From Proteiniphilum acetatigenes DSM 18083 (GTDB lineage: Bacteria; Bacteroidota; Bacteroidia; Bacteroidales; Dysgonomonadaceae), in NCBI RefSeq assembly GCF_000380985.1, contig NZ_KB905695.1:248001-312000 (forward strand): a stretch of 64,000 nucleotides of DNA, given 5' to 3'. The position numbers and the translations under genes were made by a program. Below the pieces are notes generated by a model that was not told where the DNA came from, did no database searches, and saw nothing but the letters and a program-made list of their open reading frames with translations. Numbering within the stretch: position 1 is the first letter of the stretch; each line of letters starts with the position of its first letter. Below, piece by piece: positions 1-64,000 of this stretch.

Positions 1-47
1 GAAATTCCGGATTGATTGAAGGCGCCGAAGTGGAAGTTATTGATTAA
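1..47 (+). CDS. C-terminal end of an RND efflux periplasmic adaptor (partial)
   Basis: The frame starting at base 3 reads NSGLIEGAEVEVID and stops with TAA at 45-47; the rest lies before the window. The ending Gly-Leu-x-x-Gly-x-x-Val-x-Val is typical of HlyD/MFP adaptor proteins, and the next gene encodes an RND pump, the usual partner. With only 14 residues visible, the call depends mainly on context. Confidence 0.5.
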   Translation, partial: NSGLIEGAEVEVID

Positions 48-205
48 AAATTTCAGATTTAAGATTCAAAATTCAAGAATTTAAAATTAGGGATTTGAAT
101 TAAAAACCAGTGTAGATAAATCTGGATTGCAAATCGACGTAGTCAATTAATAATCGGCGTAAGCCAAATATTGAATCTGGAATCTGAAATCTTGAATTAA
201 AAATA
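48..205. repeat. low-complexity intergenic repeat text
   Basis: AT-rich words built on TTCAAGATT / GATTCAAAATT and their reverse complements fill the gap between adaptor and pump. Similar text recurs in many gaps of this window. No gene is seen here. Confidence 0.5.
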
Positions 206-212
206 AAATAAT

Positions 213-3200
213 ATGAAGATATATGAAACCGCGGTCAAGAATCCTGTTGGGACTTCGCTGATCTTTATTGGAATTGTGCTTATCGGGATCATGTTTTACC
301 GGCAGCTTCCGGTTGACCTGTTGCCCGAAATGGATGTGAACATGGTATCGGTGATGACCGCTTATCCCGGTGCAGGTGCGGAAGACGTGGAGACAAATGT
401 CACCCGTCCTTTGGAAGATGCGCTGAACTCTACGGAAAACATCAAAGAGATTACCTCCACTTCAAAGGACAATATATCGGTGATCATGCTCGAGTTCAAT
501 TGGGGGTCGGATATGATCAATATTATGAACGACGTCCGGGATAAGATAGAGTTGATATCCAGCTCCCTTCCTGACGGAGCCAGTGACCCCATGCTGTTAA
601 AATTCAGCACCGATATGATACCGGTGATCGTGCTCTCCGCGACGGCAAACGAGAGCGCGAACGCGTTATATAAGATTCTGGATGATCAGATTGCCACCCC
701 CCTTAACAGGGTTCCGGGCGTAGGTACTGTTTCCGTCTCCGGTGCACCGCAACGTGAAGTGCAGGTAAACGTGCTCCCCGAAAAACTGGAGGCATACAAT
801 ATTCCCCTTGAGCAAATCGCCCAGAAAATTGCCGCGGAAAATGTGAACGTTCCTGCCGGAAACCTCAACGTGGGGTCGCAAACCTACATGCTGCGTCTTC
901 AAGGCGAGATATCCGAGAGTAGGGAATTAAACGACATCGTGATCGGCACCAGCCAGGGACAATCTGTTTATCTGAAAGATGTGGCCGTAGTAAGCGATAC
1001 CGTTCAGTCAGATGTAATGGAGAGTTATACCAACGGGCAACGCAGCGCCTCCATCATGATCCAGAAACAGACAGGAGCCAATACGGTCGCTATCGCGAAC
1101 GCGGTGAGAGAATTACTTCCCGGACTTCAGAAGAATCTTCCTCCCGATATCCAACTGGTAACGGTAATAGATACTTCGGATAATGTAAAGGTTTCTATCA
1201 ACAGCTTGCTTGAAACCATCCTGCTTGCCCTCGTTATTGTGGGTCTTGTTGTTTTATTATTCCTGGGGCGATGGAGGGCTACCGTAATTATCATGGTGGC
1301 TATCCCCATTTCGCTCATTGGATCGTTCATCTATTTGTATATCACTGGAAACACCATTAATATTATTTCGTTGTCGGCACTTTCAATCTGTATCGGCATG
1401 GTAGTGGACGACGCAATAGTAGTACTTGAGAATATTACCTCGCATATTGAACGCGGTAGTCGTCCCCGGCAAGCGGCGATTTACGGTACCGAAGAGGTCT
1501 CGCTTTCCGTGATTGCATCCACCTTGACCATTGTCGCGGCTTTCCTGCCGATGACTTTAGTTGGCGGTCTTGCAGGGGTAATGTTCAAACAACTCGGATG
1601 GATGGTGACCATCATCATTACTCTTTCAATGATCATTGCGTTGACACTTACCCCGATGATGAGTGCCAAAATGTTGAGATCGACGAAAGAAGCGAAAGTG
1701 AGTAAATTCGACAAATGGTATAATAAGCATATCCTTCCGTTGCTCGACAAATTAGACTTAGCTTATGGTAAGTTGGTGAACGGAGTAGTGAGAAAACGCG
1801 GCATTACATTGGGTGTGATTATAGGTATATTCATTATTGGGGCCGTAGTATCGGCAGTGACACTTAAAACCGAATTTATGCCGAGCTCTGATAATAATAC
1901 CATCTCAATGACTGTGGAATTGCCTACAGGGACAAGGATGGAGTTAGCCCGCGCCACGGGTCAACAGATCAATAGACTGATAGGAGAGAAGTATCCTGAG
2001 ATAGAGATCAATTCTTTTACTGTAGGGCAGGCTGATGAAGACAATATTATCGCCTCCATTCAAGAAAACGGAGCGCATATTATGAGTTTTAATATCCGTA
2101 CGAAGGAGGCCAGGTTCAGGAAAAGATCCATTCATGATATTTCGGATGAATTGCGTAGCGATCTTGCTGCTATTCCGACCATCAGTCACTTCGTAGTGAC
2201 TCCCGGGGGATCAACAGGAAGCATGGGTGGCGGAAGCACGATGGATGTGCAGATCTATGGGCATGATTTTGCTGAGACCGACAATCTTGCCGCAGAAGTA
2301 AAATCTAAATTAGAGGATATTAAAGGTTTACGTGACGTGACCATTTCCCGTCAGGATTATCGCATGGAATACCAGATTGAGTTCGACAGGGAAAAACTGT
2401 CACTCAACGGCTTAAGTATGGGAACTGCTGCCAATGCTGTCAGGAACCGGATAAACGGTATGACGATGACAAGTTTTCGCGAAGAAGGTGAGGAATATGA
2501 TATCCGTGTACGTTATGATGAAAAATCACGCCAATCCATAGAGGATATTGAAAATATATTGATATACAATCCGATGGGCGTGGGAGTGCGTGTGCGGGAT
2601 TTGGGAAAAGTGGTGGAAAATTCTTCGCTGCCTGAGATCGACCGTAAAGATCGCCAGCGAATAGTGACTGTGAGCGGTTCAATCCATAACCGTGCTTTGA
2701 GTGATGTCGCGGCAGATGTGAACAGCGCCATTTCAACGTTGGATATTCCTATGGGAATACAAGTGGAGATAGGCGGTTCGCTCGAAGACCAGCAGGAGTC
2801 ATTTTCCGAGTTGACGATGCTGATCGTTATCGTTATCCTGTTGGTATACATTGTAATGGCATCCCAGTTCGAATCACTTACATACCCGTTCATTATTATT
2901 TTTTCCATTCCGTTCGCGTTTATAGGATCGTTGCTGTTACTTGCGATCACCGGTGAACCACTCGGAATTATGGGACTCATTGGACTGGTAATGCTTGTGG
3001 GGATGGTGGTGAAGAACGGTATTGTGCTTGTCGACTACATCAACCTGAACAGGGAGAGAGGTATGTCCATTATCACGGCGGTAGTACATGGAGGCCGTTC
3101 GAACCCAAAAGTTGGCAGTAGGTACAGGGCAGGGTTCTGAAATGTGGCAATCGCTCGGTATCGCTATTATTGGCGGTATGACATTTTCAACGATTGTAAC

Positions 3201-3297
3201 GCTTATCCTTATTCCTGTACTCTATTCAGTTTTTGGAGGAAACGGAGTAAAACGCCAACGGAAGAAACACCGTGCGCTATTGGTAATTGACAATTGA
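213..3297 (+). pseudogene. RND multidrug efflux pump (HAE1/AcrB type), frameshifted near its 3' end
   Basis: The product is an inner-membrane proton-driven RND permease that would pair with the adaptor upstream. The first frame (213-3140) covers TM1, the first porter domain, TM2-6 with the proton-relay Asp pair in GMVVDDAIVVLENI, the second porter domain, and TM7-10. After ERGMSIITAVVHGGRS, where family members continue with a conserved segment of about 19 residues leading into TM11, only 13 bases remain (3102-3114) before homology resumes in another frame at AVGTGQGSEMWQSLG. That second frame, ending at 3297, encodes the last transmembrane region. Roughly 40-50 bases, not a multiple of three, appear deleted. 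The pump is therefore probably inactive, unless this is an assembly error. Everything upstream of the lesion looks intact, which suggests the lesion is recent. Confidence 0.85.
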
Positions 3298-3445
3298 AAG
3301 TGGAAAATTGAAAATTAAGAATAAAAAATGAAAAGTGAAGATGAGAGCCAAAAATCAGGAAGTAAGGCCATAGAAATTTCGAAATTCTTGACTTCCCGGA
3401 CTTCTCCACTTCCTACTTCTAATTTTTTATTTCTAACTTCTAAAA
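3298..3445. repeat. low-complexity intergenic repeat text
   Basis: Words such as AAAATTGAAAATTAAGAAT and CTTCCTACTTCTAATTT occupy the space between the broken pump gene and the PII-like gene. This is the same class of text as at 48-205, 28108-28225 and 62704-62802. Confidence 0.5.
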
Positions 3446-3457
3446 AAATAAAAAGAA

Positions 3458-3751
3458 ATGAAAGCAGTAATGATAACTTTAGACCAGGCGCACTACGATG
3501 AGATCGTGGGCAACCTGAGCTCACTCAATATACGCGGGTTCACTTCATGGAAAGAGATCCACGGACGGGGAAGCAAGACCGGAGAGCCGCATTACGGCTC
3601 CCACGCCTGGCCTTCGGTGAACAAGGCTATCCTCACCATTGTAGAGGATAATAGGGTGAAGCTGTTGCTGGACTATCTGAGGAAACTCGATGAAGAGTCG
3701 CCCAACCTGGGCCTCCGTGCCTTTGTGTGGAATATTGAAGGTATAATGTGA
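3458..3751 (+). CDS. PII-like protein of the efflux-associated (PII-NG) type
   Basis: This is a 97-residue small trimeric-type PII fold protein. It starts MKAVMITLDQ and carries the stretch RGFTSWKEIHGRGS and the ending LRAFVWNIEGI, which I associate with the PII-NG subgroup rather than GlnB/GlnK. The Tyr-51 uridylylation loop of GlnB is not recognisable. PII-NG genes are known to sit next to RND metal or drug pumps, and this one directly follows an RND gene. A regulatory role in the pump's operon is plausible, but its ligand is unknown. A terminator follows at 3779-3810, so the gene likely ends the operon. Confidence 0.75.
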   Translation: MKAVMITLDQAHYDEIVGNLSSLNIRGFTSWKEIHGRGSKTGEPHYGSHAWPSVNKAILTIVEDNRVKLLLDYLRKLDEESPNLGLRAFVWNIEGIM

Positions 3752-3778
3752 TTCCGTAAATAAACATACAGTTAAGTC

Positions 3779-3810
3779 AAAAGCCGGGCATGGATATGTT
3801 CGGCTTTTTT
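3779..3810 (+). terminator. intrinsic terminator of the efflux operon
   Basis: The stem AAAAGCCG (3779-3786) pairs with CGGCTTTT (3801-3808) around a 14-base loop and runs into a T tract. Confidence 0.8.
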
Positions 3811-3865
3811 AAGTTATACCTCCATACTGCATATCATGGGATTGATAAGAATTATTTTCCGTCTC

Positions 3866-3896
3866 TTGTCTGAACGAATGATAAATACTACTTTTG
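3866..3896 (+). promoter_or_regulatory. Bacteroidetes-type promoter of the AspT/YidE-like transporter
   Basis: The -7 box TACTTTTG (3889-3896) fits TAnnTTTG. A TTG at 3866-3868 lies 20 bases upstream, which fits the -33 element. The start codon is about 50 bases downstream. Confidence 0.6.
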
Positions 3897-3944
3897 CAGC
3901 GTCTTCCAGATTGTCATAGATAATTCATTAATACGGACATTGTT

Positions 3945-5540
3945 ATGTTGTATTCATTGCTCCAGAACTCCTATTTTTCAGTTTTCCTTATTATAGCGCT
4001 CGGCTATATGCTGGGACGTATCAAGATCAAAGGTATCTCGCTCGACGTGTCGGCCGTCATCTTCATCGCCTTGTTGTTCGGACATTTTGGTGTGACCATT
4101 CCCAGCTCACTGGGATATTTCGGGTTGGTGTTGTTTATTTTCACTATCGGCCTGCAATCGGGTCCCGGTTTTTTCGATTCGTTCCAAAAAAACGGTAAAA
4201 AGCTGTTGATGATGGCATTGATTATTGTAATCAGTGCCGGCGCTGTCGCATTGGGGTTAGCTTATTTCCTGGGGATAGATATGCCGGGAGTGACAGGCTT
4301 GATCGCCGGTGCATTGACCAGTACACCGGGATTGGCGGTAGCCATTGATAGTACCAATTCACCGCTTGCTTCAATCGCTTACGGTATTGCTTATCCGTTT
4401 GGTGTGATAGGGGTGATCCTGTTCGTGAAGTTCTTTCCGAAAATAATCGGCGTAGATCTTCAGGAAGAGGCGCTTCGGCTCGACCGGCAGGAAAAGGCGG
4501 CTTATCCCGAAGTGAATTTTGCTGTTTTCCGGGTAAAGAATCCTACAGTATTCAATAAATCATTGTCCGAATTGCAGATCCGCACCATGACGGGAGCTGT
4601 TATCTCCCGTGTGATTCACGACGGTGTAATGGTGATTCCCAGAGCGAAAACCGTCCTCCGGGAAGGGGATCTGGTCAAAGCCGTAGGAACGGATAACTCT
4701 TTGAACCAGCTAGCCTTGTTTATCGGCGAACGTACCGAGATAGAACTGCCTGTAGATCATGATCAGGTGGTGGAATCGCTCCTGGTTACCAATAAACGGA
4801 TGGTGGATAAAACATTGGGAGCATTAGACCTTTCACGGGCCTATCATTGTAATATTACCCGTATCCGGCGGAGTGGGATAGTGCTTTCTCCCACACCCGA
4901 CCTGAAATTGAAATTCGGTGATAAGGTGGTAGTGGTAGGTGAACGAAAAAGTGTGCAGGAAGTAGGCCTGCTGCTTGGTAACAACGAGAAGAAATTATCC
5001 GATACCGATTTTTTCCCGATAGCCATGGGTATTGTATTGGGCATACTGGTGGGACAGTTGCAGATATCTTTTTCCAATTCATTTTCTTTCTCCCTGGGGT
5101 TGACGGGTGGGGTACTCATTACGGCACTTGTGCTTAGTAAACTGGGGAAAACAGGACCTATTCTCTGGTCGATGTCGGGCATGTCAAACCAGCTACTGCG
5201 GCAACTCGGGCTGTTGCTTTTTCTTGCCGAGGTAGGCACATCGGCAGGAGCAAATCTTTTCGTTACATTCCAAACTTATGGCTTACCCTATTTCCTTACC
5301 GGCGCAGTTGTCACGATAGTACCCATGATTGTCGCCGGATTGCTTGGATTTTACGTGTTCAAAATCCCTATTCTGGATTTAATGGGTACCATTGTCGGTG
5401 GAATGACCAGTACCCCCGGGTTGGCCACTGTCGATTCCATGACCGACAGCACTGCTCCCAGCGTGGCTTACGCCACTGTATATCCGGTAGCCATGATATT
5501 ATTGATCGTATTGATACAAGTGCTCGCCCTGTTGGGATAA
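3945..5540 (+). CDS. putative transporter, AspT/YidE/YbjL family with two TrkA-C domains
   Basis: This 531-residue integral membrane protein has the symmetrical layout of the aspartate:alanine exchanger family: about five hydrophobic helices (residues 10-175), a cytosolic middle with two TrkA-C (RCK-C) domains (about 190-345), then a second helical half. Each half carries the duplicated signature: GALTSTPGLAVAIDST in the first and GGMTSTPGLATVDSMTDS in the second. The substrate cannot be read from sequence. Characterised relatives exchange amino acids or dicarboxylates, and the TrkA-C domains suggest gating by a small ligand. It is monocistronic with its own promoter and converges on the oxidoreductase gene 15 bases away. 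Confidence 0.85.
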   Translation: MLYSLLQNSYFSVFLIIALGYMLGRIKIKGISLDVSAVIFIALLFGHFGVTIPSSLGYFGLVLFIFTIGLQSGPGFFDSFQKNGKKLLMMALIIVISAGAVALGLAYFLGIDMPGVTGLIAGALTSTPGLAVAIDSTNSPLASIAYGIAYPFGVIGVILFVKFFPKIIGVDLQEEALRLDRQEKAAYPEVNFAVFRVKNPTVFNKSLSELQIRTMTGAVISRVIHDGVMVIPRAKTVLREGDLVKAVGTDNSLNQLALFIGERTEIELPVDHDQVVESLLVTNKRMVDKTLGALDLSRAYHCNITRIRRSGIVLSPTPDLKLKFGDKVVVVGERKSVQEVGLLLGNNEKKLSDTDFFPIAMGIVLGILVGQLQISFSNSFSFSLGLTGGVLITALVLSKLGKTGPILWSMSGMSNQLLRQLGLLLFLAEVGTSAGANLFVTFQTYGLPYFLTGAVVTIVPMIVAGLLGFYVFKIPILDLMGTIVGGMTSTPGLATVDSMTDSTAPSVAYATVYPVAMILLIVLIQVLALLG

Positions 5541-5555
5541 CCGGTTAGGGATCTG

Positions 5556-6521
5556 TTATTCAACGATCTTCAGCACTACATTCCCCGTTTTTTGTCCACT
5601 TTCTACGTAACGGTAGGCGTCCACAATCTTATCCAGTGTATAATCTCTGTCGATCACAGGCCTAAATGCGCCTGTTTCGAAAAGATCTCTCAAGAAAAGA
5701 ATATCTTCCTGAGTGATGGTCGGGGTGGGAAATAATACCCTTTTTCCATTCCGGAGTGCGGTAGAGAGGGCCAGAAAGATGTTTTCCCCGTTCTTCCCGA
5801 GTTCTGTGGAGATATAAACTCCGTTTTTCGTCAGTAATGGTTTGCATTGTCCGAAGGAACTTTTACCTACGGCGTCGAAAATAAAAGAGAACCTTGTATC
5901 GATTTTGGTGAAGTCCTCCGTCTGGTAGTCGATTACCCGGTTGGCGCCTAGAGATTTAATCAGTTCCACATTTTTTGTGTTGCATACCGCCGTCACGTTT
6001 GCCCCGAAGTACTTTAATAACTGCACGGCAGCCGATCCGATAGCCCCTGTCGCACCATATACCATTACGTCGCTTCCTTTTTCCACTCTCGCCGCCCTGA
6101 TATTGCCCAGCGCGTAATGAGCGCCTTCTGTGATGGGAGCAGCATCATAAAAGGTAGCATTAGAAGGCATAGATGCTATGGCGCTGTTTTCTGCAAGGGC
6201 GAGGTATTCTGCGTGTCCGCCGAAATTATTATCATCGAATCCGAATATCTTGTCGCCTTTCCTGAATCGGATGACACTTTTTCCGGTATCTTCCACTATA
6301 CCTGCAAATTCACATCCCAATACCCGGTTTTTTGGACGGAACAGGCCGCTCCAGAATCTCGATACAAAATATTGAGCACTTCGAAATCCGCTGTCAGTAC
6401 GGTTTACAGTGGATGTAATCACTTTTACCAGCACTTCATTGTCTTTTGGTTCCGGTTTGTCGATTTCTGTAATTTTTACAACTTCCGGCGGACCATACCG
6501 GGTATAAACGGCTGCTTTCAT
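5556..6521 (-). CDS. NAD(P)-dependent MDR-family alcohol dehydrogenase / quinone oxidoreductase-like
   Basis: A 321-residue cytosolic medium-chain dehydrogenase/reductase. The N-terminal GroES-like domain contains VLGCEFAGIV and GDKIFGF. The Rossmann domain has the nucleotide-binding turn GATGAIGSAAVQLLK near residue 155, followed by LGANRVIDYQTEDF. The four-Cys structural zinc lobe and the catalytic zinc ligands of classical alcohol dehydrogenases are absent, so a zinc-independent quinone-reductase-like enzyme is more likely. The substrate is unknown. A -7 box lies about 57 bases upstream. Confidence 0.8.
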   Translation of the reverse strand: MKAAVYTRYGPPEVVKITEIDKPEPKDNEVLVKVITSTVNRTDSGFRSAQYFVSRFWSGLFRPKNRVLGCEFAGIVEDTGKSVIRFRKGDKIFGFDDNNFGGHAEYLALAENSAIASMPSNATFYDAAPITEGAHYALGNIRAARVEKGSDVMVYGATGAIGSAAVQLLKYFGANVTAVCNTKNVELIKSLGANRVIDYQTEDFTKIDTRFSFIFDAVGKSSFGQCKPLLTKNGVYISTELGKNGENIFLALSTALRNGKRVLFPTPTITQEDILFLRDLFETGAFRPVIDRDYTLDKIVDAYRYVESGQKTGNVVLKIVE

Positions 6522-6577
6522 ATGATTATTCTTTTAAAGAAATTAGAACTCGGAAATCAGAAGTAAGAAGTGAGAAG

Positions 6578-6585
6578 CAAAAATA
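6578..6585 (-). promoter_or_regulatory. -7 promoter box of the MDR oxidoreductase gene
   Basis: Read on the minus strand this is TATTTTTG, fitting TAnnTTTG. No clear -33 element is seen. Confidence 0.4.
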
Positions 6586-6663
6586 ATATATTTTATACGA
6601 TATTTTTTTAGAATAGAGAATAAAAAGAGTGGTGAACCGGATTTCGGTTTGAGATGTTGTATT

Positions 6664-6870
6664 GTTCAATTACATTAGTCGTTTTGAGTCGCAGGCTCCT
6701 CAACGGTTAATTGAGTCGCCTTCGCTCCTCGATTTTCAATTCTGCGCTCGGCAAAACAATTGACGACAAACCGAAACCAAAAACAAACTTGTTTGAGTTT
6801 TGGTGAGGTGCGAAGGAAAAAGACAGAGTCAAATAAATTTGTTCTGCTCTTGCTTAATGAAAATGTTCAA
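6664..6870 (+). repeat. dispersed intergenic element A, copy 1 (upstream of pncB)
   Basis: The 370-base gap 6522-6891 holds no gene but carries an element also found at 47973-48145. The left part (6664-6755) shares CATTAGTCGTTTTGAGTCGC and the following CTTCGCTCCTCGATTTTC with copy 2 in the same orientation. It has an extra 27 bases that duplicate the GAGTCGC word. The core (6784-6833) matches copy 2 only in reverse complement, at about 45 of 50 positions. The right end GCTTAATGAAAATGTTCAA (6852-6870) again matches in the same orientation. It ends 21 bases before pncB. Confidence 0.75.
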
Positions 6871-6891
6871 TAAATTGAATAAATAAAAGAT

Positions 6892-8064
6892 ATGGCAATT
6901 ATTAAGAGTATCCTCGATACCGATCTTTATAAGTTTACCACCGGTTATGCCTATTCGAAGCTCTTTCCAAGGGCTTACGGCGAGTTTGAATTTATAGACC
7001 GGAGTAATGGTGACTATCCGGAAGGATTTGACCGGCTGCTGAGAAAAGAACTGGAGGAGATGTCAAACCTTGCACTCACCAAAGAAGAAGAGGCATTTGT
7101 AAGGAAGCAAATGCCTTATTTGCCGCCAATCTATATTGATTTTCTGAAAGGATTTCGTTTCGACCCTTCAGAATTGGAAATCACGATGGAAGGAAGCAAA
7201 TTGCATATAAAGGCTCGTGGTCTCCTTTACCGTGTCACTCTCTGGGAAACGCCTATCCTGGCTACCGTATCGGAGCTCTTTTTCCGTGAGACCGGCCGCT
7301 ATCCCGACCTGAAGTACATGGAAGCGGTAACTGTAGAGAAAGCAAAGAAAATGCAGGAATACAATCTTTCCGTTTCCCTTTTCGGAATGAGGCGGCGGTT
7401 CAGTGCTGATGTGGAAGACCGGGTGACCGGGCTGTTGAAGCAACATGCCGGTACCAGCCTCTATGGGACGAGCAATGTCTATATGGCATTTAAACATAAC
7501 CTGAACGTATCGGGTACCCATCCGCACGAATGGGTGCAGTTCCACGGGTCGATCTACGGTTACAAGATGGCCAATTATATGTCGATGGAGAATTGGATCA
7601 ATGTTTACGACGGCGATCTGGGTACTGTGCTGACCGATACTTATACCACCGATGTTTTTCTGCGTAACTTCAGTAAAAAACATGCGTCGCTCTTCACCAG
7701 CCTGCGTCACGATAGCGGTGATCCGTTCTTGTTTACCGACAAGGTGATCCGGAGGTATGAGGAGTTACGTGTAAATCCTAAACTTAAATACCTGGTTTTT
7801 TCCGACAGCCTGAATGTGGATAAGGCTATTCAAATCAAAGAATATTGCGGCGACCGTATCGGTGCTACTTTCGGGATTGGTACAAATCTGACAGCCGATG
7901 TAGGGAACGATATCAAAGGGATGAATATCGTGATGAAGCTTTTCCGCTGCAAGATGACTCCCCGTGAAGAGTGGCAGGAGTGCATCAAACTATCGGATGT
8001 AGAAGGTAAGCATACCGGCAGCGAGCGGGAGATAGCGATTGCCCAGGCGGTACTGGGGTTGTAA
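6892..8064 (+). CDS. pncB: nicotinate phosphoribosyltransferase
   Basis: The 390-residue cytosolic enzyme joins nicotinate and PRPP, with ATP, to make nicotinate mononucleotide in NAD salvage. The family start LDTDLYKFTTGYAYSKLFP binds substrate. THPHEW contains His212, which aligns with the phosphorylated catalytic His of the family motif GTxAHEW. RHDSGDP and FGIGTNLT near residues 283 and 325 are phosphate/PRPP-binding loops. Length agrees with bacterial PncB. The gene is preceded by repeat element A, so its leader may include that element; no consensus promoter was found in the gap. Its stop codon directly abuts the stop of the convergent M23 gene. Confidence 0.95.
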   Translation: MAIIKSILDTDLYKFTTGYAYSKLFPRAYGEFEFIDRSNGDYPEGFDRLLRKELEEMSNLALTKEEEAFVRKQMPYLPPIYIDFLKGFRFDPSELEITMEGSKLHIKARGLLYRVTLWETPILATVSELFFRETGRYPDLKYMEAVTVEKAKKMQEYNLSVSLFGMRRRFSADVEDRVTGLLKQHAGTSLYGTSNVYMAFKHNLNVSGTHPHEWVQFHGSIYGYKMANYMSMENWINVYDGDLGTVLTDTYTTDVFLRNFSKKHASLFTSLRHDSGDPFLFTDKVIRRYEELRVNPKLKYLVFSDSLNVDKAIQIKEYCGDRIGATFGIGTNLTADVGNDIKGMNIVMKLFRCKMTPREEWQECIKLSDVEGKHTGSEREIAIAQAVLGL

Positions 8065-9759
8065 TTAATAAAAAAAGTTGTAGGTATACTCGCTTCGGTT
8101 GCCTGCCCCGTCAACAACAGTAAAGACCAATACCTGCTGTTGACCTTTTGTCAGCCGGCTATCATCAAACCGGTAAGTATAGATCGATGATTTGCTGTCG
8201 TGTGTGAACAATACATACTCGCCGTTGATCTCTCCCCTGAATGATGCGATACCGCTCTTGTCATCCCTGAGCCGGATGCGGATGCGTTTTTGATTTACCC
8301 AGGTAGCTGGTTCTATAGGTGTTATGACGGGAGCGATAGTATCGGCCGATATGGCGTACCGATCACCCAACTCGCGAATGCTGACTTTAATACCTCCACG
8401 GACATACTCTCCCCCGACCCAACTCTCCGATGCGTTGTCGTTGATCCTGACGATTCCGTAATTTTTTTTGTTCAGCAATGTGTCGGTATGCATGCCGATC
8501 CACATATCTGCACGGTTGTGCAGTGGTACAGGGGTGTCATTTACCCGGTGCAGGTCGGAATAATGGTTGGGGCTTCTGGTGGAGGAATGGAAGAAGCAGA
8601 TATCATCATATAGATTCCCTTTTGGGATTTGCAATTGGAACCCCATCTCCATATAAGAGTTATAGAGGTTCCAGGCCATCCAGTTATTACAATCCGGTCT
8701 TTGGGGGATAGACTGGGATTTTCCGTCGACGGTGAAATTGTAGGTCAGCCTGTTCCCGTAATGATCTTCCAGTTCATACCGGAATCGGTAGGGCCTCTCT
8801 TCGTCAATATCGATATATCCATTGTTTTCGGCTTCATAGAATGGAAGGGTGTTGCCTGGCTCAATAAATGATTTCATAAAGAATGACCGTTGCTTTCTCC
8901 AATCTTCAAAATCGATGAAAGTGTTCAGCATACGTGTATCCGCGAATGAGAACCGGTTTATGGTACTGCTGAATATTTGGCGGTCATCCATGAAAAGACG
9001 GATATGCTTTACCCCGTAGATATTATTTTGGCCGTCCATCCGGTCGTATGCCTTTACACCCACACCAATGCGTCCCCAGACCTCAATGTTTCTTCCCAGT
9101 GGTGACGGATTTCCCGCTTTATCTTTGCTAATATTAAGTCTGACTGGGTTGCCGCTACCGTTAACTACCCCTTTTTCAAGTATGGGATAAAAGGTGATCC
9201 CCTGAATATCCGGTTTTCGTGTATCGGGTATCTTAGCCAGAAATTCCAATGCGTCCAACGGCTCTTCCGTGTGGGTATCGCGTATCTCAAAATGGAGGTG
9301 AGGCCCGCCGGAACTGCCGGTGTTGCCGCTCAAAGCAATTTGTTCTCCTTTCTTTACCGGTAACATGCCCGGCTCCGGATAGAGAATGACACTAAATCGC
9401 TCCTGTTGGTATTGTTGTTCCTTTACCCATTCCGCAATCTCTCTGGAGAAGCTGTTGAGATGCGCATAGACACTGGTATGGCCGGTAGAAGGATGGTCTA
9501 CATAGAGTGCCAGTCCGTAGCCCCCGGGAGAGACACTGATGCGGGAGACGTACCCGTCCTCGATGGCGATGATGGGTTTGTCGACCACCTGTTGTGTCTT
9601 GAAATCGATCCCGGAATGGAAATGATTATTTCTTAATTCACCGAAGTTGCCGCTAAGAGCGGGTGAAATGGTAACGGGATTTCTATATTGTTGCGAATAA
9701 GATAGGAGAGTGCTGGTGAAAAATAAGAAAAATATAAGTTGTAATTTAAGTAGTCGCAT
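8065..9759 (-). CDS. M23 family metallopeptidase, secreted
   Basis: This 564-residue exported protein has a signal peptide (residues 1-22, ending SYSQ). The LytM/M23 domain follows at about 40-165 with the zinc motifs HSGID (His48, Asp52) and HLHFE (His154, His156). Both zinc-binding pairs are intact, so it should cut cell-wall peptide bridges in the periplasm or serve as an activator of other wall enzymes. The remaining 400 residues form a long Bacteroidetes-specific C-terminal part with beta-rich, Ig-like character (RLRDDKSGI, FTVVDGAGNRSEYTY near the end). It is a single gene facing pncB. Confidence 0.85.
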   Translation of the reverse strand: MRLLKLQLIFFLFFTSTLLSYSQQYRNPVTISPALSGNFGELRNNHFHSGIDFKTQQVVDKPIIAIEDGYVSRISVSPGGYGLALYVDHPSTGHTSVYAHLNSFSREIAEWVKEQQYQQERFSVILYPEPGMLPVKKGEQIALSGNTGSSGGPHLHFEIRDTHTEEPLDALEFLAKIPDTRKPDIQGITFYPILEKGVVNGSGNPVRLNISKDKAGNPSPLGRNIEVWGRIGVGVKAYDRMDGQNNIYGVKHIRLFMDDRQIFSSTINRFSFADTRMLNTFIDFEDWRKQRSFFMKSFIEPGNTLPFYEAENNGYIDIDEERPYRFRYELEDHYGNRLTYNFTVDGKSQSIPQRPDCNNWMAWNLYNSYMEMGFQLQIPKGNLYDDICFFHSSTRSPNHYSDLHRVNDTPVPLHNRADMWIGMHTDTLLNKKNYGIVRINDNASESWVGGEYVRGGIKVSIRELGDRYAISADTIAPVITPIEPATWVNQKRIRIRLRDDKSGIASFRGEINGEYVLFTHDSKSSIYTYRFDDSRLTKGQQQVLVFTVVDGAGNRSEYTYNFFY

Positions 9760-9765
9760 TATATA

Positions 9766-9857
9766 GTTAAGAGTGAAAAATTAAGAATGATGATAGAACC
9801 AAGACTTTAGATTTGGGATGTCGGATATTGGATTTGGAAACTACTAATTTTCAATTT
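9766..9857. repeat. low-complexity intergenic repeat text
   Basis: Words such as AGTGAAAAATTAAGAATG and AATTTTCAATTTTCAATTACC fill the gap between the M23 gene and coaBC. No gene is seen. Confidence 0.45.
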
Positions 9858-11057
9858 TCAATTACCAAAAACCGTATCAATAATATCTTTTGCCACTTCC
9901 TTCTTTGATTTCAGTAAGAATGATTGTTTTTCGCCGTCGCGGGAAAGGATCGTCACTTGGTTCGTGTCGTGTCCGAAGCCTGCTCCCCGGTCATTCAGTG
10001 AATTGAGTACAATGTAGTCGAAGTTTTTTTCTTCTATCTTTTTTATCGCATTCGATTCTTCGTCGTTGGTCTCCAGAGCAAAACCGATACTCAATTGCCC
10101 CGGTTTTTTTATTTTTCCGAGCGAAGCTGCGATATCGGGATTGGGAACAAGAGAGAGTGATAAGTGCTCATTTCCTGACCGCTTTATTTTCTCCTCACTC
10201 ATCTCCTCCGGGCGGTAATCGGCTACTGCTGCCGAGAGGATGGCTGCATCCATTTGCGGGAAAATCTTTAGTGCGGCATCATACATCTCGACGGCTGACT
10301 CCACATTCACCCTTAATATATTGGGATGTGAAGCTGATAATGCGGTGGGGCCTGTGATCAGGATCACCTCAGCACCCCGTGAAGCACATTCTTCCGCCAA
10401 AGCGAATCCCATCTTCCCGGAAGAGAAATTGCCGATGAAACGTACCGGATCGATCCGTTCATAGGTCGGTCCTGCAGTGATCATGATCTTTTTCTTGTCA
10501 AGATCATTTCCGGTAGCGAAGAACTGTTCCAGAACAGACACAATATTTTCCGGCTCTTCCATCCTGCCTTTCCCTTCAAGGTGGCTGGCCAGCTCCCCGT
10601 CGGTTGCATCGATGATCTGCACTCCGTCGCTTTTCAGTTTTTCGATATTGCGTTGGGTGGAAATATGCCTGTACATGTCGAGATCCATGGCCGGCGCCAC
10701 AAAGACAGGTGCTTTCATGGAAAGATAGGTGGTGATCAGCATATTGTCGGCGACCCCGTTGACCATCTTACCGATAGTAGCAGCCGTAGCCGGAGCCACA
10801 ATCATCACGTCTGCCCACAATCCCAGATCCACATGACTGTGCCAGGTACCATCGCCCGAGGCAAAAAAATCACTGATCACCGGCCGTCCCGAAAGTGCGG
10901 AGAGCGTCACCGGCGTAATGAACTCCTTTCCGGCCGGAGTAATCACGATCTGTACCTCCGCTCCCTTTTTTATCAACAGCCGGGTGAGAATAGCCGATTT
11001 ATAGGCTGCGATGCTGCCTGTGATACCTAATACAATATGTTTTCCCTGAAGCGACAT
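9858..11057 (-). CDS. coaBC: bifunctional phosphopantothenoylcysteine decarboxylase / phosphopantothenate-cysteine ligase
   Basis: CoaBC performs two consecutive steps of coenzyme A synthesis. The flavoprotein CoaC half begins HIVLGITGSIAAYKSA and carries the active-site His in WHSHVDL and the substrate clamp PAMDLDMY; the more common form is PAMNxxM, so Asp replaces Asn here. The CoaB half starts near residue 190 with IMITAGPTYERIDPVRFI and NFSSGKMG, the nucleotide-binding segment. I chose the ATG at 11055-11057 (MSLQGKHIV) rather than the upstream in-frame start at 11093, because family proteins start here. The leader contains tandem hairpins and a -7 box at 11171-11178. Confidence 0.93.
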   Translation of the reverse strand: MSLQGKHIVLGITGSIAAYKSAILTRLLIKKGAEVQIVITPAGKEFITPVTLSALSGRPVISDFFASGDGTWHSHVDLGLWADVMIVAPATAATIGKMVNGVADNMLITTYLSMKAPVFVAPAMDLDMYRHISTQRNIEKLKSDGVQIIDATDGELASHLEGKGRMEEPENIVSVLEQFFATGNDLDKKKIMITAGPTYERIDPVRFIGNFSSGKMGFALAEECASRGAEVILITGPTALSASHPNILRVNVESAVEMYDAALKIFPQMDAAILSAAVADYRPEEMSEEKIKRSGNEHLSLSLVPNPDIAASLGKIKKPGQLSIGFALETNDEESNAIKKIEEKNFDYIVLNSLNDRGAGFGHDTNQVTILSRDGEKQSFLLKSKKEVAKDIIDTVFGN

Positions 11058-11074
11058 AAATGTTGATTTGATGA

Positions 11075-11151
11075 TCCCGACAAGTCGGGACAAGTTGTGT
11101 TGATTTTATAATCCCGATAAATAGGGGACTACTTGTCCCGATCTCTCGGGA
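11075..11151 (-). repeat. tandem hairpins in the coaBC leader
   Basis: Two perfect stem-loops share the same six-base arms, TCCCGA and TCGGGA, with four-base loops: 11075-11090 and 11136-11151. A degenerate third copy lies between them (11112-11128). The flanking word CAAGTTGTG/AAGTTGTGAT is also duplicated. All lie between the promoter and the coaBC start. Neither hairpin has a T tract. Confidence 0.65.
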
Positions 11152-11170
11152 AGTTGTGATAATTGATGTG

Positions 11171-11178
11171 CAAAAGTA
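11171..11178 (-). promoter_or_regulatory. -7 promoter box of coaBC
   Basis: The minus strand reads TACTTTTG, fitting TAnnTTTG. It would give a 5' leader of about 110 bases that includes the hairpins at 11075-11151. Confidence 0.5.
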
Positions 11179-11273
11179 ACAAGAATCAAACTCTATACAG
11201 TCTCATTAAGGCTACATTTACCGCTTTTAATGTTAAATAAATTTAATTCTGAAGAAATATTTGGTACTTTGTA

Positions 11274-11303
11274 TTGCATAATACCTTGCTTTGATTATCT
11301 TTG
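11274..11303 (+). promoter_or_regulatory. promoter of the padR-pspC operon
   Basis: The -7 box TATCTTTG is at 11296-11303 and a -33-type TTG at 11274-11276, 19 bases apart. The padR start codon is 20 bases downstream. Confidence 0.6.
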
Positions 11304-11323
11304 CAGTATAAAATGATACAGAG

Positions 11324-11680
11324 ATGAATATTGAAAATACGCAAAGCCAGATGAGAAAGGGAGTATTGGAATATTGTATTCTTTCCATCATCAAAAGAAG
11401 CGAAGCCTATCCCGGCGATATTATTGACGAGATGAAGGATGCGGGATTACAGCTTTTGGAGGGAACCCTTTATCCTCTGCTCAACCGTTTGAAGAATGCC
11501 GGAATACTTACCTACCAGTGGGTGGAGAGTACTTCGGGACCTCCACGCAAATATTTTCGTCTGACGGAAAAAGGAGACGAGTTTTACATCCTTCTGCAAG
11601 CGACATGGAATGAGTTAGCGACAGGAGTTGAGACCCTCACGCAAAAGAGGGGCGAGTCACATGAAAATCAATCAGAATAG
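11324..11680 (+). CDS. PadR family transcriptional regulator
   Basis: A 118-residue winged-helix regulator. The N-terminal half has the PadR pattern MRKGVLEYCILSIIKRSEAY followed by GTLYPLLNRLKNAGIL (recognition helix) and the wing GPPRKYFRLTEKG at residues 66-78. Members with only the core domain usually repress a neighbouring membrane or transport gene in response to a small molecule or envelope stress. The next gene, a double-PspC membrane protein, starts 8 bases after this stop, so it is the likely target and the operon is probably autoregulated. Confidence 0.9.
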   Translation: MNIENTQSQMRKGVLEYCILSIIKRSEAYPGDIIDEMKDAGLQLLEGTLYPLLNRLKNAGILTYQWVESTSGPPRKYFRLTEKGDEFYILLQATWNELATGVETLTQKRGESHENQSE

Positions 11681-11687
11681 AATCCAT

Positions 11688-13673
11688 ATGAAGAAAGTAA
11701 TCAACATTAATTTTCAGGGTCAGGTGATTGCCATCGAGGAGACTGCTTACGAAATGCTGAAGCAGTATATTGGTAGTCTCAAGACTTATTTTTCTCGCGA
11801 AGAGGGCGGCGATGAGATTGTGAACGACATAGAATGTCGTATCGCCGAATTGTTTGGCAACCGTTTGAAGCATGGCATCAATTGCATCACTGATGAAGAT
11901 GTGAAAGCTGTTATCGACAGTATCGGCAGGCCACAGGAATTCGATTCGGATTACGAAGAAGTTGCGGGCACCGGGCAGGAATCCCAATCATCTCAATCAG
12001 GTACGGGAAATTCCGGTGCTCCCAAAAGTGAAACTTGGTCAACCGAAAGCGAACGCCAAAGTTTACACAGGAATGCCGGCGATCGGATTATAGGTGGTGT
12101 TTGTAGCGGGTTAGCACACTATTTCAAAACCGACCCCGTATGGATAAGACTTCTCTTTGTACTGTTCTTTGGATTTCTTTTTTGGGTATACATTGTATTA
12201 TGGATCGTGTTAAAACCGAAAGTGTTGGAATCGAATGTTTCCAAGCGGCTTTACCGGAATCCCAACGACCGTTTTATTGGCGGGGTATGCGGCGGTATTG
12301 CTGCCTATTTCCGCATCGATTCATGGATACCCCGTCTCCTGTTCCTTACACCGCTTGTATTGAATATGATTGGGATGATCTCCATTTTTCCGTTGAACCG
12401 GATCTTTGATAATGTGGGTTTCAACTGGAATATCAACTCGAGCCTGGTAGTAGTCTATGTTGTCCTTTGGGCGATTATTCCCGTGGCAAAGACCGTGAAA
12501 CAGAAGCTGGAAATGATGGGTGAAGAGGATTATATCCGTTCGATCAGGGAAAAGGTAACCGACAATGTAGCAAGTTCAAGGAGCCGTACCTCCAATGAGG
12601 GAAACTTTCGCCCGTCGGTAGAAAAAAAAGATGCCTTCCGTGCCGCAGATCCAGAAGTTGAGAGTGAAGAGGATGAAGCCATCGGGATGGAGGAGATGCC
12701 TCCCGAACCACCTCTGTCTGAGCGTCGTACTGCAACGGTATCCCCACCTGAACGCTCCGGCTGCCTGAATGCATTGATTATCTTTCTGAAAATTATCTTC
12801 TTCTCAGTTGTAGGAATCTTCTTATTGGTATTGATCGGTCTGTTTGTCGGATTATTAGTAACCGGAACACATCTTTCGCCGTTGAAGTCGCTGTTTATTG
12901 ATCCCGGTTATGAGACCAATCTGCTCTTTACCGCGTTGGGATTGATCTTCCTGGTTCCGATCATAGCGGTCATCATATGGATTGTGCGCCGCACTACGAA
13001 AGCCAAATCGCGTCCGGCTATCGGGATTGTCGCCTCTGTGCTCTGGATTGTGGGACTGGTGATATCCGGTGTGCTGGGTGCACGGATAGCCGACAAGTTC
13101 AGCGTGGAAAGCTCCAGTGAAAGAACTGTCTCCATTGAATTGGTTAGCTCGGGCAAGATGTATGTGGAGATGCAACCCTATGCCGAAGATTATGCTGAAT
13201 TCAAGACAGGATACGGACCGGGCACTAAAATCGACGAACTGCCTTATACCACGATCAATGAAGATTCTCTCCTTTTTGATAACATTAACCTGCAGATAGG
13301 TAAAAGCAGCGACTCGTTGTTCCATGTGCGGGTCATATCTGCCATACATGGTAAAGATCTTCGTTCCGCCAAAGCCGATATCGCACAGTTTTCTTATGAG
13401 ATTGTACAGAAAGATTCCCTGTTGTTACTTCCGGAATTCTTTTCGGTACCGGTGGAGCAGGGATTCCGAAACCAGAGCATCACCGTAGAAATATCGGTGC
13501 CGGCGGGCAAAACGATTGAGATGAGTGAAGCACTGCGTGATTACAAAGACAACAGGCCTCCGGCCGTCGTGCGCAAGAGGATCAGGAATTACTCACGCAA
13601 TACCAATTATCTGCCTGTAGATATTTCTGAAGAGGGAGAAGTTTTTATGACACTTTCTACTGACTCAATATAA
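11688..13673 (+). CDS. PspC domain membrane protein with two PspC domains
   Basis: The protein is about 660 residues. An N-terminal cytosolic segment (residues 1-90, starting MKKVININFQG) is followed by two consecutive PspC domains: GDRIIGGVCSGLAHYFKTDP and DRFIGGVCGGIAAYFRID, each with its membrane helices. Two more helices follow (about 375-450), then a C-terminal region of about 190 residues rich in beta strands that is probably exported. I use the ATG at 11688-11690 because related proteins start MKK at this point. The in-frame ATG at 11661 would overlap padR by 20 bases. PspC proteins sense or act in envelope stress, which suits PadR control. A terminator follows. Confidence 0.85.
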   Translation: MKKVININFQGQVIAIEETAYEMLKQYIGSLKTYFSREEGGDEIVNDIECRIAELFGNRLKHGINCITDEDVKAVIDSIGRPQEFDSDYEEVAGTGQESQSSQSGTGNSGAPKSETWSTESERQSLHRNAGDRIIGGVCSGLAHYFKTDPVWIRLLFVLFFGFLFWVYIVLWIVLKPKVLESNVSKRLYRNPNDRFIGGVCGGIAAYFRIDSWIPRLLFLTPLVLNMIGMISIFPLNRIFDNVGFNWNINSSLVVVYVVLWAIIPVAKTVKQKLEMMGEEDYIRSIREKVTDNVASSRSRTSNEGNFRPSVEKKDAFRAADPEVESEEDEAIGMEEMPPEPPLSERRTATVSPPERSGCLNALIIFLKIIFFSVVGIFLLVLIGLFVGLLVTGTHLSPLKSLFIDPGYETNLLFTALGLIFLVPIIAVIIWIVRRTTKAKSRPAIGIVASVLWIVGLVISGVLGARIADKFSVESSSERTVSIELVSSGKMYVEMQPYAEDYAEFKTGYGPGTKIDELPYTTINEDSLLFDNINLQIGKSSDSLFHVRVISAIHGKDLRSAKADIAQFSYEIVQKDSLLLLPEFFSVPVEQGFRNQSITVEISVPAGKTIEMSEALRDYKDNRPPAVVRKRIRNYSRNTNYLPVDISEEGEVFMTLSTDSI

Positions 13674-13716
13674 ATAACTTTTTTATTCTACTCTACTTGA
13701 CTTTTCATTGTGAATC

Positions 13717-13753
13717 GGAAGGCCGTTCCCCTGTGGAGCGGTTTTCCTTTTTT
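13717..13753 (+). terminator. intrinsic terminator of the padR-pspC operon
   Basis: A 13-base stem (13717-13729 with 13735-13747, all paired if three G-U pairs are allowed) with a five-base loop is followed by six T. Confidence 0.85.
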
Positions 13754-13830
13754 AGTAACGACATATAAAAGGTATCACAATGAATTGGAAATAAATTTTA
13801 AAAATATTCGTTCAGGTATAAAAAAACTAT

Positions 13831-13838
13831 TATCTTTG
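13831..13838 (+). promoter_or_regulatory. -7 promoter box of the tRNA-Leu pair
   Basis: TATCTTTG fits TAnnTTTG and lies about 100 bases upstream of the first tRNA. No TTG is found at the -33 distance. Confidence 0.5.
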
Positions 13839-13897
13839 CATCCGCAATTCGGAAACAGACGGTTCATATAGCCGGAAACATGAGCTTTCGGATAGCG

Positions 13898-13917
13898 ACA
13901 GGCAGTGGCCTGTTTTT
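13898..13917 (+). terminator. terminator-like hairpin upstream of the tRNA-Leu genes
   Basis: ACAGGC (13898-13903) pairs with GCCTGT (13908-13913) around AGTG and is followed by a T-rich run. It sits between the promoter and the tRNAs, so it could be a weak terminator or a processing structure. Confidence 0.4.
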
Positions 13918-13937
13918 CTATTTAAATTAATGATAAT

Positions 13938-14021
13938 GCCCAGATGGCGAAATTGGTAGACGCGCTAGTTTCAGGGACTAGTGTTGGTAACAACGTGCAG
14001 GTTCGAGTCCTGTTCTGGGCA
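13938..14021 (+). tRNA. tRNA-Leu (anticodon CAG)
   Basis: An 84-base type II tRNA. The acceptor arms GCCCAGA and TCTGGGC pair perfectly, and the discriminator base is A. The anticodon stem CTAGT/ACTAG encloses the loop TTCAGGG, giving anticodon CAG. A variable arm is present, and the T-loop has GTTCGAGTCC. CCA is not encoded. Confidence 0.95.
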
Positions 14022-14029
14022 CTGCAAAT

Positions 14030-14113
14030 GCGCAGGTGGTGAAATTGGTATACACGCTACTTTGAGGGGGTAGTGCCGGTTACGGCGTGTGAGTTCGAGT
14101 CTCATCCTGCGCA
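14030..14113 (+). tRNA. tRNA-Leu (anticodon GAG)
   Basis: An 84-base type II tRNA. The acceptor arms are GCGCAGG and CCTGCGC, with discriminator A. The anticodon loop TTGAGGG gives anticodon GAG. A variable arm and the T-loop GTTCGAGTCT are present. It lies eight bases after the first tRNA, so the two are co-transcribed. Confidence 0.95.
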
Positions 14114-14120
14114 CTTTAAC

Positions 14121-14147
14121 ACCACCACACTCATGGTGGTTTTTTTA
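14121..14147 (+). terminator. intrinsic terminator of the tRNA-Leu pair
   Basis: ACCACC (14121-14126) pairs with GGTGGT (14135-14140), followed by a run of T. Confidence 0.85.
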
Positions 14148-14368
14148 TTCCGCTGCTTTTCCATCTTTTTTAACAATAGTTCGTTATAGATTTTAAAATA
14201 GAGTTATGCGGCAATAACAGCAAACTCAATAAGTTCTTCAACAAGTTTACCTTTTAATTCAAGTTTCGCAAAGTAAAAAAGAGTTTAGCTTATAGTAAAA
14301 AAGCATAGAGTAAAACGTCTTCTTTCCGGATTCTTTTCGGGAAAGCAACTATTTCTCTCCCTATTTGT

Positions 14369-14376
14369 TATTTTTG
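14369..14376 (+). promoter_or_regulatory. -7 promoter box for the gene at 14396
   Basis: TATTTTTG fits TAnnTTTG, 19 bases before the start codon. The rest of the gap 14148-14368 shows nothing further. Confidence 0.4.
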
Positions 14377-14395
14377 TATCCTAATCGTATGAATA

Positions 14396-15307
14396 ATGAG
14401 GTTAAAGGCAATCTTAACAATTATCTATAACAAAATACTATCTTCAAAGACTAAATTGAGATTGGAGAGGTTGATTTTTGTGGCTGCCATGATCGGTTTC
14501 TTCCTCCATTTAGGTGTTATATGGCTGGTGCAATTGGGAGTGATTGATGCGGGAGATTATGTCCATGGATTCAGTAATCCGGTGAATGCCATTTATACCC
14601 CTTTTTCCATTATCCTTTATTATGAAGTATATTGCCTGATTTACTATCTGCCCAAATCGATGATCGTATATATTGGAAAGCAGTTTGAAGTGATTGCTCT
14701 TATCACCATTCGGGAAATATTTAAAGAGATCCCCAAACTAAAGATCTCGTCGGATCTGAATCAGATGTACAACAATCCGCAATTTATTTACACCCTGATC
14801 ACTATACTTGTCCTGTTTTTCCTGATTTATCTCTATTATGCACAAAATCAAAAGAGCATTCGTAGCAATAATAGTACAAAGGGAATACCTGATGGAATCC
14901 CGAGAAAGAAGAAAAAATATATCTATGCCAAAAAAATTTTGGCACTGGTGATTGGGGTTATATTTCTTGTGATGGTTGTTTTTAACCTGGTGGACTGGTT
15001 CAGTCACCATTCAATTATCGATTGGGTTCAAAATACCGGCTTGTCATCCAAAGAGCTATTCTCCTCTTTCTTCCTGATACTGATCATTAGCGATGTAATT
15101 ATACTGCTTTTTTCATTTGCTGCGACCGATGAGTTCCCCAAGGTGATGCGAAACTCAGGATTTGTTGTCTCCACGACCCTGATCAGACTCTCTTTTACCG
15201 TAGAGGGACTGGCCAGCCATATCATGATCGTTATGGCGGTATTGTTCGGCACGCTGATGGTAGCTATCTACAGAAGATATAAGAATATTGAACTTCCGTC
15301 GGATTAA
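14396..15307 (+). CDS. conserved membrane protein of unknown function
   Basis: I do not recognise the family. The 303-residue product has about six hydrophobic segments, near residues 24-45, 60-85, 130-150, 182-202, 225-245 and 265-288. A lysine-rich cytosolic loop (PRKKKKYIYAKK, about residue 170) lies between the third and fourth. No enzymatic motif is visible. It lies alone between the tRNA terminator and the NAD(P)HX repair gene, and has its own promoter box. Confidence 0.75.
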   Translation: MRLKAILTIIYNKILSSKTKLRLERLIFVAAMIGFFLHLGVIWLVQLGVIDAGDYVHGFSNPVNAIYTPFSIILYYEVYCLIYYLPKSMIVYIGKQFEVIALITIREIFKEIPKLKISSDLNQMYNNPQFIYTLITILVLFFLIYLYYAQNQKSIRSNNSTKGIPDGIPRKKKKYIYAKKILALVIGVIFLVMVVFNLVDWFSHHSIIDWVQNTGLSSKELFSSFFLILIISDVIILLFSFAATDEFPKVMRNSGFVVSTTLIRLSFTVEGLASHIMIVMAVLFGTLMVAIYRRYKNIELPSD

Positions 15308-15388
15308 TCTTTAGAAAATATATTTTGTATATTTATATTTCGAATTGAATATTTTGGTGCTTCATAGGAAGTAAATAGTTTAGATTGT

Positions 15389-16891
15389 ATGAAAATCCTT
15401 ACATCGGAACAGATCCGCAAGATAGATGCCGAAACGATTGTACGGGAGGGAATTTCCTCTCTTGAGTTAATGAAACGTGCTGCGACTGCTTTTTATCGAT
15501 TTTTTACGGAGAAATATACGGACAGAAATACATCCGTAATTATCTTTGCCGGGATGGGTAACAACGGTGGTGATGCATTGGTTGTAGCCCGCCTGTTACA
15601 TAAATCGGGGTATCCGGTGAAGGCTTATATGGTGGAGTTCGGCAATAGATATACCGAAGACTGTACCCACAATATCCGCCGCGTGAAAGCTGAAAATATC
15701 CCCTATAAAAAGATTCTTAACAAAGAGGATATTCCCGATCTGTCGCCGTTTGATGTGGTGATCGACGGTATATTCGGTACAGGATTGTCGCGGGAAGTAA
15801 GTGGAGCCGCTGCTGAAGTGATCGCTCGGATCAATGAGTGCGGAAAAGAGGTGATCAGTATCGATGCGCCGAGTGGGCTGTTTTCGGACCGGAAAACGAA
15901 GTTCGCGGTGAAAGCGACTGAAACGGTGACGTTCCAGATACCTAAACTGGCTCTGTTTCTTCCCGAAAATGCCGGGTTTACCGGGAATGTCCGTATTGTA
16001 AATATCGGCTTAAACCAGGAAGCTATCGCTGAAGCGGAGACAGATATTTACCTGACGGAAAAGAAGAAAATCAGAGATCTGCTGAAACCGCTTTCCAAAT
16101 TTGTCCATAAAGGAATTTTGGGACATGCGCTTATTATCGGTGGAAGCCTCGGCAAATGCGGGTCGGTTTCCCTGGCATCGAAAGCGGCACTCAAAACCGG
16201 TTGTGGATTGGTTACGGCTTATCTGCCCAAATGTGGCGTGACGGCAATACAATGCTATTTCCCTGAAGCGATGGCCCTTGAAGATAAGGGTGCGAACCAT
16301 ATTACCTCTATTGACTACGAACTGAAACCGGATGCGATCGGTATAGGTATAGGTATGGGATTGCATGAGGAAACAGCGCAGGCGATATACCAGTTCCTTC
16401 AGAAGAACAATACTCCGTTGGTGGTGGATGCCGACGGGTTGAATATCCTGGCCGGGCATCCTGACTGGCTATCACTTCTGCCGTCAGAAACCATCCTGAC
16501 TCCCCATCCGAAAGAGCTCCAGCGGCTGATTGGTGAGTGGCGCGACGATTATGACAAGATAGAGAAAACAAGGTTTTTTGCGCGTAAATATGATGTGATC
16601 GTAGTAGTAAAGGGAGCTTATTCGCTGATTATCGATGGAAAAGAAATATATGTCAATAGCAGTGGCACGCCTGCACTGGCTACTGCCGGAAGCGGAGATG
16701 CGCTGACCGGTATGATCACCAGCTTGTTGGCGCAGGGGTATCAAGCGGTAGAAGCCGCCAGAATAGGGGTTTTCCTGCATGGAATGACTGCCGACATCGC
16801 TGGTGAGTGCATTCATCCCCGCAGTTTCGTCGCTTCGGATATCATTGAAAATATAGGAAATGCATACCGGAGTTTGGAAAAAAAGAACTGA
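15389..16891 (+). CDS. nnr: bifunctional NAD(P)H-hydrate epimerase / ADP-dependent dehydratase
   Basis: The 500-residue enzyme repairs hydrated NAD(P)H. The N-terminal YjeF/NnrE domain (1-215) has the nucleotide loop GMGNNGGDALVVARLL and the catalytic region DGIFGTGLSREV. The C-terminal NnrD kinase-fold domain (about 235-500) has GGSLGKCGSVSLASKAAL, DADGLN, TPHPKE and the catalytic AGSGDALTGMI near residue 430. Both halves look complete, as in E. coli YjeF. The ribosomal operon promoter lies just after its stop, so it is transcribed separately from rplU. Confidence 0.93.
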   Translation: MKILTSEQIRKIDAETIVREGISSLELMKRAATAFYRFFTEKYTDRNTSVIIFAGMGNNGGDALVVARLLHKSGYPVKAYMVEFGNRYTEDCTHNIRRVKAENIPYKKILNKEDIPDLSPFDVVIDGIFGTGLSREVSGAAAEVIARINECGKEVISIDAPSGLFSDRKTKFAVKATETVTFQIPKLALFLPENAGFTGNVRIVNIGLNQEAIAEAETDIYLTEKKKIRDLLKPLSKFVHKGILGHALIIGGSLGKCGSVSLASKAALKTGCGLVTAYLPKCGVTAIQCYFPEAMALEDKGANHITSIDYELKPDAIGIGIGMGLHEETAQAIYQFLQKNNTPLVVDADGLNILAGHPDWLSLLPSETILTPHPKELQRLIGEWRDDYDKIEKTRFFARKYDVIVVVKGAYSLIIDGKEIYVNSSGTPALATAGSGDALTGMITSLLAQGYQAVEAARIGVFLHGMTADIAGECIHPRSFVASDIIENIGNAYRSLEKKN

Positions 16892-16895
16892 TCTG

Positions 16896-16927
16896 TTTGG
16901 GTTTTACGATTTAATTGTGTAATTTTG
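16896..16927 (+). promoter_or_regulatory. promoter of the rplU-rpmA operon
   Basis: TTTG at 16896-16899 and TAATTTTG at 16920-16927 match the Bacteroidetes -33/-7 consensus with 20 bases between. It is among the best promoter matches in the window. It implies a leader of about 75 bases, containing a GAGGC/GCCTC hairpin (16956-16980) before rplU. Confidence 0.7.
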
Positions 16928-17008
16928 CACCTCAATTTGCCAATAGGCCCAAAAAGAGGCTGCGGAGAGTGGCCCGCCTCAGGCACGTAACTTCAGGTTA
17001 TTTTTAAT

Positions 17009-17320
17009 ATGTACGTCATTGTAGACATTCAGGGTCAACAGTTTAAAGTTGAACAAGACCAAAAATTATTTGTCCACAGGATCAACGCCGATCAGGGTGC
17101 TGAGGTGGAATTTGAGAAAGTAATGCTCGTTGATAAGGACGGCACCGTAACTGTAGGTGTACCGGTTATCGAAGGAGCGAAAGTTGTAGTAGAAGTCCTT
17201 TCCCATGTGAAAGGCGACAAAGTTCTTGTTTTCAAAAAGAAAAGAAGAAAAGGATACAGGAAACTGAACGGTCACCGTCAACAGTTCTCCGAAGTGAGAG
17301 TAAAAGAGATTATTGCTTAA
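17009..17320 (+). CDS. rplU: 50S ribosomal protein L21
   Basis: A 103-residue large-subunit protein. It starts [16 protein letters not shown], has the expected GxxVxVxVxxHxKGDKV pattern in the middle, and ends with the basic segment [26 protein letters not shown] that binds 23S rRNA. Length matches the family. rpmA follows 20 bases later, the conserved pairing. Confidence 0.97.
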
Positions 17321-17340
17321 TCAGTTAAAATCAGAAGGAA

Positions 17341-17610
17341 ATGGCACATAAGAAAGGTGTAGGTAGTTCCAAGAACGGCCGTGAATCGGAAAGTAAACGA
17401 TTGGGCGTGAAAATATTCGGTGGTGAAACGGCAAAAGCCGGTAATATCCTCGTGCGTCAGCGTGGGACATCTCATCATCCCGGAGAGAATGTGGGTATGG
17501 GTAAGGATCATACCTTGTTTGCACTGGTAGATGGCGTAGTGGTTTTCCGGAAAAGGAGAGACAACCGCTCATTCGTATCGGTACAACCTAGAGTACAGGC
17601 AGAAGCCTAA
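17341..17610 (+). CDS. rpmA: 50S ribosomal protein L27
   Basis: An 89-residue ribosomal protein near the peptidyl transferase centre. The start [20 protein letters not shown] has no N-terminal extension, unlike the cleaved Firmicutes form. [32 protein letters not shown] is the family core. It is second in the operon, with a terminator after it. Confidence 0.97.
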
Positions 17611-17677
17611 CGGCAATTGCCTTTGGTGTTCCGGTAAAAGGGAACTTGAACCATAAAATATAATTTTTTAGTTGATA

Positions 17678-17718
17678 AAAACAGCCTGCTTCCCAAAGTA
17701 AGGTTGTTTTTATTTTTT
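17678..17718 (+). terminator. intrinsic terminator after rpmA
   Basis: AAAACAGCCT (17678-17687) pairs with AGGTTGTTTT (17701-17710) with one G-U pair, followed by TTTTTATTTTTT. The next gene's ATG (17729) is only about ten bases beyond the T tract. Confidence 0.75.
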
Positions 17719-17728
17719 GTATATCCCT

Positions 17729-18913
17729 ATGCAGTTGACATCCGAACAAAAGCAGTTTATTCTTGCGCATGAACGCGAAGACGTGCGCAGGACAGCCTTG
17801 CGTTTTGTGCGTGATGATATGCCTTTGTTATTGGTGCAGATTGCAGGACGGCAAATGGCAGAAAAGAAAATACCTTCGTGGTATGCGGAGGAAGATATCA
17901 TTTATCCGCCGCATCTTTCGTTGGAACAGTCTTCGTCGGAACTGACAGCCCGCTACAAGACTTCGCTGGTTTCGGGGAAAAACGATACGTTTGCCGATTT
18001 GACCGGAGGAATGGGAGTTGATTTCTCATTCCTGTCGCCGCATTTCCGGGAAGCGGCCTATGTGGAGCAGAATAAGGATTTATGCCGGATTGCGAAGCAC
18101 AATTTCGGAGTGTTAGGATTGAAAAATGCGTCGGTTCATTGTGCCGGAGCAGAGGGTTTTCTGAAACAGAGTCCTCCGCTCGATTTTATCTATCTCGATC
18201 CTTCGCGACGGGATAATGCGGGAAGGAAGCAGTTCCGTATTGAGGATTGCAGTCCCGATTTATCGGAAATAAAACCGTTGCTACTTGAAAAATCAAACAG
18301 GGTTATGGTGAAATATTCTCCCATGCTGGATATTTCTTTAGCGGTGAAAAGCCTTGATTGTGTGAGTGCGGTGCACGTAGTTTCGGTGGAAAACGAATGC
18401 AAGGAATTACTTTTCCTGTTATCGAAAACGGCTGTGGATGAACCGCTGTTTGTTGCCGTAAACCTCAAACGGGCGAGTAGGGAGAAGCGCTTTTCGTTTA
18501 CCGTGACACAGGAACACAAAGCGATGATCACTTTTGCTGACAAACCGGATCATTATTTATACGAGCCCAATGCATCTATCCTGAAAGCAGGTGCTTTTAA
18601 ATCGGTAGCGCAGGCGTATAACCTTCAAAAATTGCATATTAACAGCCATTTATATACCTCGGGTAAAGTTGTCGAAGATTTTCCCGGTCGCATTTTTAAA
18701 GTAGAGTCATTTTTTGTTCCGAATAAGAAAAACATAAAGGTATTTTCCCAAGAGACGAAAAAAGCGAATATCACTGTCCGCAATTTCCCGATGACGGTCG
18801 CCGAGATCCGCCGCAAAACCGGATTAGAGGACGGCGGTGATATCTACCTGTTTGCCACTACGCTTGCTGAAGGGCAGAAAGTGTGGATTATTTGCCGGAA
18901 AGCACCTTTATAA
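17729..18913 (+). CDS. class I SAM-dependent methyltransferase, PG_1098 type with THUMP-like domain
   Basis: The 394-residue product has a helical N-terminal segment (1-90) and a Rossmann-type methyltransferase core with the SAM loop FADLTGGMGVDFSFL and acidic residue in AYVEQNKDLC. The catalytic-type motif YLDPSRRD is followed by a C-terminal ferredoxin-like/THUMP-like part ending in FPMTVAEIRRKTGLEDGG. Such an arrangement suggests an RNA target, but none is proven. I use the ATG at 17729; the upstream TTG in frame lies within the terminator T tract of the preceding operon. No promoter lies in the 10-base space, so expression may need read-through. Confidence 0.85.
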   Translation: MQLTSEQKQFILAHEREDVRRTALRFVRDDMPLLLVQIAGRQMAEKKIPSWYAEEDIIYPPHLSLEQSSSELTARYKTSLVSGKNDTFADLTGGMGVDFSFLSPHFREAAYVEQNKDLCRIAKHNFGVLGLKNASVHCAGAEGFLKQSPPLDFIYLDPSRRDNAGRKQFRIEDCSPDLSEIKPLLLEKSNRVMVKYSPMLDISLAVKSLDCVSAVHVVSVENECKELLFLLSKTAVDEPLFVAVNLKRASREKRFSFTVTQEHKAMITFADKPDHYLYEPNASILKAGAFKSVAQAYNLQKLHINSHLYTSGKVVEDFPGRIFKVESFFVPNKKNIKVFSQETKKANITVRNFPMTVAEIRRKTGLEDGGDIYLFATTLAEGQKVWIICRKAPL

Positions 18914-18943
18914 AATTAGGTGTGGATCGCGTGCCGGAAAGTA

Positions 18944-19630
18944 TTAATCGATTAATTCCGTGATTAACCCGATATTCTTATTTTCTATTGATTTGAAAAG
19001 AGTGTCTTCAAATTCTTGGAAATGGGTTTTATCTGTAGTCAGGACTATTTTTCCATATTCCAGATAATGGATGTAATCGCATAGATTGGTTAATGTTTCC
19101 ATAATATGCGATGTGATGATAATGGTTTTTTCCCGCTCTTTTAATCGCAATAAGATAGAACGGATAATGCGGCATGTTTCCATATCAAGCCCGTTAAACG
19201 GTTCGTCGAGGATCAGGACGGGTTTATCCTGTTTCAGGATGGAAAGTAACACCAGTTTCTTTTTCATTCCTGTGGAGTAATGGTCGATCAGTTCGTCAAG
19301 CGGCAACGAAAACAGTTCGTTCCATTTATCCAGGTCAAAGCGCACATTCCGGAATAACCCGATGTATTCCCTGCCGGTAATGTTCGAATAGAAATAATTT
19401 TCCGTAGTCAGGTAGGATATATCCCTTTTGGTAATTTTCTGGTCCGCACGGTGTATTTCTCCGGAATCCGTTTTTATCAATCCGTATATCGCGTTCAACA
19501 GTGTTGTTTTTCCTGCTCCGTTTAACCCCACGATACCGTGTATGCTGTTTTCTTCCATGGATAAATCCAGAGAATCAATAACGGTGGATTGTTTATCATA
19601 CGATATAGTTAGGTCTTTAATGGAAATCAT
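18944..19630 (-). CDS. ABC transporter ATP-binding protein
   Basis: A 228-residue ATPase with Walker A GLNGAGKTTLLN, Q-loop-like region LTTENYFYSN, a signature region reduced to YSTGMKKKLVLLSIL in place of LSGGQ, Walker B PVLILDEPFNGLD, and the switch His in ITSHIMETL. It overlaps the start of the gene-order-upstream membrane protein by 14 bases, so the two form a transporter unit. ABC-2-type exporters have this layout. The substrate is unknown. Confidence 0.88.
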   Translation of the reverse strand: MISIKDLTISYDKQSTVIDSLDLSMEENSIHGIVGLNGAGKTTLLNAIYGLIKTDSGEIHRADQKITKRDISYLTTENYFYSNITGREYIGLFRNVRFDLDKWNELFSLPLDELIDHYSTGMKKKLVLLSILKQDKPVLILDEPFNGLDMETCRIIRSILLRLKEREKTIIITSHIMETLTNLCDYIHYLEYGKIVLTTDKTHFQEFEDTLFKSIENKNIGLITELID

Positions 19631-20567
19631 GTAAGTAGATGTTTAAGTTTTTCTGCGATTTTATATAAAACAGAACGGATAACGCCCATATAACAGGCAG
19701 GAGAACCGGGATGAACATGCTTACCATCCCGATGGCTCCGATAATCTGTGCGGCCTGGGAATTCCGGTTTGGTTCGTAAAAAGCGTATTTGGTCAATACC
19801 AGATAGGCATGTATCGATGTAAGGATCAGAAATTCAATGACCGGAATATACCATTTATCGGAATGGAAAACGATAAAGATAAGGATCAGAGGGAAAGCGA
19901 CTATGCCAAATAATGTTATCTGCATTCCGATTTTACCGTACAAAAACCGGTTGACGCTTTTTTCATATAGAATAACCATTTGGTATGGTTCGTTTTGACT
20001 GTAGAAACCGGAAACGATAATGCCGAGAATCAACAATGCTACCGGCACGCTTCCTATAAAAAAAGAAGAGCAAAAGCCGATGATCCATACCGGAACAAAG
20101 ATAAAAAACGATTGCCTTATTCCCACTTTCCATTCAAAGGAGGATGCCGGAATAAAGGATTGAAGCTTGGTATTCAGTGTGTGGAGGTGTCGTGGTGTGA
20201 TGTCGGTCCGGGCAATCAGGAAAATGCTGCTCAATAGCACCAGCAACGCGATCCATTGCAAATGAACGGCCAGGAACAGAACGACGATGGACGCAAGCGC
20301 TGCATATTCCGACAAATAAATTTGCGTATGCTTTTCAAAACAGGTTTTCAGGAATAGTTTGTCCTTTCGTCGAATGTGCAGGCTCAGGATGATGAATACC
20401 GTTCCGGCGGCAACATACAGCGAACCGGGTTGTTTTTTCGTTGATGCGAACAGGAAGAGTAACAGATAAGCGAACAATAAGACCAGGAAAACAATACGGA
20501 ACAACCCGATCCCCATCAGACCCCGGTATAATTGCTTAAATCGTATTTTAAGAAAAGCTCCCACCAT
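19617..20567 (-). CDS. ABC-type transporter membrane subunit (unassigned family)
   Basis: A membrane protein of about 316 residues with some eight to ten hydrophobic segments and a basic start (MVGAFLKIRFKQLYRG), typical of ABC-2 permeases. It overlaps the ATPase gene. A longer frame reaches 20591, but its first codons fall inside the -7 box at 20589-20596. The ATG at 20565-20567 is therefore the earliest start the transcript could carry in this frame. Confidence 0.75.
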   Translation of the reverse strand: MVGAFLKIRFKQLYRGLMGIGLFRIVFLVLLFAYLLLFLFASTKKQPGSLYVAAGTVFIILSLHIRRKDKLFLKTCFEKHTQIYLSEYAALASIVVLFLAVHLQWIALLVLLSSIFLIARTDITPRHLHTLNTKLQSFIPASSFEWKVGIRQSFFIFVPVWIIGFCSSFFIGSVPVALLILGIIVSGFYSQNEPYQMVILYEKSVNRFLYGKIGMQITLFGIVAFPLILIFIVFHSDKWYIPVIEFLILTSIHAYLVLTKYAFYEPNRNSQAAQIIGAIGMVSMFIPVLLPVIWALSVLFYIKSQKNLNIYLHDFH

Positions 20568-20588
20568 GTAGTTCCCATTCTTGTGCCT

Positions 20589-20596
20589 CAAAGTTA
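20589..20596 (-). promoter_or_regulatory. -7 promoter box of the ABC pair
   Basis: The minus strand reads TAACTTTG, fitting TAnnTTTG. Transcription would begin near 20583, which decides the permease start at 20567. Confidence 0.5.
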
Positions 20597-20707
20597 GTGA
20601 AAAATGAACGGTTTAGGTCTTTCATAGATACCCTTATCCTTGTTTTAAGGGAATTCAATCAATTTTCGAAATACAAACCTGATAATATAGTGTTTATTTC
20701 GTGTATT

Positions 20708-21532
20708 TTATTCTTTTATCGGTTCCTTATAAAAAAATACCAGATAAACACCCAATAGAATAAAAGGAATACTTAACCATTGTCCCATATTCAGTACCAA
20801 TCCTCTCTCAAAATCGACCTGTTCCTGTTTTAGAAATTCAATAAAAAATCTGAAAGTGAAGATCAACATCAACACCAAACCAAATAAAAATCCTCGTTTC
20901 AATGTTTTTCTCTTCTTTGTATACATGTTGTAAACCAGTACGAAAAATATCAGATACGCGATCGCTTCATATAATTGGGCGGGATGGCGGGGAACCTGAT
21001 CAATCCTTTCGAAGATGAATGCCCAAGGTACATTGGTCGGATTTCCAATTATTTCGGAATTCATTAAATTGCCTAACCGGATAAACGCCCCTCCCAGCGG
21101 AACTGCAATGGCGATATAATCAAAAACCGTAAGATAATGAATACCTGTTTTTCGGTTGAAAACCAGGACGGCTATGATCAAGCCGATTGCTCCTCCGTGG
21201 CTGGCCAGCCCTCTGTAGCCGGTCAACACGAACCGGCCGCCTTCCCATGAAAATGGGAGAATCATCTCTAAGGGATGTTTCAGATAATAATCAGGCTGAT
21301 AAAACAGGCAATGTCCTAAGCGGGCGCCCAATACAATGCCCACCACACAATAGAGAGCCAGCTTTTCATAGTCATTGTCCGATAATCCTTCTTTTTGAAA
21401 GATCTTTCTTACGATCCATGCGCTTAATATCAGTCCTCCGACAAATAACAAACTATAATATCCCAAACTGAATCCGTTTGCATCTATCAGCTTCGGATTC
21501 ACATCCCAGTGAATATATAGGAATCCGTTCAT
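20708..21532 (-). CDS. lgt: prolipoprotein diacylglyceryl transferase
   Basis: The 274-residue inner-membrane enzyme transfers diacylglycerol from phosphatidylglycerol to the lipobox Cys of prolipoproteins. Seven hydrophobic helices are visible. The Lgt signature GxFIRLGNLMNSEIIG (near residue 150) and the HPAQLYEAI motif with the essential His are present, as is the GLASHGGAIG loop near residue 110. The window itself encodes several clients: lipoproteins near 22.9, 33, 57 and 57.8 kb. The gene is single and separated from both neighbours. Confidence 0.95.
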   Translation of the reverse strand: MNGFLYIHWDVNPKLIDANGFSLGYYSLLFVGGLILSAWIVRKIFQKEGLSDNDYEKLALYCVVGIVLGARLGHCLFYQPDYYLKHPLEMILPFSWEGGRFVLTGYRGLASHGGAIGLIIAVLVFNRKTGIHYLTVFDYIAIAVPLGGAFIRLGNLMNSEIIGNPTNVPWAFIFERIDQVPRHPAQLYEAIAYLIFFVLVYNMYTKKRKTLKRGFLFGLVLMLIFTFRFFIEFLKQEQVDFERGLVLNMGQWLSIPFILLGVYLVFFYKEPIKE

Positions 21533-21599
21533 ATAAACTATACTTTATTGAACTTTCGTATGTTATGCGATTACCGCTAAATCTTTTGGCTGGCGATGT

Positions 21600-22193
21600 T
21601 TATTCTTCTTCCAGTTCTTTGATCTCTCCGAGGCTTTTCAGGATCGAATCTATATTCTTTTGGTAAAGCCTTTTATATGACCATGCGGTTATCAGGGACG
21701 CTAAAACAAACATGCACCCCAACAATATCCATAACGAAACACTTACTTTCGCTTCGGCATACGCGGCGACGCAAAGTAAAGCGATGCTGGGCCCGACAAA
21801 TGCCATGATCAGCTTTTCCCTTTTAACCAGAACCGCATATTTATTGGTGTAATAAATATTGTCGCGGATATTTTCCGTAACGTCTATTTTTATTAATTCC
21901 CGAATCTTATATATGTACCATATAGCGGAAACGACGCAAATAATACCCCCATAGATAACTGCAATATCCCCGAACAGTAGTCTTCCTGAGTATTTGTCGA
22001 GCCAATAAACTATGACGGGAATGACCGCAATCAGGATGAAAACCGAAAAAATATCCCAAAGTATTAACCTGTTTAACGTTTTTTCCACTTTTACCTGTAT
22101 CATTTTCAGGATGATAACTTCGTTCAGTGTATTGTTCTCTTTTAACCGTTTGTCTAGCGCAGCCCACGTGTTTTTTAATTCGTCTAATTCCAT
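21600..22193 (-). CDS. membrane protein co-encoded with an ECF sigma factor
   Basis: This 197-residue protein starts with a charged cytosolic segment (MELDELKNTWAALDKRLKENNTLNE), then has two pairs of membrane helices (about residues 43-65, 73-95, 130-148, 152-172) and a charged tail. The opening WxxLxxRL pattern resembles short Bacteroidetes proteins encoded after ECF sigma factors. It lacks a recognisable zinc anti-sigma motif. Its position 14 bases after the sigma gene suggests it controls that sigma factor, but this is inference. Confidence 0.7.
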   Translation of the reverse strand: MELDELKNTWAALDKRLKENNTLNEVIILKMIQVKVEKTLNRLILWDIFSVFILIAVIPVIVYWLDKYSGRLLFGDIAVIYGGIICVVSAIWYIYKIRELIKIDVTENIRDNIYYTNKYAVLVKREKLIMAFVGPSIALLCVAAYAEAKVSVSLWILLGCMFVLASLITAWSYKRLYQKNIDSILKSLGEIKELEEE

Positions 22194-22207
22194 AATTCCT
22201 GTTTTTT

Positions 22208-22699
22208 TTAGAGGTGTGACATTTCTCTGAGTTTCTCTTTTGCACGTTTCAGCTTTGTGGCCACATTACTTAATGTCAAGCCGGTGATGTCGGCGATTTC
22301 CTGATAGGATTTTTCTTCGAGATAAAGGAGGACAACCACTTTTTCGAGTGTTTTCAACCGGTTGATCAGCAGGTACATTTCACGGATATTTTCGTTCAGG
22401 CTGTCCTGTTCGATAAACCAATCGGATAAATCTTCGATAGGGTAATCGCTTTTCGGGCGTTTCTTCTCCTTGCGTATACCCGAGATACAGGTGTTCAAGG
22501 CAACCCGGTAAATCCATGTTCCGGGAGAACTTTCATTCCTGAATTTCGGGAAACCGCGCCACAAGTTACAAACCACTTCCTGATACAGATCGGCAAGGGG
22601 AAAGGTGTCCGAAACATAGAAAGAGCAGACTTTATAGATGATCCGTTCGTGTTCCTGAACGATTTTTACAAAGGCATGCTCTTTTTTATTTCCCTCCAT
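22208..22699 (-). CDS. ECF-type RNA polymerase sigma factor
   Basis: A 163-residue sigma-70 family protein. Region 2 has PLADLYQEVVCNLWRGFPKF and GTWIYRVALNTCISGIRKEKKRP. Region 4 has LKTLEKVVVLLYLEEKSYQEIADITGLTLSNVATKLKRAKEKL with its helix-turn-helix. Length and domain order fit ECF sigma factors with no extra C-terminal domain. The next gene downstream encodes a membrane protein, a likely partner. The gap to 22941 shows no consensus -7 box, which would fit an autoregulated promoter. Confidence 0.9.
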   Translation of the reverse strand: MEGNKKEHAFVKIVQEHERIIYKVCSFYVSDTFPLADLYQEVVCNLWRGFPKFRNESSPGTWIYRVALNTCISGIRKEKKRPKSDYPIEDLSDWFIEQDSLNENIREMYLLINRLKTLEKVVVLLYLEEKSYQEIADITGLTLSNVATKLKRAKEKLREMSHL

Positions 22700-22941
22700 T
22701 ATCTTCTTTTTCTATATTAGACGCAATATATCCGGAAAAATGGCAAAATAAACAACTTTTTTTATTAAAATAATTACCCATCTCCGAAATCTTTTTATAA
22801 TTTTGTCCTGCATGTATTCGTGGATGTTTGGTGTTATATATTGATTAATACGTTGAAATATAGTGATTTAACCGATATATGTGCCTTTTATTTGAAAATT
22901 TCAGGTAAACGTTAATATATACGACACTTATACCATTTATT

Positions 22942-23967
22942 ATGAGGAAAAATATAAAGCAACCATCATTTTTCAGCGAACTAAAGAAATGGGTAATACC
23001 AGCAATATTTATCATTCCGGCATTACTCGTTTTGTCGTCCTGTACTGATGGGGCAAAACCGTTTAATCTTGTCTTATTGCCGGACACGCAAGTGTATTCC
23101 CGTTTATATCCTGAAATATTCCGTTCGCAAACCGAATGGATCGTTCAAAATGCTGATAGTATCGCTTTTGTCCTTCAACAGGGAGATATTACCGATCACA
23201 ACTCCGAGGAGGAATGGCAGAACGCTGTCGCAGCTTTCTCTGTAATGGACGGTAAAGTGCCATATACGTTTGTGCCGGGTAACCATGACCTGGGACCGGG
23301 AGGTAGTGCCAGTAACCGGGACGCAGAACTTTTCAACAAATACTTACCCTACGACCGGTATAGTAAAATGGCACATTTCGGCGGGGCCTTTGAACCCGGA
23401 AAGATGGAAAATACCTACCATACTTTTCGTGCCGGCGGATTGGATTGGTTGATCCTTTCGCTCGAATTTGGTACACGCGATAAAATATTGCGTTGGGCGG
23501 GTGAAGTGATTGAGGCACATCCCAAACATAAGGTCATTATTAATACCCACGATTATATGTATTCGGATGATACCCGTATGAGTATCGATCGGGATCATTC
23601 CTGGGTACCACAACGATATGGTGTGGGCAAAGACACAGGCGACGAGTCCGTCAACGATGGCGAAATGATGTGGGAGAAGCTGGTGAGCCGGTATCCCAAT
23701 GTATTATTGGTATTCAGCGGACATGTACTCCATAGTGGTACGGGGCAGTTGGTGAGCACCGGAATGCATGGCAATGATGTGTACCAGATGCTGGCCAATT
23801 ACCAGTCGGGAGTAGAAGGTTCTGAAAATGGCGGAAATGGATTTCTTCGGATCATTACCATTGATCCTGAAAATAAAACAATATCCGTAAAAACTTACTC
23901 TCCGTACATAAACGAATACAAGACAGAACCAGACCAACAGTTTGTTTTTGAAAATGTTGAGTTCTGA
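22942..23967 (+). CDS. metallophosphoesterase, probable lipoprotein
   Basis: The 341-residue exported protein begins with a long basic stretch and a hydrophobic segment ending LVLSSC, a good lipobox, so it is probably membrane-anchored. The calcineurin-like phosphoesterase motifs follow in order: LPDTQVY (metal Asp), QQGDITDH, PGNHD, and later NTHDYMY and FSGHVLHSG. All metal ligands seem present. The substrate is unknown; relatives act on phosphate esters outside the cytoplasm. It converges with the histidine operon. Confidence 0.88.
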   Translation: MRKNIKQPSFFSELKKWVIPAIFIIPALLVLSSCTDGAKPFNLVLLPDTQVYSRLYPEIFRSQTEWIVQNADSIAFVLQQGDITDHNSEEEWQNAVAAFSVMDGKVPYTFVPGNHDLGPGGSASNRDAELFNKYLPYDRYSKMAHFGGAFEPGKMENTYHTFRAGGLDWLILSLEFGTRDKILRWAGEVIEAHPKHKVIINTHDYMYSDDTRMSIDRDHSWVPQRYGVGKDTGDESVNDGEMMWEKLVSRYPNVLLVFSGHVLHSGTGQLVSTGMHGNDVYQMLANYQSGVEGSENGGNGFLRIITIDPENKTISVKTYSPYINEYKTEPDQQFVFENVEF

Positions 23968-23991
23968 TGTAGGATCGTCCGGGGTTTTTAA

Positions 23992-24579
23992 CTATTTATG
24001 CCTCTCAACCAATATGGCTTCAATATCTTCCAGTTTCAGTTTTTTTGTTTTTAACAGGATCAGGAAGTGGTAGAGCAGGTCAGCAGCTTCATTTTTGAAC
24101 AGATCGATATTGTTGTCTTTCGCTTCGATTACCAACTCGACGGCTTCTTCTCCTACCTTCTGCGCCACTTTGTTTACACCACGGCTGAACAGCTTTGAAG
24201 TATATGAGCCTTCCGGATTTTCGGTGATCCGCTTCTCTATCACATTTTCCAGTTCATAGAGAAATCCTTTCGATTGTTTATCGCCGAAACAGGATGTGGA
24301 ACCGGTATGGCAGGCTGGCCCCTGCGGATAGGCCTTGATAAGGATGGTATCATTGTCGCAATCCGTCAGGATCTCGTCCACAACCAACCAATTGCCCGAT
24401 GTTTCCCCTTTTGTCCAAAGGCGGTTCTTACTTCTGCTGAAAAAAGTCACCTTTCCTTCTTTCTGTGTTCTCTCCAACGCTTCTTCATTCATATAGCCGA
24501 CCATCAATACCTGTAAGCTGAGCGTATCCTGAATGACGGCAGGAACTAATCCTCCCGATTTTGAAAAATCGATATTCAT
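23992..24579 (-). CDS. hisIE: bifunctional phosphoribosyl-AMP cyclohydrolase / phosphoribosyl-ATP pyrophosphatase
   Basis: A 195-residue enzyme for steps 2 and 3 of histidine synthesis. The HisI half (1-105) carries [23 protein letters not shown] and the zinc/magnesium motif [25 protein letters not shown]. The HisE half (115-195) has [29 protein letters not shown]. The start codon overlaps the hisF stop by four bases (ATGA type), so translation is probably coupled. It is the last gene of the operon. Confidence 0.96.
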
Positions 24580-25328
24580 CGTATGGGTATATTTTGAGTT
24601 TTTAAATAATCTTTGAGTGTAGGGATAGAAATCTCCCTGAAATGAAAAATACTGGCCGCCAGTGCCGCACTTGCTTTCGTTTGTGTAAATACTTCAGAAA
24701 AATGTTCAAGGGTTCCGGCGCCGCCTGAAGCGATCACCGGGATGCGTACCGCTTCGCTGACAGCAATTGTAATGTCGATAGCAAAACCATCCTTCGTACC
24801 ATCGTTATTCATCGAGGTAAGCAGTATCTCCCCTGCGCCACGGTGTTCGCCTTCCTTTGCCCAGTCGACGGTACGGAGATCTGTCGGCGTTTTACCCCCA
24901 TGGGTATATACGATCCATTCATTATTTTCGAAATTAGTATCAATAGCAAGTACTACACACTGACTTCCAAATTGCCCGGCAATTTCGGTGATCAGTTTCG
25001 GTCGCTTGACAGCTGCAGAGTTCAGACTGACTTTATCGGCCCCGGCCTGGATAATGGCGCGTGCATCGTCTAACGAATGGATACCTCCCCCTACGGTAAA
25101 CGGGATATTGATCTCCTGTGCAACACGCGTGACCAGTTCCGTGAGCGTTTTACGCCTCTCGATAGTAGCGGTGATGTCTAAAAAGACCAATTCATCCGCA
25201 CCTTCCTGCACATATCGCTTGGCGAGTTCCACCGCATCGCCTGCATCGCGGATATCCACGAAATTGACCCCTTTGACGGTACGTCCGTCCCTGATATCAA
25301 GACAGGGGATGATTCTTTTTTTCAGCAT
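24576..25328 (-). CDS. hisF: imidazole glycerol phosphate synthase cyclase subunit
   Basis: A 250-residue TIM-barrel subunit that partners HisH. It begins [23 protein letters not shown] with the catalytic Asp (CLDI). The second catalytic Asp lies in VVLAIDTNF, and the phosphate loops GGGI and ASGGAG are present. The gap of 90 bases to hisA upstream is filled with repeat text. Confidence 0.97.
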
Positions 25329-25331
25329 AAC

Positions 25332-25418
25332 TTTTTAATTCAAGATTCAAGATTCCAAATTTAAAATTATGAAATCATCAAATTCTCCACTTCCAAATAT
25401 TAACTCATAATTCATAAT
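25332..25418. repeat. low-complexity repeat text in the hisA-hisF gap
   Basis: Direct repeats of AATTCAAGATTCAAGATTCC and AATTCATAATTCATAATTT type occupy the gap inside the operon. No gene is seen. Confidence 0.5.
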
Positions 25419-26141
25419 TCATAATTTTTCTACGAACTCCCGCAATTCACGAAGAGTGATCTTTCCTTCGTAGAACGCTTTTCCTATGATTGCTCCGTCG
25501 CAACCAAGCTGCTTCAATACCTGCAGATCGTCGATTGAAGAAACACCTCCACTGGCAATCAGTTTTACACCGGTTTTTTCGATAATCTCGCGGTATAATT
25601 CGTTGGATGTACCCTGTAGCATGCCGTCTTTCTGAATATCGGTACAGATGACATACACGATACCTTTCTTTGCGTAATCCGAAATAAAAGCGACTACCTC
25701 CAGTTCCGATTGTTGCATCCAACCGTGTGTCGCTATTTTCCGATTGTTGCTGTCGGCGCCAAGAATAATCTTTTCCGATCCGTATGTGCCGAGCCATTGC
25801 CGGAAAGTATCAGGTTGCTGTACCGCGATGCTTCCACCGGTAATTTGTGACGCTCCATTCTCGAAAGCAATACGAATGTCTTCATCTGATTTGATGCCAC
25901 CGCCAAAATCAACTCTCAACGAGGTTTTCGAGGCGATATCGTGTAAAATCTTATGATTGACAATATGCTTCGAGCGAGCGCCGTCGAGATCCACCACATG
26001 CAGGTATTGTATACCGTTCGCTTCAAATTCTTTGGCTACTTCGAACGGATCGTCGTTATATATTTTCTGTGTATTATAATCGCCTTTAGTGAGGCGTACA
26101 CACTTACCGCCGATAATATCTATGGCCGGAATAATTCTCAT
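25419..26141 (-). CDS. hisA: phosphoribosylformimino-5-aminoimidazole carboxamide ribotide isomerase
   Basis: The 240-residue TIM-barrel isomerase makes the substrate of HisHF. The N-terminal [19 protein letters not shown] has the catalytic Asp, and DFGGGI and ASGGVSS are the two phosphate loops. The second Asp is in the segment [12 protein letters not shown]. Length is standard. Confidence 0.96.
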
Positions 26142-26286
26142 TTTTTGATTGAGTTAGATCATTTATTTGTAAAAGCAATCATAAGTATGCTGCAGACTTT
26201 TCCAGGACAATATGCACATATCTGTTTCTGACTTCTTTTTTCACACTGGCACATTGATTCACATTATTCATATTGGCATATTAGCA

Positions 26287-26865
26287 TTATAGGTCCAGAA
26301 AATTCCTCAGGATCTTTTCGCCCACGTCACCCGATTTTTCAGGATGAAACTGTGTGGCATAAAAATTGTCTTTTTGCATTGCGGCGCTGAACGGCAAGAT
26401 ATAGTCACAGCGGGCAATAGTTTCGGAACATATTTCTGCATAATAGCTGTGCACGAAATAAACAGCATCATCTTTACCGAAACCGTTGAAAAGTGGATTA
26501 ACCTCGACCTCCAGATTGTTCCACCCCATATGTGGGACAATATCTGTTGCAGGGAATTTTTTCACTTTCGCATCGAAGATGCCAAGGCACTTTGTATCAC
26601 CCTCTTCCGAATGCCGGCACATCAGTTGAAGCCCAAGGCAAACACCCAGTGTGGGTTGAACTAAAGATTGAATAATTTTATCTAATCCTTTACTCTCCAG
26701 GTGATTCATTGCTGATTTTGCTTCTCCCACACCCGGGAAAATAACTTTTTCAGCAGATAGAACTTCATCAATATCATCGGTCACCTTACACTCATAACCC
26801 AGCCGTTCGACCGCATTTTTGACCGATGTGATATTGCCAGCGTTGTATTTGATTATTGCTATCAT
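26287..26865 (-). CDS. hisH: imidazole glycerol phosphate synthase glutaminase subunit
   Basis: The 192-residue class I glutamine amidotransferase supplies ammonia to HisF. The nucleophile Cys is in LGVCLGLQLM, and the His-Glu pair in ATQFHPEKSG near the C-terminus. The start IAIIKYNAGNITSVKNAVERLG is the family opening. It is separated from hisA by a 145-base gap and from hisB by 140 bases, both with repeat text. Confidence 0.96.
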   Translation of the reverse strand: MIAIIKYNAGNITSVKNAVERLGYECKVTDDIDEVLSAEKVIFPGVGEAKSAMNHLESKGLDKIIQSLVQPTLGVCLGLQLMCRHSEEGDTKCLGIFDAKVKKFPATDIVPHMGWNNLEVEVNPLFNGFGKDDAVYFVHSYYAEICSETIARCDYILPFSAAMQKDNFYATQFHPEKSGDVGEKILRNFLDL

Positions 26866-27005
26866 TGTTGAATTATTTCAAATTCAAAATTCCAGATTCA
26901 AAATTTATATTATTATGATTTATTAATTTATTATATTGATTTTGACTCCACCGAACGTTGATTCAATTCAGATTTCATCATCACATCAACAAATCATCAC
27001 ATCAA
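26866..27005. repeat. low-complexity repeat text in the hisB-hisH gap
   Basis: TTCAAATTCAAAATTCCAG words, then TCATCATCACATCAACAAATC words, fill the 140-base gap. The same CACATCA vocabulary recurs at 30711-30746 before hisD. Confidence 0.5.
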
Positions 27006-28094
27006 CTACAGTGTTCCTTTCGTACTGGGTATACCTTCTGTTCCATCTCGCTTTACTGCCATCTTTATTGCCCGGGCAAAGGCTTTAAAGATAGATTCGA
27101 TCTTGTGATGCTCATTGTCGCCTTCCGCTTTAATATTGAGATTGCAGCGGGCGTTGTCACTGAACGATTTGAAGAAGTGCATGAACATTTCTGTGGGAAG
27201 ATCACCTACGAATTCGCGTTTAAATTCCGCTTCCCATACTAACCAGGGGCGTCCTCCGAAATCAATAGCCACTTGTGCCAGGCAATCATCCATCGGTAAC
27301 AGGAAACCATACCGTTCCACTCCCTTCTTTTTGCCCAGCGCCTGTATAAAAGCTTCTCCCAGGGCGATTCCCGTATCTTCTACCGTGTGATGCTCATCCA
27401 CCTGCAGATCACCTTTGACGCGAATGGTAAGGTCGATATTGCCGTGGCGGGAGATCTGGTGAAGCATATGGTCGAAGAATCCCAATCCGGTTGAGATATC
27501 GCTTTTCCCTTTGCCGTCAAGGTTCACCTCGACGAAGATGTCGGTCTCGGAAGTCTTTCTGTGTACTTTCCCTCTGCGTGGCTCCTCTTTCAGAAACTGA
27601 TAGATCTCTCCCCAGTCTGTAGTACACAGTGTGACTCCCGGATATGAATTATTATTCAGTAAAATAGATTTACAATTCATATTTTCAGCAAGTTGTACAT
27701 CTGTTATCCGGTCTCCTATTACATAAGAATGCTCCAGATCGTATACTCCTCTCATATAATGGGTGAGCATACCGATACCGGGCTTTCGGGTAGGTAGGTT
27801 TTCGTGGGGAAAAGATCGGTCGATCAGTACTTCACTGAAATGTACTCCCTCATTTTCAAAAGCCTTGATGACTTTGTTCTGTACCGGCCAGAAAGTCTCT
27901 TCGGGAAATGAGGGAGTACCCAACCCGTCCTGGTTGGTAACCATCACCAATTCGTATTCCAATTCGCCGGCAATACGGGAGAGGTTCCGGAATACCTTCG
28001 GATAAAATTCCAGTTTTTCCAGGCTGTCGATCTGTTCATCCTCAGGTTCTATGATCAACGTCCCGTCACGGTCGATAAATAATACTTTTTTCAT
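27006..28094 (-). CDS. hisB: bifunctional histidinol-phosphatase / imidazoleglycerol-phosphate dehydratase
   Basis: A 362-residue fusion like that of E. coli. The N-terminal HAD phosphatase (1-165) starts [11 protein letters not shown] (nucleophile Asp) and has [10 protein letters not shown] and the acidic motif [11 protein letters not shown]. The dehydratase half (about 175-362) has the two metal-binding repeats [13 protein letters not shown] and [15 protein letters not shown], and near the end [10 protein letters not shown]. Both activities look intact. Confidence 0.97.
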
Positions 28095-28107
28095 ATATTT
28101 TGCACTA

Positions 28108-28221
28108 AGAAGTTTAGAAATTAGAAGTCAAGAAGTCCAAGAAGTCAAGAAGGGGAGAAATTTAGAAGTCCGCAGCAACGAAAACAACAATTAGTAATTA
28201 GTAATTGATAATTCTCCATTC
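28108..28221. repeat. low-complexity repeat text in the hisC-hisB gap
   Basis: Tandem variants of GAAGTCCAAGAAGTCAAGAAG, then AATTAGTAATTAGTAATTG words, fill the gap. The core word also appears near 62745. Confidence 0.55.
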
Positions 28222-29238
28222 TTAATTATAATTTTTCAATTCGTTTATCAGCATCCGGTTTTCTTCCGGTGTACCGACTGTGATACGGAGACAATTGCGG
28301 ATGACAGTACTACGATTTCTGACAATCACCTTTTTCCCGACCAGATATCGATAGATCGCATTGGCTTCCGTCACTTCTACCAGCAGGAAATTGGCATCGG
28401 AAGGATAGACATGATGTACCATGGACAAACCTTTCAACTCTTTTTCCAGCAATGTACGTTGCTCCAGAATGATGGAGAGTTGCCGCTCAAATTCAAGAGG
28501 ATTAGATAACGCTCTGAGCGCTTCTGCCTGATTCAGTGAACTTACATTGTAGGGAGGTTTTGTTTTGTCCATCAATGTGATGATGTCAGCGCTTGCATAG
28601 GCTACACCTACACGTGCCCCAGCCAATCCCCATGCTTTACTGAAAGTCTGCATCACAATCAGATTGGGATAATCGGGTAATTTTTCGAGAAAGCTGTTGC
28701 CGCCACTGAAGTCGATATAGGCCTCATCGACTACCACGATCCCGCAGAACTCCTGAAGCAGTCGTTCTACATTTTGAAGACTGTTCCCTGTAGGATTATT
28801 TGGAGAGCAGACGAAGATACATTGTGCCTGAAGAGATAGTATTTTATCGATGTCTAATTTGAATTGATCGGTCAGCGGCACCCGGAGCACTTCCACGTTG
28901 TTGATATTGGCTGATACCTCATACATACCGTAAGTAGGGGGACAGATGATTACACGATCCTGTTGCGGTTCGCAGAAGATACGGTAAATCAGGTCGATTG
29001 CCTCATCGCTTCCGTTCCCGATGAAGATGTTCTCCACCGGGATCTGTTTTCTTTCGGAGAGGGCTTTTTTTAGCAGGCGCTGATGAGGGTCGGGGTAACG
29101 ATTCCTTTGTCCGAACGGATTTTCGTTAGCATCGAGGAAGATACCTTCATCACCCGTGAATTCATCTCGTGCACTGGAGTAGGGGTGTAATGCCCGGATA
29201 TTGGGGCGTACCAGCGATTCCAGATCAAATTTCTCCAT
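28222..29238 (-). CDS. hisC: histidinol-phosphate aminotransferase
   Basis: A 338-residue PLP-dependent class I/II aminotransferase. It has the substrate segment LDANENPFG, the cofactor region GNGSDEAIDL, SPNNPTGN, VVDEAYIDFSG and the PLP lysine in TFSKAWGLAGARVG near residue 200. The start overlaps the end of hisD by 14 bases, so translation is probably coupled. Confidence 0.97.
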   Translation of the reverse strand: MEKFDLESLVRPNIRALHPYSSARDEFTGDEGIFLDANENPFGQRNRYPDPHQRLLKKALSERKQIPVENIFIGNGSDEAIDLIYRIFCEPQQDRVIICPPTYGMYEVSANINNVEVLRVPLTDQFKLDIDKILSLQAQCIFVCSPNNPTGNSLQNVERLLQEFCGIVVVDEAYIDFSGGNSFLEKLPDYPNLIVMQTFSKAWGLAGARVGVAYASADIITLMDKTKPPYNVSSLNQAEALRALSNPLEFERQLSIILEQRTLLEKELKGLSMVHHVYPSDANFLLVEVTEANAIYRYLVGKKVIVRNRSTVIRNCLRITVGTPEENRMLINELKNYN

Positions 29239-30673
29239 TTTCGTCTTCTTGTTGTTCTTTTTGAGTCAGCTCTTCTGCATCGTACCGCTCTGTTTGTGAT
29301 GATGCTTGAGATTCCTCTTGTTGTATTTGTTGTTCTTGTTCCTGATCTTGCCCTTGCTCCTGCGTGTAACCTGTCATCGCTATCTGCCTTGCCTTTACCG
29401 CTCCCAGACGAAGAGTCATGGCATTCTTGTGGGCAATGAGTTGTTCCTCTTCAGCCATGATCTCCACTGTATTACCGATGCTTATCACTCCCTCCTCGGT
29501 AAGTTGTTGGAAGGTGATCTTTTTAACGAAACTGTCGAGTGATACACCACTGTAAGCCGCTGCATGTCCGCCTGTAGGGAGGGTGTGATTGGTTCCGCTG
29601 GCGTAATCGCCGGCACTCTCACAACTATAATGTCCGAGGAATACGGAACCGGCTGTGGTGACATCCCGGCTTAATAGTACCGGGTTTTCGGTAGCCAGGA
29701 TAAGGTGTTCCGGAGCATAGAAATTACTGAAATCGATACATTCATCCAAATCTTTGAAGAAGATTGCCTTGCTGTTTTTAAGAGCCTGTGATGCAATTTC
29801 TTTCCTTGGCAGGTTTTCCAGTTGGATATCAAGCTCTTTATTGACCGCTTTGATTACCTTTTTATTGTCTGAAAGCAGGATCACCTGGCTATCTGGTCCG
29901 TGTTCGGCTTGTGACAATAGGTCTGCAGCTACGAATGCCGGGTTGGAAGTGTCGTCGGCAATCACCAGAAGTTCACTTGGGCCAGCCGGCATATCGATAG
30001 CCGTACCATAATACTGGGCTGACCGTTTGGCAGCCATTACGTACTGGTTGCCCGGGCCGAATATTTTATCAACCTTTGGAATACTTTCCGTACCGAAAGC
30101 CATTGCTCCGATAGCCTGGATCCCTCCTACAGCAAATATTTTCGTCACTCCCGTCAGTACGGCGGCATAGAGTATGGCAGGATGGATTTTCCCTTCCTCG
30201 TTAGGAGGCGTGCATAATATTATCTCGCTACATCCGGCAATTTTTGCAGGTACCGTGAGCATCAGTACTGTGGAAAAGAGTGGGGCAGTGCCGCCGGGTA
30301 CATAGATACCTATCCGGGAGATTGGACGCGATTCACGCCAGCAGAGCACGCCGGGAGCGGTCTCCACTTTACATATCTCTTCCTGCTGTGAACGGTGAAA
30401 GGTTTCTATATTCTTTCGTGCCAGTCCGATAGCCTGTTTTAGCCGTTCGGGCACTAATCCCGCCGCCTGTTCAATGGTCTCACGATCCACTTCCAATGTC
30501 TCCTGAGCAGGCCAGTCGAATTGACGGCTATAGGTGAGTACTGCCTTATCTCCTTTTCGGTGGATATTGTAAAATATCTTTTCCACAATATTCATCAACT
30601 TCCGCTGCCTGATCATAGGGCGTTCGGCCAGTTTCTTCCTTTTGCTTTGCGAAGGGTTTGAAATCGTTTTCAT
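29225..30673 (-). CDS. hisD: histidinol dehydrogenase with a Gln/Glu-rich C-terminal tail
   Basis: The enzyme oxidises histidinol to histidine in the last two steps. Core motifs are present: YVPGGTAPLFSTVLM, GPGNQYVMAAKR, DMPAGPSELLVIAD, the zinc-site segment LLSQAEHGPDSQ and the catalytic Glu-His in YAPEHLI. The core ends near residue 435. Beyond it lie 47 residues not normal for HisD, with 14 Gln and 12 Glu (starting YTQEQGQDQEQEQQ), encoded by a CAA/GAA-rich stretch at 29228-29368. The tail overlaps the hisC start. Confidence 0.95.
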   Translation of the reverse strand: MKTISNPSQSKRKKLAERPMIRQRKLMNIVEKIFYNIHRKGDKAVLTYSRQFDWPAQETLEVDRETIEQAAGLVPERLKQAIGLARKNIETFHRSQQEEICKVETAPGVLCWRESRPISRIGIYVPGGTAPLFSTVLMLTVPAKIAGCSEIILCTPPNEEGKIHPAILYAAVLTGVTKIFAVGGIQAIGAMAFGTESIPKVDKIFGPGNQYVMAAKRSAQYYGTAIDMPAGPSELLVIADDTSNPAFVAADLLSQAEHGPDSQVILLSDNKKVIKAVNKELDIQLENLPRKEIASQALKNSKAIFFKDLDECIDFSNFYAPEHLILATENPVLLSRDVTTAGSVFLGHYSCESAGDYASGTNHTLPTGGHAAAYSGVSLDSFVKKITFQQLTEEGVISIGNTVEIMAEEEQLIAHKNAMTLRLGAVKARQIAMTGYTQEQGQDQEQEQQIQQEESQASSQTERYDAEELTQKEQQEDENGEI

Positions 30674-30675
30674 TA

Positions 30676-30747
30676 TAACTGATTTATTGATTTACTGATT
30701 TGAAGATCAATTGGCACATCATCACATCATCGAATTATCACATCAAT
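30676..30747. repeat. low-complexity repeat text in the hisG-hisD gap
   Basis: TGATTTATTGATTTACTGATTTG words, then CACATCATCACATCATCG words, fill the gap. No gene is seen. Confidence 0.45.
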
Positions 30748-31605
30748 TCAGAGGATCATCTTCTCAATAGGCACTACAAGGATTCCTTCGGCACCCAGGC
30801 GCTTTAATTCATCGATGATTTCCCAGAAATCGTCGTCATGAATCACGGAGTGGACACTGCTCCAACCTTTGTCGGCCAGCGGAAGGATACTGGGAGAACG
30901 CATGCCGGGTAATAATTTCACAATATCGGGGATGACCTCGTTGGGTGCATTAAGCAAAACGTATTTTTTACCGCGTCCGTTTTTGTAAGCCTTTATACGG
31001 AATAACAACCGCTCCAGCAGTTCGGTTTTGGCAGTCGAAAGGTTTTTGTTACCAATGAGTACAGCCTGGCTTTTGATGATTGCTTCCGCTTCCTTCAACC
31101 CGTTCATGATGAGGGTACTTCCGGTACTTACTATATCGAAGATGGCATCAGCAAGGCCGATTCCGGTAGCAATCTCCACACTTCCCCCCAGTTCTTCAAT
31201 CTTCACATCCATTCCTTTCTCCCGGAAAAATTTTTTCAGTATCCTGGGATAGCTTGTCGCTATTCGTTTACCATTGAAATAATCGAGTCCCGTGTAAACT
31301 TCATCTTTCGGAATGGCGAGAGAAAGGCGACAGTTTCCGAAACCCAGTTTTTCGATCTCTATTACATCCTTTTCTTTTTCCCATACCTCGTTTTGCCCCA
31401 GGATACCGATATCTGCTACGCCTTGTTCTACATATTGCGGGATATCGTCATCCCGCAGAAAGAGGATCTCCATAGGGAAGTTGTGTGCTTCTGTTCTCAG
31501 TTTGCGGTTGCCGTTGGAGACATTGATGCCGCACTCCGTGAGCAGGTCGAGGGATTTTTCGCTTAACCGTCCGCTTTTTTGAATAGCGATTTTAATTTTT
31601 TCCAT
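30748..31605 (-). CDS. hisG: ATP phosphoribosyltransferase (long, HisG-L type)
   Basis: The 285-residue first enzyme of histidine synthesis. The catalytic core includes IAIQKSGRLSEKSLDLL at the start, DIGILGQNEV, and the PRPP loop DIVSTGSTLIMNGLKEAE near residue 160. The last 75 residues form the regulatory ACT-like domain (SPSILPLADKGWSSVHSVI), which marks the long, histidine-feedback-inhibited form with no HisZ partner. It is the first structural gene, 53 bases after the leader terminator. Confidence 0.97.
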   Translation of the reverse strand: MEKIKIAIQKSGRLSEKSLDLLTECGINVSNGNRKLRTEAHNFPMEILFLRDDDIPQYVEQGVADIGILGQNEVWEKEKDVIEIEKLGFGNCRLSLAIPKDEVYTGLDYFNGKRIATSYPRILKKFFREKGMDVKIEELGGSVEIATGIGLADAIFDIVSTGSTLIMNGLKEAEAIIKSQAVLIGNKNLSTAKTELLERLLFRIKAYKNGRGKKYVLLNAPNEVIPDIVKLLPGMRSPSILPLADKGWSSVHSVIHDDDFWEIIDELKRLGAEGILVVPIEKMIL

Positions 31606-31657
31606 TCTTTATTCACTTTACTCAATCGTCCCGGATATGTCCGATTGGATGTTAAAC

Positions 31658-31690
31658 AAAAAACCCGCCTGAGTTCCTTCAGACGGGTTT
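31658..31690 (-). terminator. attenuator terminator of the his operon
   Basis: On the minus strand AAACCCGTCTGA (31690-31679) pairs with TCAGGCGGGTTT (31672-31661) over 12 bases with one G-U, around the loop AGGAAC, and runs into TTTTTT. It lies between the leader ORF and hisG. Confidence 0.93.
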
Positions 31691-31726
31691 ATGCATATAT
31701 GCTTTTTCTGTTCGTACATACCAACC

Positions 31727-31783
31727 TCAACTCGCCTGATTGCAAGTATGAAAATGATGATGATGGAACAAGTTTGCTTTCAT
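31727..31783 (-). CDS. hisL: his operon leader peptide
   Basis: A minus-strand 18-codon ORF, MKANLFHHHHFHTCNQAS, starts at the ATG 31783-31781 and stops at TGA 31729-31727. Five of its 18 codons are His, four in a row plus one two codons later (31748-31765). It lies between a promoter box (31803-31810) and an intrinsic terminator (31658-31690), with hisG after that. This is the arrangement of ribosome-mediated attenuation: scarcity of charged tRNA-His stalls translation on the His run and should favour the antiterminator. The ORF is too short for routine gene calling. Confidence 0.92.
   Translation of the reverse strand: MKANLFHHHHFHTCNQAS
31729..31739 (-). promoter_or_regulatory. antiterminator segment of the his leader
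   Basis: TCAGGCGAGTT, covering the last codons and first stop bases of the leader ORF, can pair with the terminator's 5' arm AACCCGTCTGA at 31679-31689 (10 of 11 positions, one G-U). A ribosome at the stop codon would mask it, while a ribosome stalled on the His codons would leave it free. Confidence 0.8.
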
Positions 31784-31802
31784 TTTTATTATTTTGATGG
31801 GA

Positions 31803-31810
31803 CAAAGATA
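31803..31810 (-). promoter_or_regulatory. -7 promoter box of the his operon
   Basis: The minus strand reads TATCTTTG, fitting TAnnTTTG, with the leader ATG about 20 bases downstream. The upstream TTG is 16 bases away, shorter than the usual spacing. Confidence 0.65.
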
Positions 31811-31860
31811 ATGAAATTATTTAAAACAACCCATAATAAGGAGTATTTTTTAGCAGTACT

Positions 31861-31962
31861 CTATTCTTGATAGGATCTCGATTTTACTTCAGGAAGTTTC
31901 TTGTAATAACTTTTCATCGATTTATAGAAATAATAGGCTCGAATAACAGAATCAGATATCAT
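31861..31962 (-). CDS. possible small ORF overlapping the AraC-type gene's end
   Basis: A 33-codon frame, MISDSVIRAYYFYKSM..., starts at an ATG that overlaps the stop region of the gene before it. It ends at the TAG 31863-31861. The composition is protein-like, but no family is recognised. It could equally be chance. Confidence 0.2.
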   Translation of the reverse strand: MISDSVIRAYYFYKSMKSYYKKLPEVKSRSYQE

Positions 31963-32428
31963 TTGATGATCTGCCTTTTTGAGGTGTAGTACCGAATCTC
32001 TTTTTGTAAACACCTACCAAATGAGATACTGTTTTGAAGTTATACATTCTGGATATTTCAGTAATACTTAAATCGGAGCTGAGTACCAGAGACTGTATCT
32101 CTTCCATTTTGTGGTCCAGCATCCATTGATAGGGTGCTTCGCCGAAATATTTCTTGAAATGGCGTGTAAATGTCCTTAAACAGTCGTAGTGGCACAGTTT
32201 TGCTAGTTCGGACACAGTTTTTGCCGATAAATAGTTCTGTAACACACTATCCTCAAACTGTTTTGATTTTGACGTGCGCGGAATCAACTTTACAAGAACA
32301 ATTTCATTATCGGGTGATGGAGTTACCCTGCTTTTCAGCCCGTCCGAGAAAGTAAATGTACACGATGCCACGTCCGTCAGCAAATATTTGCGTACTTCAT
32401 CTTTTCTTTTTTTTGTGTTAACACTCAT
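31952..32428 (-). CDS. AraC-type helix-turn-helix protein
   Basis: A 158-residue protein whose C-terminal two thirds is an AraC DNA-binding domain: YLSAKTVSELAKLCHYDCLRTFTRHFKKYFGEAPYQW is the first HTH with its bridging segment, and LSITEISRMYNFKTVSHLVGVYKKRFGTTPQ the second. The N-terminal 65 residues are too short for the usual cupin sensor and resemble a small DUF-type domain common in Bacteroidetes. Targets are not evident. It faces away from the TPR/LuxR gene only by distance, as both are on the minus strand. Confidence 0.8.
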   Translation of the reverse strand: MSVNTKKRKDEVRKYLLTDVASCTFTFSDGLKSRVTPSPDNEIVLVKLIPRTSKSKQFEDSVLQNYLSAKTVSELAKLCHYDCLRTFTRHFKKYFGEAPYQWMLDHKMEEIQSLVLSSDLSITEISRMYNFKTVSHLVGVYKKRFGTTPQKGRSSNDI

Positions 32429-32538
32429 ATAATACTTTTAAAAAAGTTTCTGTCTATACTTTCGAATCCGGATGTAATTCAATATTTCTGCATAGAATAA
32501 TATCTTTCCCCTATTTTGTATAAATGGTCTCGCTAAGA

Positions 32539-32558
32539 ACACTAATGTATTTTAGTGT
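32539..32558. repeat. perfect inverted repeat upstream of the AraC-type gene
   Basis: ACACTAA (32539-32545) and TTAGTGT (32552-32558) with a six-base spacer. It lies about 110 bases upstream of the regulator and may be an operator. The remaining part of the gap 32429-32752 holds the AAAAACAGATACCC copy at 32654-32667 and no gene. Confidence 0.4.
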
Positions 32559-32752
32559 ATCGATAAATAACCACAGAGTTCCTGTTTGTGCGTTATAGAA
32601 GAGGTTTTGAAATTAGAGCAGGCAAATATATTCTAAAAAAGAATTTTACTAAAAAAAACAGATACCCATTAGATACCTGTTTTAGCGAAAATATTATCTG
32701 ATTCTTATGTGGAGACGGTTTTTGTGGTTATTAAGCTTTTTGTATGTGCCTG

Positions 32753-34216
32753 TTAAATAACTTCATTCAACCATATAGCTATATCTATGTCGGAGGGGAT
32801 ATCTAATTTTTTGCGCAGGCTGTTTTTTCGGTTTTGGATGGTTTTTACAGAACGATACATACTATCGGCAATTTCTTTGGTTGTAAATTGTAGGTAAATA
32901 AGTGCGCACAGATGCAGTTCGCTCGGTTGTATTTTAGGGTTGATAGCCAGAAGTGAAGTCGTAAACCGGGGGTAAGCCTCCTGGAATTTAATCATGAAGG
33001 TAGGGTCATTTTTTTTAACCAGTTCGATAATTTCATCAAGCGATTTATTCAATCTTATTTTAAGCTTTTCTGTCTCTTGTTCTCTAATCTTGTATATCTC
33101 CATCTCATGTGCTTCTTTTCTTATATATTTTACCTTATATTGCCTCACAAACCACCATGTGAAAATTATTAGAAGCAAGAAAAGAGGGATAATCACTCTC
33201 AGAATAATGAAATATCTTTTCTGCATCTGTGTTTTCTCTTCGTTTGTCAATAGGGTGAGCACTTTTTGGGTAGATTTGAGTTTTTCTTCGTTCAACTGAC
33301 CCTCTATAAGTAATTTCTTATTTTCATATTCATGAGCTGCGGTAGTATCACCCTGTGACGAATAGGCATTGGATATTTTTCCGTAGAGTTCCTTATATTC
33401 TCCTTTTAAACCGGTCTCTTCCAAATTGTCCAGGGCCTTGAAATAGTAGTATAATGCCGAATCGACCTCGTTCTTCTGAAAGTGCATATCTCCCCTATAG
33501 GCCCAGGTCCTTGAATGGTAAGAAAAGGTATATTTTTCTGCTAATTGTATCGCTTTGTCGAAATAAATTCCTGCAGAATCGTATTTTTGCTCTGCTACAT
33601 AGAATTTCCCTATGGTGGTAAATGAATTGATGAGGCTGGTATAGACAAAATCTTCATCCAATTCATTTAAAATCTTCATATTTTTTTGGACATAGAGGAG
33701 GGACGAGTCCGGACGGTCTGTTACGGCGTAGAAATGACTCAGGTTCTCGTAAGTGAGTGCCGTCAGAAACTCCCGTCGTTCGCGTTGTTTTATCTCTTTT
33801 ATATAAGAAAGCCCTTTCAGAAACTCTTTTTTTGCGCTTTCGTATAATCCCATATAGGTATAGATACGGGCTCTTATACGTATAAAATCAGATAATATCT
33901 GGGCATCTCCGTCCGCATATTCTTCACCTAGTAAGATGTATTCCAGAGATTTATTATAACTACCCGTATTGTACAACGCATTACTGATGAGATAATAAAC
34001 CCTTGCTATTCCCTTACGATAACCTACAGATTTAGCCGGATCAAGTGCTTCTAAAGCATACCGGAGGCTGGCTTCCGGATTTATTGCCCGATTGCTTTGG
34101 TAAGACAGTTCGAGAAGGCTGTCCACTTTGCGTACTTCGGTAGCCGGAGGGTCCTTTGGCGAGGAACAACCGGCAATAGCCAATAATGTCGCTGCAAACA
34201 GTATGACTCCTTTCAT
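32753..34216 (-). CDS. TPR-containing membrane regulator with LuxR-type HTH, lipoprotein signal
   Basis: The 487-residue protein starts with a lipoprotein-like signal (LLAIAGC, residues 10-17). Residues 30-315 are TPR-like helical repeats (for example LRYALEALDPAKSVGYRKG and SALYYYFKALDNLEETG). A single transmembrane helix follows at about 332-352 (ILRVIIPLFLLLIIFTWW), then a coiled-coil stretch. The C-terminus is a LuxR-type HTH, TTKEIADSMYRSVKTIQNRKNSLRKKLDIP. Such proteins are a Bacteroidetes class thought to link envelope signals to transcription without a kinase. Two exact copies of AAAAACAGATACCC flank the gene. Confidence 0.8.
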   Translation of the reverse strand: MKGVILFAATLLAIAGCSSPKDPPATEVRKVDSLLELSYQSNRAINPEASLRYALEALDPAKSVGYRKGIARVYYLISNALYNTGSYNKSLEYILLGEEYADGDAQILSDFIRIRARIYTYMGLYESAKKEFLKGLSYIKEIKQRERREFLTALTYENLSHFYAVTDRPDSSLLYVQKNMKILNELDEDFVYTSLINSFTTIGKFYVAEQKYDSAGIYFDKAIQLAEKYTFSYHSRTWAYRGDMHFQKNEVDSALYYYFKALDNLEETGLKGEYKELYGKISNAYSSQGDTTAAHEYENKKLLIEGQLNEEKLKSTQKVLTLLTNEEKTQMQKRYFIILRVIIPLFLLLIIFTWWFVRQYKVKYIRKEAHEMEIYKIREQETEKLKIRLNKSLDEIIELVKKNDPTFMIKFQEAYPRFTTSLLAINPKIQPSELHLCALIYLQFTTKEIADSMYRSVKTIQNRKNSLRKKLDIPSDIDIAIWLNEVI

Positions 34217-34333
34217 TTTTATTTAATTATCTTAACTGCTTCGGTTTTTACGAATATCGCTAATAGGGATTCAAAATGACAAAATTAAGAAATAAAGGGT
34301 ATTTATACTTTCTCCTGTGGGGAATAATGCAAC

Positions 34334-34347
34334 AAAAACAGATACCC
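34334..34347 (+). repeat. AAAAACAGATACCC, upstream copy
   Basis: This 14-base word is identical to the one at 32654-32667, on the other side of the TPR/LuxR gene. The rest of the gap 34217-34608 shows no gene I can support. Confidence 0.4.
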
Positions 34348-34608
34348 GTCATGTACCCGAGTTTGTAAAATAAACGGATATAGTATAGTTTACAGGTGAG
34401 ATTGGAGGCACAATCCTTGATAAGCCGAGATGACATAATATGGTTATAGGCGTTTTTTTATCCTTATATGGGAAAATGTCAACAGGATGACGATTTTCAA
34501 ATATATTAGTCAGTAGACAAACGGATCGCATGGTTATGTTTCATCCTAAAAATCCTCAAAAATGAGAGAAAAGCGGGCTTGATTATCCGTGGATGGCAAT
34601 TTTTTATG

Positions 34609-34616
34609 TAGATTTG
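34609..34616 (+). promoter_or_regulatory. -7 promoter box of the putative porin gene
   Basis: TAGATTTG fits TAnnTTTG. The porin ATG at 34623 lies only six bases after it, so the transcript would be nearly leaderless. Confidence 0.4.
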
Positions 34617-34622
34617 CATCCG

Positions 34623-36728
34623 ATGAAAGAAAAGCTGTTCATATCCCTTCTGGCATGTGTTCTCTGCGTGACGGCCACCTATTCGCAGGCGCGCATTATT
34701 CTGCCCGATTCATCGCAGATCACAACGAATCCTGATTCACTGGATCTTCTTCCCCGGCAGATTCCGGAACGTAACGGGCAGGAGTTGGATTCGACGTCAC
34801 CCCGACAGGCATCGCACCTCGATCACCTGATACACGATCATGGGGCAGAGGCCGATTCACTTCGTCGGCTGGCACAAATGACTATCTGGAAGATCGATGC
34901 GCGTACCGGTAACCGTCTGCCTGCCGTTTCGGATACATTACTCCATAATTACCAACAGAGCATCCTTCCCGACGGACAATCGGTAGCCATGGGCTTCTTG
35001 GCACCACTGGGATCTCCGGCTTTTTCGAAGATCTTTGCCGACAGGCCAGAAACCGAACAGTTTATATTCAACAATGCTTACTATCTCTATCTGAAAGATC
35101 CGGAAGAGGTATTGTTCGTCAATACACGGGTACCCTATTCCAGATTGAGTTATAATCGTGCTGTTCCTAAACAAACCAGAGAGGAACGCTTTGAGGCACG
35201 CTTGGTCTCTAATTTCGGGAAAAGCCTGAATGTGGGATTAGACGTCGATTTGATCAATGCCCGCGGTTATTACAACTCTCAGGCAGTGAAGCATAATAAT
35301 TTCTCACTCTTTGGAAATTACCTTTCCGACAGGATTGAAGCACATGCTTTTATGAATCTTGGATCTCTGGTCAATGCCGAGAACGGAGGAATAACGGATG
35401 AGCGTTTTATTACGCATCCTGATTCCGTTCAACAGAATTTTACGTCGAGGGATATCCCGGTTAAATTCACCAATACATGGAACTCATTACGCAATAACCG
35501 TTTCTTCTTGTCAGGCAGGTACAATCTGGGGTATGTGGAGACACCGGCCGATTCGTTACACAAAGGGAAAGGACAGTTTGTTCCTGTGGCGAGTATAGGT
35601 TTTTCGTCGCAGTTTACTCAGCAATATCGGCGATTCCTGTCGTATGATACCGCCTTTGTGAATGTGGATGGTGTAGATATGCACCGGATAGACCAGTTTT
35701 ATCCCAATCGGTTCTATGAGGGGGCTGTGGATGACAGTATCCGTTTCTCATCAATGAAGAACACTGTTTCTGTGGGTCTGCGGGAAGGATTCAAAGAGTG
35801 GGTGAAATTCGGGCTGACCGCTTTTCTGGAACATGACCTGCGGAATTATTCCATGAGGGACAGTGTGGGACGCGGAATGATGCGGCACCGTGAAAGTGCC
35901 GTTACCATAGGAGGTGTACTGAATAAACAGCAGGGCGATAATCTTCTGTTTAATATCCGTGCCGATCTGGGGATATTGGGAGCGAACCTGGGTGAATTCA
36001 GGGCGATGGGTGATGTGGAGACCGGTTTTGATATTGCCGGAAAACGGACTACTCTTTCTGCGCATGCCTACATTAAAAACTTAAAACCTAAATATCTGGA
36101 AGAGAATTATTACTCAAAATATTTCCGTTGGAACCATAATTTTGGTGATATTCGCAGGGTCTACGCCGGAGGTAAACTACATATACCGTTTACAAATACT
36201 ACATTAAGTGCAGGAGTAGAGAACCTGCAGAATTTCATTTATTATAACAGTGAGAGGCAGATTGCCCAGGAGAGCGGCAATGTGCAACTGGTGACCGCGC
36301 GTATAGAGCAGAACCTGCGTTTTGGCATATTCAACTGGGATAATCAGGTGGTTTACCAGACTTCGAGTAATCAGGAAGTAATCCCTGTGCCTAAGCTCAG
36401 TGTTTATTCCAATATGTATCTGAAGACCAAAATTGTGAACGAGCTCACCTTGCAACTGGGAGTGGATGCACATTATCATACAAAGTATTTTATACCTGGT
36501 TATGAGCCGGCTTTGTTGCAATTTTACAATCAGCGTGAGAGAGAGATCGGAAATTATCCTATAGCTACTGCCTATGCCAATATGCACCTGAAACAGACCC
36601 GTTTTTATGTAATGTATTATAATGTGGCCTCACAGTTCATGAATCCAAAAGAATATTTTTCATTACCAGGATATCCGGTCAATCCCGCTATCATCAGGCT
36701 TGGAGTTTCAGTGAATTTACATAATTAA
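34623..36728 (+). CDS. putative outer-membrane porin
   Basis: The product is about 701 residues, with a signal peptide MKEKLFISLLACVLCVTATYSQ. Residues 20-110 are Ser/Asp/Pro-rich. The remainder alternates amphipathic strands (ARLVSNFGKSLNVGLDVDLI, RFFLSGRYNLGYVE, LTLQLGVDAHYHTKYFI) and ends SVNLHN, consistent with a beta-barrel. It fits the Bacteroidetes putative porin family. I chose the ATG at 34623 over the in-frame ATG at 34593, since the signal peptide starts there. The solute-binding protein gene follows after 11 bases, hinting at joint uptake. Confidence 0.8.
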   Translation: MKEKLFISLLACVLCVTATYSQARIILPDSSQITTNPDSLDLLPRQIPERNGQELDSTSPRQASHLDHLIHDHGAEADSLRRLAQMTIWKIDARTGNRLPAVSDTLLHNYQQSILPDGQSVAMGFLAPLGSPAFSKIFADRPETEQFIFNNAYYLYLKDPEEVLFVNTRVPYSRLSYNRAVPKQTREERFEARLVSNFGKSLNVGLDVDLINARGYYNSQAVKHNNFSLFGNYLSDRIEAHAFMNLGSLVNAENGGITDERFITHPDSVQQNFTSRDIPVKFTNTWNSLRNNRFFLSGRYNLGYVETPADSLHKGKGQFVPVASIGFSSQFTQQYRRFLSYDTAFVNVDGVDMHRIDQFYPNRFYEGAVDDSIRFSSMKNTVSVGLREGFKEWVKFGLTAFLEHDLRNYSMRDSVGRGMMRHRESAVTIGGVLNKQQGDNLLFNIRADLGILGANLGEFRAMGDVETGFDIAGKRTTLSAHAYIKNLKPKYLEENYYSKYFRWNHNFGDIRRVYAGGKLHIPFTNTTLSAGVENLQNFIYYNSERQIAQESGNVQLVTARIEQNLRFGIFNWDNQVVYQTSSNQEVIPVPKLSVYSNMYLKTKIVNELTLQLGVDAHYHTKYFIPGYEPALLQFYNQREREIGNYPIATAYANMHLKQTRFYVMYYNVASQFMNPKEYFSLPGYPVNPAIIRLGVSVNLHN

Positions 36729-36739
36729 TCTTTTACAGT

Positions 36740-37567
36740 TTGCAGTCCCGAAAACGTTTACATCTCTATCTTCTCTTGCTGGTAGCCGCTGTAGTGGTGA
36801 TGATACTGCTCAGGACGGGTATGAAAACCTCCCGGAACATTCTTTCGGCTCCGCGCGATTATAATGAGATAATAGCATCTGGTGAATTGAATGTAGTGAC
36901 AGACTACAATAGTATCGGATTGTATGTTTCAGGAGATTCGTTACAGGGTTTTCAACGGGAGATGATTCTGGCACTTGAGAAAGAATGGGGGATAAAAGTG
37001 AATCTCTTTCTAGAGAACAGTCTTGATGAGAATCTGGAAGGGCTGCAGACAATGCGCTACGACTTGGTCGCCCGTAATATCCCGGTCAATATACAATTGA
37101 AAGACACCTTTGCCTTTACCAATCCTATCACGCTGAACAAGCAGGTGCTGGTACAACGGAAGCAGGAGTATAACGACAGTTTGGAACCGATTCGCCAACA
37201 TCTTGACCTGGCCGGAAAAACCATTCATGTAGCAGGGGAGTCACCTGCTATCCTACGACTCAAGAATCTTTCCCATGAGATAGGAGATACTATTTTTATT
37301 GTGGAAGATACTACCTATGAAACGGAACAGTTGGTGATAATGGTAGCGTCGGGCGATATAGACTTTACAGTATGCGATGAGAAAATGGCCATGCGTCTGG
37401 CCAAGGTCCTGCCGGAGATAGATATTGAGACTGATATCAGTTTCACGCAATTGGAATCATGGGCACTACGAAAAGATTCTCCCGTACTGCTGGACAGCCT
37501 TAACCGTTGGCTCGACCGGTTTAAAGCAACAGCAACATTCAGGCAGATATACCGGAAATATTACTAA
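36740..37567 (+). CDS. periplasmic solute-binding protein, SBP_3 / MltF N-domain type
   Basis: A 275-residue protein anchored by one N-terminal helix (LHLYLLLLVAAVVVMILL). The rest is a two-lobed family 3 solute-binding fold: ELNVVTDYNSIGLYVSGDSLQGFQREMI, then YDLVARNIPVN, then the second-lobe segment GKTIHVAGESPAILRLKNL. No lytic transglycosylase domain follows, so it is not full-length MltF. The start is a TTG at 36740; no ATG keeps the membrane anchor. It is co-transcribed with the porin and ends before a strong terminator. Confidence 0.8.
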   Translation: MQSRKRLHLYLLLLVAAVVVMILLRTGMKTSRNILSAPRDYNEIIASGELNVVTDYNSIGLYVSGDSLQGFQREMILALEKEWGIKVNLFLENSLDENLEGLQTMRYDLVARNIPVNIQLKDTFAFTNPITLNKQVLVQRKQEYNDSLEPIRQHLDLAGKTIHVAGESPAILRLKNLSHEIGDTIFIVEDTTYETEQLVIMVASGDIDFTVCDEKMAMRLAKVLPEIDIETDISFTQLESWALRKDSPVLLDSLNRWLDRFKATATFRQIYRKYY

Positions 37568-37573
37568 CCCCAA

Positions 37574-37604
37574 AAAAGCCGCCCCATTGTATAAGGCGGC
37601 TTTT
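37574..37604 (+). terminator. intrinsic terminator of the porin operon
   Basis: AAAAGCCGCC pairs with GGCGGCTTTT around an 11-base loop. The A and T runs on both sides could also serve the convergent gene. Confidence 0.85.
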
Positions 37605-37690
37605 CAATTTTACCCGTAGTTATTCAATCGATTCAATGAAGGCTCATATGCCAGTTGTCAGATTCCTCTTGTGAAGGTTATCATTCAACT

Positions 37691-38143
37691 TCAACGAGGC
37701 CCCCGTCTTCCTTCGCGGTTTGAACTACGCATCTCTTTCTGGCGGTCGGCACGATATTGCTTCCACTGCTCCATCTTTTCCTTTCCGATAATAGCTTCCA
37801 GTTCGGCATCGTTTTCGGCCACCTCTTTTTCACGTAATGCCTGCATCTCTTCGCGACGTTTGGTGCGATCCTGCATCTGCTCATCTCTCTTTGCTCTCTG
37901 TTCAGCAACCTGCTCAGCCCGTTTGGCATCCTGTTGTTCAAATAAAGCCTGCACTTTCGCTTTCTCGTCAGCAGTCAGTCCCAATTGCTTTTCCATATTG
38001 TCGGCACGTTCCTTCGCTGTCCATCTCATACCGCTACGGGTATCCTGCCTGTTGTCCCTTCTATTTCTTGTGTTATCCTGAGCCTCAAGGGTAAAACTCA
38101 AGGTGAATATGGCAACCAGCGCCATGAATACAATCTTCTTCAT
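37691..38143 (-). CDS. DUF4890-type exported charged coiled-coil protein
   Basis: A 150-residue protein with a signal peptide (MKKIVFMALVAIFTLSFTLEAQ). It is then almost entirely charged helix: MRWTAKERADNMEKQLGLTADEKAKVQALFEQQ, a long Glu/Arg/Lys-rich coiled coil, and a basic tail (NREGRRGPR). The pattern LGLTADEKAKVQALFEQ resembles Spy/CpxP-type LTxxQ periplasmic chaperones. Stress-linked chaperone function is plausible but unproven. It is a single gene converging on the porin operon. Confidence 0.75.
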   Translation of the reverse strand: MKKIVFMALVAIFTLSFTLEAQDNTRNRRDNRQDTRSGMRWTAKERADNMEKQLGLTADEKAKVQALFEQQDAKRAEQVAEQRAKRDEQMQDRTKRREEMQALREKEVAENDAELEAIIGKEKMEQWKQYRADRQKEMRSSNREGRRGPR

Positions 38144-38465
38144 AATACATACATTTTAAAAAGTGAATAAAAATATGATCTGCTCTTATGACCTCCGAAG
38201 GTAAGCAAAAGTTTAAAGGGAAAATATTCTTTTTTGCTATTTAAATGTCATATATTCAGTGTTATATAGATGAGATTAGGCGATTTGTCTATTGAAAAGC
38301 CGGTTTCGTCGACAAAAACAACCTGTTGATCTATTCTCCGATTATTTTCATTTTTTAACCCATTTTTCAGAAATAAGTGTATATTTGAAGAATATATTTG
38401 TAAAGTATTGAATACAGAAACAAACTAATGTATTTTCGGAGTAATATAACTTTAATTCAACGGTT

Positions 38466-38876
38466 GTGGAAAAAAAATATAAAGCAGATAACGGACTTGG
38501 GAATCTTTTCTGGGGAATTGTTTCACTCTTCCTGTTAGGTGTAGTTATTTACAGGTTCAGACATGGTGAGAGAATCTGGATGGATTTTATTTACTTTGCT
38601 TTTGCCATTGTTTTTATTCTGTCGACCACGATAAAGGAGTATGCTGTTACTGAACTGAATTTTCTGGAGATCCGTTTTGTACTGAAATTGTTTTCAAAAA
38701 ACAGAAGAATAGCTATTGGTGATATAATAGGATTGCAAAAAATGAAAAAGAACCAACTACGCATTGACAAGGTACGTGGTTTTGAAGTGCTGAGAGTCAA
38801 TGAGGCGGATATAGATAGCCTGATAGCTGAACTGAAAGAGAGAAACCCGAGGATCAGGATCGCTGGAGAGGAGTAA
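38466..38876 (+). CDS. small membrane protein with PH-like domain, unknown function
   Basis: The 136-residue product starts with GTG at 38466. Two membrane helices occupy about residues 12-30 and 38-56. The remainder (TELNFLEIRFVLKLFSKNRRIAIGDIIGLQKMKKNQLRIDKVRGFEVLRVNEAD) has the strand pattern of bacterial PH-like domains. Its function is unknown. The 322-base gap upstream (38144-38465) shows no gene and no consensus promoter. The stop is seven bases from that of the convergent DUF368 gene. Confidence 0.65.
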   Translation: MEKKYKADNGLGNLFWGIVSLFLLGVVIYRFRHGERIWMDFIYFAFAIVFILSTTIKEYAVTELNFLEIRFVLKLFSKNRRIAIGDIIGLQKMKKNQLRIDKVRGFEVLRVNEADIDSLIAELKERNPRIRIAGEE

Positions 38877-38883
38877 AGCTTGC

Positions 38884-39798
38884 CTAAAACATTTCTTCCC
38901 GCGGATATTTCTCTTCCACTTTACTGAAAAGCCAGGAGGCGACGGTACCTACTATGAAAAGCAAAAGGCTCATGAGCAACGCTCCCCAAAAACTTAACCC
39001 GGCCACGGCAAGTTGTTCAGCAGTGAATGCCGGGAAAACTACTGTAGGGAAAATGGCCAGTGAAGAGCCGACCACCATTCCCAGAATGAAGTGGTACATG
39101 CCGGAGTAATATTTCCGAAAAAGCCAGGAAGCCAGTTTGGCAAAGAGCAGTACACAGACAATAAACCCGATAATCAGCGGAATAATGACACCAAAATCAA
39201 AATCTTTAATACCGATAGCCATCTTGTCGTAAAGGCCGAAATAGATAAGGAAATTGGAAGGGCTCATCCCCGGGACAATCAGTCCCAGCCCCATCAGTAA
39301 CCCTGATCCGAGCCATACCATGAGGTTGGGTGTTACTTCGGTAAGTTGTTGCCCGCCGACTAACATCAGCGCAAAAATGGCGATCGTGGTAACAATAAGA
39401 ATACCAATATCTGACGATTTTCTTCCCTGTTTCCCGGCTGTTTTATAGAGAGAAGGAAAAGTTCCTGCCACAAATCCCACGAAAAGAGAGACAAACAGCG
39501 CGGCATATTTGCCGAAAGCCTTTTCTACCACTACGGCAAAGAGAACGATACCGATAGCGGCGCCGATTGCCACAGGAAGGAAGTAAAGTGCATTTTTCAG
39601 AAATTTTCGCCGGATATTGGCAAGAAACCGGATCAGCGGATCATAGATGCCGAAGATAACAGCTAATACTCCACCCGATAGTCCGGGAAGGATAAATCCG
39701 ATCCCTACGAGGGCTCCTTTCAGAAGACGGATAAACCAGTCTGCTACGGGGTTAATCTGCTTTGGTTCTCTTACAATCCCGGTCTCTTGTTCCTTCAT
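38884..39798 (-). CDS. DUF368 family membrane protein
   Basis: A 304-residue integral membrane protein with about nine hydrophobic segments. The family signature FILPGLSGGVLAVIFGIYDPLI is near residue 40, and the internal repeat counterpart GLIVPGMSPSNFLIYFGLYDKM near residue 175. Some DUF368 proteins have been linked to polyprenyl-phosphate translocation across the membrane, so a role in carrier-lipid recycling is possible here. A -7 box lies about 100 bases upstream. Confidence 0.88.
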   Translation of the reverse strand: MKEQETGIVREPKQINPVADWFIRLLKGALVGIGFILPGLSGGVLAVIFGIYDPLIRFLANIRRKFLKNALYFLPVAIGAAIGIVLFAVVVEKAFGKYAALFVSLFVGFVAGTFPSLYKTAGKQGRKSSDIGILIVTTIAIFALMLVGGQQLTEVTPNLMVWLGSGLLMGLGLIVPGMSPSNFLIYFGLYDKMAIGIKDFDFGVIIPLIIGFIVCVLLFAKLASWLFRKYYSGMYHFILGMVVGSSLAIFPTVVFPAFTAEQLAVAGLSFWGALLMSLLLFIVGTVASWLFSKVEEKYPREEMF

Positions 39799-39899
39799 TA
39801 TTCCCTGTTATATGTATGGTTTTTTTCTTTAAGTCATTTTCACGCCACAGTAGAAAGTAAATTATTTGCCTCCTGCTTACTCGTTACATGAAATAATTG

Positions 39900-39907
39900 C
39901 AAAGATA
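39900..39907 (-). promoter_or_regulatory. -7 promoter box of the DUF368 gene
   Basis: The minus strand reads TATCTTTG, fitting TAnnTTTG. Confidence 0.5.
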
Positions 39908-39954
39908 TAATATTTATATGTTTTGAGCACCTTAAGATGCCGAATAGATCACGC

Positions 39955-40731
39955 TCAAACTGAAAAATAGGATTCCAGTTCTTTCAACGTATTTTCGCTT
40001 GTCCGGATATCTCTCACAACATTCCCTTTTTCAAGTACCACAATACGGTCGCATACTTCCGTTACATGGTTGAGATCGTGGCTTGAAATCAGCATTGTCA
40101 TTTTTTTTGTGATTTTTAATTCATTGAGCATCCGCCTCAGCCGGATTTGGGAAGAGGGATCGAGTGCCGTAAACGGTTCGTCCAGGATCAATATCTGCGG
40201 GTCACTGATGAGTGCCGCAGCGATACCCGTTTTCTTCTGGTTTCCTTTCGAGAGATCACGGATCAGTTTCCCGGAACCCAGTATCTCCCCGTTAAAGAAC
40301 TCTTTCATCGTTTCCAGGAACAGGGCTATATCACCTTCCGATTTATTATATACTTTCCCCGTGAAGGTAAAATACTCTTCGGGGGTGAGGAAGTCGATCA
40401 GGAAACTCTCATCGAGAAACGATCCCACTTTTGATTTCCATTCGTCGCGGCGGGCTACTTTCTCACTATCGACTTTCACCTCGCCTGAAGAAGCTTCGAT
40501 CAGGTCGAGGATCAGCCGAAAAAAGGTGGTTTTTCCTGCACCGTTATTTCCTACCAGCCCGAAACTTTCCCCATTGCCAATCCCCATGAATGGAATGTCA
40601 AGCACAGTGACGCCTTGATATATCTTCTTCAGGTTTGTCGCTGTGATAATTTCCTTAATCTCATTTACAGATTGTGGTATAGGCGGCGGTGCGTCGGAGA
40701 GATCTATCGATCTGTTTTCATAATCTTGCAT
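39955..40731 (-). CDS. ABC transporter ATP-binding protein (DUF5687 partner)
   Basis: A 258-residue ATPase with Walker A GNNGAGKTTFFRL, a signature of DLSKGNQKKTGIAAAL in place of LSGGQ, Walker B ILILDEPFTALDPS and the switch His in ISSHDLNHVTEVCDR. An unusual Pro-rich N-terminal extension (SDAPPPIPQS) precedes the domain. It follows the DUF5687 permease by 70 bases, the standard pairing in Bacteroidetes. The substrate is unknown. Confidence 0.88.
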   Translation of the reverse strand: MQDYENRSIDLSDAPPPIPQSVNEIKEIITATNLKKIYQGVTVLDIPFMGIGNGESFGLVGNNGAGKTTFFRLILDLIEASSGEVKVDSEKVARRDEWKSKVGSFLDESFLIDFLTPEEYFTFTGKVYNKSEGDIALFLETMKEFFNGEILGSGKLIRDLSKGNQKKTGIAAALISDPQILILDEPFTALDPSSQIRLRRMLNELKITKKMTMLISSHDLNHVTEVCDRIVVLEKGNVVRDIRTSENTLKELESYFSV

Positions 40732-40801
40732 ATATCTTGTACTTTATTGGTTTCTTTATCTTTTGTTGAAATCATTTAAACGGGACGGAAAATGTCGGGG
40801 T

Positions 40802-42283
40802 TTATTCCTTTTTCCTGAATCCGGTGCAAAGGGCGTACTTCCTTCTCAGAAACTGCTGCTCTATTACTTTCAGGAGTGTTTCGCGGAAAAGGATACCTGC
40901 GAAACCCATCAGGGCGATAATAATCAATGCTATATGGGCTGCCGAGAACAGGTCGAACAGGATAACCAGTGCGATGGGAATGATAACCAGGGGAATCATT
41001 ACTATAAAGTTTTTGTAGCTTACCCCCTGCATATTCATTGAAGAACCTCTGGAAAGTTCCAATCGTTTAGTATTGAAAGTAGCTCCAAAAAGATAGACAT
41101 AGATATTCACTCCTATGTTGTACACCAGTGCCACCAGATGATAAATAATAATCTCTCTTCCAAAGAAGAAATAGGGAGTGGTGGCAATAAATGAAGCGAT
41201 GCATAATGCCAGCATCAGATAATAATTGGCCCTGATATAGGTATGCGTGTCTATATCCCTTGTCATCAGGAAATCGAAATGGGCGCCGTCCCAGTTGATG
41301 ATCCATTGTCCGAACATCAGCATTCCTACCCCGGTAACAAAAATAGCGACAAACAGCATCCATCCGGGACTGTTATTGTATACCTCGCTTGGGTAAAATA
41401 TGAGTCCGTACAACAGAAAGAAGATTGCCGTATAGAGCGTTTTTTTCGTCCGTTTGTGACGAAGCACCAGTCTTATTTCCAGTGAAATGATTTCTCCGAT
41501 CTTCCCGAACCGTTCCATAAAAGTGAATCTTCTGGATTCGGCTTCTTTCTTTTTTATTTTTCTGTCGAAATTTTCGGGATAATAGTTTTTTGCAAAATAG
41601 CGCTTATTAAGAAAAAATGCCAATAAGCTGAGCAATAGTACAAAAATCCATACAAAAGAATTACCAAAGAGAAAACCAAAAAGATGCTGTGATAATTGAA
41701 ACAGGGAGAAAATTTTGAAATATTCCAACCCTGCCAGTATAGCACCTATCATCAGAAATACAATTGTTCCCACGAGGATATTGTTGAATTTTCGTTTCAA
41801 CAGGGGAGCGAGCAGGGTGTTGAACCAGACCAGGAAGATTACAATAAACAGAAACCTGAAAGCGCCGCCTGTCCCGTAAGCCGGATATATTCCGGTAATG
41901 GCAAAAGGGATAGCAAAACATAACGTGATATAATTCAGCGGATTGAGCAATGGTTTCAACAGGAGATAGTTGACCAGAGTCTCCCTTTTGATGGGTAATA
42001 CCTGGTAATTTTCTATGTTCAAAGTACTTAGCGGCTGCATCAGATAACGGGCCATAAGCAGGGCTATCACAGCATATATCATTATGCTGCTGAATGTTGC
42101 AGCGGCATCTTGCTGAGGAGCAATTTCTTCCAGCAGCTTGGGAAACATAAATCCCATCATCACAAGGATTACTACAAAGTAAAGCACTGTGAGTCCCATA
42201 AAGATGTTGACTATCAGGTTTTTGTAATATCCGGGTGACCGGATGCTTTTTAACCAGTAGTGCTTGAAAAGAGTTGTGTACAT
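40802..42283 (-). CDS. DUF5687 family ABC permease-like membrane protein
   Basis: The 493-residue protein has at least ten hydrophobic segments and the family opening YTTLFKHYWLKSIRSPGYYKN. The middle (KNYYPENFDRKIKKKEAESRRFTFMERFG) is a charged cytosolic loop between two membrane halves. It precedes an ABC ATPase in the same operon, so it is likely the transporter's membrane part. It starts four bases after the YcxB-like gene. Confidence 0.85.
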   Translation of the reverse strand: MYTTLFKHYWLKSIRSPGYYKNLIVNIFMGLTVLYFVVILVMMGFMFPKLLEEIAPQQDAAATFSSIMIYAVIALLMARYLMQPLSTLNIENYQVLPIKRETLVNYLLLKPLLNPLNYITLCFAIPFAITGIYPAYGTGGAFRFLFIVIFLVWFNTLLAPLLKRKFNNILVGTIVFLMIGAILAGLEYFKIFSLFQLSQHLFGFLFGNSFVWIFVLLLSLLAFFLNKRYFAKNYYPENFDRKIKKKEAESRRFTFMERFGKIGEIISLEIRLVLRHKRTKKTLYTAIFFLLYGLIFYPSEVYNNSPGWMLFVAIFVTGVGMLMFGQWIINWDGAHFDFLMTRDIDTHTYIRANYYLMLALCIASFIATTPYFFFGREIIIYHLVALVYNIGVNIYVYLFGATFNTKRLELSRGSSMNMQGVSYKNFIVMIPLVIIPIALVILFDLFSAAHIALIIIALMGFAGILFRETLLKVIEQQFLRRKYALCTGFRKKE

Positions 42284-42287
42284 TGTC

Positions 42288-42827
42288 TTAAGGTGCTATA
42301 TATTTTAGTTTATGCTCCAATAATTCGAGCGTTTGATGGTATTTCTCAGGGCCGTCATTCTCTTTATTTATGATTAATCCTCCTGCAATATAATTTTTGG
42401 GAATTAAGATGATATGTTCTTTATATATTGTATAGTATTTGAATGCAGACCATTTGAGGGTTATACCGGACTGAAAATCACGTATATTAACAGACTCTTC
42501 CGATATTTCAATAATGTATTCGGAATCTGCTTTTTTGTATTCGTCGGCCATCTCTTGTATTCTTTTATTTTGTTTTCTCCAGGAAAAAAACATTTCTATC
42601 GTACTTAATATCACCAGACAAAAGAGGCAAATACCTATAAAAATATAGGGATTTCGCATCTCGTCACGAACTCCGACGAATATTCCGAGTCCTACGAAAA
42701 TAACAGACATCCCCAGCCAGCGTATTAGCTGTTTTTTCCTTTTGTTCCAGATATAATGCCAGAAAACCCGATTGGAGTGTATAAAAGTTTCCATATTAAA
42801 GGGGGAGTCGAGCTTTATTGTTTCCAT
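42288..42827 (-). CDS. YcxB-like membrane protein, unknown function
   Basis: A 179-residue protein with two membrane helices (about 36-52 and 62-80). They are followed by a PH-like C-terminal domain: EYIIEISEESVNIRDFQSGITLKWSAFKYYTIYKEHIILIPKNY, the pattern of the YcxB family. It is first in the operon with DUF5687 and the ABC ATPase. The 226-base gap upstream (42828-43053) shows nothing convincing. Confidence 0.65.
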   Translation of the reverse strand: METIKLDSPFNMETFIHSNRVFWHYIWNKRKKQLIRWLGMSVIFVGLGIFVGVRDEMRNPYIFIGICLFCLVILSTIEMFFSWRKQNKRIQEMADEYKKADSEYIIEISEESVNIRDFQSGITLKWSAFKYYTIYKEHIILIPKNYIAGGLIINKENDGPEKYHQTLELLEHKLKYIAP

Positions 42828-43053
42828 ACTTATTGTTTGATTATATCAGTATGTCGAAATATTTAGAAATTGTTTAGAAACTATTTAAATTTCTTACGAA
42901 AGAAGTAAATAGAAAATGTTCGCTTTCAAAAGTTCCTTTTTGCATATTTCTTCCTCTTATTTGGCTCAAATACCTGCTATGATCGCCAAAACAAGAAAGA
43001 TTTTTCCCGTAAATAATTCTTTTTTGAATGGCGAAACAAATTCAAATAGTCTC

Positions 43054-44592
43054 TTATTTTTTTCCGAAAAACGCCCCGAAAATACTGCGGGTGATGGTTC
43101 TTCCCAGTTCATTACTGATTTGTCGTTGTGTGCTTTTTCCTACCTGGGTGAGGATATCACCCAGAAAACCCTGATCGGCCTTCCGTTGCCGTGCTGCTGC
43201 ACGCTTTGCTCTCTCTTCTTCGAGTGCAGCCTTCTGTGCTTCTTTCAGCTGACGGATACGCTCTTTTTCCTCTGCGGCGAGACGTCGTTCTTCTTCAAGT
43301 AACTCCTGTTTTTTTGACAATATTTCAAAGGCCGATTCCCGGTCGATCAGTTTTTCGTATACTCCGTAAATCAGAGAGCTGCGTATCAGTTGATCTCTTT
43401 CACCAACCGTTATTGGCCCTATCTGTCCCTGCGGCGGGAGTATATTGGCACGCTCAACCATTTGCGGAGCCCCTTTTTCGTCAAGAAACGAGACGAGCGC
43501 CTCCCCTGTGTTGAGCTGAGTAATAGCATCACCGGTATCGAATGCGGGATTGGCACGGAAGGTATTGGCTGCGACTCTTACTGCTTTCTGGTCGTTTGGC
43601 GTGTAGGCGCGCAACGCATGCTGTACACGGTTCCCGAGCTGGCCAAGGATACTTTGAGGAATATCTGCCGGATTTTGGGTACAGAAATAAATACCCACGC
43701 CTTTGGAACGGATCAGGCGGACGATCTGCTCTACTTTTTCGAGTAGTGAGGCAGGCATATCATTGAACAGCAGGTGTGCTTCATCGAAGAAAAAGACCAG
43801 TTTGGGCTTTTCCAGGTCACCCACCTCGGGAAGTGTTTCATATAAGTCGTCGAGTAACCACAACAGGAAAGTGGTATATACCCGTGGTGATCTCATCAAC
43901 TTGTCGGCAGCGAGGATATTAATTACCCCTTTTCCTTGTTCGGTTTGGATAAAATCGGTGATCTCCAGATCCGGTTCGCCGAAGAATTTATCGGCTCCTT
44001 CGTTTTCGAGCCGGATCAATCCCCGTTGAATAGCGCCGATACTTGCCGGGGAAATGTTGCCGTACCGGGTGGTAAACTGCGTCCGGTTATCGCCCACATA
44101 TTGCAACATCTTCTGCAAGTCTTTGAGGTCGATCAGCAGCAGGTCATTATCGTCGGCAATCCGGAAGGCCATGGAGAGAATGGCTCCCTGTGTTTCGTTC
44201 AGATCCAGCAAACGTTCCAACAGCAGCGGCCCCATGGAGGTGACGGTAGTGCGTACCGGATGCCCTTGTTCGCCGAATACGTCCCAAAATCGTACAGGAA
44301 ACGGCTTGTATTCGAATCCTTTTTCAGGCAGGTTATATTGATCAACCCGTTTTGCAACACTCTCCTTGTTACCTCCTGTCTTTGCCACTCCGGACAAATC
44401 GCCTTTCATATCGGCAGCAAACACGGGCACTCCCATATCACTGAATGTTTCGGACAATGTTTGCAGGGTGACTGTCTTTCCGGTACCGGTCGCGCCGGTA
44501 ATAAGGCCATGGCGGTTTGCCATCCTGGGTACAAGGCATACTTCCGCACTATCGTTAATGGCTATAAAAGCGCGTTTGCTGTTATCGAACAT
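43054..44592 (-). CDS. HerA-like ATPase / DUF853 (YjgR) family
   Basis: A 512-residue P-loop ATPase. It has Walker [17 protein letters not shown] near residue 35, DMKGDLSG, a Walker [15 protein letters not shown] near residue 270, and [27 protein letters not shown] in the sensor region. The C-terminal 90 residues are a charged coiled coil with Ala/Arg/Glu runs. YjgR proteins lack a NurA nuclease partner and their role is unknown; none is seen here. Its own -7 box lies about 30 bases upstream. Confidence 0.9.
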
Positions 44593-44622
44593 ATTAAACG
44601 ATTATTAAATTTGTAAGTTGCG

Positions 44623-44630
44623 CAAAGTTA
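44623..44630 (-). promoter_or_regulatory. -7 promoter box of the HerA-like gene
   Basis: The minus strand reads TAACTTTG, fitting TAnnTTTG. Confidence 0.5.
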
Positions 44631-44742
44631 ACGAAATAATTGAAATGGAAAACTGAATTATGATATTGAGTTAAATTTTTTGTGTTGCAAAAAATATCAT
44701 ATACCTTTATATCATTTATAACAGATTAAAAGTAATATACCC

Positions 44743-45402
44743 ATGAACTATAGACATATTTTACTTTTTTCTCTGATATTGGTCTGTTTTTCTTTGGATG
44801 CCCAGCAGCAGGGAAAAGCAATATATCATTACATATTTCCCGAGTTTATGAATGGTACCGTGTTGATGAAAAACGGTACGAAGAATCAGGCCCTGCTCAA
44901 TTATAATGCTGCTACCGAAGAAATGATCTTTGATCAGAACGGGCAAAAATTAGCTTTTGCAGAAATCACATTGAATCAATTGGATACTGTTTTTATACAA
45001 GACCGTAAGTTCGTTCTACTCGACAATAAAAAATTCGTAGAAGTCATAAATCAAAATGGATATAAACTGCTTATACAGTATAAATGCCGGATAATTCCTC
45101 CCGGTAAGCCGGCTGCCTACGGAGGAACTTCAGAAACATCCTCGGTCACTTCATATTCAAGTTGGAGCGAGTCCGGCAGAGTTTATCAATTGGAACTGCC
45201 TGATGATTTCAAAGTGAATACTTCTTTTGTTTATTGGCTCGATAATGGGGCCGGGTGGAATAGTTTCTCGTCGATGGGGCAGATAAAAAGATTTTACAAC
45301 AAGCAGAAAGCGCTTTATAACAAATATCTCAAGGAGAATAAGGTTGATTTTAAGGATTCGGAATCGATTATCGGTCTGATCCATTACATGGAGACAAATT
45401 AA
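44743..45402 (+). CDS. secreted protein of unknown function
   Basis: A 219-residue protein with a clear signal peptide (MNYRHILLFSLILVCFSLDAQ). The mature part reads as alternating strands (GTVLMKNGTKNQALLNYNAATEEMIFDQNGQKLAF) with a Ser/Thr-rich middle. The opening FMNGTVLMKNG and EMIFDQ pattern resembles exported Bacteroidetes proteins of unknown role. No lipobox Cys is present. It is a single gene. Confidence 0.65.
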   Translation: MNYRHILLFSLILVCFSLDAQQQGKAIYHYIFPEFMNGTVLMKNGTKNQALLNYNAATEEMIFDQNGQKLAFAEITLNQLDTVFIQDRKFVLLDNKKFVEVINQNGYKLLIQYKCRIIPPGKPAAYGGTSETSSVTSYSSWSESGRVYQLELPDDFKVNTSFVYWLDNGAGWNSFSSMGQIKRFYNKQKALYNKYLKENKVDFKDSESIIGLIHYMETN

Positions 45403-45430
45403 TTCACAATAATTTATCCCTTATGCCGTT

Positions 45431-45441
45431 CCCCCCCCCCC
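45431..45441. repeat. homopolymeric C tract (11 bases)
   Basis: Eleven consecutive C lie between the stop codons of convergent genes, within an imperfect repeat of CCGTTCCCC. It is outside both reading frames, so it has no evident phase-variation target. Confidence 0.7.
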
Positions 45442-45461
45442 TATACCGTTCCCCGTCTGCT

Positions 45462-46367
45462 TTAGATATTGATACATACCGAAAACAGCAATGATAGCAG
45501 AAATCCCGATAGCGATGTAAGTCTGAGATAGGGATCGAGCGCATGGCCGTTTTTCCGCCGAACACCATCCATTATCCTGAACAAAAAGAGAAAAACGAGC
45601 AGGTAAAGATAGCGGTACCAGGGTGCCGGTTCGTATAGATTACTGTATCCGAGAAAAAAGAAAAATGAGGCGAGGGTCAATCCCCCATGATATGCTTTTG
45701 CCCTGCTAATCCCCAATTTTACAGCGATGGTGACTTTCCCTGAGGCTCTGTCATTTTCTATATCCCTCATGTTGTTGATATTTAATATCATGGTACTGAT
45801 AAGTCCAATCCCGATGGCAGGCATGACAGGTTCAAAACTGAACACGTGAGTATGGAGAAAATAGGTGCCTATCACCGGTACGGGGCCAAAGAAGATAAAA
45901 GCCAGTAGATCACCCCAACCTTTATAGCCGTAGGCATGCTTTCCCAGCGTATAAAAGAGTGCGGCAAGAATACTTAATCCTCCCAAGCTGATCAGTATGG
46001 CTGCAGAAGACCGGGGAATATAGGCAATAATATTTAGGATTAAAGAAAGTCCGGTAATGATGCAGATAGCGGAGAATACGGCAATAGCCCCTTTCATTTC
46101 CCGGGGTGAGATCTTTCCACTCTGCAAGGTGCGTGTAGGTCCTTTCCTGCGGCCGGTAGTATCGGTCCCTTTCTGAAAATCACCCAGATCGTTGGCCAGA
46201 TTGGCCAGTATCTGAATGGAGACAGCCAGCAGGAGAGTGAGCATGAAGGTCGTCATACTGAAACTCCCTTCGTGCAAGGCCAGCCCGCTTCCCAGGACGA
46301 CAGTGGCCACAGCCAGGAAAAGTGTCCGCAGGCGAAAGGCGGAAATCCAGTCTTTTACTGTTGCCAT
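45462..46367 (-). CDS. menA: 1,4-dihydroxy-2-naphthoate polyprenyltransferase
   Basis: The 301-residue UbiA-family membrane enzyme attaches the prenyl chain in menaquinone synthesis. The first Asp-rich prenyl-binding motif NLANDLGDFQKGTD is near residue 58, and the second, NMRDIENDRASGKVT, near 195. About eight hydrophobic helices are visible. MenA is favoured over UbiA because the start DWISAFRLRTLFLAV and the GRRKGPTRTLQSGKIS segment are MenA-like. No other men gene is in the window. Confidence 0.9.
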   Translation of the reverse strand: MATVKDWISAFRLRTLFLAVATVVLGSGLALHEGSFSMTTFMLTLLLAVSIQILANLANDLGDFQKGTDTTGRRKGPTRTLQSGKISPREMKGAIAVFSAICIITGLSLILNIIAYIPRSSAAILISLGGLSILAALFYTLGKHAYGYKGWGDLLAFIFFGPVPVIGTYFLHTHVFSFEPVMPAIGIGLISTMILNINNMRDIENDRASGKVTIAVKLGISRAKAYHGGLTLASFFFFLGYSNLYEPAPWYRYLYLLVFLFLFRIMDGVRRKNGHALDPYLRLTSLSGFLLSLLFSVCINI

Positions 46368-46418
46368 GTTGATAGTGAATAGTGAAAATCAACGTAGTTA
46401 AAAATGAATTTTCAGTTT

Positions 46419-47900
46419 TTAGTATGCCCGTGCAAAGAGTACCCGTTGTGCCGACGGTTTGCCCGTTACCATGCATTGACCGGGTGTTTTGTCTCCATCG
46501 AGTGGGATACAGCGGATGGTCGCCTTGGTTTCCTCCTTTATGCGCTCTTCCGTTTCGGGAGTCCCATCCCAGTGGCAGAGCAGGAATCCGCCTTTCTCTA
46601 TCTCCACTTTGAATTCCTCGTAGGAATTCACTTCGCGGATTTGCGAAGTGCGGAAATCAGCCGCTTTCTTGTAGATATTTTCCTGCATTTCATCCAGCAG
46701 AGACTTGATGTGGTTTTCAATATTGTCACAGGGCAGCGTCTCTTTGGTGAGAGTGTCGCGGCGGGCTACCTCGATGGTGTTGTTCTCTAAGTCGCGCCCA
46801 CCCATGGCGAGACGTACCGGAACCCCTTTGAGTTCATATTCCGAGAATTTCCATCCCGGTTTCTTGTTGTCGGCATTATCGTATTTCACGCTGATCCCGA
46901 GGGCTTTCAGGCGATCTACGATACCGGCTACCTTTTCATTGATCTGTTGTAGCTGTTCACTATTCTTATATATAGGAACGATCACCACCTGATAAGGGGC
47001 CAGTTTTGGGGGAAGTACCAGTCCGTTGTCGTCGGAATGCGACATAATCAAGGCCCCCATTAACCGGGTAGAAACACCCCATGAGGTGGCCCATACATAG
47101 TCGCGTTTCCCGCTCTGGTCAGTGAATTGCACGTCGAACGCCTTGGCGAAATTCTGTCCCAGGAAGTGGGAAGTACCTGATTGTAACGCTTTACCGTCCT
47201 GCATCAATGCCTCGATAGTGTAAGTGTCGATAGCACCGGCGAACCGTTCGGATTCCGATTTCAATCCTTTCACTACCGGCATGGCCATATATTTTTCTGC
47301 AAAGTCTGCATAGACATTAATCATCTGTTGTGCCTCAGCGATGGCTTCCTCTTTTGTGGCATGGGCTGTATGCCCTTCCTGCCATAGGAATTCAGCTGTA
47401 CGGAGGAAAAGGCGTGTACGCATCTCCCACCGCACCACGTTGGCCCACTGGTTGATAAGAATAGGTAGGTCGCGATAGGATTGTATCCAGTTCTTGTAGG
47501 TACTCCAGATAATGGTTTCCGAAGTGGGACGTACAATCAGTTCTTCTTCGAGTTTGGCTTCCGGGTCGACCACTACGCCACTGCCGTCGGGTGCATTTTT
47601 AAGGCGGTAGTGCGTTACTACAGCGCACTCTTTGGCAAACCCTTCCACATGATCGGCTTCACGGCTAAGAAAAGATTTGGGGATGAACAACGGGAAATAG
47701 GCATTCATGTGTCCTGTTTCCTTGAACATATCGTCTAATTGACGCTGCATCTTCTCCCATATCGCATAACCATACGGTTTGATCACCATACAACCGCGCA
47801 CGGCGGAGTTTTCTGCCAGTTCGGCTTTAATCACTAAATCGAGATACCACTGGGAGTAATCTTTACTGCGGGGCGTAAGCTCCTTCAATTCTTTAGCCAT
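46419..47900 (-). CDS. proS: prolyl-tRNA synthetase, archaeal/eukaryal type
   Basis: The product is about 493 residues, charging tRNA-Pro. Class II motif 2 is at [27 protein letters not shown] and the substrate loop RPTSETIIW near residue 140. The motif 3 Arg is in [12 protein letters not shown], and the C-terminal anticodon-binding domain carries the zinc-site-like ending. It lacks the bacterial editing insertion. I chose the ATG at 47898-47900 ([12 protein letters not shown]), since homologues start here; seven codons lie upstream in frame. The leader, about 260 bases, carries a hairpin and repeat element A. Confidence 0.95.
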
Positions 47901-47940
47901 CTTGTTATAATTCAATTTCATTAGACTATTTCTTCGCTCA

Positions 47941-47968
47941 ACATAGTCAGAACTTGTTTTGACTATGT
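47941..47968 (-). other. perfect hairpin in the proS leader
   Basis: ACATAGTCA (47941-47949) is exactly complementary to TGACTATGT (47960-47968), with a ten-base loop. It lies about 40 bases before the proS start and has no T tract, so it is more likely a regulatory or stabilising structure than a terminator. Confidence 0.55.
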
Positions 47969-47972
47969 ATTG

Positions 47973-48145
47973 GCTTAACGAAATAGTTCAATTTCATTAG
48001 TCGTTTTGAGTCGCCTTCGCTCCTCGATTTTCAATTCTCGCTATGGCAAAACCAAAGTAATTTTGACTTCGTCTTCTTCCTCCGCACCTCACCAAAATTC
48101 AAACAAGTTTGACTTTGCTCATTTAGCTTAACGAAAACGTTCCAA
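47973..48145 (+). repeat. dispersed intergenic element A, copy 2 (upstream of proS)
   Basis: It shares left and right parts with copy 1 (6664-6870) in the same orientation, but its core (48061-48111) is the reverse complement of copy 1's core. Direct repeats GCTTAACGAAATAGTTCAA (47973-47991) and GCTTAACGAAAACGTTCCAA (48126-48145) flank it. It holds no ORF. Confidence 0.75.
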
Positions 48146-48162
48146 TATTTTGTTTGCGGATG

Positions 48163-48170
48163 CAAAGATA
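48163..48170 (-). promoter_or_regulatory. -7 promoter box of proS
   Basis: The minus strand reads TATCTTTG, fitting TAnnTTTG. It is outside element A, so the element is transcribed in the proS leader. Confidence 0.55.
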
Positions 48171-48223
48171 ATAATTAATGTGCTAAGGTGAAATGAGGGA
48201 GGATGGAAACCTCAAAAAAATTG

Positions 48224-48231
48224 TATCTTTG
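48224..48231 (+). promoter_or_regulatory. -7 promoter box of the MutS-like gene
   Basis: TATCTTTG fits TAnnTTTG. It faces away from the proS promoter, with the two boxes 53 bases apart. Confidence 0.55.
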
Positions 48232-48260
48232 GCGGCGGACTTTTTAATTCAAATGCTATT

Positions 48261-48320
48261 TCTGAGCTATGGGTATCCTGCAAAATATCTATAGGTCTCG
48301 ACTTTAGTTACAAACACTGA
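48261..48320 (+). repeat. repeat B, copy 1 (before the MutS-like gene)
   Basis: A stretch centred on GAGCTATGGGTATCCTGCAA and AGGTCTCGACTTTAGTT recurs, with changes, at 50180-50238 in the same orientation. It lies in the leader of the MutS-like gene. Confidence 0.65.
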
Positions 48321-48336
48321 TTTATCGATTGAAGAA

Positions 48337-50127
48337 ATGAACAAGGATTATTATAAAAAGAAAATAGAGGAGAATAGTATAGCATTGAATAAGGTAAAAT
48401 CCCGGTTAAGGATATTCCCCTTTCTGAAACTACTGTTCTTCCTCACAGGTGTTTTCCTTGTGATTGCTACCTATCAATGGGGATGGGACAGGACAATCTG
48501 TTTTATCTTCGCTGCACTCTCGCTTGCAGTTTTCTCGTTGTTGTACAAGTGGGATGAGTACTATCTGCAAAAGAGGGCTTATTATATGGCTTTACAGCGT
48601 GTGTACACGAATGAAATCAGTTTTCTGAATGGAGATTACAGCCCTTTTGATAACGGAGAACGATTTATTAATAAAAAGCATGCCTATTCTTATGACCTGG
48701 ATATTTTCGGTGAGAACTCCATTTATCATATGATCAACAGGACAGTGACGCATGAGGCCGGTTCTATTCTGGCTGAGAAACTGAGTTCAATTCCGAAAAG
48801 CGAAGAAGAGATTGTGGCAAGGCAGGAGTCGCTTTCGGAATTGACGCAGAAAGATGATTTCAGGCATCAGTTTATGGCTATCTGCAAAGGTTTCGATGAA
48901 GAGAAAAATAACTACAGACTGATAAGCGCCCACAAAGGTAGCAATGCCCTACTGACCTCAAAAACAGGGTTAGTTCTTCTTTATATCTCTATCACTATTA
49001 CTCTGGCATCGGTAATATTGGCATGGCTGGGATACCTGCCCTGGTCGATATCTGTCACCTTGTTTATGATTCAGCTTTTCTTGCCGATGATCTTTAGTAA
49101 GGTGCTGAACAAAGTCGGTGCCGACATAGGTTTTCTACATAAAAATACCCGGATACATGCTGATTTGTTGCATATTGTACATCAGGAAACTTTTGACGCT
49201 GCTGAGAACAGAACTCTAAAAGAGAAGTTGTTCGGCACCTACAACTCTCGTGAAGCGTTGAAGGAGCTTTCCACCCTGTTGAAGAAATTTGACCAGCGCC
49301 ATAATGCTTATATCCTTGTGTTGCTCAACGGCTTTTTTCTGAGAGATCTGTTCCTGTTGCGGCAATTCTACCGGTGGAAAAACAATTATCTGCATCATAT
49401 CCAATCCTGGATCAGTGCATTGGCTGAAATGGAAGCAAGGGTGTCGCAGGCTACCTATATGTTTAATCTGCCTGAATTCATTCAGCCGGAAATCACAGAA
49501 CGTACAGATCTTCTTATTGATGCATCCGAGCTGGGGCATCCGTTTATATCCAAAGAAAAACGGGTAGACAATGACATAATAATCATCAAAAAACAGTTTC
49601 TGATTATTACCGGTGCCAATATGGCCGGGAAAAGCACCTTCCTGCGTACGGTGGGAGCCAATTATATATTGGCGGTCAGTGGTATGAATGTGTGTGCCTC
49701 GAAGTTCAGTTTCACACTTTTCAATTTATTCAGCAGTATGCGCAACACAGATGATCTCTCATCGGGTACTTCTTATTTCAAGGCAGAGTTAGAAAGGATG
49801 AGGGAGCTGATAAGGTATTGCCGTGCTCACCACCATACTTTAATTATCCTGGATGAACTGTTAAAGGGGACTAATTCCAAAGATAAACTCGACGGTTCGA
49901 TATTATTCCTGAAAAAAATGACGGAATTACCGGTAACGGGGATTATCGCTACCCACGATCTGGAACTGGCAAAATTGGAGAATGAATTGCCGGACTTGTT
50001 TCTAAATTATTGTTTCGAGATATCTCTTTCCGAAGAAGAGCAGTATAGTTATAAAATACAGAGAGGTGTTTCCAGAAATCTCAATGCTACTTATCTTTTA
50101 CAAAAAATATTATCGGAAGAACTGTGA
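48337..50127 (+). CDS. membrane-anchored MutS-like ATPase
   Basis: The 596-residue protein has a MutS domain V ATPase at its C-terminus (about 400-596): Walker A GANMAGKSTFLRTVG, Walker B LIILDELLKGTNSKDK, and a switch His in IIATHDLELAKLE. The N-terminal half has two pairs of transmembrane helices (about 27-65 and 208-255) instead of the mismatch-recognition domains, with the coiled lever region between. It is therefore not mismatch repair MutS. Such membrane MutS-like proteins are common in Bacteroidetes, with no known role. It is a single gene, bracketed by repeat B. Confidence 0.88.
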   Translation: MNKDYYKKKIEENSIALNKVKSRLRIFPFLKLLFFLTGVFLVIATYQWGWDRTICFIFAALSLAVFSLLYKWDEYYLQKRAYYMALQRVYTNEISFLNGDYSPFDNGERFINKKHAYSYDLDIFGENSIYHMINRTVTHEAGSILAEKLSSIPKSEEEIVARQESLSELTQKDDFRHQFMAICKGFDEEKNNYRLISAHKGSNALLTSKTGLVLLYISITITLASVILAWLGYLPWSISVTLFMIQLFLPMIFSKVLNKVGADIGFLHKNTRIHADLLHIVHQETFDAAENRTLKEKLFGTYNSREALKELSTLLKKFDQRHNAYILVLLNGFFLRDLFLLRQFYRWKNNYLHHIQSWISALAEMEARVSQATYMFNLPEFIQPEITERTDLLIDASELGHPFISKEKRVDNDIIIIKKQFLIITGANMAGKSTFLRTVGANYILAVSGMNVCASKFSFTLFNLFSSMRNTDDLSSGTSYFKAELERMRELIRYCRAHHHTLIILDELLKGTNSKDKLDGSILFLKKMTELPVTGIIATHDLELAKLENELPDLFLNYCFEISLSEEEQYSYKIQRGVSRNLNATYLLQKILSEEL

Positions 50128-50179
50128 TAACTTTTATTCAAGTTTCGTGATCAGACAGCTACTCTTTTAACGTTTATTG

Positions 50180-50238
50180 CGAGCTATGGATACCCCGCAA
50201 AAAATCTAAAGGTCTTCGCTTTAGTTGCATACATTCCA
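50180..50238 (+). repeat. repeat B, copy 2 (after the MutS-like gene)
   Basis: GAGCTATGGATACCCCGCAA and AGGTCTTCGCTTTAGTT match copy 1 (48261-48320) in the same orientation, about 1.9 kb away. It lies in the 3' region of the MutS-like gene. Confidence 0.65.
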
Positions 50239-50263
50239 GTTTCACATGAGAAAGTTGAGCCTT

Positions 50264-51643
50264 TTATTCTTTTCTTTTCAAATTCCCCCGGTTGAATGAG
50301 AAGTAGATACCCGGTACGCCGATCAGGGTGAAGATGATAAATCCCCATCGCATGGCCTGTAAAAAAACAGAATTGGGTACTTCCTCTATCGACTGGTTAC
50401 CGAACAGCAGGGAGAAGATCAGGGTGACAATACTCATGCTGATGATCTGTCCGAATACCCGCATGGAAGAGGCGAGTCCCGAGGCTTGTCCATATTGCCG
50501 TCTCTCTACTGAACTCATAATGGTATTCATATTGGGAGAGGAGAAAAGGGCAAAACCGACTCCCACCCATATAAGGATAGCGACAATGATCCAGATGGCT
50601 GTTGTGGGACCGAGGAAAGCCAGCATGCCTAATCCGGTTGTACACATGGCCATACCGGTGGTGGCAAAGTAGCGCGGCTGTATCTTGTCGGATAGTTTCC
50701 CCACGATGGGAGAGAAGAGGGCCATCATAGCCGGTTGCGCCACGATTACCGCGCCCGCATCGCGTGGCGAGAGTCCCTGTACTTTTTGCAGATAGAGGCT
50801 GAGGAAAAAGACGATAGCAAAGGTGGCGGTATAATTGATAAGTGCCGACAGGCTGGAGTAGGTGAAAAGGCGGTTATGAGAAAAGAGCTGCGTATCGAGC
50901 ATCGGATGTTCTGCCCGGCTTTCATATCTCCAGAAAAGGAAAATCAGGATTACTGCCCCGGTCATCATTCCCCAGCCCACAGCAGAAGGAATCAGTGAGG
51001 AGCCGTAGACCAATGCGGCGAGTCCCACCATAAAAAGGAAGGTGCCTGTTTTGTCTCCGCCTTTTACAGATGCGTGTTTGCTATCATCACTCTTCAGAAA
51101 AAGATATGAGATAAGGATGGTGAGCAGGCCGAAGATAGCGGCAATCAGGAAAAGGGAACGCCAGCCGATATGAAGAGTGATGACCCCACCGATAATGGGT
51201 CCCAGCGCCAGTCCGCCATAGACGGAAGCCACTGAGATGCCGAGTACCTGTCCCCGTCGTTCAGCCGGGAACGACGATACTAAGATAGCCTGGCCTGTGG
51301 TACCGGTAAAAGCAGCACCGATACCCTGCAGAAAGCGTGCAGCAACTAACCAATACCCGTCGGGGGCCACATAACAGATGGCTGAGGAGACGGTGAACAA
51401 TATCAACCCCAGTTTGAATAATTGCCGGTTGTCGCTCCTGTCGCCCCAGCTTCCTGCCGGAAGCATGAAGAGCGCCATGGCCAGTATAAAAGCGGTGATG
51501 ACCCAGCTCAGCTCGATGGCATTGAGCGCCAGATCCCTTTCAATGGTGGGCAGGGCGATATTAACCGCCGACACCAGAAAGGTACCCATAAAGGAGGTTA
51601 CCGCTACTACCAATAATATCGAAAAGTCTTCTTTTTTCCCCAT
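50264..51643 (-). CDS. MFS exporter, DHA2-like (14-helix drug transporter family)
   Basis: A major facilitator of about 459 residues with 14 hydrophobic segments. Motif A is GSWGDRSDNRQLFKLG near residue 65, motif C GGLALGPIIGGVIT near residue 145, and the second-half counterpart VGKLSDKIQPRYF near 320. This pattern suggests proton-driven efflux of lipophilic compounds. I use the ATG at 51641-51643 (MGKKEDFSILL); the longer frame would start with TTG. Repeat text follows upstream. Confidence 0.88.
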   Translation of the reverse strand: MGKKEDFSILLVVAVTSFMGTFLVSAVNIALPTIERDLALNAIELSWVITAFILAMALFMLPAGSWGDRSDNRQLFKLGLILFTVSSAICYVAPDGYWLVAARFLQGIGAAFTGTTGQAILVSSFPAERRGQVLGISVASVYGGLALGPIIGGVITLHIGWRSLFLIAAIFGLLTILISYLFLKSDDSKHASVKGGDKTGTFLFMVGLAALVYGSSLIPSAVGWGMMTGAVILIFLFWRYESRAEHPMLDTQLFSHNRLFTYSSLSALINYTATFAIVFFLSLYLQKVQGLSPRDAGAVIVAQPAMMALFSPIVGKLSDKIQPRYFATTGMAMCTTGLGMLAFLGPTTAIWIIVAILIWVGVGFALFSSPNMNTIMSSVERRQYGQASGLASSMRVFGQIISMSIVTLIFSLLFGNQSIEEVPNSVFLQAMRWGFIIFTLIGVPGIYFSFNRGNLKRKE

Positions 51644-51651
51644 TGCGTTTC

Positions 51652-51750
51652 TGATTACCAATTAGCTGATTACCAATTACTAATTACTAATTACTTCTTT
51701 TACATGCAGCACATATTATTTCCACCTTCCCACCTTCCCACTTTTCCACA
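51652..51750. repeat. low-complexity intergenic repeat text
   Basis: ACCAATTAGCTGATTACC and AATTACTAATTACTAATTAC words, then CCACCTTCCCACCTTCCC words, lie between the MFS and mannosidase genes. CCACCTT words recur near 62775. Confidence 0.5.
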
Positions 51751-54321
51751 TTAGTAAGTTTCCCTGACATGTTTCACCGTAATAGGGGTTTTGTCAGCCG
51801 CTTTCAGTTCGGGAGAAGTGATGGTGATGGTTCTTTTCTCTCCCGGTAGCAGATCGATGAAGTTATCGCTGAAGCGGGCACCCTGGATGGGTATTTCCAC
51901 AAAGACGTCTTTCGCCAGTTTTTTGCTTGAAAGGGTTACCCTGTATTCTCCGTCGCGGTATTGCACATTGGTTTTCACTTCTGTTTCCGGCAATTCCAGT
52001 TTGTTGGGCCAGTAGAAGAAATGATCTTTGGAAGAGATCACATTCCCTTTACTGTCACTCAGGAAAGTATGTATCATGGTATGCGTCTTTTCTGCTTCAC
52101 TTACCAGTTCGGAGATATTGAATGTTTTAACGATCCGGCTGTCGTTGGCTTTGGCATTGACACGCTCGGTAAATTCGTTCCTTTTTCCTGTAGAGAAATC
52201 TATCACCTGCACGGTCAACCTGAGGTTGTTATGATCCTGAAGATAATCGGACATAGTATAATAATTCAGTTTACCATCTTTAGACTCGACTCCCAGGGCC
52301 AGAGGAGCCAACACATCCCGCATACGGTAGTGTTGCGCTTTCCAGTTGTTGTAGTAGTCGATACTCGACCAGGAAACCACCGGCCAGTCGTCGTTGATTT
52401 GCCAATAAAGCGCTCCCATACAGTAGGGCCTTCCACGACGCATCGCTTCTACCGACTCCTCCATACCGTTGCCCTGCATCACCAGACCGATATAGACAAA
52501 ATCCTCGAAATTTCCCGGTTCCGGATAATACATATCCATATATTTTTTGATAAGGGAGTTGCCGGTCGATGCTTTCTGATGTACCGTCATCACCTCACTT
52601 TCAAGATTCCATTGATCCTCGGTAGCGAAAGATCGGATGGTTTTCATTTCAGGGAATGACTGAAAGCCGAATTCGCTGGCGAAGCGGGGTAACCGGTCTG
52701 CCATTCCTTCAAATGGTAGGTGTCCGTACCACAACCCCCAGTCGTGCGCGTCGCTTGCGGCGAATTTCTCGGGATTTCCCCAGTTGGAGTTATAAGGCGA
52801 TCCGTGGATATAGCCGCGTGTACCGTCAAATTCGTTCACTAATCCGGGGATCAGTTCACGGTATGTTTTATCGTAACCTTTGAACCATGCCTTCATCACT
52901 TCGTCCGGATATTCTTTTTGCCAACCCCAGTGATTAAGACCCTCTTCTATCTCGTTGTTGCCGCACCAGAAGGCGAGTGAAGCGTGGTTGCGGAGACGTT
53001 TGATATTGTAGATCACCTCTCCCTGCACATTCGCCAGAAAAGTATCGTCGGAAGGGTAGGGCACGCAACCGAAGATAAAGTCCTGCCATACTAAGATACC
53101 CCTTTCGTCGGCCTGACGGTAGAATTCCTCGTTTTCATAAATACCACCTCCCCATACGCGTACAAAATTCATATTGGCCGCAGTGATGTTGTCAAACAGT
53201 TTTTCGTAAAAACCGGCATCCTGTTGGGTAGTGAAGATCTCACCAGGGATGTAGTTGGCTCCCTTGGCAAAAACGGGTATACCATTCACCTCAAAGTAGA
53301 ATGATTTGCCGTGTTCATCCGGTTCCTGTACCAGTCGGACTGAACGTAAACCTGTCCGGACAGTTTTTTTTGCAATCTCCCGGTTGCCCGATATAACTGT
53401 TACCGTAAAATCATAGAGATGTTGTTCTCCCCAATGCACCGGCATCCATCTTTTGGGTTGATTGATTTCCAGGGGTAGAGAGAGTTGATTTTTACCCGGT
53501 TGTAAGATGATATTTTTTGAAATCGGCTTACCGGCATTAACATTCCCCTGCAAACCGTATTCAATGGTGATAATGGCTTGTACCAGTTCATTGGCTATGG
53601 AATGGATCTCTATCTGATTGTCGATCTTAGCTGACTGTTCCGTTACAGAGGTCTGCTTTACATAATAATCTTCTATATGGGCATCGTTGTAAAAATTAAG
53701 TGAGACCGGTTTCCAGATACCCATCTGCACGATGCGTATACCCCAGTCCCATCCGAAATGATAGGGAGCTTTACGGTTATATATGCTTAGCTTTTCTTCC
53801 CGGTGGTCGTTCCCCGCCGGGTAATCATAACCAAAGGTAGTCCTGGCAGGCATCATCAGTTGTATCGGCGAATAAAAACGAATATAGAGGTGATTTTCTC
53901 CCTCTTTCAGTAATTGCTTCACCGGCACCTTATATCCGATGAACATATTTTCGGAGCGGAGAATACGTGAACCATTCAGAAATACATCGGCATGAGTATC
54001 CAGTCCTTCAAAAAAGAGTTGCGCATTGTCGTACTGTAACTGGTCAACTGTCACAGTGAAGGTTTTTCTGAAATCCCAGTTTTCATCCTCCACCCACTGC
54101 ACTTTTTCTTCATTGGTACCATAAAAAGGGTCAGGCAGTACATTATGCCGCACTAAGTCACGTTGTACCGATCCCGGTACTTCGGCAGCATACCACTGCT
54201 CTTTATTCATTTGTGAAAATTCCCAGCCTTCGTTCAATAGGAGGGTTTCACTCTGCTGTGCTGATAAAATAAATGGCATTACAAGAATAAGAAGAAATAA
54301 AAGAGATAGACTTTTTCGCAT
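51751..54321 (-). CDS. beta-mannosidase, glycoside hydrolase family 2
   Basis: The 856-residue exported enzyme has a signal peptide (MRKSLSLLFLLILVMPFILSAQ). The GH2 sugar-binding domain opens with EVPGSVQRDLVRHNVLPDPF. A central immunoglobulin-like domain is followed by the barrel with the acid/base Glu in WCGNNEIEEGLNHW and the nucleophile Glu in RFASEFGFQSFP. The VPGSVxxDL and FGYDYPAGNDH segments are beta-mannosidase features. It probably removes mannose from beta-mannosides in the periplasm. It is a single gene, not within a polysaccharide utilization locus in this window. Confidence 0.9.
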   Translation of the reverse strand: MRKSLSLLFLLILVMPFILSAQQSETLLLNEGWEFSQMNKEQWYAAEVPGSVQRDLVRHNVLPDPFYGTNEEKVQWVEDENWDFRKTFTVTVDQLQYDNAQLFFEGLDTHADVFLNGSRILRSENMFIGYKVPVKQLLKEGENHLYIRFYSPIQLMMPARTTFGYDYPAGNDHREEKLSIYNRKAPYHFGWDWGIRIVQMGIWKPVSLNFYNDAHIEDYYVKQTSVTEQSAKIDNQIEIHSIANELVQAIITIEYGLQGNVNAGKPISKNIILQPGKNQLSLPLEINQPKRWMPVHWGEQHLYDFTVTVISGNREIAKKTVRTGLRSVRLVQEPDEHGKSFYFEVNGIPVFAKGANYIPGEIFTTQQDAGFYEKLFDNITAANMNFVRVWGGGIYENEEFYRQADERGILVWQDFIFGCVPYPSDDTFLANVQGEVIYNIKRLRNHASLAFWCGNNEIEEGLNHWGWQKEYPDEVMKAWFKGYDKTYRELIPGLVNEFDGTRGYIHGSPYNSNWGNPEKFAASDAHDWGLWYGHLPFEGMADRLPRFASEFGFQSFPEMKTIRSFATEDQWNLESEVMTVHQKASTGNSLIKKYMDMYYPEPGNFEDFVYIGLVMQGNGMEESVEAMRRGRPYCMGALYWQINDDWPVVSWSSIDYYNNWKAQHYRMRDVLAPLALGVESKDGKLNYYTMSDYLQDHNNLRLTVQVIDFSTGKRNEFTERVNAKANDSRIVKTFNISELVSEAEKTHTMIHTFLSDSKGNVISSKDHFFYWPNKLELPETEVKTNVQYRDGEYRVTLSSKKLAKDVFVEIPIQGARFSDNFIDLLPGEKRTITITSPELKAADKTPITVKHVRETY

Positions 54322-54346
54322 AAGAAACGGATTTAATTTTGCCTAC

Positions 54347-54354
54347 AAATATAG
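54347..54354 (-). promoter_or_regulatory. -7 promoter box of the beta-mannosidase gene
   Basis: The minus strand reads TATATTTG, fitting TAnnTTTG. Confidence 0.45.
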
Positions 54355-54408
54355 CCATTTGTTCCTGAACTTTTATCTGCCTCTCCTCTGATATTCGGAA
54401 GAAAATTA

Positions 54409-54416
54409 TAAATTTG
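54409..54416 (+). promoter_or_regulatory. -7 promoter box of the RelA-type gene
   Basis: TAAATTTG fits TAnnTTTG, about 30 bases before the start codon. Confidence 0.45.
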
Positions 54417-54444
54417 TGAATGAAAAAGCAACAAATCAGAGAAA

Positions 54445-56646
54445 ATGAGCGAGAATACTTTTACAGACCGTAATGAGTTTTTACGACTCTATGGCAGACT
54501 TTATTCCTTTTTCAGACAGGAATGGGATCTGCGAAGAGTGTCGGGACTGAAAGAGTTGTTGCGCCGGTCCTTTAAAAAAGCGGAAGAGCAGCCTGACAGC
54601 GAGACGCTATATCACCTTGTGTCGGCCATGCGGACGGCTGTCATTATTATTGATGAGATAGGGCTGAAGCAACCGGCAGTATGTGCGGTCTTACTTTTTC
54701 ATAGTGTTGTGGCTGGTGATCATTCTCCGGATGAGATCGAGCGGCTATTTGGCAGTGAGGTGGAGAGTATTCTCAGGGGATTGAAAAAAGTGAATCAATT
54801 CAGTGATAAGAGGACGGCGGTAGAGTCGGAAAACTATATCAAGTTACTGCTTTCTATAGCTGAGGATATCCGGGTGGTATTTATTATGATAGCGCAACAG
54901 CTACAGCGTATGCGCGATGCAAAGGGGAGAGCACCGTCACACAAGTTAGATCTGGCGGTGGAGTCCACTTATTTGTATGCACCTCTTGCACACCGACTGG
55001 GTCTCTATACCATCAAGTCGGAACTCGAAGACCTTTCCCTGAAATATACCGACCGGGAGCAGTATGATTTTATTGCCCGTAAGTTGAATGAGACGAAGCG
55101 GTCGCGTGACCGTTATATCAGTGAGTTTATCGGGCCGGTAAAGGAACGTCTGGATAAAACAGGGCTGAAATATGATATCAAAGGGCGTACCAAATCGATC
55201 TATTCCATCCAGAATAAACTCAAAAAACAGAAGATTGAATTTGAAAATATTTATGATCTGTTTGCGATCCGCGTGATACTCGATTCACCGCCAGAACAGG
55301 AGAAAGCCCAATGCTGGCAGGTATATTCCATCATTACCGATATGTATCAGCCCAACCCTAAACGGTTGAAAGACTGGCTCTCCATTCCCAAAAGCAATGG
55401 ATACGAATCGCTTCATATTACAGTGATGGGACCCGACGGAAGGTGGGTAGAAGTGCAGATACGGTCGAAACGGATGGATGAGATCGCCGAACGCGGGCTG
55501 GCAGCACATTGGAAATACAAAGGAGTAAAGGGGGAGACGGTCCTGGATAACTGGCTGAGTTCGCTGCGGGAGTCGCTGGAAGACAGCGAAACCAATCTGA
55601 GCCAGAAGTTGACCGATTTCAAACTCGACCTGTACGACGAAGAAATTTTTGTATTTACCCCGAAAGGAGATCTGTTCAAGCTTCCCAAAGGAGCGACAGT
55701 ACTCGATTTCGCTTTCGCCATTCACTCTAACCTGGGAGCTACCTGTATGTCGGGAAGGGTGAACGGGAAAAATGTACCCATCAGGCATGTCCTGAAAAGC
55801 GGCGACCAAGTAGCAGTCAATACTTCGTCGCATCAAACACCCAAGCAGGACTGGCTGAGCTTTGCAGTAACTTCGAAAGCACGGACAAAAATACGCCAGT
55901 TACTGAAGGAGGAGGCCGGCAAGCAGGTGGATATCGCAAAGGAAACGCTTTTGCGGCGGATGAGGAACCGGAAAATTGAAGTGGATGAACCACGTCTGAT
56001 GCAACTCATCAAAAAACTCAGATACAAGACTGTCACCGAGTTTTACGTGGATATCGCTTCAGAAAAGATCGATGTGAACTGGGTGATCGACCGCTATCTG
56101 GAATTGGAAAGTAAGGAGTCGGAAGGCCGGGAGAGTCATGCTACGATGAGTGCCGAAGAGTTTACTTTAAAGACGCCTTCACCTGAAATTACTGGTTCCG
56201 ATGAGTTGATTATCGATCAGAATCTGACCGGTGTGGATTATAAACTGGCAAAATGCTGTAATCCTATTTTCGGAGATGATATTTTCGGCTTTGTCTCTTC
56301 GCAGGGGATAAAGATACATCGTGCGAATTGTCCGAATGCCCATGATCTGTTCTCCCGGTTCGGTTACCGCATATTAAAAGCCCGCTGGTCGGGTAAGACA
56401 AGCTCTTCCAGTTATACTATTGTATTGAGGGTGATAGGGAATGATCAACTGAATATAGTGGCCAACCTGATGTCCATCATTTCGAAAGAGGAGGGTGTAC
56501 AGATGCGTTCTATCACCATTGATTCCAACGACGGCCTTTTTCAGGGAAATATCGCTGTGATGCTGGGAGATACTTCGATGCTCGACCAGTTAATTAAAAA
56601 ACTACGTGCGGTGAAAGGTGTGAAATCCGTTTCAAGATTGAATTGA
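54445..56646 (+). CDS. relA: RelA/SpoT-family (p)ppGpp synthetase, hydrolase domain degenerate
   Basis: A 733-residue long RSH protein. The HD-like domain (about 20-180) has lost its catalytic signature: LLFHSVVAG (His86-Ser87) stands where LLHDxVED is expected, and IAQQLQRMR where LADRLHNMR is expected. The synthetase domain (about 235-365) is intact, with RTKSIYSIQNKL, RLKDWLSIPKSNGYESLH and VEVQIRSKRMDEIAERGLAAHW. TGS (about 395-460), a zinc-finger-like CCNPIFGDD segment and a C-terminal ACT domain follow. It is thus probably a synthetase-only enzyme; a separate SpoT would be needed for hydrolysis. Its start has a fitting -7 box. Confidence 0.9.
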   Translation: MSENTFTDRNEFLRLYGRLYSFFRQEWDLRRVSGLKELLRRSFKKAEEQPDSETLYHLVSAMRTAVIIIDEIGLKQPAVCAVLLFHSVVAGDHSPDEIERLFGSEVESILRGLKKVNQFSDKRTAVESENYIKLLLSIAEDIRVVFIMIAQQLQRMRDAKGRAPSHKLDLAVESTYLYAPLAHRLGLYTIKSELEDLSLKYTDREQYDFIARKLNETKRSRDRYISEFIGPVKERLDKTGLKYDIKGRTKSIYSIQNKLKKQKIEFENIYDLFAIRVILDSPPEQEKAQCWQVYSIITDMYQPNPKRLKDWLSIPKSNGYESLHITVMGPDGRWVEVQIRSKRMDEIAERGLAAHWKYKGVKGETVLDNWLSSLRESLEDSETNLSQKLTDFKLDLYDEEIFVFTPKGDLFKLPKGATVLDFAFAIHSNLGATCMSGRVNGKNVPIRHVLKSGDQVAVNTSSHQTPKQDWLSFAVTSKARTKIRQLLKEEAGKQVDIAKETLLRRMRNRKIEVDEPRLMQLIKKLRYKTVTEFYVDIASEKIDVNWVIDRYLELESKESEGRESHATMSAEEFTLKTPSPEITGSDELIIDQNLTGVDYKLAKCCNPIFGDDIFGFVSSQGIKIHRANCPNAHDLFSRFGYRILKARWSGKTSSSSYTIVLRVIGNDQLNIVANLMSIISKEEGVQMRSITIDSNDGLFQGNIAVMLGDTSMLDQLIKKLRAVKGVKSVSRLN

Positions 56647-57024
56647 AGGTGGTCGTGGTAAATCCATTTATCTTTCTATTTTTTATCCTGTTACTTGAAT
56701 TGGCAAAGATTATTCAAATATAACATGAAAATGAAAAATTTAACCATAGGCCACGCAACGTTTTTTTCTTTTTTGCATCTTATAAATAGATGGTTATGTT
56801 TTGATTAACAATAGGATATTTATTACTTTTACCATCAAAGAAGAATATGAGAGTGTATAATATTTGTATAACTTTTTTTGATTAATTGGTTGTTTTTTAT
56901 CCTTACAGCAAAATTAGCACAAAAATGAAACCTAATATTCCACCAGACTATAGATACCGCTTGTACACAAAGTTTGCAGGTAGTAAGGGTTCTTTGTATT
57001 ATCATTAACTTAGAATCAAACAGA

Positions 57025-57840
57025 ATGAAAACAAAAACATTTTTATTATTTACGGTGATTTCCATATTTCTACTCGTAATGATTGGAGGGTGTGAAGAAG
57101 AAGCCAAACTGAAAGTTCCAGAGGAAGAACAATCGAGTGAACAGGCACAAACTCGCCTTGCCAAAGAACGAGCATGGGTTTATCGTGTAAAGCCAGGAAC
57201 AGTAGAATGGAGCTTATTAAAAAGCGAGGAAGAACGAATAGCTGCCGTTCAGATTCCTGAAGATGTATTGATGAGATCATCTTCAGATGAAATCGTAGAC
57301 TTTTTTGTTGATTTTCCTTTGTTTGGATACTTTACGGCATTTAACACCCCTCAAGAAGGATTCCTTATAATGCTATCCAGTTTTAATATTTTTGAACATT
57401 TGCTGTCAAGAAAAAACGTAGGAAAAGATTTGATCGCTGTATACAAAGATGCAGGAATGTCTGGTTTTGAAAAGATGTCGTACTCCAATGAATTTTGGAC
57501 TATCAAACTAAAATATCTTGAATTGATTTTATCACAAGACGAAATAATAGAATCTTTAACGGAAGAAGAGAAATTAGAATTGATAATAGAAGCAAGGAGC
57601 AAATTAGAAAAAAAAGTACAAGATGAATCTTTCCGCTCTCTTCCTTCCTTTCAATCTTCAACCTTGATGATGGCCAAAATTCTTAAAATTGGGAAATATG
57701 ACGAATTTGAAACTTATTCGAATAAACATGAAATGGACAAATTTATAGAAACAGGTATCATTGAAGATGCTATATCCTTGATTAATGATGTGGTTATATT
57801 AACGGATAATTTTATCAAAAACGCTAACAATCAAAAATGA
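57025..57840 (+). CDS. lipoprotein 1 of an AT-rich cassette, unknown function
   Basis: A 271-residue protein with a lipoprotein signal (FLLVMIGGCEE, Cys16). The start at 57025 is chosen because it gives this signal; an in-frame frame extends further upstream without a sensible start. The mature part is mostly helical and charged. The layout (central WTIKLKYLELILSQDEIIESL, later STLMMAKILKIGKYDEFETY) parallels the next gene, so the two are paralogues. I do not recognise the family. The gap 56647-57024 shows no gene or consensus promoter. Confidence 0.75.
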   Translation: MKTKTFLLFTVISIFLLVMIGGCEEEAKLKVPEEEQSSEQAQTRLAKERAWVYRVKPGTVEWSLLKSEEERIAAVQIPEDVLMRSSSDEIVDFFVDFPLFGYFTAFNTPQEGFLIMLSSFNIFEHLLSRKNVGKDLIAVYKDAGMSGFEKMSYSNEFWTIKLKYLELILSQDEIIESLTEEEKLELIIEARSKLEKKVQDESFRSLPSFQSSTLMMAKILKIGKYDEFETYSNKHEMDKFIETGIIEDAISLINDVVILTDNFIKNANNQK

Positions 57841-57845
57841 TTACA

Positions 57846-58643
57846 ATGAAAAAACTCCTTTATATTTCATATCTGGCATTGGTGTTTGCTGGATGTTCGC
57901 AAGACGATGATTTATCGTCTGTAACGAGAGATGACTGGAATGCAATCAAATCCAGATATGGGACTTATCAACAGAGATGTGGTAGCGTTTCCGATGGGAT
58001 TCAGTATCCTGCTAACTGGACAATAAAAGACGCAGAAGCATTTGTTGTCAGTGATGAAACAATCCGATCCATGAGTACATGCGGTTTATTGGATACTTAC
58101 CTTACCCATCCTGAACGGGTATTGGGGCCATGGTGTGAGGTGTGTTCTTATTCTCTCCATCCGGGAGTGACAGAGTTCAACAATATGGTCAATAATGACA
58201 AAATTTTAAAAGAGATTTTCGGTAGGAATAACTGTGTTGAAGTTTTAGCATCACGGTATCTTTCGATGATAGAACAGGGTGAAGAAGTAATAGGGCGCAA
58301 GAAATGCTTGGAAATGATAATAGCAAGTGATGCGTGTATATCTTTACTAAAAGAGGAAGAGAGGGTTCAATTTATGATGATGGCGTTGAAGATGATGAAT
58401 CGGGAGAAGAAGCTGTTGAAAGAACCGAGACATATCCTGGTTGCTATCATGAAAGCAGGTAACTATACTCCATTCCTTACAGAAGCAAGTAAGGATGGTA
58501 AATACAGCGCTTTCAAGACAGAAGATGGTGTGGGTGACCCTCAACGAAATGGTCTTAGTGAAAATACATGGGGGTATGATATATGTGTTTATGATGTAGT
58601 TGAAAAATACGCGAAACGTTTTTTGAATGACTTAAAAAGATAA
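57846..58643 (+). CDS. lipoprotein 2 of an AT-rich cassette, unknown function
   Basis: A 265-residue protein with a lipoprotein signal (LALVFAGCSQ). Its blocks resemble those of lipoprotein 1: a short Leu/Tyr-rich segment (STCGLLDTYLTHPE), a repeat-like helical middle (FNNMVNNDKILKEIFGRNNCVEVLASRYLSM, then CLEMIIASDACISLLKEEERVQ) and a tail (HILVAIMKAGNYTPFLTEA). Six Cys in the mature part suggest disulfides. The ATG at 57837 would overlap the previous stop; 57846 gives the better signal. The next gene starts two bases after the stop. Confidence 0.75.
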   Translation: MKKLLYISYLALVFAGCSQDDDLSSVTRDDWNAIKSRYGTYQQRCGSVSDGIQYPANWTIKDAEAFVVSDETIRSMSTCGLLDTYLTHPERVLGPWCEVCSYSLHPGVTEFNNMVNNDKILKEIFGRNNCVEVLASRYLSMIEQGEEVIGRKKCLEMIIASDACISLLKEEERVQFMMMALKMMNREKKLLKEPRHILVAIMKAGNYTPFLTEASKDGKYSAFKTEDGVGDPQRNGLSENTWGYDICVYDVVEKYAKRFLNDLKR

Positions 58644-58645
58644 TT

Positions 58646-59686
58646 ATGAAAATACATCAAGTATGTAAGATAAATCTTATTTTGTCAATAATGATGATTA
58701 GTGCATATGCTAATGCACAATATACTAATGTAATTATTTATACTCCTAATAATACTCCTGTTGTAGCAGGTCAGTTTATAGGAACGGATTATACGTCAAA
58801 GGAAAAAGATGATTCGAAAAAATATTGGTTGAGAGTTTACAATAACAAGATAGAATTCATATCAGAGGCTACGCATAGATACAATTGTCATGCTTATGCC
58901 TGGCATATGACAGAAGGAAGATCACCAGTATGGATAAATACCCCGGTATGGATAAATACACCAGAAGATGACAAATATTGGAATGATTATAGTTACATCG
59001 AAGTTTCGGATCCTTCACGTGCAACTAAAGTGTCATATGGTTCAGTCGATCATTCTGCCGTAACGACTACTACCTCGGATTATTTTATTTCAAAATGGGG
59101 TCCATCTCCTCGATTTCGACATTATAAAAATGATTGTCCTTACTCGGTAAGTGATTTGCATTATTATGTAAGACCTTCTATTTCCGGCTCTTCAGTAGTT
59201 TGTGAGCAAGCAGAATATAAGATTGAAGAATTCGATGTATTACCACAGGGATTCACGGTGCAGTGGGGTACAAATAACAGTAATCTAACACTGGTTTCAG
59301 GTCAGGGTACTAGTAAAGCTGTATATAGAAAAACAAGGAATGGTTCGGATATGATTCAGTGCAAAATTGTGTATAGCAACCGCACGACTAATGTAGCTCC
59401 ATTGAGAGTCCATTTTGGGGCGCCGGCAATACAAAGAATTGCCGGGCTGCAAAGCCCTCCGAATGGACAGGAAGCACGATATGAAGCCATTCTTCCAGAT
59501 GGAGCTCCGATCCCGTCCAATTTCGAATGGATATTGAACCCCAGAGGCCGAAACTCTGTTTATCCTTCTGGTCGTTTTGTCGATATTGCTTTTTATGATC
59601 CGGGAACATACCAGCTTGTATGTCGGGCAACGAATAGTTGTGGTGTGGGGGATTATTGTGTTATAACGTTGAATGTTACCAACTAA
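58646..59686 (+). CDS. secreted cysteine-peptidase-like protein with C-terminal Ig/PKD-like domains
   Basis: A 346-residue exported protein with a signal peptide (residues 1-24, ending YANAQ). The N-terminal domain has a papain-like/NlpC-P60-like signature: Cys in YNCHAYAWHM near residue 81, His in SVDHSAVTTTTSDYFISKWGPSPRFRHYKND near residue 133. Similar Cys/DHSAV/SKWG patterns occur in DUF7689-like peptidase domains. Residues 180-345 resemble two Ig/PKD-like modules (SGSSVVCEQAEYKIEEF, then PGTYQLVCRATNSCGVGDYCVITLNV), which bind or present surface proteins. It follows two lipoproteins in one cassette. An 18-base duplication lies at 58925-58960. Confidence 0.7.
   Translation: MKIHQVCKINLILSIMMISAYANAQYTNVIIYTPNNTPVVAGQFIGTDYTSKEKDDSKKYWLRVYNNKIEFISEATHRYNCHAYAWHMTEGRSPVWINTPVWINTPEDDKYWNDYSYIEVSDPSRATKVSYGSVDHSAVTTTTSDYFISKWGPSPRFRHYKNDCPYSVSDLHYYVRPSISGSSVVCEQAEYKIEEFDVLPQGFTVQWGTNNSNLTLVSGQGTSKAVYRKTRNGSDMIQCKIVYSNRTTNVAPLRVHFGAPAIQRIAGLQSPPNGQEARYEAILPDGAPIPSNFEWILNPRGRNSVYPSGRFVDIAFYDPGTYQLVCRATNSCGVGDYCVITLNVTN
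58925..58960 (+). repeat. 18-base tandem duplication in the peptidase-like gene
   Basis: Two units (58925-58942 and 58943-58960) differ at two positions and encode PVWINT twice, in frame. Confidence 0.9.
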
Positions 59687-59754
59687 AAGCTAAATAAAAA
59701 TCGAGAAATGCACTACTGTTATCTTTTACGAAATTGAGTTCGAAAACACCTAAA

Positions 59755-59800
59755 CAACTCCGTCTACCTTGTCAAAGCATTACAAGTGTGGATGGAGTTG
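59755..59800. other. long hairpin between the cassette and folK
   Basis: CAACTCCGTC (59755-59764) pairs with GATGGAGTTG (59791-59800), and an inner CTTGT/ACAAG pair extends the structure. No T tract follows on the plus strand. Confidence 0.45.
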
Positions 59801-59826
59801 CTTGAATTTATTCCACAAGATACCTG

Positions 59827-60270
59827 TTAATCTTCCTCTTCCGTGATTTCAGGGTCTGTTATCGTATCAGGGTCGGACATGCCGGGAATCGTTACGTCAA
59901 GGTCCGGCAGGGTGGGTAATAACTGCTGAACGTAATCCCTCTCATAGTCCTGCGGACGAAGAATCCGACCGTCATATTGAATAAGATCGATATCAATGAT
60001 CATTCTGCCTAAATACTTATCCCTGGGAGTTCGTCCTACAGCCCGTTCCGTTTGTTTGATCTTGTCAATAACTTCTTCCGGAGACATTTCAGTATTGGCT
60101 TTTGCAAGCACATTCCGAAAAAGGTACGCATACTTATCGTCTTCCGGCTCAGTCAGGATGGGCTCACTGAAAACAATATCGGGGAAAAGAAATAAAAGCA
60201 TTCTCTTGGCTTTGTCGATATTGGTTTTGGCGAACGTATTTGATCCTATGCTTAGTAAAATTGTGCTCAT
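59827..60270 (-). CDS. folK: 2-amino-4-hydroxy-6-hydroxymethyldihydropteridine pyrophosphokinase
   Basis: The 147-residue folate enzyme transfers pyrophosphate from ATP to the pterin alcohol. It starts ILLSIGSNTFAK and has the magnesium-binding pair in RMIIDIDLIQYDG preceded by VGRTPRDKYLG. The ending RDYVQQLLPTLPDLD is acidic and extended (SDPDTITDPEITEEED), which is unusual. The start at 60270 is favoured because the longer frame would begin upstream of the -7 box at 60288-60295. Confidence 0.85.
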   Translation of the reverse strand: MSTILLSIGSNTFAKTNIDKAKRMLLFLFPDIVFSEPILTEPEDDKYAYLFRNVLAKANTEMSPEEVIDKIKQTERAVGRTPRDKYLGRMIIDIDLIQYDGRILRPQDYERDYVQQLLPTLPDLDVTIPGMSDPDTITDPEITEEED

Positions 60271-60287
60271 ACTGATAAATTGAAGTA

Positions 60288-60295
60288 CAAATATA
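60288..60295 (-). promoter_or_regulatory. -7 promoter box of folK
   Basis: The minus strand reads TATATTTG, fitting TAnnTTTG. It excludes the upstream alternative start at 60300. Confidence 0.5.
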
Positions 60296-60336
60296 GACAT
60301 TTTAAATTAAAATGAATAGTGAATCGCAAAATCTAT

Positions 60337-60344
60337 TATCTTTG
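60337..60344 (+). promoter_or_regulatory. -7 promoter box of the NfeD gene
   Basis: TATCTTTG fits TAnnTTTG, about 22 bases before the start codon. Confidence 0.55.
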
Positions 60345-60365
60345 TTGTATTAAACCTTGTGAAAA

Positions 60366-61766
60366 ATGAGAAATTTACAAATCGCATTGTTGCTGTTTTT
60401 CCTGATCTTTTCTTTTGATCTTTTGGCGCAGGATGCCAAGCCTATGGTCTACCGGATCAATATAAAGGAAAATATAGGCAGTAATACATGGATATATCTC
60501 CAGAACGGACTTCATGAGGCAACCGGAAAAGATGCAGCCGCAGTGCTTTTACATATGAATACTTATGGGGGAAGCGTACTGGAGGCCGACTCTATGCGCA
60601 CGGCCATTCTTAATGCACCCCTTCCTGTTTATGTTTTTATTGACAATAATGCCGCTTCTGCCGGTGCGCTTATCTCAATCGCCTGTGACAGTATTTTTAT
60701 GCGCAGCAGCGGCTCTATCGGCGCTGCAACAGTGGTGGAAGGGGGAAGCGGGGAAAGAGCTTCCGATAAACATCAGTCCTATATGCGGGGAATCATGCGT
60801 GCTACGGCCGAGAGTCACGGCAAGACAGTGACTGTCCATGAGGGAGATACCGTCACAAAATGGAGACGCGATCCAAAAGTTGCTGAAGCGATGGTAGATG
60901 AAAGGGTTGTAATACCCGGTTTTGCCGACTCTACACAGATACTTACCCTTACAGCCAGTCAGGCTACGGAATTAGGCTATTGCGACGGTATTGCGGAAAG
61001 TGTGCATGAAGTGATCGTGACCCATCTGGGGTACAGCGACTACACTTTAGAGACCTATAATCCCTCTTTTTATGATAAGGTCAGAGGTTTTCTTACTAAC
61101 GGGATTGTACAGGCATTCCTCATCATGTTTATTATAGGAGGTATCTATTTTGAATTGCAGTCGCCCGGTGTAGGCTTCCCCACAGCTGCAGCTATTACGG
61201 CCGCAATCCTCTATTTTACACCTCTTTATCTGACCGGGTATGCTCAGAACTGGGAAGTGCTGCTATTTGTTCTGGGGCTAATCTTTATTGTCTTTGAAAT
61301 ATTTGTCGTCCCCGGTTTCGGAATAACCGGTATTCTGGGAATACTCTTTGTCTTTTCGGCATTGGTACTCGCACTTATAGGTAATATACGGTTTAACTTT
61401 GAAGGATTACCCGCCATGGAAATGTTCAGGGCGCTAATGGTTGTCTTAGGAGGTACGGGTATGGGGCTGGTGCTTATTATTTACCTGTCGGGCCGGATCG
61501 GTAAGCCTGGCTTCCTGCAATTCGCGGCATTGCATACCGATCAGGAAGGATATGTGTCCGTGTCAATGGAGCCGGTTTCTCTGGTGGGCAAGACCGGTGT
61601 AGCAGCTACTGATCTTCGTCCTTCGGGCATGGTGAATGTGGATGGGGATTTTTACGATGCCATCTCACTGAAAGGTTTCATTGATAAAGGAGATGAAGTG
61701 GTGGTGAAGAGGTATGAGAATTTCCAGTTGTATGTGGTCAGGAAAGGTGCAAAGATGATAAGGTGA
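60366..61766 (+). CDS. NfeD-family membrane serine protease
   Basis: The 466-residue protein has a signal peptide (ending LLAQ), then a ClpP/S49-type protease domain (about 30-225) with the nucleophile Ser in NNAASAGALIS and the likely catalytic Lys in ASDKHQSYMRG. Four or five transmembrane helices follow (about 245-385), and a C-terminal NfeD OB-fold domain (about 400-466; GKTGVAATDLRPSGMVNVDGDFYDAISL). This is the long, protease-bearing NfeD form, usually paired with a stomatin-like slipin. No slipin gene is adjacent here. Confidence 0.9.
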   Translation: MRNLQIALLLFFLIFSFDLLAQDAKPMVYRINIKENIGSNTWIYLQNGLHEATGKDAAAVLLHMNTYGGSVLEADSMRTAILNAPLPVYVFIDNNAASAGALISIACDSIFMRSSGSIGAATVVEGGSGERASDKHQSYMRGIMRATAESHGKTVTVHEGDTVTKWRRDPKVAEAMVDERVVIPGFADSTQILTLTASQATELGYCDGIAESVHEVIVTHLGYSDYTLETYNPSFYDKVRGFLTNGIVQAFLIMFIIGGIYFELQSPGVGFPTAAAITAAILYFTPLYLTGYAQNWEVLLFVLGLIFIVFEIFVVPGFGITGILGILFVFSALVLALIGNIRFNFEGLPAMEMFRALMVVLGGTGMGLVLIIYLSGRIGKPGFLQFAALHTDQEGYVSVSMEPVSLVGKTGVAATDLRPSGMVNVDGDFYDAISLKGFIDKGDEVVVKRYENFQLYVVRKGAKMIR

Positions 61767-61798
61767 TTTAAGTGGAAAGGTGTATATCGTCCTGAAAA

Positions 61799-62698
61799 TT
61801 ATTCCTGTCTTTTCTTATCGCGGTATCGTATTCTGTATTCTTTCGGAGTAATTTCCATTTCCTTGACGAAAGTTTTAGAAAAGTGAAACGGGTCGTAATA
61901 GTTCAACCGGAAAGCGATCTCTTTTATCTTTAAATCCGAAAACTGAAGATAAAAGCAGGAGCGTTGTATTTTCAATTGATTGTAATATGCCATGGGAGAA
62001 TAAGAAGTTCTTTGTGTAAATAGAGTATTTAAATGGGAGCAGGAATAACCCACCGCAACTGCAATATCGTTCAGTGTTATTTTTTCCTCCAGATGCTCTT
62101 TCATGAATACAATACTTTTTTGGATTACATCGGTCTCCCTTACATTTTTAATCTCCCTGTATTGGGGAAGATATTTCAGCGAAGCAAAAAAATACATTAA
62201 ACAGAAGCTGATATACTCGAGATTATCGGGATTGTATCCCATTTCCAGATTCTGATAAATTTCTTCGAATAATTGTATCCTGTCGTGATGACGGCTATTA
62301 TGGGTATCTCCCACATCGATATGTTTCCTTATTATAGAATTGAACATGGCCATATTCTCTCCTTTGAAATGTATCCAGTAGATACTCCAGGGATGATGAA
62401 TATCCGAACCATATTTATGATGTCCTTCCGGGGGTAGGATAAAAAACTGATTTTCGGATAATATATACCTTTCATCTTCATATTCAATCCAGCCCTTTCC
62501 TTTGTCGCAATAGATGAAAATATACTGCCCCGCACCTTTTTCCCGTTCCCTGTAGTGGTATTTTGCATTGGGATAGTAACCGATATGAGTCACATAGAGT
62601 TGCCGGGTGATAGGATTATTTTCCTGATAGGTCCTTATATTATAAGGTGTCACAATCGCTTTTTCACCCTTGAATCCGTCGGCAATAGTTGTTTGCAT
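61799..62698 (-). CDS. AraC family transcriptional regulator with cupin-type sensor domain
   Basis: A 299-residue regulator. The N-terminal half is a cupin-like sensor (QYIFIYCDKGKGWIEYEDERYILSENQFFILPPEGHHKYGSD), typical of sugar-responsive AraC proteins. The C-terminal HTH pair is ITLNDIAVAVGYSCSHLNTLFTQRTSYSPMAYYNQLKIQRSCFYLQFSDLKIKEIAFRLNYYDPFHFSKTFVKEMEITPKEYR. It is divergent from the sugar porter gene at 63031, which it probably controls. The shared gap of 332 bases holds repeat text and a promoter. Confidence 0.9.
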   Translation of the reverse strand: MQTTIADGFKGEKAIVTPYNIRTYQENNPITRQLYVTHIGYYPNAKYHYREREKGAGQYIFIYCDKGKGWIEYEDERYILSENQFFILPPEGHHKYGSDIHHPWSIYWIHFKGENMAMFNSIIRKHIDVGDTHNSRHHDRIQLFEEIYQNLEMGYNPDNLEYISFCLMYFFASLKYLPQYREIKNVRETDVIQKSIVFMKEHLEEKITLNDIAVAVGYSCSHLNTLFTQRTSYSPMAYYNQLKIQRSCFYLQFSDLKIKEIAFRLNYYDPFHFSKTFVKEMEITPKEYRIRYRDKKRQE

Positions 62699-62703
62699 AC
62701 GAT

Positions 62704-62802
62704 TTTACATTAGAATTGAGAACTTAGAACTGAGAATCAGCAAGTGAAGAAGTCCAAGAATTTTCACTTTCACCATTCCACCTTACCACCTTTCCACCTT
62801 AT
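62704..62802. repeat. low-complexity intergenic repeat text
   Basis: GAATTGAGAACTTAGAACTGAG, GAAGTCCAAGAATTTTC and CCACCTTACCACCTTTCCACC words fill the first third of the regulator-porter gap. Confidence 0.5.
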
Positions 62803-62906
62803 ATGATAATACCGGAAATAAAGTGAAACGGGTTTGAATGTGCTAAAATAATTGTTTTTTACATGTTTTGCAAAATTTCTTACATTTTTAGATAGAATAT
62901 ACGCCC

Positions 62907-62914
62907 TACTTTTG
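62907..62914 (+). promoter_or_regulatory. -7 promoter box of the sugar porter gene
   Basis: TACTTTTG fits TAnnTTTG. It leaves a leader of about 110 bases before the start at 63031. Confidence 0.5.
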
Positions 62915-63030
62915 TAATATTAAAATATCAGAGAAAGGACTTTTTACTTATCATTCGGAAAAACGAGCATATATACTGCCAAAAACGGCCTGTATTGATT
63001 GGACGGTTGTATGTGCAATTATTTACATAT

Positions 63031-64000
63031 ATGAAGAATTACAATACCTCTTATTTATTGTTCCTTGCACTGGTTTCCGCATTGGGCGGCTTTCTTTTCG
63101 GTTATGACTGGGTGGTTATCGGTGGAGCGAAACCTTTTTATGAAGTTTTTTTCACTATATCGTCCATTCCAACCATGCAGGGATGGGTAATGAGTTGTGC
63201 TATACTTGGCTGTATTGCGGGGGTGATGGTTTCCGGAAGTCTGGCCGATCGTTACGGAAGAAAACCGCTGATGATTATTGCTGCGATTATATTTCTGACA
63301 TCTTCCATAGGAGCAGGATGGGTTGATTCATTGAACTGGTTCATTTTTTACAGGCTGTTCGGAGGTATCGGGATTGGAATTGCTTCCAACGTGGCTCCTA
63401 TGTATATTGCCGAAGTGTCCCCTTCCGGCATACGCGGACGCTTTGTTTCCATTAATCAGCTGATGATCGTACTGGGTATTCTGTCAGCCCAGCTTGTGAA
63501 CTGGCTGATTGCCGAACCCATTGTGCAGGGGGAAAGTATTCTGGCTTCATGGAACGGGCAAATGGGATGGCGCTGGATGTTCTGGGCCGAAGCATTTCCT
63601 GCCACATTCTATTTATTGATGGTATTCTTTATTCCTGAAAGCCCCCGATGGTTATCAACCCGTAATCAGTTTGAAAAGGCGAAAAATGTCTTCCAACGCA
63701 TAGGCGGAGAATTATTAGCTGTCCAACAGATGAACGATCTCAAAAAGAACCTGTCCACGGAGGCTGCTTCAAAAGTTAATTATACATCGCTGTTCCGGGG
63801 CAGGATGCCCAAAATACTCCTTATCGGCATTGTTATAGCTGTTTTCCAGCAATGGTCGGGTACCAATGTAATATTCAACTATGCCCAGGAAATATTTTCT
63901 TCTGCGGGATACAACGTTTCCGATATCCTGTTCAATATTGTTATCACAGGTGTCACTAATGTGGTATTTACATTTGTGGGTATGTATGCGGTAGATAAGT
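63031..64000 (+). CDS. MFS sugar porter (partial, 3' end cut by the window)
   Basis: The open frame starts at the ATG 63031 and stays open to the window end (323 codons). It begins SALGGFLFGYDWVVIGGA, the sugar-porter opening, and has the motif SLADRYGRKPL after helix 2, FRLFGGIGIGIASNVAPMYIAEVSPSGIRGRFV, then PESPRWL in the central loop and FQQWSGTNVIFNYA in helix 7. These identify the SP family of sugar/proton symporters. The divergent AraC regulator suggests pentose or similar sugar uptake; the substrate is not certain. Confidence 0.9.
   Translation, partial: MKNYNTSYLLFLALVSALGGFLFGYDWVVIGGAKPFYEVFFTISSIPTMQGWVMSCAILGCIAGVMVSGSLADRYGRKPLMIIAAIIFLTSSIGAGWVDSLNWFIFYRLFGGIGIGIASNVAPMYIAEVSPSGIRGRFVSINQLMIVLGILSAQLVNWLIAEPIVQGESILASWNGQMGWRWMFWAEAFPATFYLLMVFFIPESPRWLSTRNQFEKAKNVFQRIGGELLAVQQMNDLKKNLSTEAASKVNYTSLFRGRMPKILLIGIVIAVFQQWSGTNVIFNYAQEIFSSAGYNVSDILFNIVITGVTNVVFTFVGMYAVDK

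Follow-up and report, generated by a model that had tools for sequence, protein, structure and literature searches.

The window analyzed here, a 64,000-nt stretch of the genome of Proteiniphilum acetatigenes DSM 18083 (phylum Bacteroidota), carries an eight-gene his operon on its minus strand. Its first gene downstream of the leader is hisG, with an ATG at 31605 (30748-31605, minus; TIGR00070, 200.8 bits for a cut-off of 75.75), and hisD, hisC, a bifunctional hisB, hisH, hisA, hisF, and hisIE occupy 23992-30673 on the same strand, each matching above its curated NCBIfam cut-off. The encoded HisG shares 99% identity with the HisG of Proteiniphilum sp. X52 (locus L031), and the upstream neighbor of the leader (31952-32428) gives AraC-type regulator matches, all below cut-off.

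Direct reading of the sequence upstream of hisG confirmed the parts of an attenuator where a first-pass annotation of this DNA had placed them, all on the minus strand. The promoter box that it had proposed is present as TATCTTTG at 31803-31810, read in the sequence as the -7 box of a Bacteroidota sigma-A promoter; the corresponding TAnnTTTG motif, the consensus of Bacteroidota promoters named in the available text of PMC9723704, is found within 60 nt before the leader ATG for 105 of 174 analyzed leaders versus 12.2 expected from shuffles, at a median distance of 19 nt from that ATG. The hisL leader ORF, MKANLFHHHHFHTCNQAS (31727-31783), runs from an ATG at 31783 to a TGA ending at 31727 and has, as had been claimed, 18 codons with five His codons among them (codons 7-10 and 12); it is backed by the sequence, by relatives, and by a shuffle null. 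A hairpin, ACUUGC/GCGAGU, sits within codons 13-18 of this ORF: its first side, strand 1 (ACUUGC, 31742-31747, codons Thr13-Cys14), has its partner GCGAGU at 31735-31730 of strand 2, as seen by folding and by covariation over 55 leaders. Strand 2, the antiterminator arm TCAGGCGAGTT (31729-31739), stretches over the last codons of the ORF and is identified by ribosome-position folding and pair counts; its pairing at 10 of 11 positions with strand 3, the terminator 5' arm AAACCCGTCTGA (31679-31690; terminator scan, folding, and 3:4 covariation), is as the annotation had it. Strand 4, that is TCAGGCGGGTTT and the following TTT (31658-31672; terminator scan and 3:4 covariation), closes the terminator AAACCCGTCTGA-AGGAAC-TCAGGCGGGTTT (31690-31661), so that the 12-bp terminator with a T tract announced at 31658-31690 is recovered with its 12 pairs, followed by TTTG.

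The comparison of hisG-upstream regions that the first-pass annotation had called for in Bacteroidales was made across the phylum and covered 243 regions including the window's own, with 154 loci in a first set and 89 in a second, the latter drawn from 138 genomes of the phylum with hisG (the window's own locus, L001, not being counted twice). Once L049, L092, and L154, which have less than 300 nt upstream, were left out of the counts, 240 regions remained, no two of them identical, yet with relatives that are not independent; 206 representatives share less than 20% of 12-mers. At least four His in eight codons were found before hisG in 187 of the 240 regions; dinucleotide shuffling, repeated five times, yielded 0-1 of 240, and the reverse strand yielded 2 of 240. 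No other amino acid exceeded 45 of 240 regions at this level. The contrast holds at a threshold of at least five His in eight codons (139/240, versus none in shuffles and none on the reverse strand) and at one of at least three (200/240, versus 8-12 in shuffles and 9 on the reverse strand), a level that lets in some chance matches, as the long ORFs found in f128, f138, and f141 may be. Among the representatives, 168, 155, and 113 have at least three, four, and five His in eight codons, respectively. That the locus merely juxtaposes an unrelated terminator and a fortuitous CAT repeat is a reading that could point to CAY repeats not being rare (34 CAYx4 matches in the own genome) and to terminator-like sites being no commoner than in shuffles (10 sites in 22000-34000 versus a shuffle mean of 10.4). 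However, among the 30 of these 34 CAYx4 loci that were examined, only the his leader has both an ATG ORF of at most 45 codons and a terminator at or below -8 kcal/mol, and the conservation just described (187/240 versus 0-1/240) refutes chance, to which we accord a negligible probability. The his terminator is also the richest in G-C pairs among those 10 sites, with 6 G-C among its 12 pairs.

The distribution of the leaders was then tallied by group, counting ORFs at the three-in-eight level and, among them, those also followed by a terminator at or below -8 kcal/mol. Of the 34 Dysgonomonadaceae-like loci that have 300 nt or more upstream, 33 carry the ORF (33 with the terminator); it was also found in 45 of 45 loci that are mostly Chitinophagaceae or related (L065-L110; 45 with the terminator), in 59 of 72 further genomes of the order (56 with the terminator), in 34 of 34 further genomes of the class (26 with the terminator), and in 29 of 55 genomes of other classes of the phylum (15 with the terminator). 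In the first set, 134 of 137 His-ORF leaders have a T-tract hairpin. No His ORF was detected in the loci sampled from f129, f130, f131, f132, f134, f135, f136, f137, f142, f143, f145, f147, f148, and f152. Of the 26 other-class loci that lack the ORF, 17 show a stop-free stretch of at least 80 codons ending within 90 nt of hisG, so that hisG may be internal to an operon there. Two successive His-rich short ORFs, ending 225-373 nt and then 64-208 nt before hisG, were observed in L004, L010, L111, L141, and L144, and are perhaps tandem attenuators.

What the comparison tells about the leader peptide itself bears on another explanation, under which the His-rich peptide would be functional in its own right, for instance in metal binding, and the terminator would be an ordinary one. 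The motif FHHHHFHTC is indeed kept in most Dysgonomonadaceae-like loci, as such a function would have it, but phylum-wide only the His codons persist while the remainder of the peptide changes; moreover, the Thr-Cys codons and the last codons fall on strands 1 and 2 of the pairing, and changes in strand 2 go along with changes in the terminator. We therefore hold a functional peptide to be very unlikely.

The pairing of strands 2 and 3 was then examined leader by leader in 174 leaders, 26 of the 200 His-ORF loci having been dropped for want of a terminator at or below -8 kcal/mol or because the gap was too short. It reached p<=0.05 against shuffles in 111 of the 174 leaders (92 of 143 representatives) and did not reach this level in the other 63; in an earlier round, 74 of 133 leaders attained the same threshold, and a control region located 5' of the ORF did so in 3 of 133. 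The shuffle test for the 1:2 hairpin is modest in single leaders (38/174, and 30 of 143 representatives). A swap test between loci was weak (33/133 at p<=0.05), probably because many leaders have one of a few common arm types, and a comparison between arm types, run on a randomly chosen quarter of the pairs, was used in its place. Besides the arm type of our locus (type A), a second large type (B) has GCTTACC or GCTTGCC in strand 3 and a GGTAAGC-like strand 2; strand 3 paired with its own strand 2 region reaches -13.6, -15.5, and -13.6 kcal/mol in type A, type B, and "other" leaders, respectively, versus -11.9, -13.6, and -11.0 kcal/mol for the best alternatives among sampled strand 2 regions of any type. 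A third type (C), with strand 3 GGT(T/C)TGC, comprises 12 leaders in which His ORF and terminator are present (L006, L007, L008, L015, L018, L020, L022, L025, L115, L128, L143, and L149) and almost no strand 2 partner is found, the own pairing being of -7.8 kcal/mol and significant at p<=0.05 in 1 of the 12.

Whether the strands change in concert was assessed in two alignments. In the first (A1, 34 close relatives, L049 and L057 left out), the strands hardly vary: helix 1:2 has one both-sided cell and a score of 0.029 versus 0.040 in shuffles, hence no excess, and helix 3:4 has two both-sided cells. Since these close relatives vary too little, a wider alignment (A2) was built from 55 of the 58 leaders of type A, taken from Dysgonomonadaceae-like loci, other Bacteroidales, family f123 of the class, and one genome of another class; L242, L243, and L244, in which no strand 2 was found, were left out, an omission that favors the attenuator reading, and L222 and L226, also without strand 2, were kept. 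In A2, helix 1:2 is paired in 82.4% of cells and shows both-sided changes at 5 of its 6 pairs (18 cells versus 6.9 in shuffles, none of 500 shuffles being as high), and helix 3:4 is paired in 96.7% of cells with 19 both-sided cells versus 4.4. Helix 2:3 is 98.1% paired and has 12 both-sided cells versus 3.3 in shuffles, all at one column pair, and its covariation score of 0.140 is slightly exceeded by that of a +1 slide (0.165). The key column shared by strands 2, 3, and 4 reads G-C-G in 39 of the 55 leaders, A-U-A in 11, and otherwise in 5; as the changed form was seen in f123 and, as far as strands 2 and 3 are concerned, in the order-sample genome L024, few independent events lie behind the 2:3 covariation. 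Judged from these aligned sequences, the arms vary together between lineages.

The leader was also folded, whole and in part. The leader RNA (31799-31656) reaches -41.8 kcal/mol (z = -5.1) in a long hairpin spanning ORF and terminator, and the terminator region alone has a fold z of -5.1 as well. Before the terminator 3' arm exists, the untranslated RNA folds into the ORF hairpin with its ACUUGC/GCGAGU core; between the stop codon and the terminator, only a very small GCA/UGC hairpin folds. We then folded the RNA left exposed at successive ribosome placements, on the assumption that the ribosome covers 16 nt, counted from the P-site codon's first base. When the A site holds one of His codons 7-10, folding gives a 2:3 helix of 10 pairs before strand 4 is made, and at codon 12 one of 8 pairs; a ribosome whose A site is at the stop codon lets 3:4 form instead, by 10 pairs, and an RNA free of ribosomes folds into 1:2 and 3:4. 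For the full-length RNA, the terminator 3:4 is energetically preferred at all ribosome positions tried, stalled positions included, so that antitermination would have to be kinetic.

These folds run against the simplified two-structure form that the first-pass annotation had proposed, with an antiterminator and a terminator alone in competition; under it, the operon would be read through by default in the absence of translation. In favor of such a form, the antiterminator arm extends over the last codons and has the terminator 5' arm as its direct pairing partner, and the third structure, the 1:2 hairpin, has modest support in single leaders and no covariation among close relatives. Nevertheless, this hairpin folds over the same arm and covaries at 5 of 6 pairs over the 55 leaders; the two-structure form is not upheld for this reason, and we consider it unlikely. 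The 1:2 hairpin has a consequence, namely that the operon is expected to be off instead of on when there is no translation; an untranslated leader is indeed predicted by the folding to be off by default.

Taken together, the feature is, with high confidence, a classical ribosome-mediated attenuator of the his operon with segments I-IV, in the scheme described in the available text of PMC1183508. Its parts, geometry, conservation, and covariation are directly observed, and they comprise the elements of a classical attenuator: a run of codons specifying the amino acid that the operon makes, an intrinsic terminator, a 1:2 hairpin over the ORF end, and mutually exclusive 2:3 and 3:4 helices with covariation, this last point being bounded for 2:3 by both-sided change at one A2 pair, by the small number of independent events, and by the 63 of 174 leaders without signal. 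We infer the translation of the leader ORF, the pausing of the polymerase, and the response to histidine. On this model, transcription would start just after TATCTTTG, and a ribosome would start on the leader ORF while the RNA polymerase is nearby, the 1:2 hairpin possibly pausing the polymerase and thereby synchronizing the two machineries. When charged tRNA-His is scarce, the ribosome would stall at His codons 7-12 and block strand 1, strands 2 and 3 would pair before strand 4 is made, no terminator would form, and hisG and the later genes would be transcribed; when His-tRNA is ample, a ribosome at the stop codon would cover strand 2, letting 3:4 form and transcription end; and with no ribosome, 1:2 and 3:4 would form and transcription would end too. 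The claim of a ribosome-mediated his attenuator ahead of the his operon is thus supported by the relatives, which carry conserved His-codon ORFs (187/240), terminators, and co-varying arms. The first-pass annotation had also specified that its proposal would be contradicted by homologous leaders devoid of His codons or by arms whose pairing is not conserved in relatives. Since relatives generally carry all three elements, neither is what we found in general, and the exceptions are 14 of 151 first-set loci in which no His ORF was found, 6 of them with a stop-free stretch of at least 80 codons ending within 90 nt of hisG, and the 12 GGT(T/C)TGC leaders almost without 2:3 signal.

Some lineages display variant arrangements. 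In f140 (13 genomes of another class: L199, L201, L202, L206, L208, L213-L215, and L256-L260), all 13 loci have a His-rich ORF whose end lies 57-83 nt ahead of hisG, no intrinsic terminator was found in these 13, and a single hairpin is seen, of -0.5 kcal/mol. The spacer there counts 218 C and 52 G in 892 nt, versus 138 C and 126 G in the upstream stretch, and C is at least three times as frequent as G in 11 of 13 spacers versus none in the upstream stretch; this C-rich, G-poor composition suggests Rho-dependent attenuation in f140. In f120 of the class (L224, L227, L228, L233, and L240), the His ORF is present in 5 of 5 loci, weak T-tract hairpins (-1.8 to -3.7 kcal/mol) occur in four and none in L228, and an ATCGCC/GGCGAT hairpin lies at the ORF end in 4 of 5. 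In f127 (L196 and L210), the leader ORF ends in HVHHFHHSS or HMLHHFHHSS and no terminator was found in the 102 nt before hisG.

From an evolutionary perspective, we lean slightly toward a view in which his attenuation is ancestral and near-universal in the class Bacteroidia and extends to some sister classes, the phylum's coupling of transcription and translation being tight enough for it and the terminator having been replaced in f140 by a C-rich, G-poor spacer, maybe acting through Rho. Bacteroidota are described as lacking Shine-Dalgarno sequences (available text of PMC7366714 and PMC9723704), and the occurrence of his attenuation in such a phylum would imply that transcription and translation are coupled tightly enough. 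The leaders found in 187 of 240 regions constitute ready reporters for the coupling of ribosome and RNA polymerase in Bacteroidota.

With regard to known regulators, a T-box or another riboswitch that reads histidine directly could be envisaged, since in Firmicutes and Actinobacteria his genes are under T-box control (PMC9413887, in its available text), but no Rfam T-box match was obtained in the window at the gathering score or in the leader at E<=5, and the leader ORF and its arms already explain the region, which makes this explanation extremely unlikely. The name BTnc005 (RF04178), which has a weak Rfam match at the leader, was considered for the terminated his leader and dropped, because no match in 149 genomes reaches its cut-off and the sole match in the own genome lies on another contig, C5. 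The Bacteroid-trp motif (RF01692), a putative attenuator, has one copy in the own genome (C5:186426-186554, L185; 57.1 bits for a gathering score of 49) and no match in the window in the Rfam search; it differs from the his leader in gene, codons, and sequence. That copy carries a 19-residue ORF, MNNSLLNGYWWRYLQLSKS, with two adjacent Trp codons. The motif is listed as cis-regulatory in Bacteroidetes in the available part of Weinberg 2010 (PMC2864571). Leader-peptide attenuation has been suggested for amino-acid operons of Flavobacterium psychrophilum (PMC9723704), the same mechanism as proposed here and in the same phylum, in a paper whose main text, as available, names no his operon and uses the word "histidine" 0 times; small ORFs in 5' UTRs of B. 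thetaiotaomicron have likewise been compared to attenuation leaders (PMC7366714, available text).

As far as their available text goes, a 2010 study (PMC2965389) considered that, with the exception of ermC, leader-peptide systems had been shown in Proteobacteria and Actinobacteria only, and added hisS of Firmicutes, and a 2022 one (PMC9413887), whose scope is Gram-positive bacteria, placed his attenuators in Proteobacteria and some Firmicutes without naming Bacteroidetes. Our literature search, whose coverage leaves out most subscription journals, returned no paper on a Bacteroidota his leader among the matches listed. The novelty we claim is accordingly modest: the mechanism is textbook, and what is new is that Bacteroidota have such a his leader and that it is widely distributed there, a distribution we did not find described among those matches. 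The his attenuators of Firmicutes (PMC9413887) and the hisS/hisZ leaders of Bacillus (PMC2965389) likewise have, in the available text, His-rich leader peptides and a terminator/antiterminator pair, but in another phylum and in few lineages. The enteric His_leader model (RF00514) aligns weakly over its full length with this leader (29 bits, E 0.0081); as 29 bits is below the gathering score of 49, the leader would work like hisL and yet stand outside RF00514. No match above cut-off was found in 99 genomes of the class, taken irrespective of hisG content and searched with stricter filters; weaker matches, counted wherever they lie, occur in 16 of the 99 (best 45.4 bits), and the control gave a match in 2 of 14 genomes, over the cut-off in 1. 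The likeness to enteric hisL resides in the His-codon leader ORF, the mutually exclusive hairpins, and the T-tract terminator before hisG; the differences are that the promoter is of the TAnnTTTG type, unlike that of hisL, and that the enteric leader has an extra hairpin (PMC1183508, available text) where here only the very small GCA/UGC hairpin is found.
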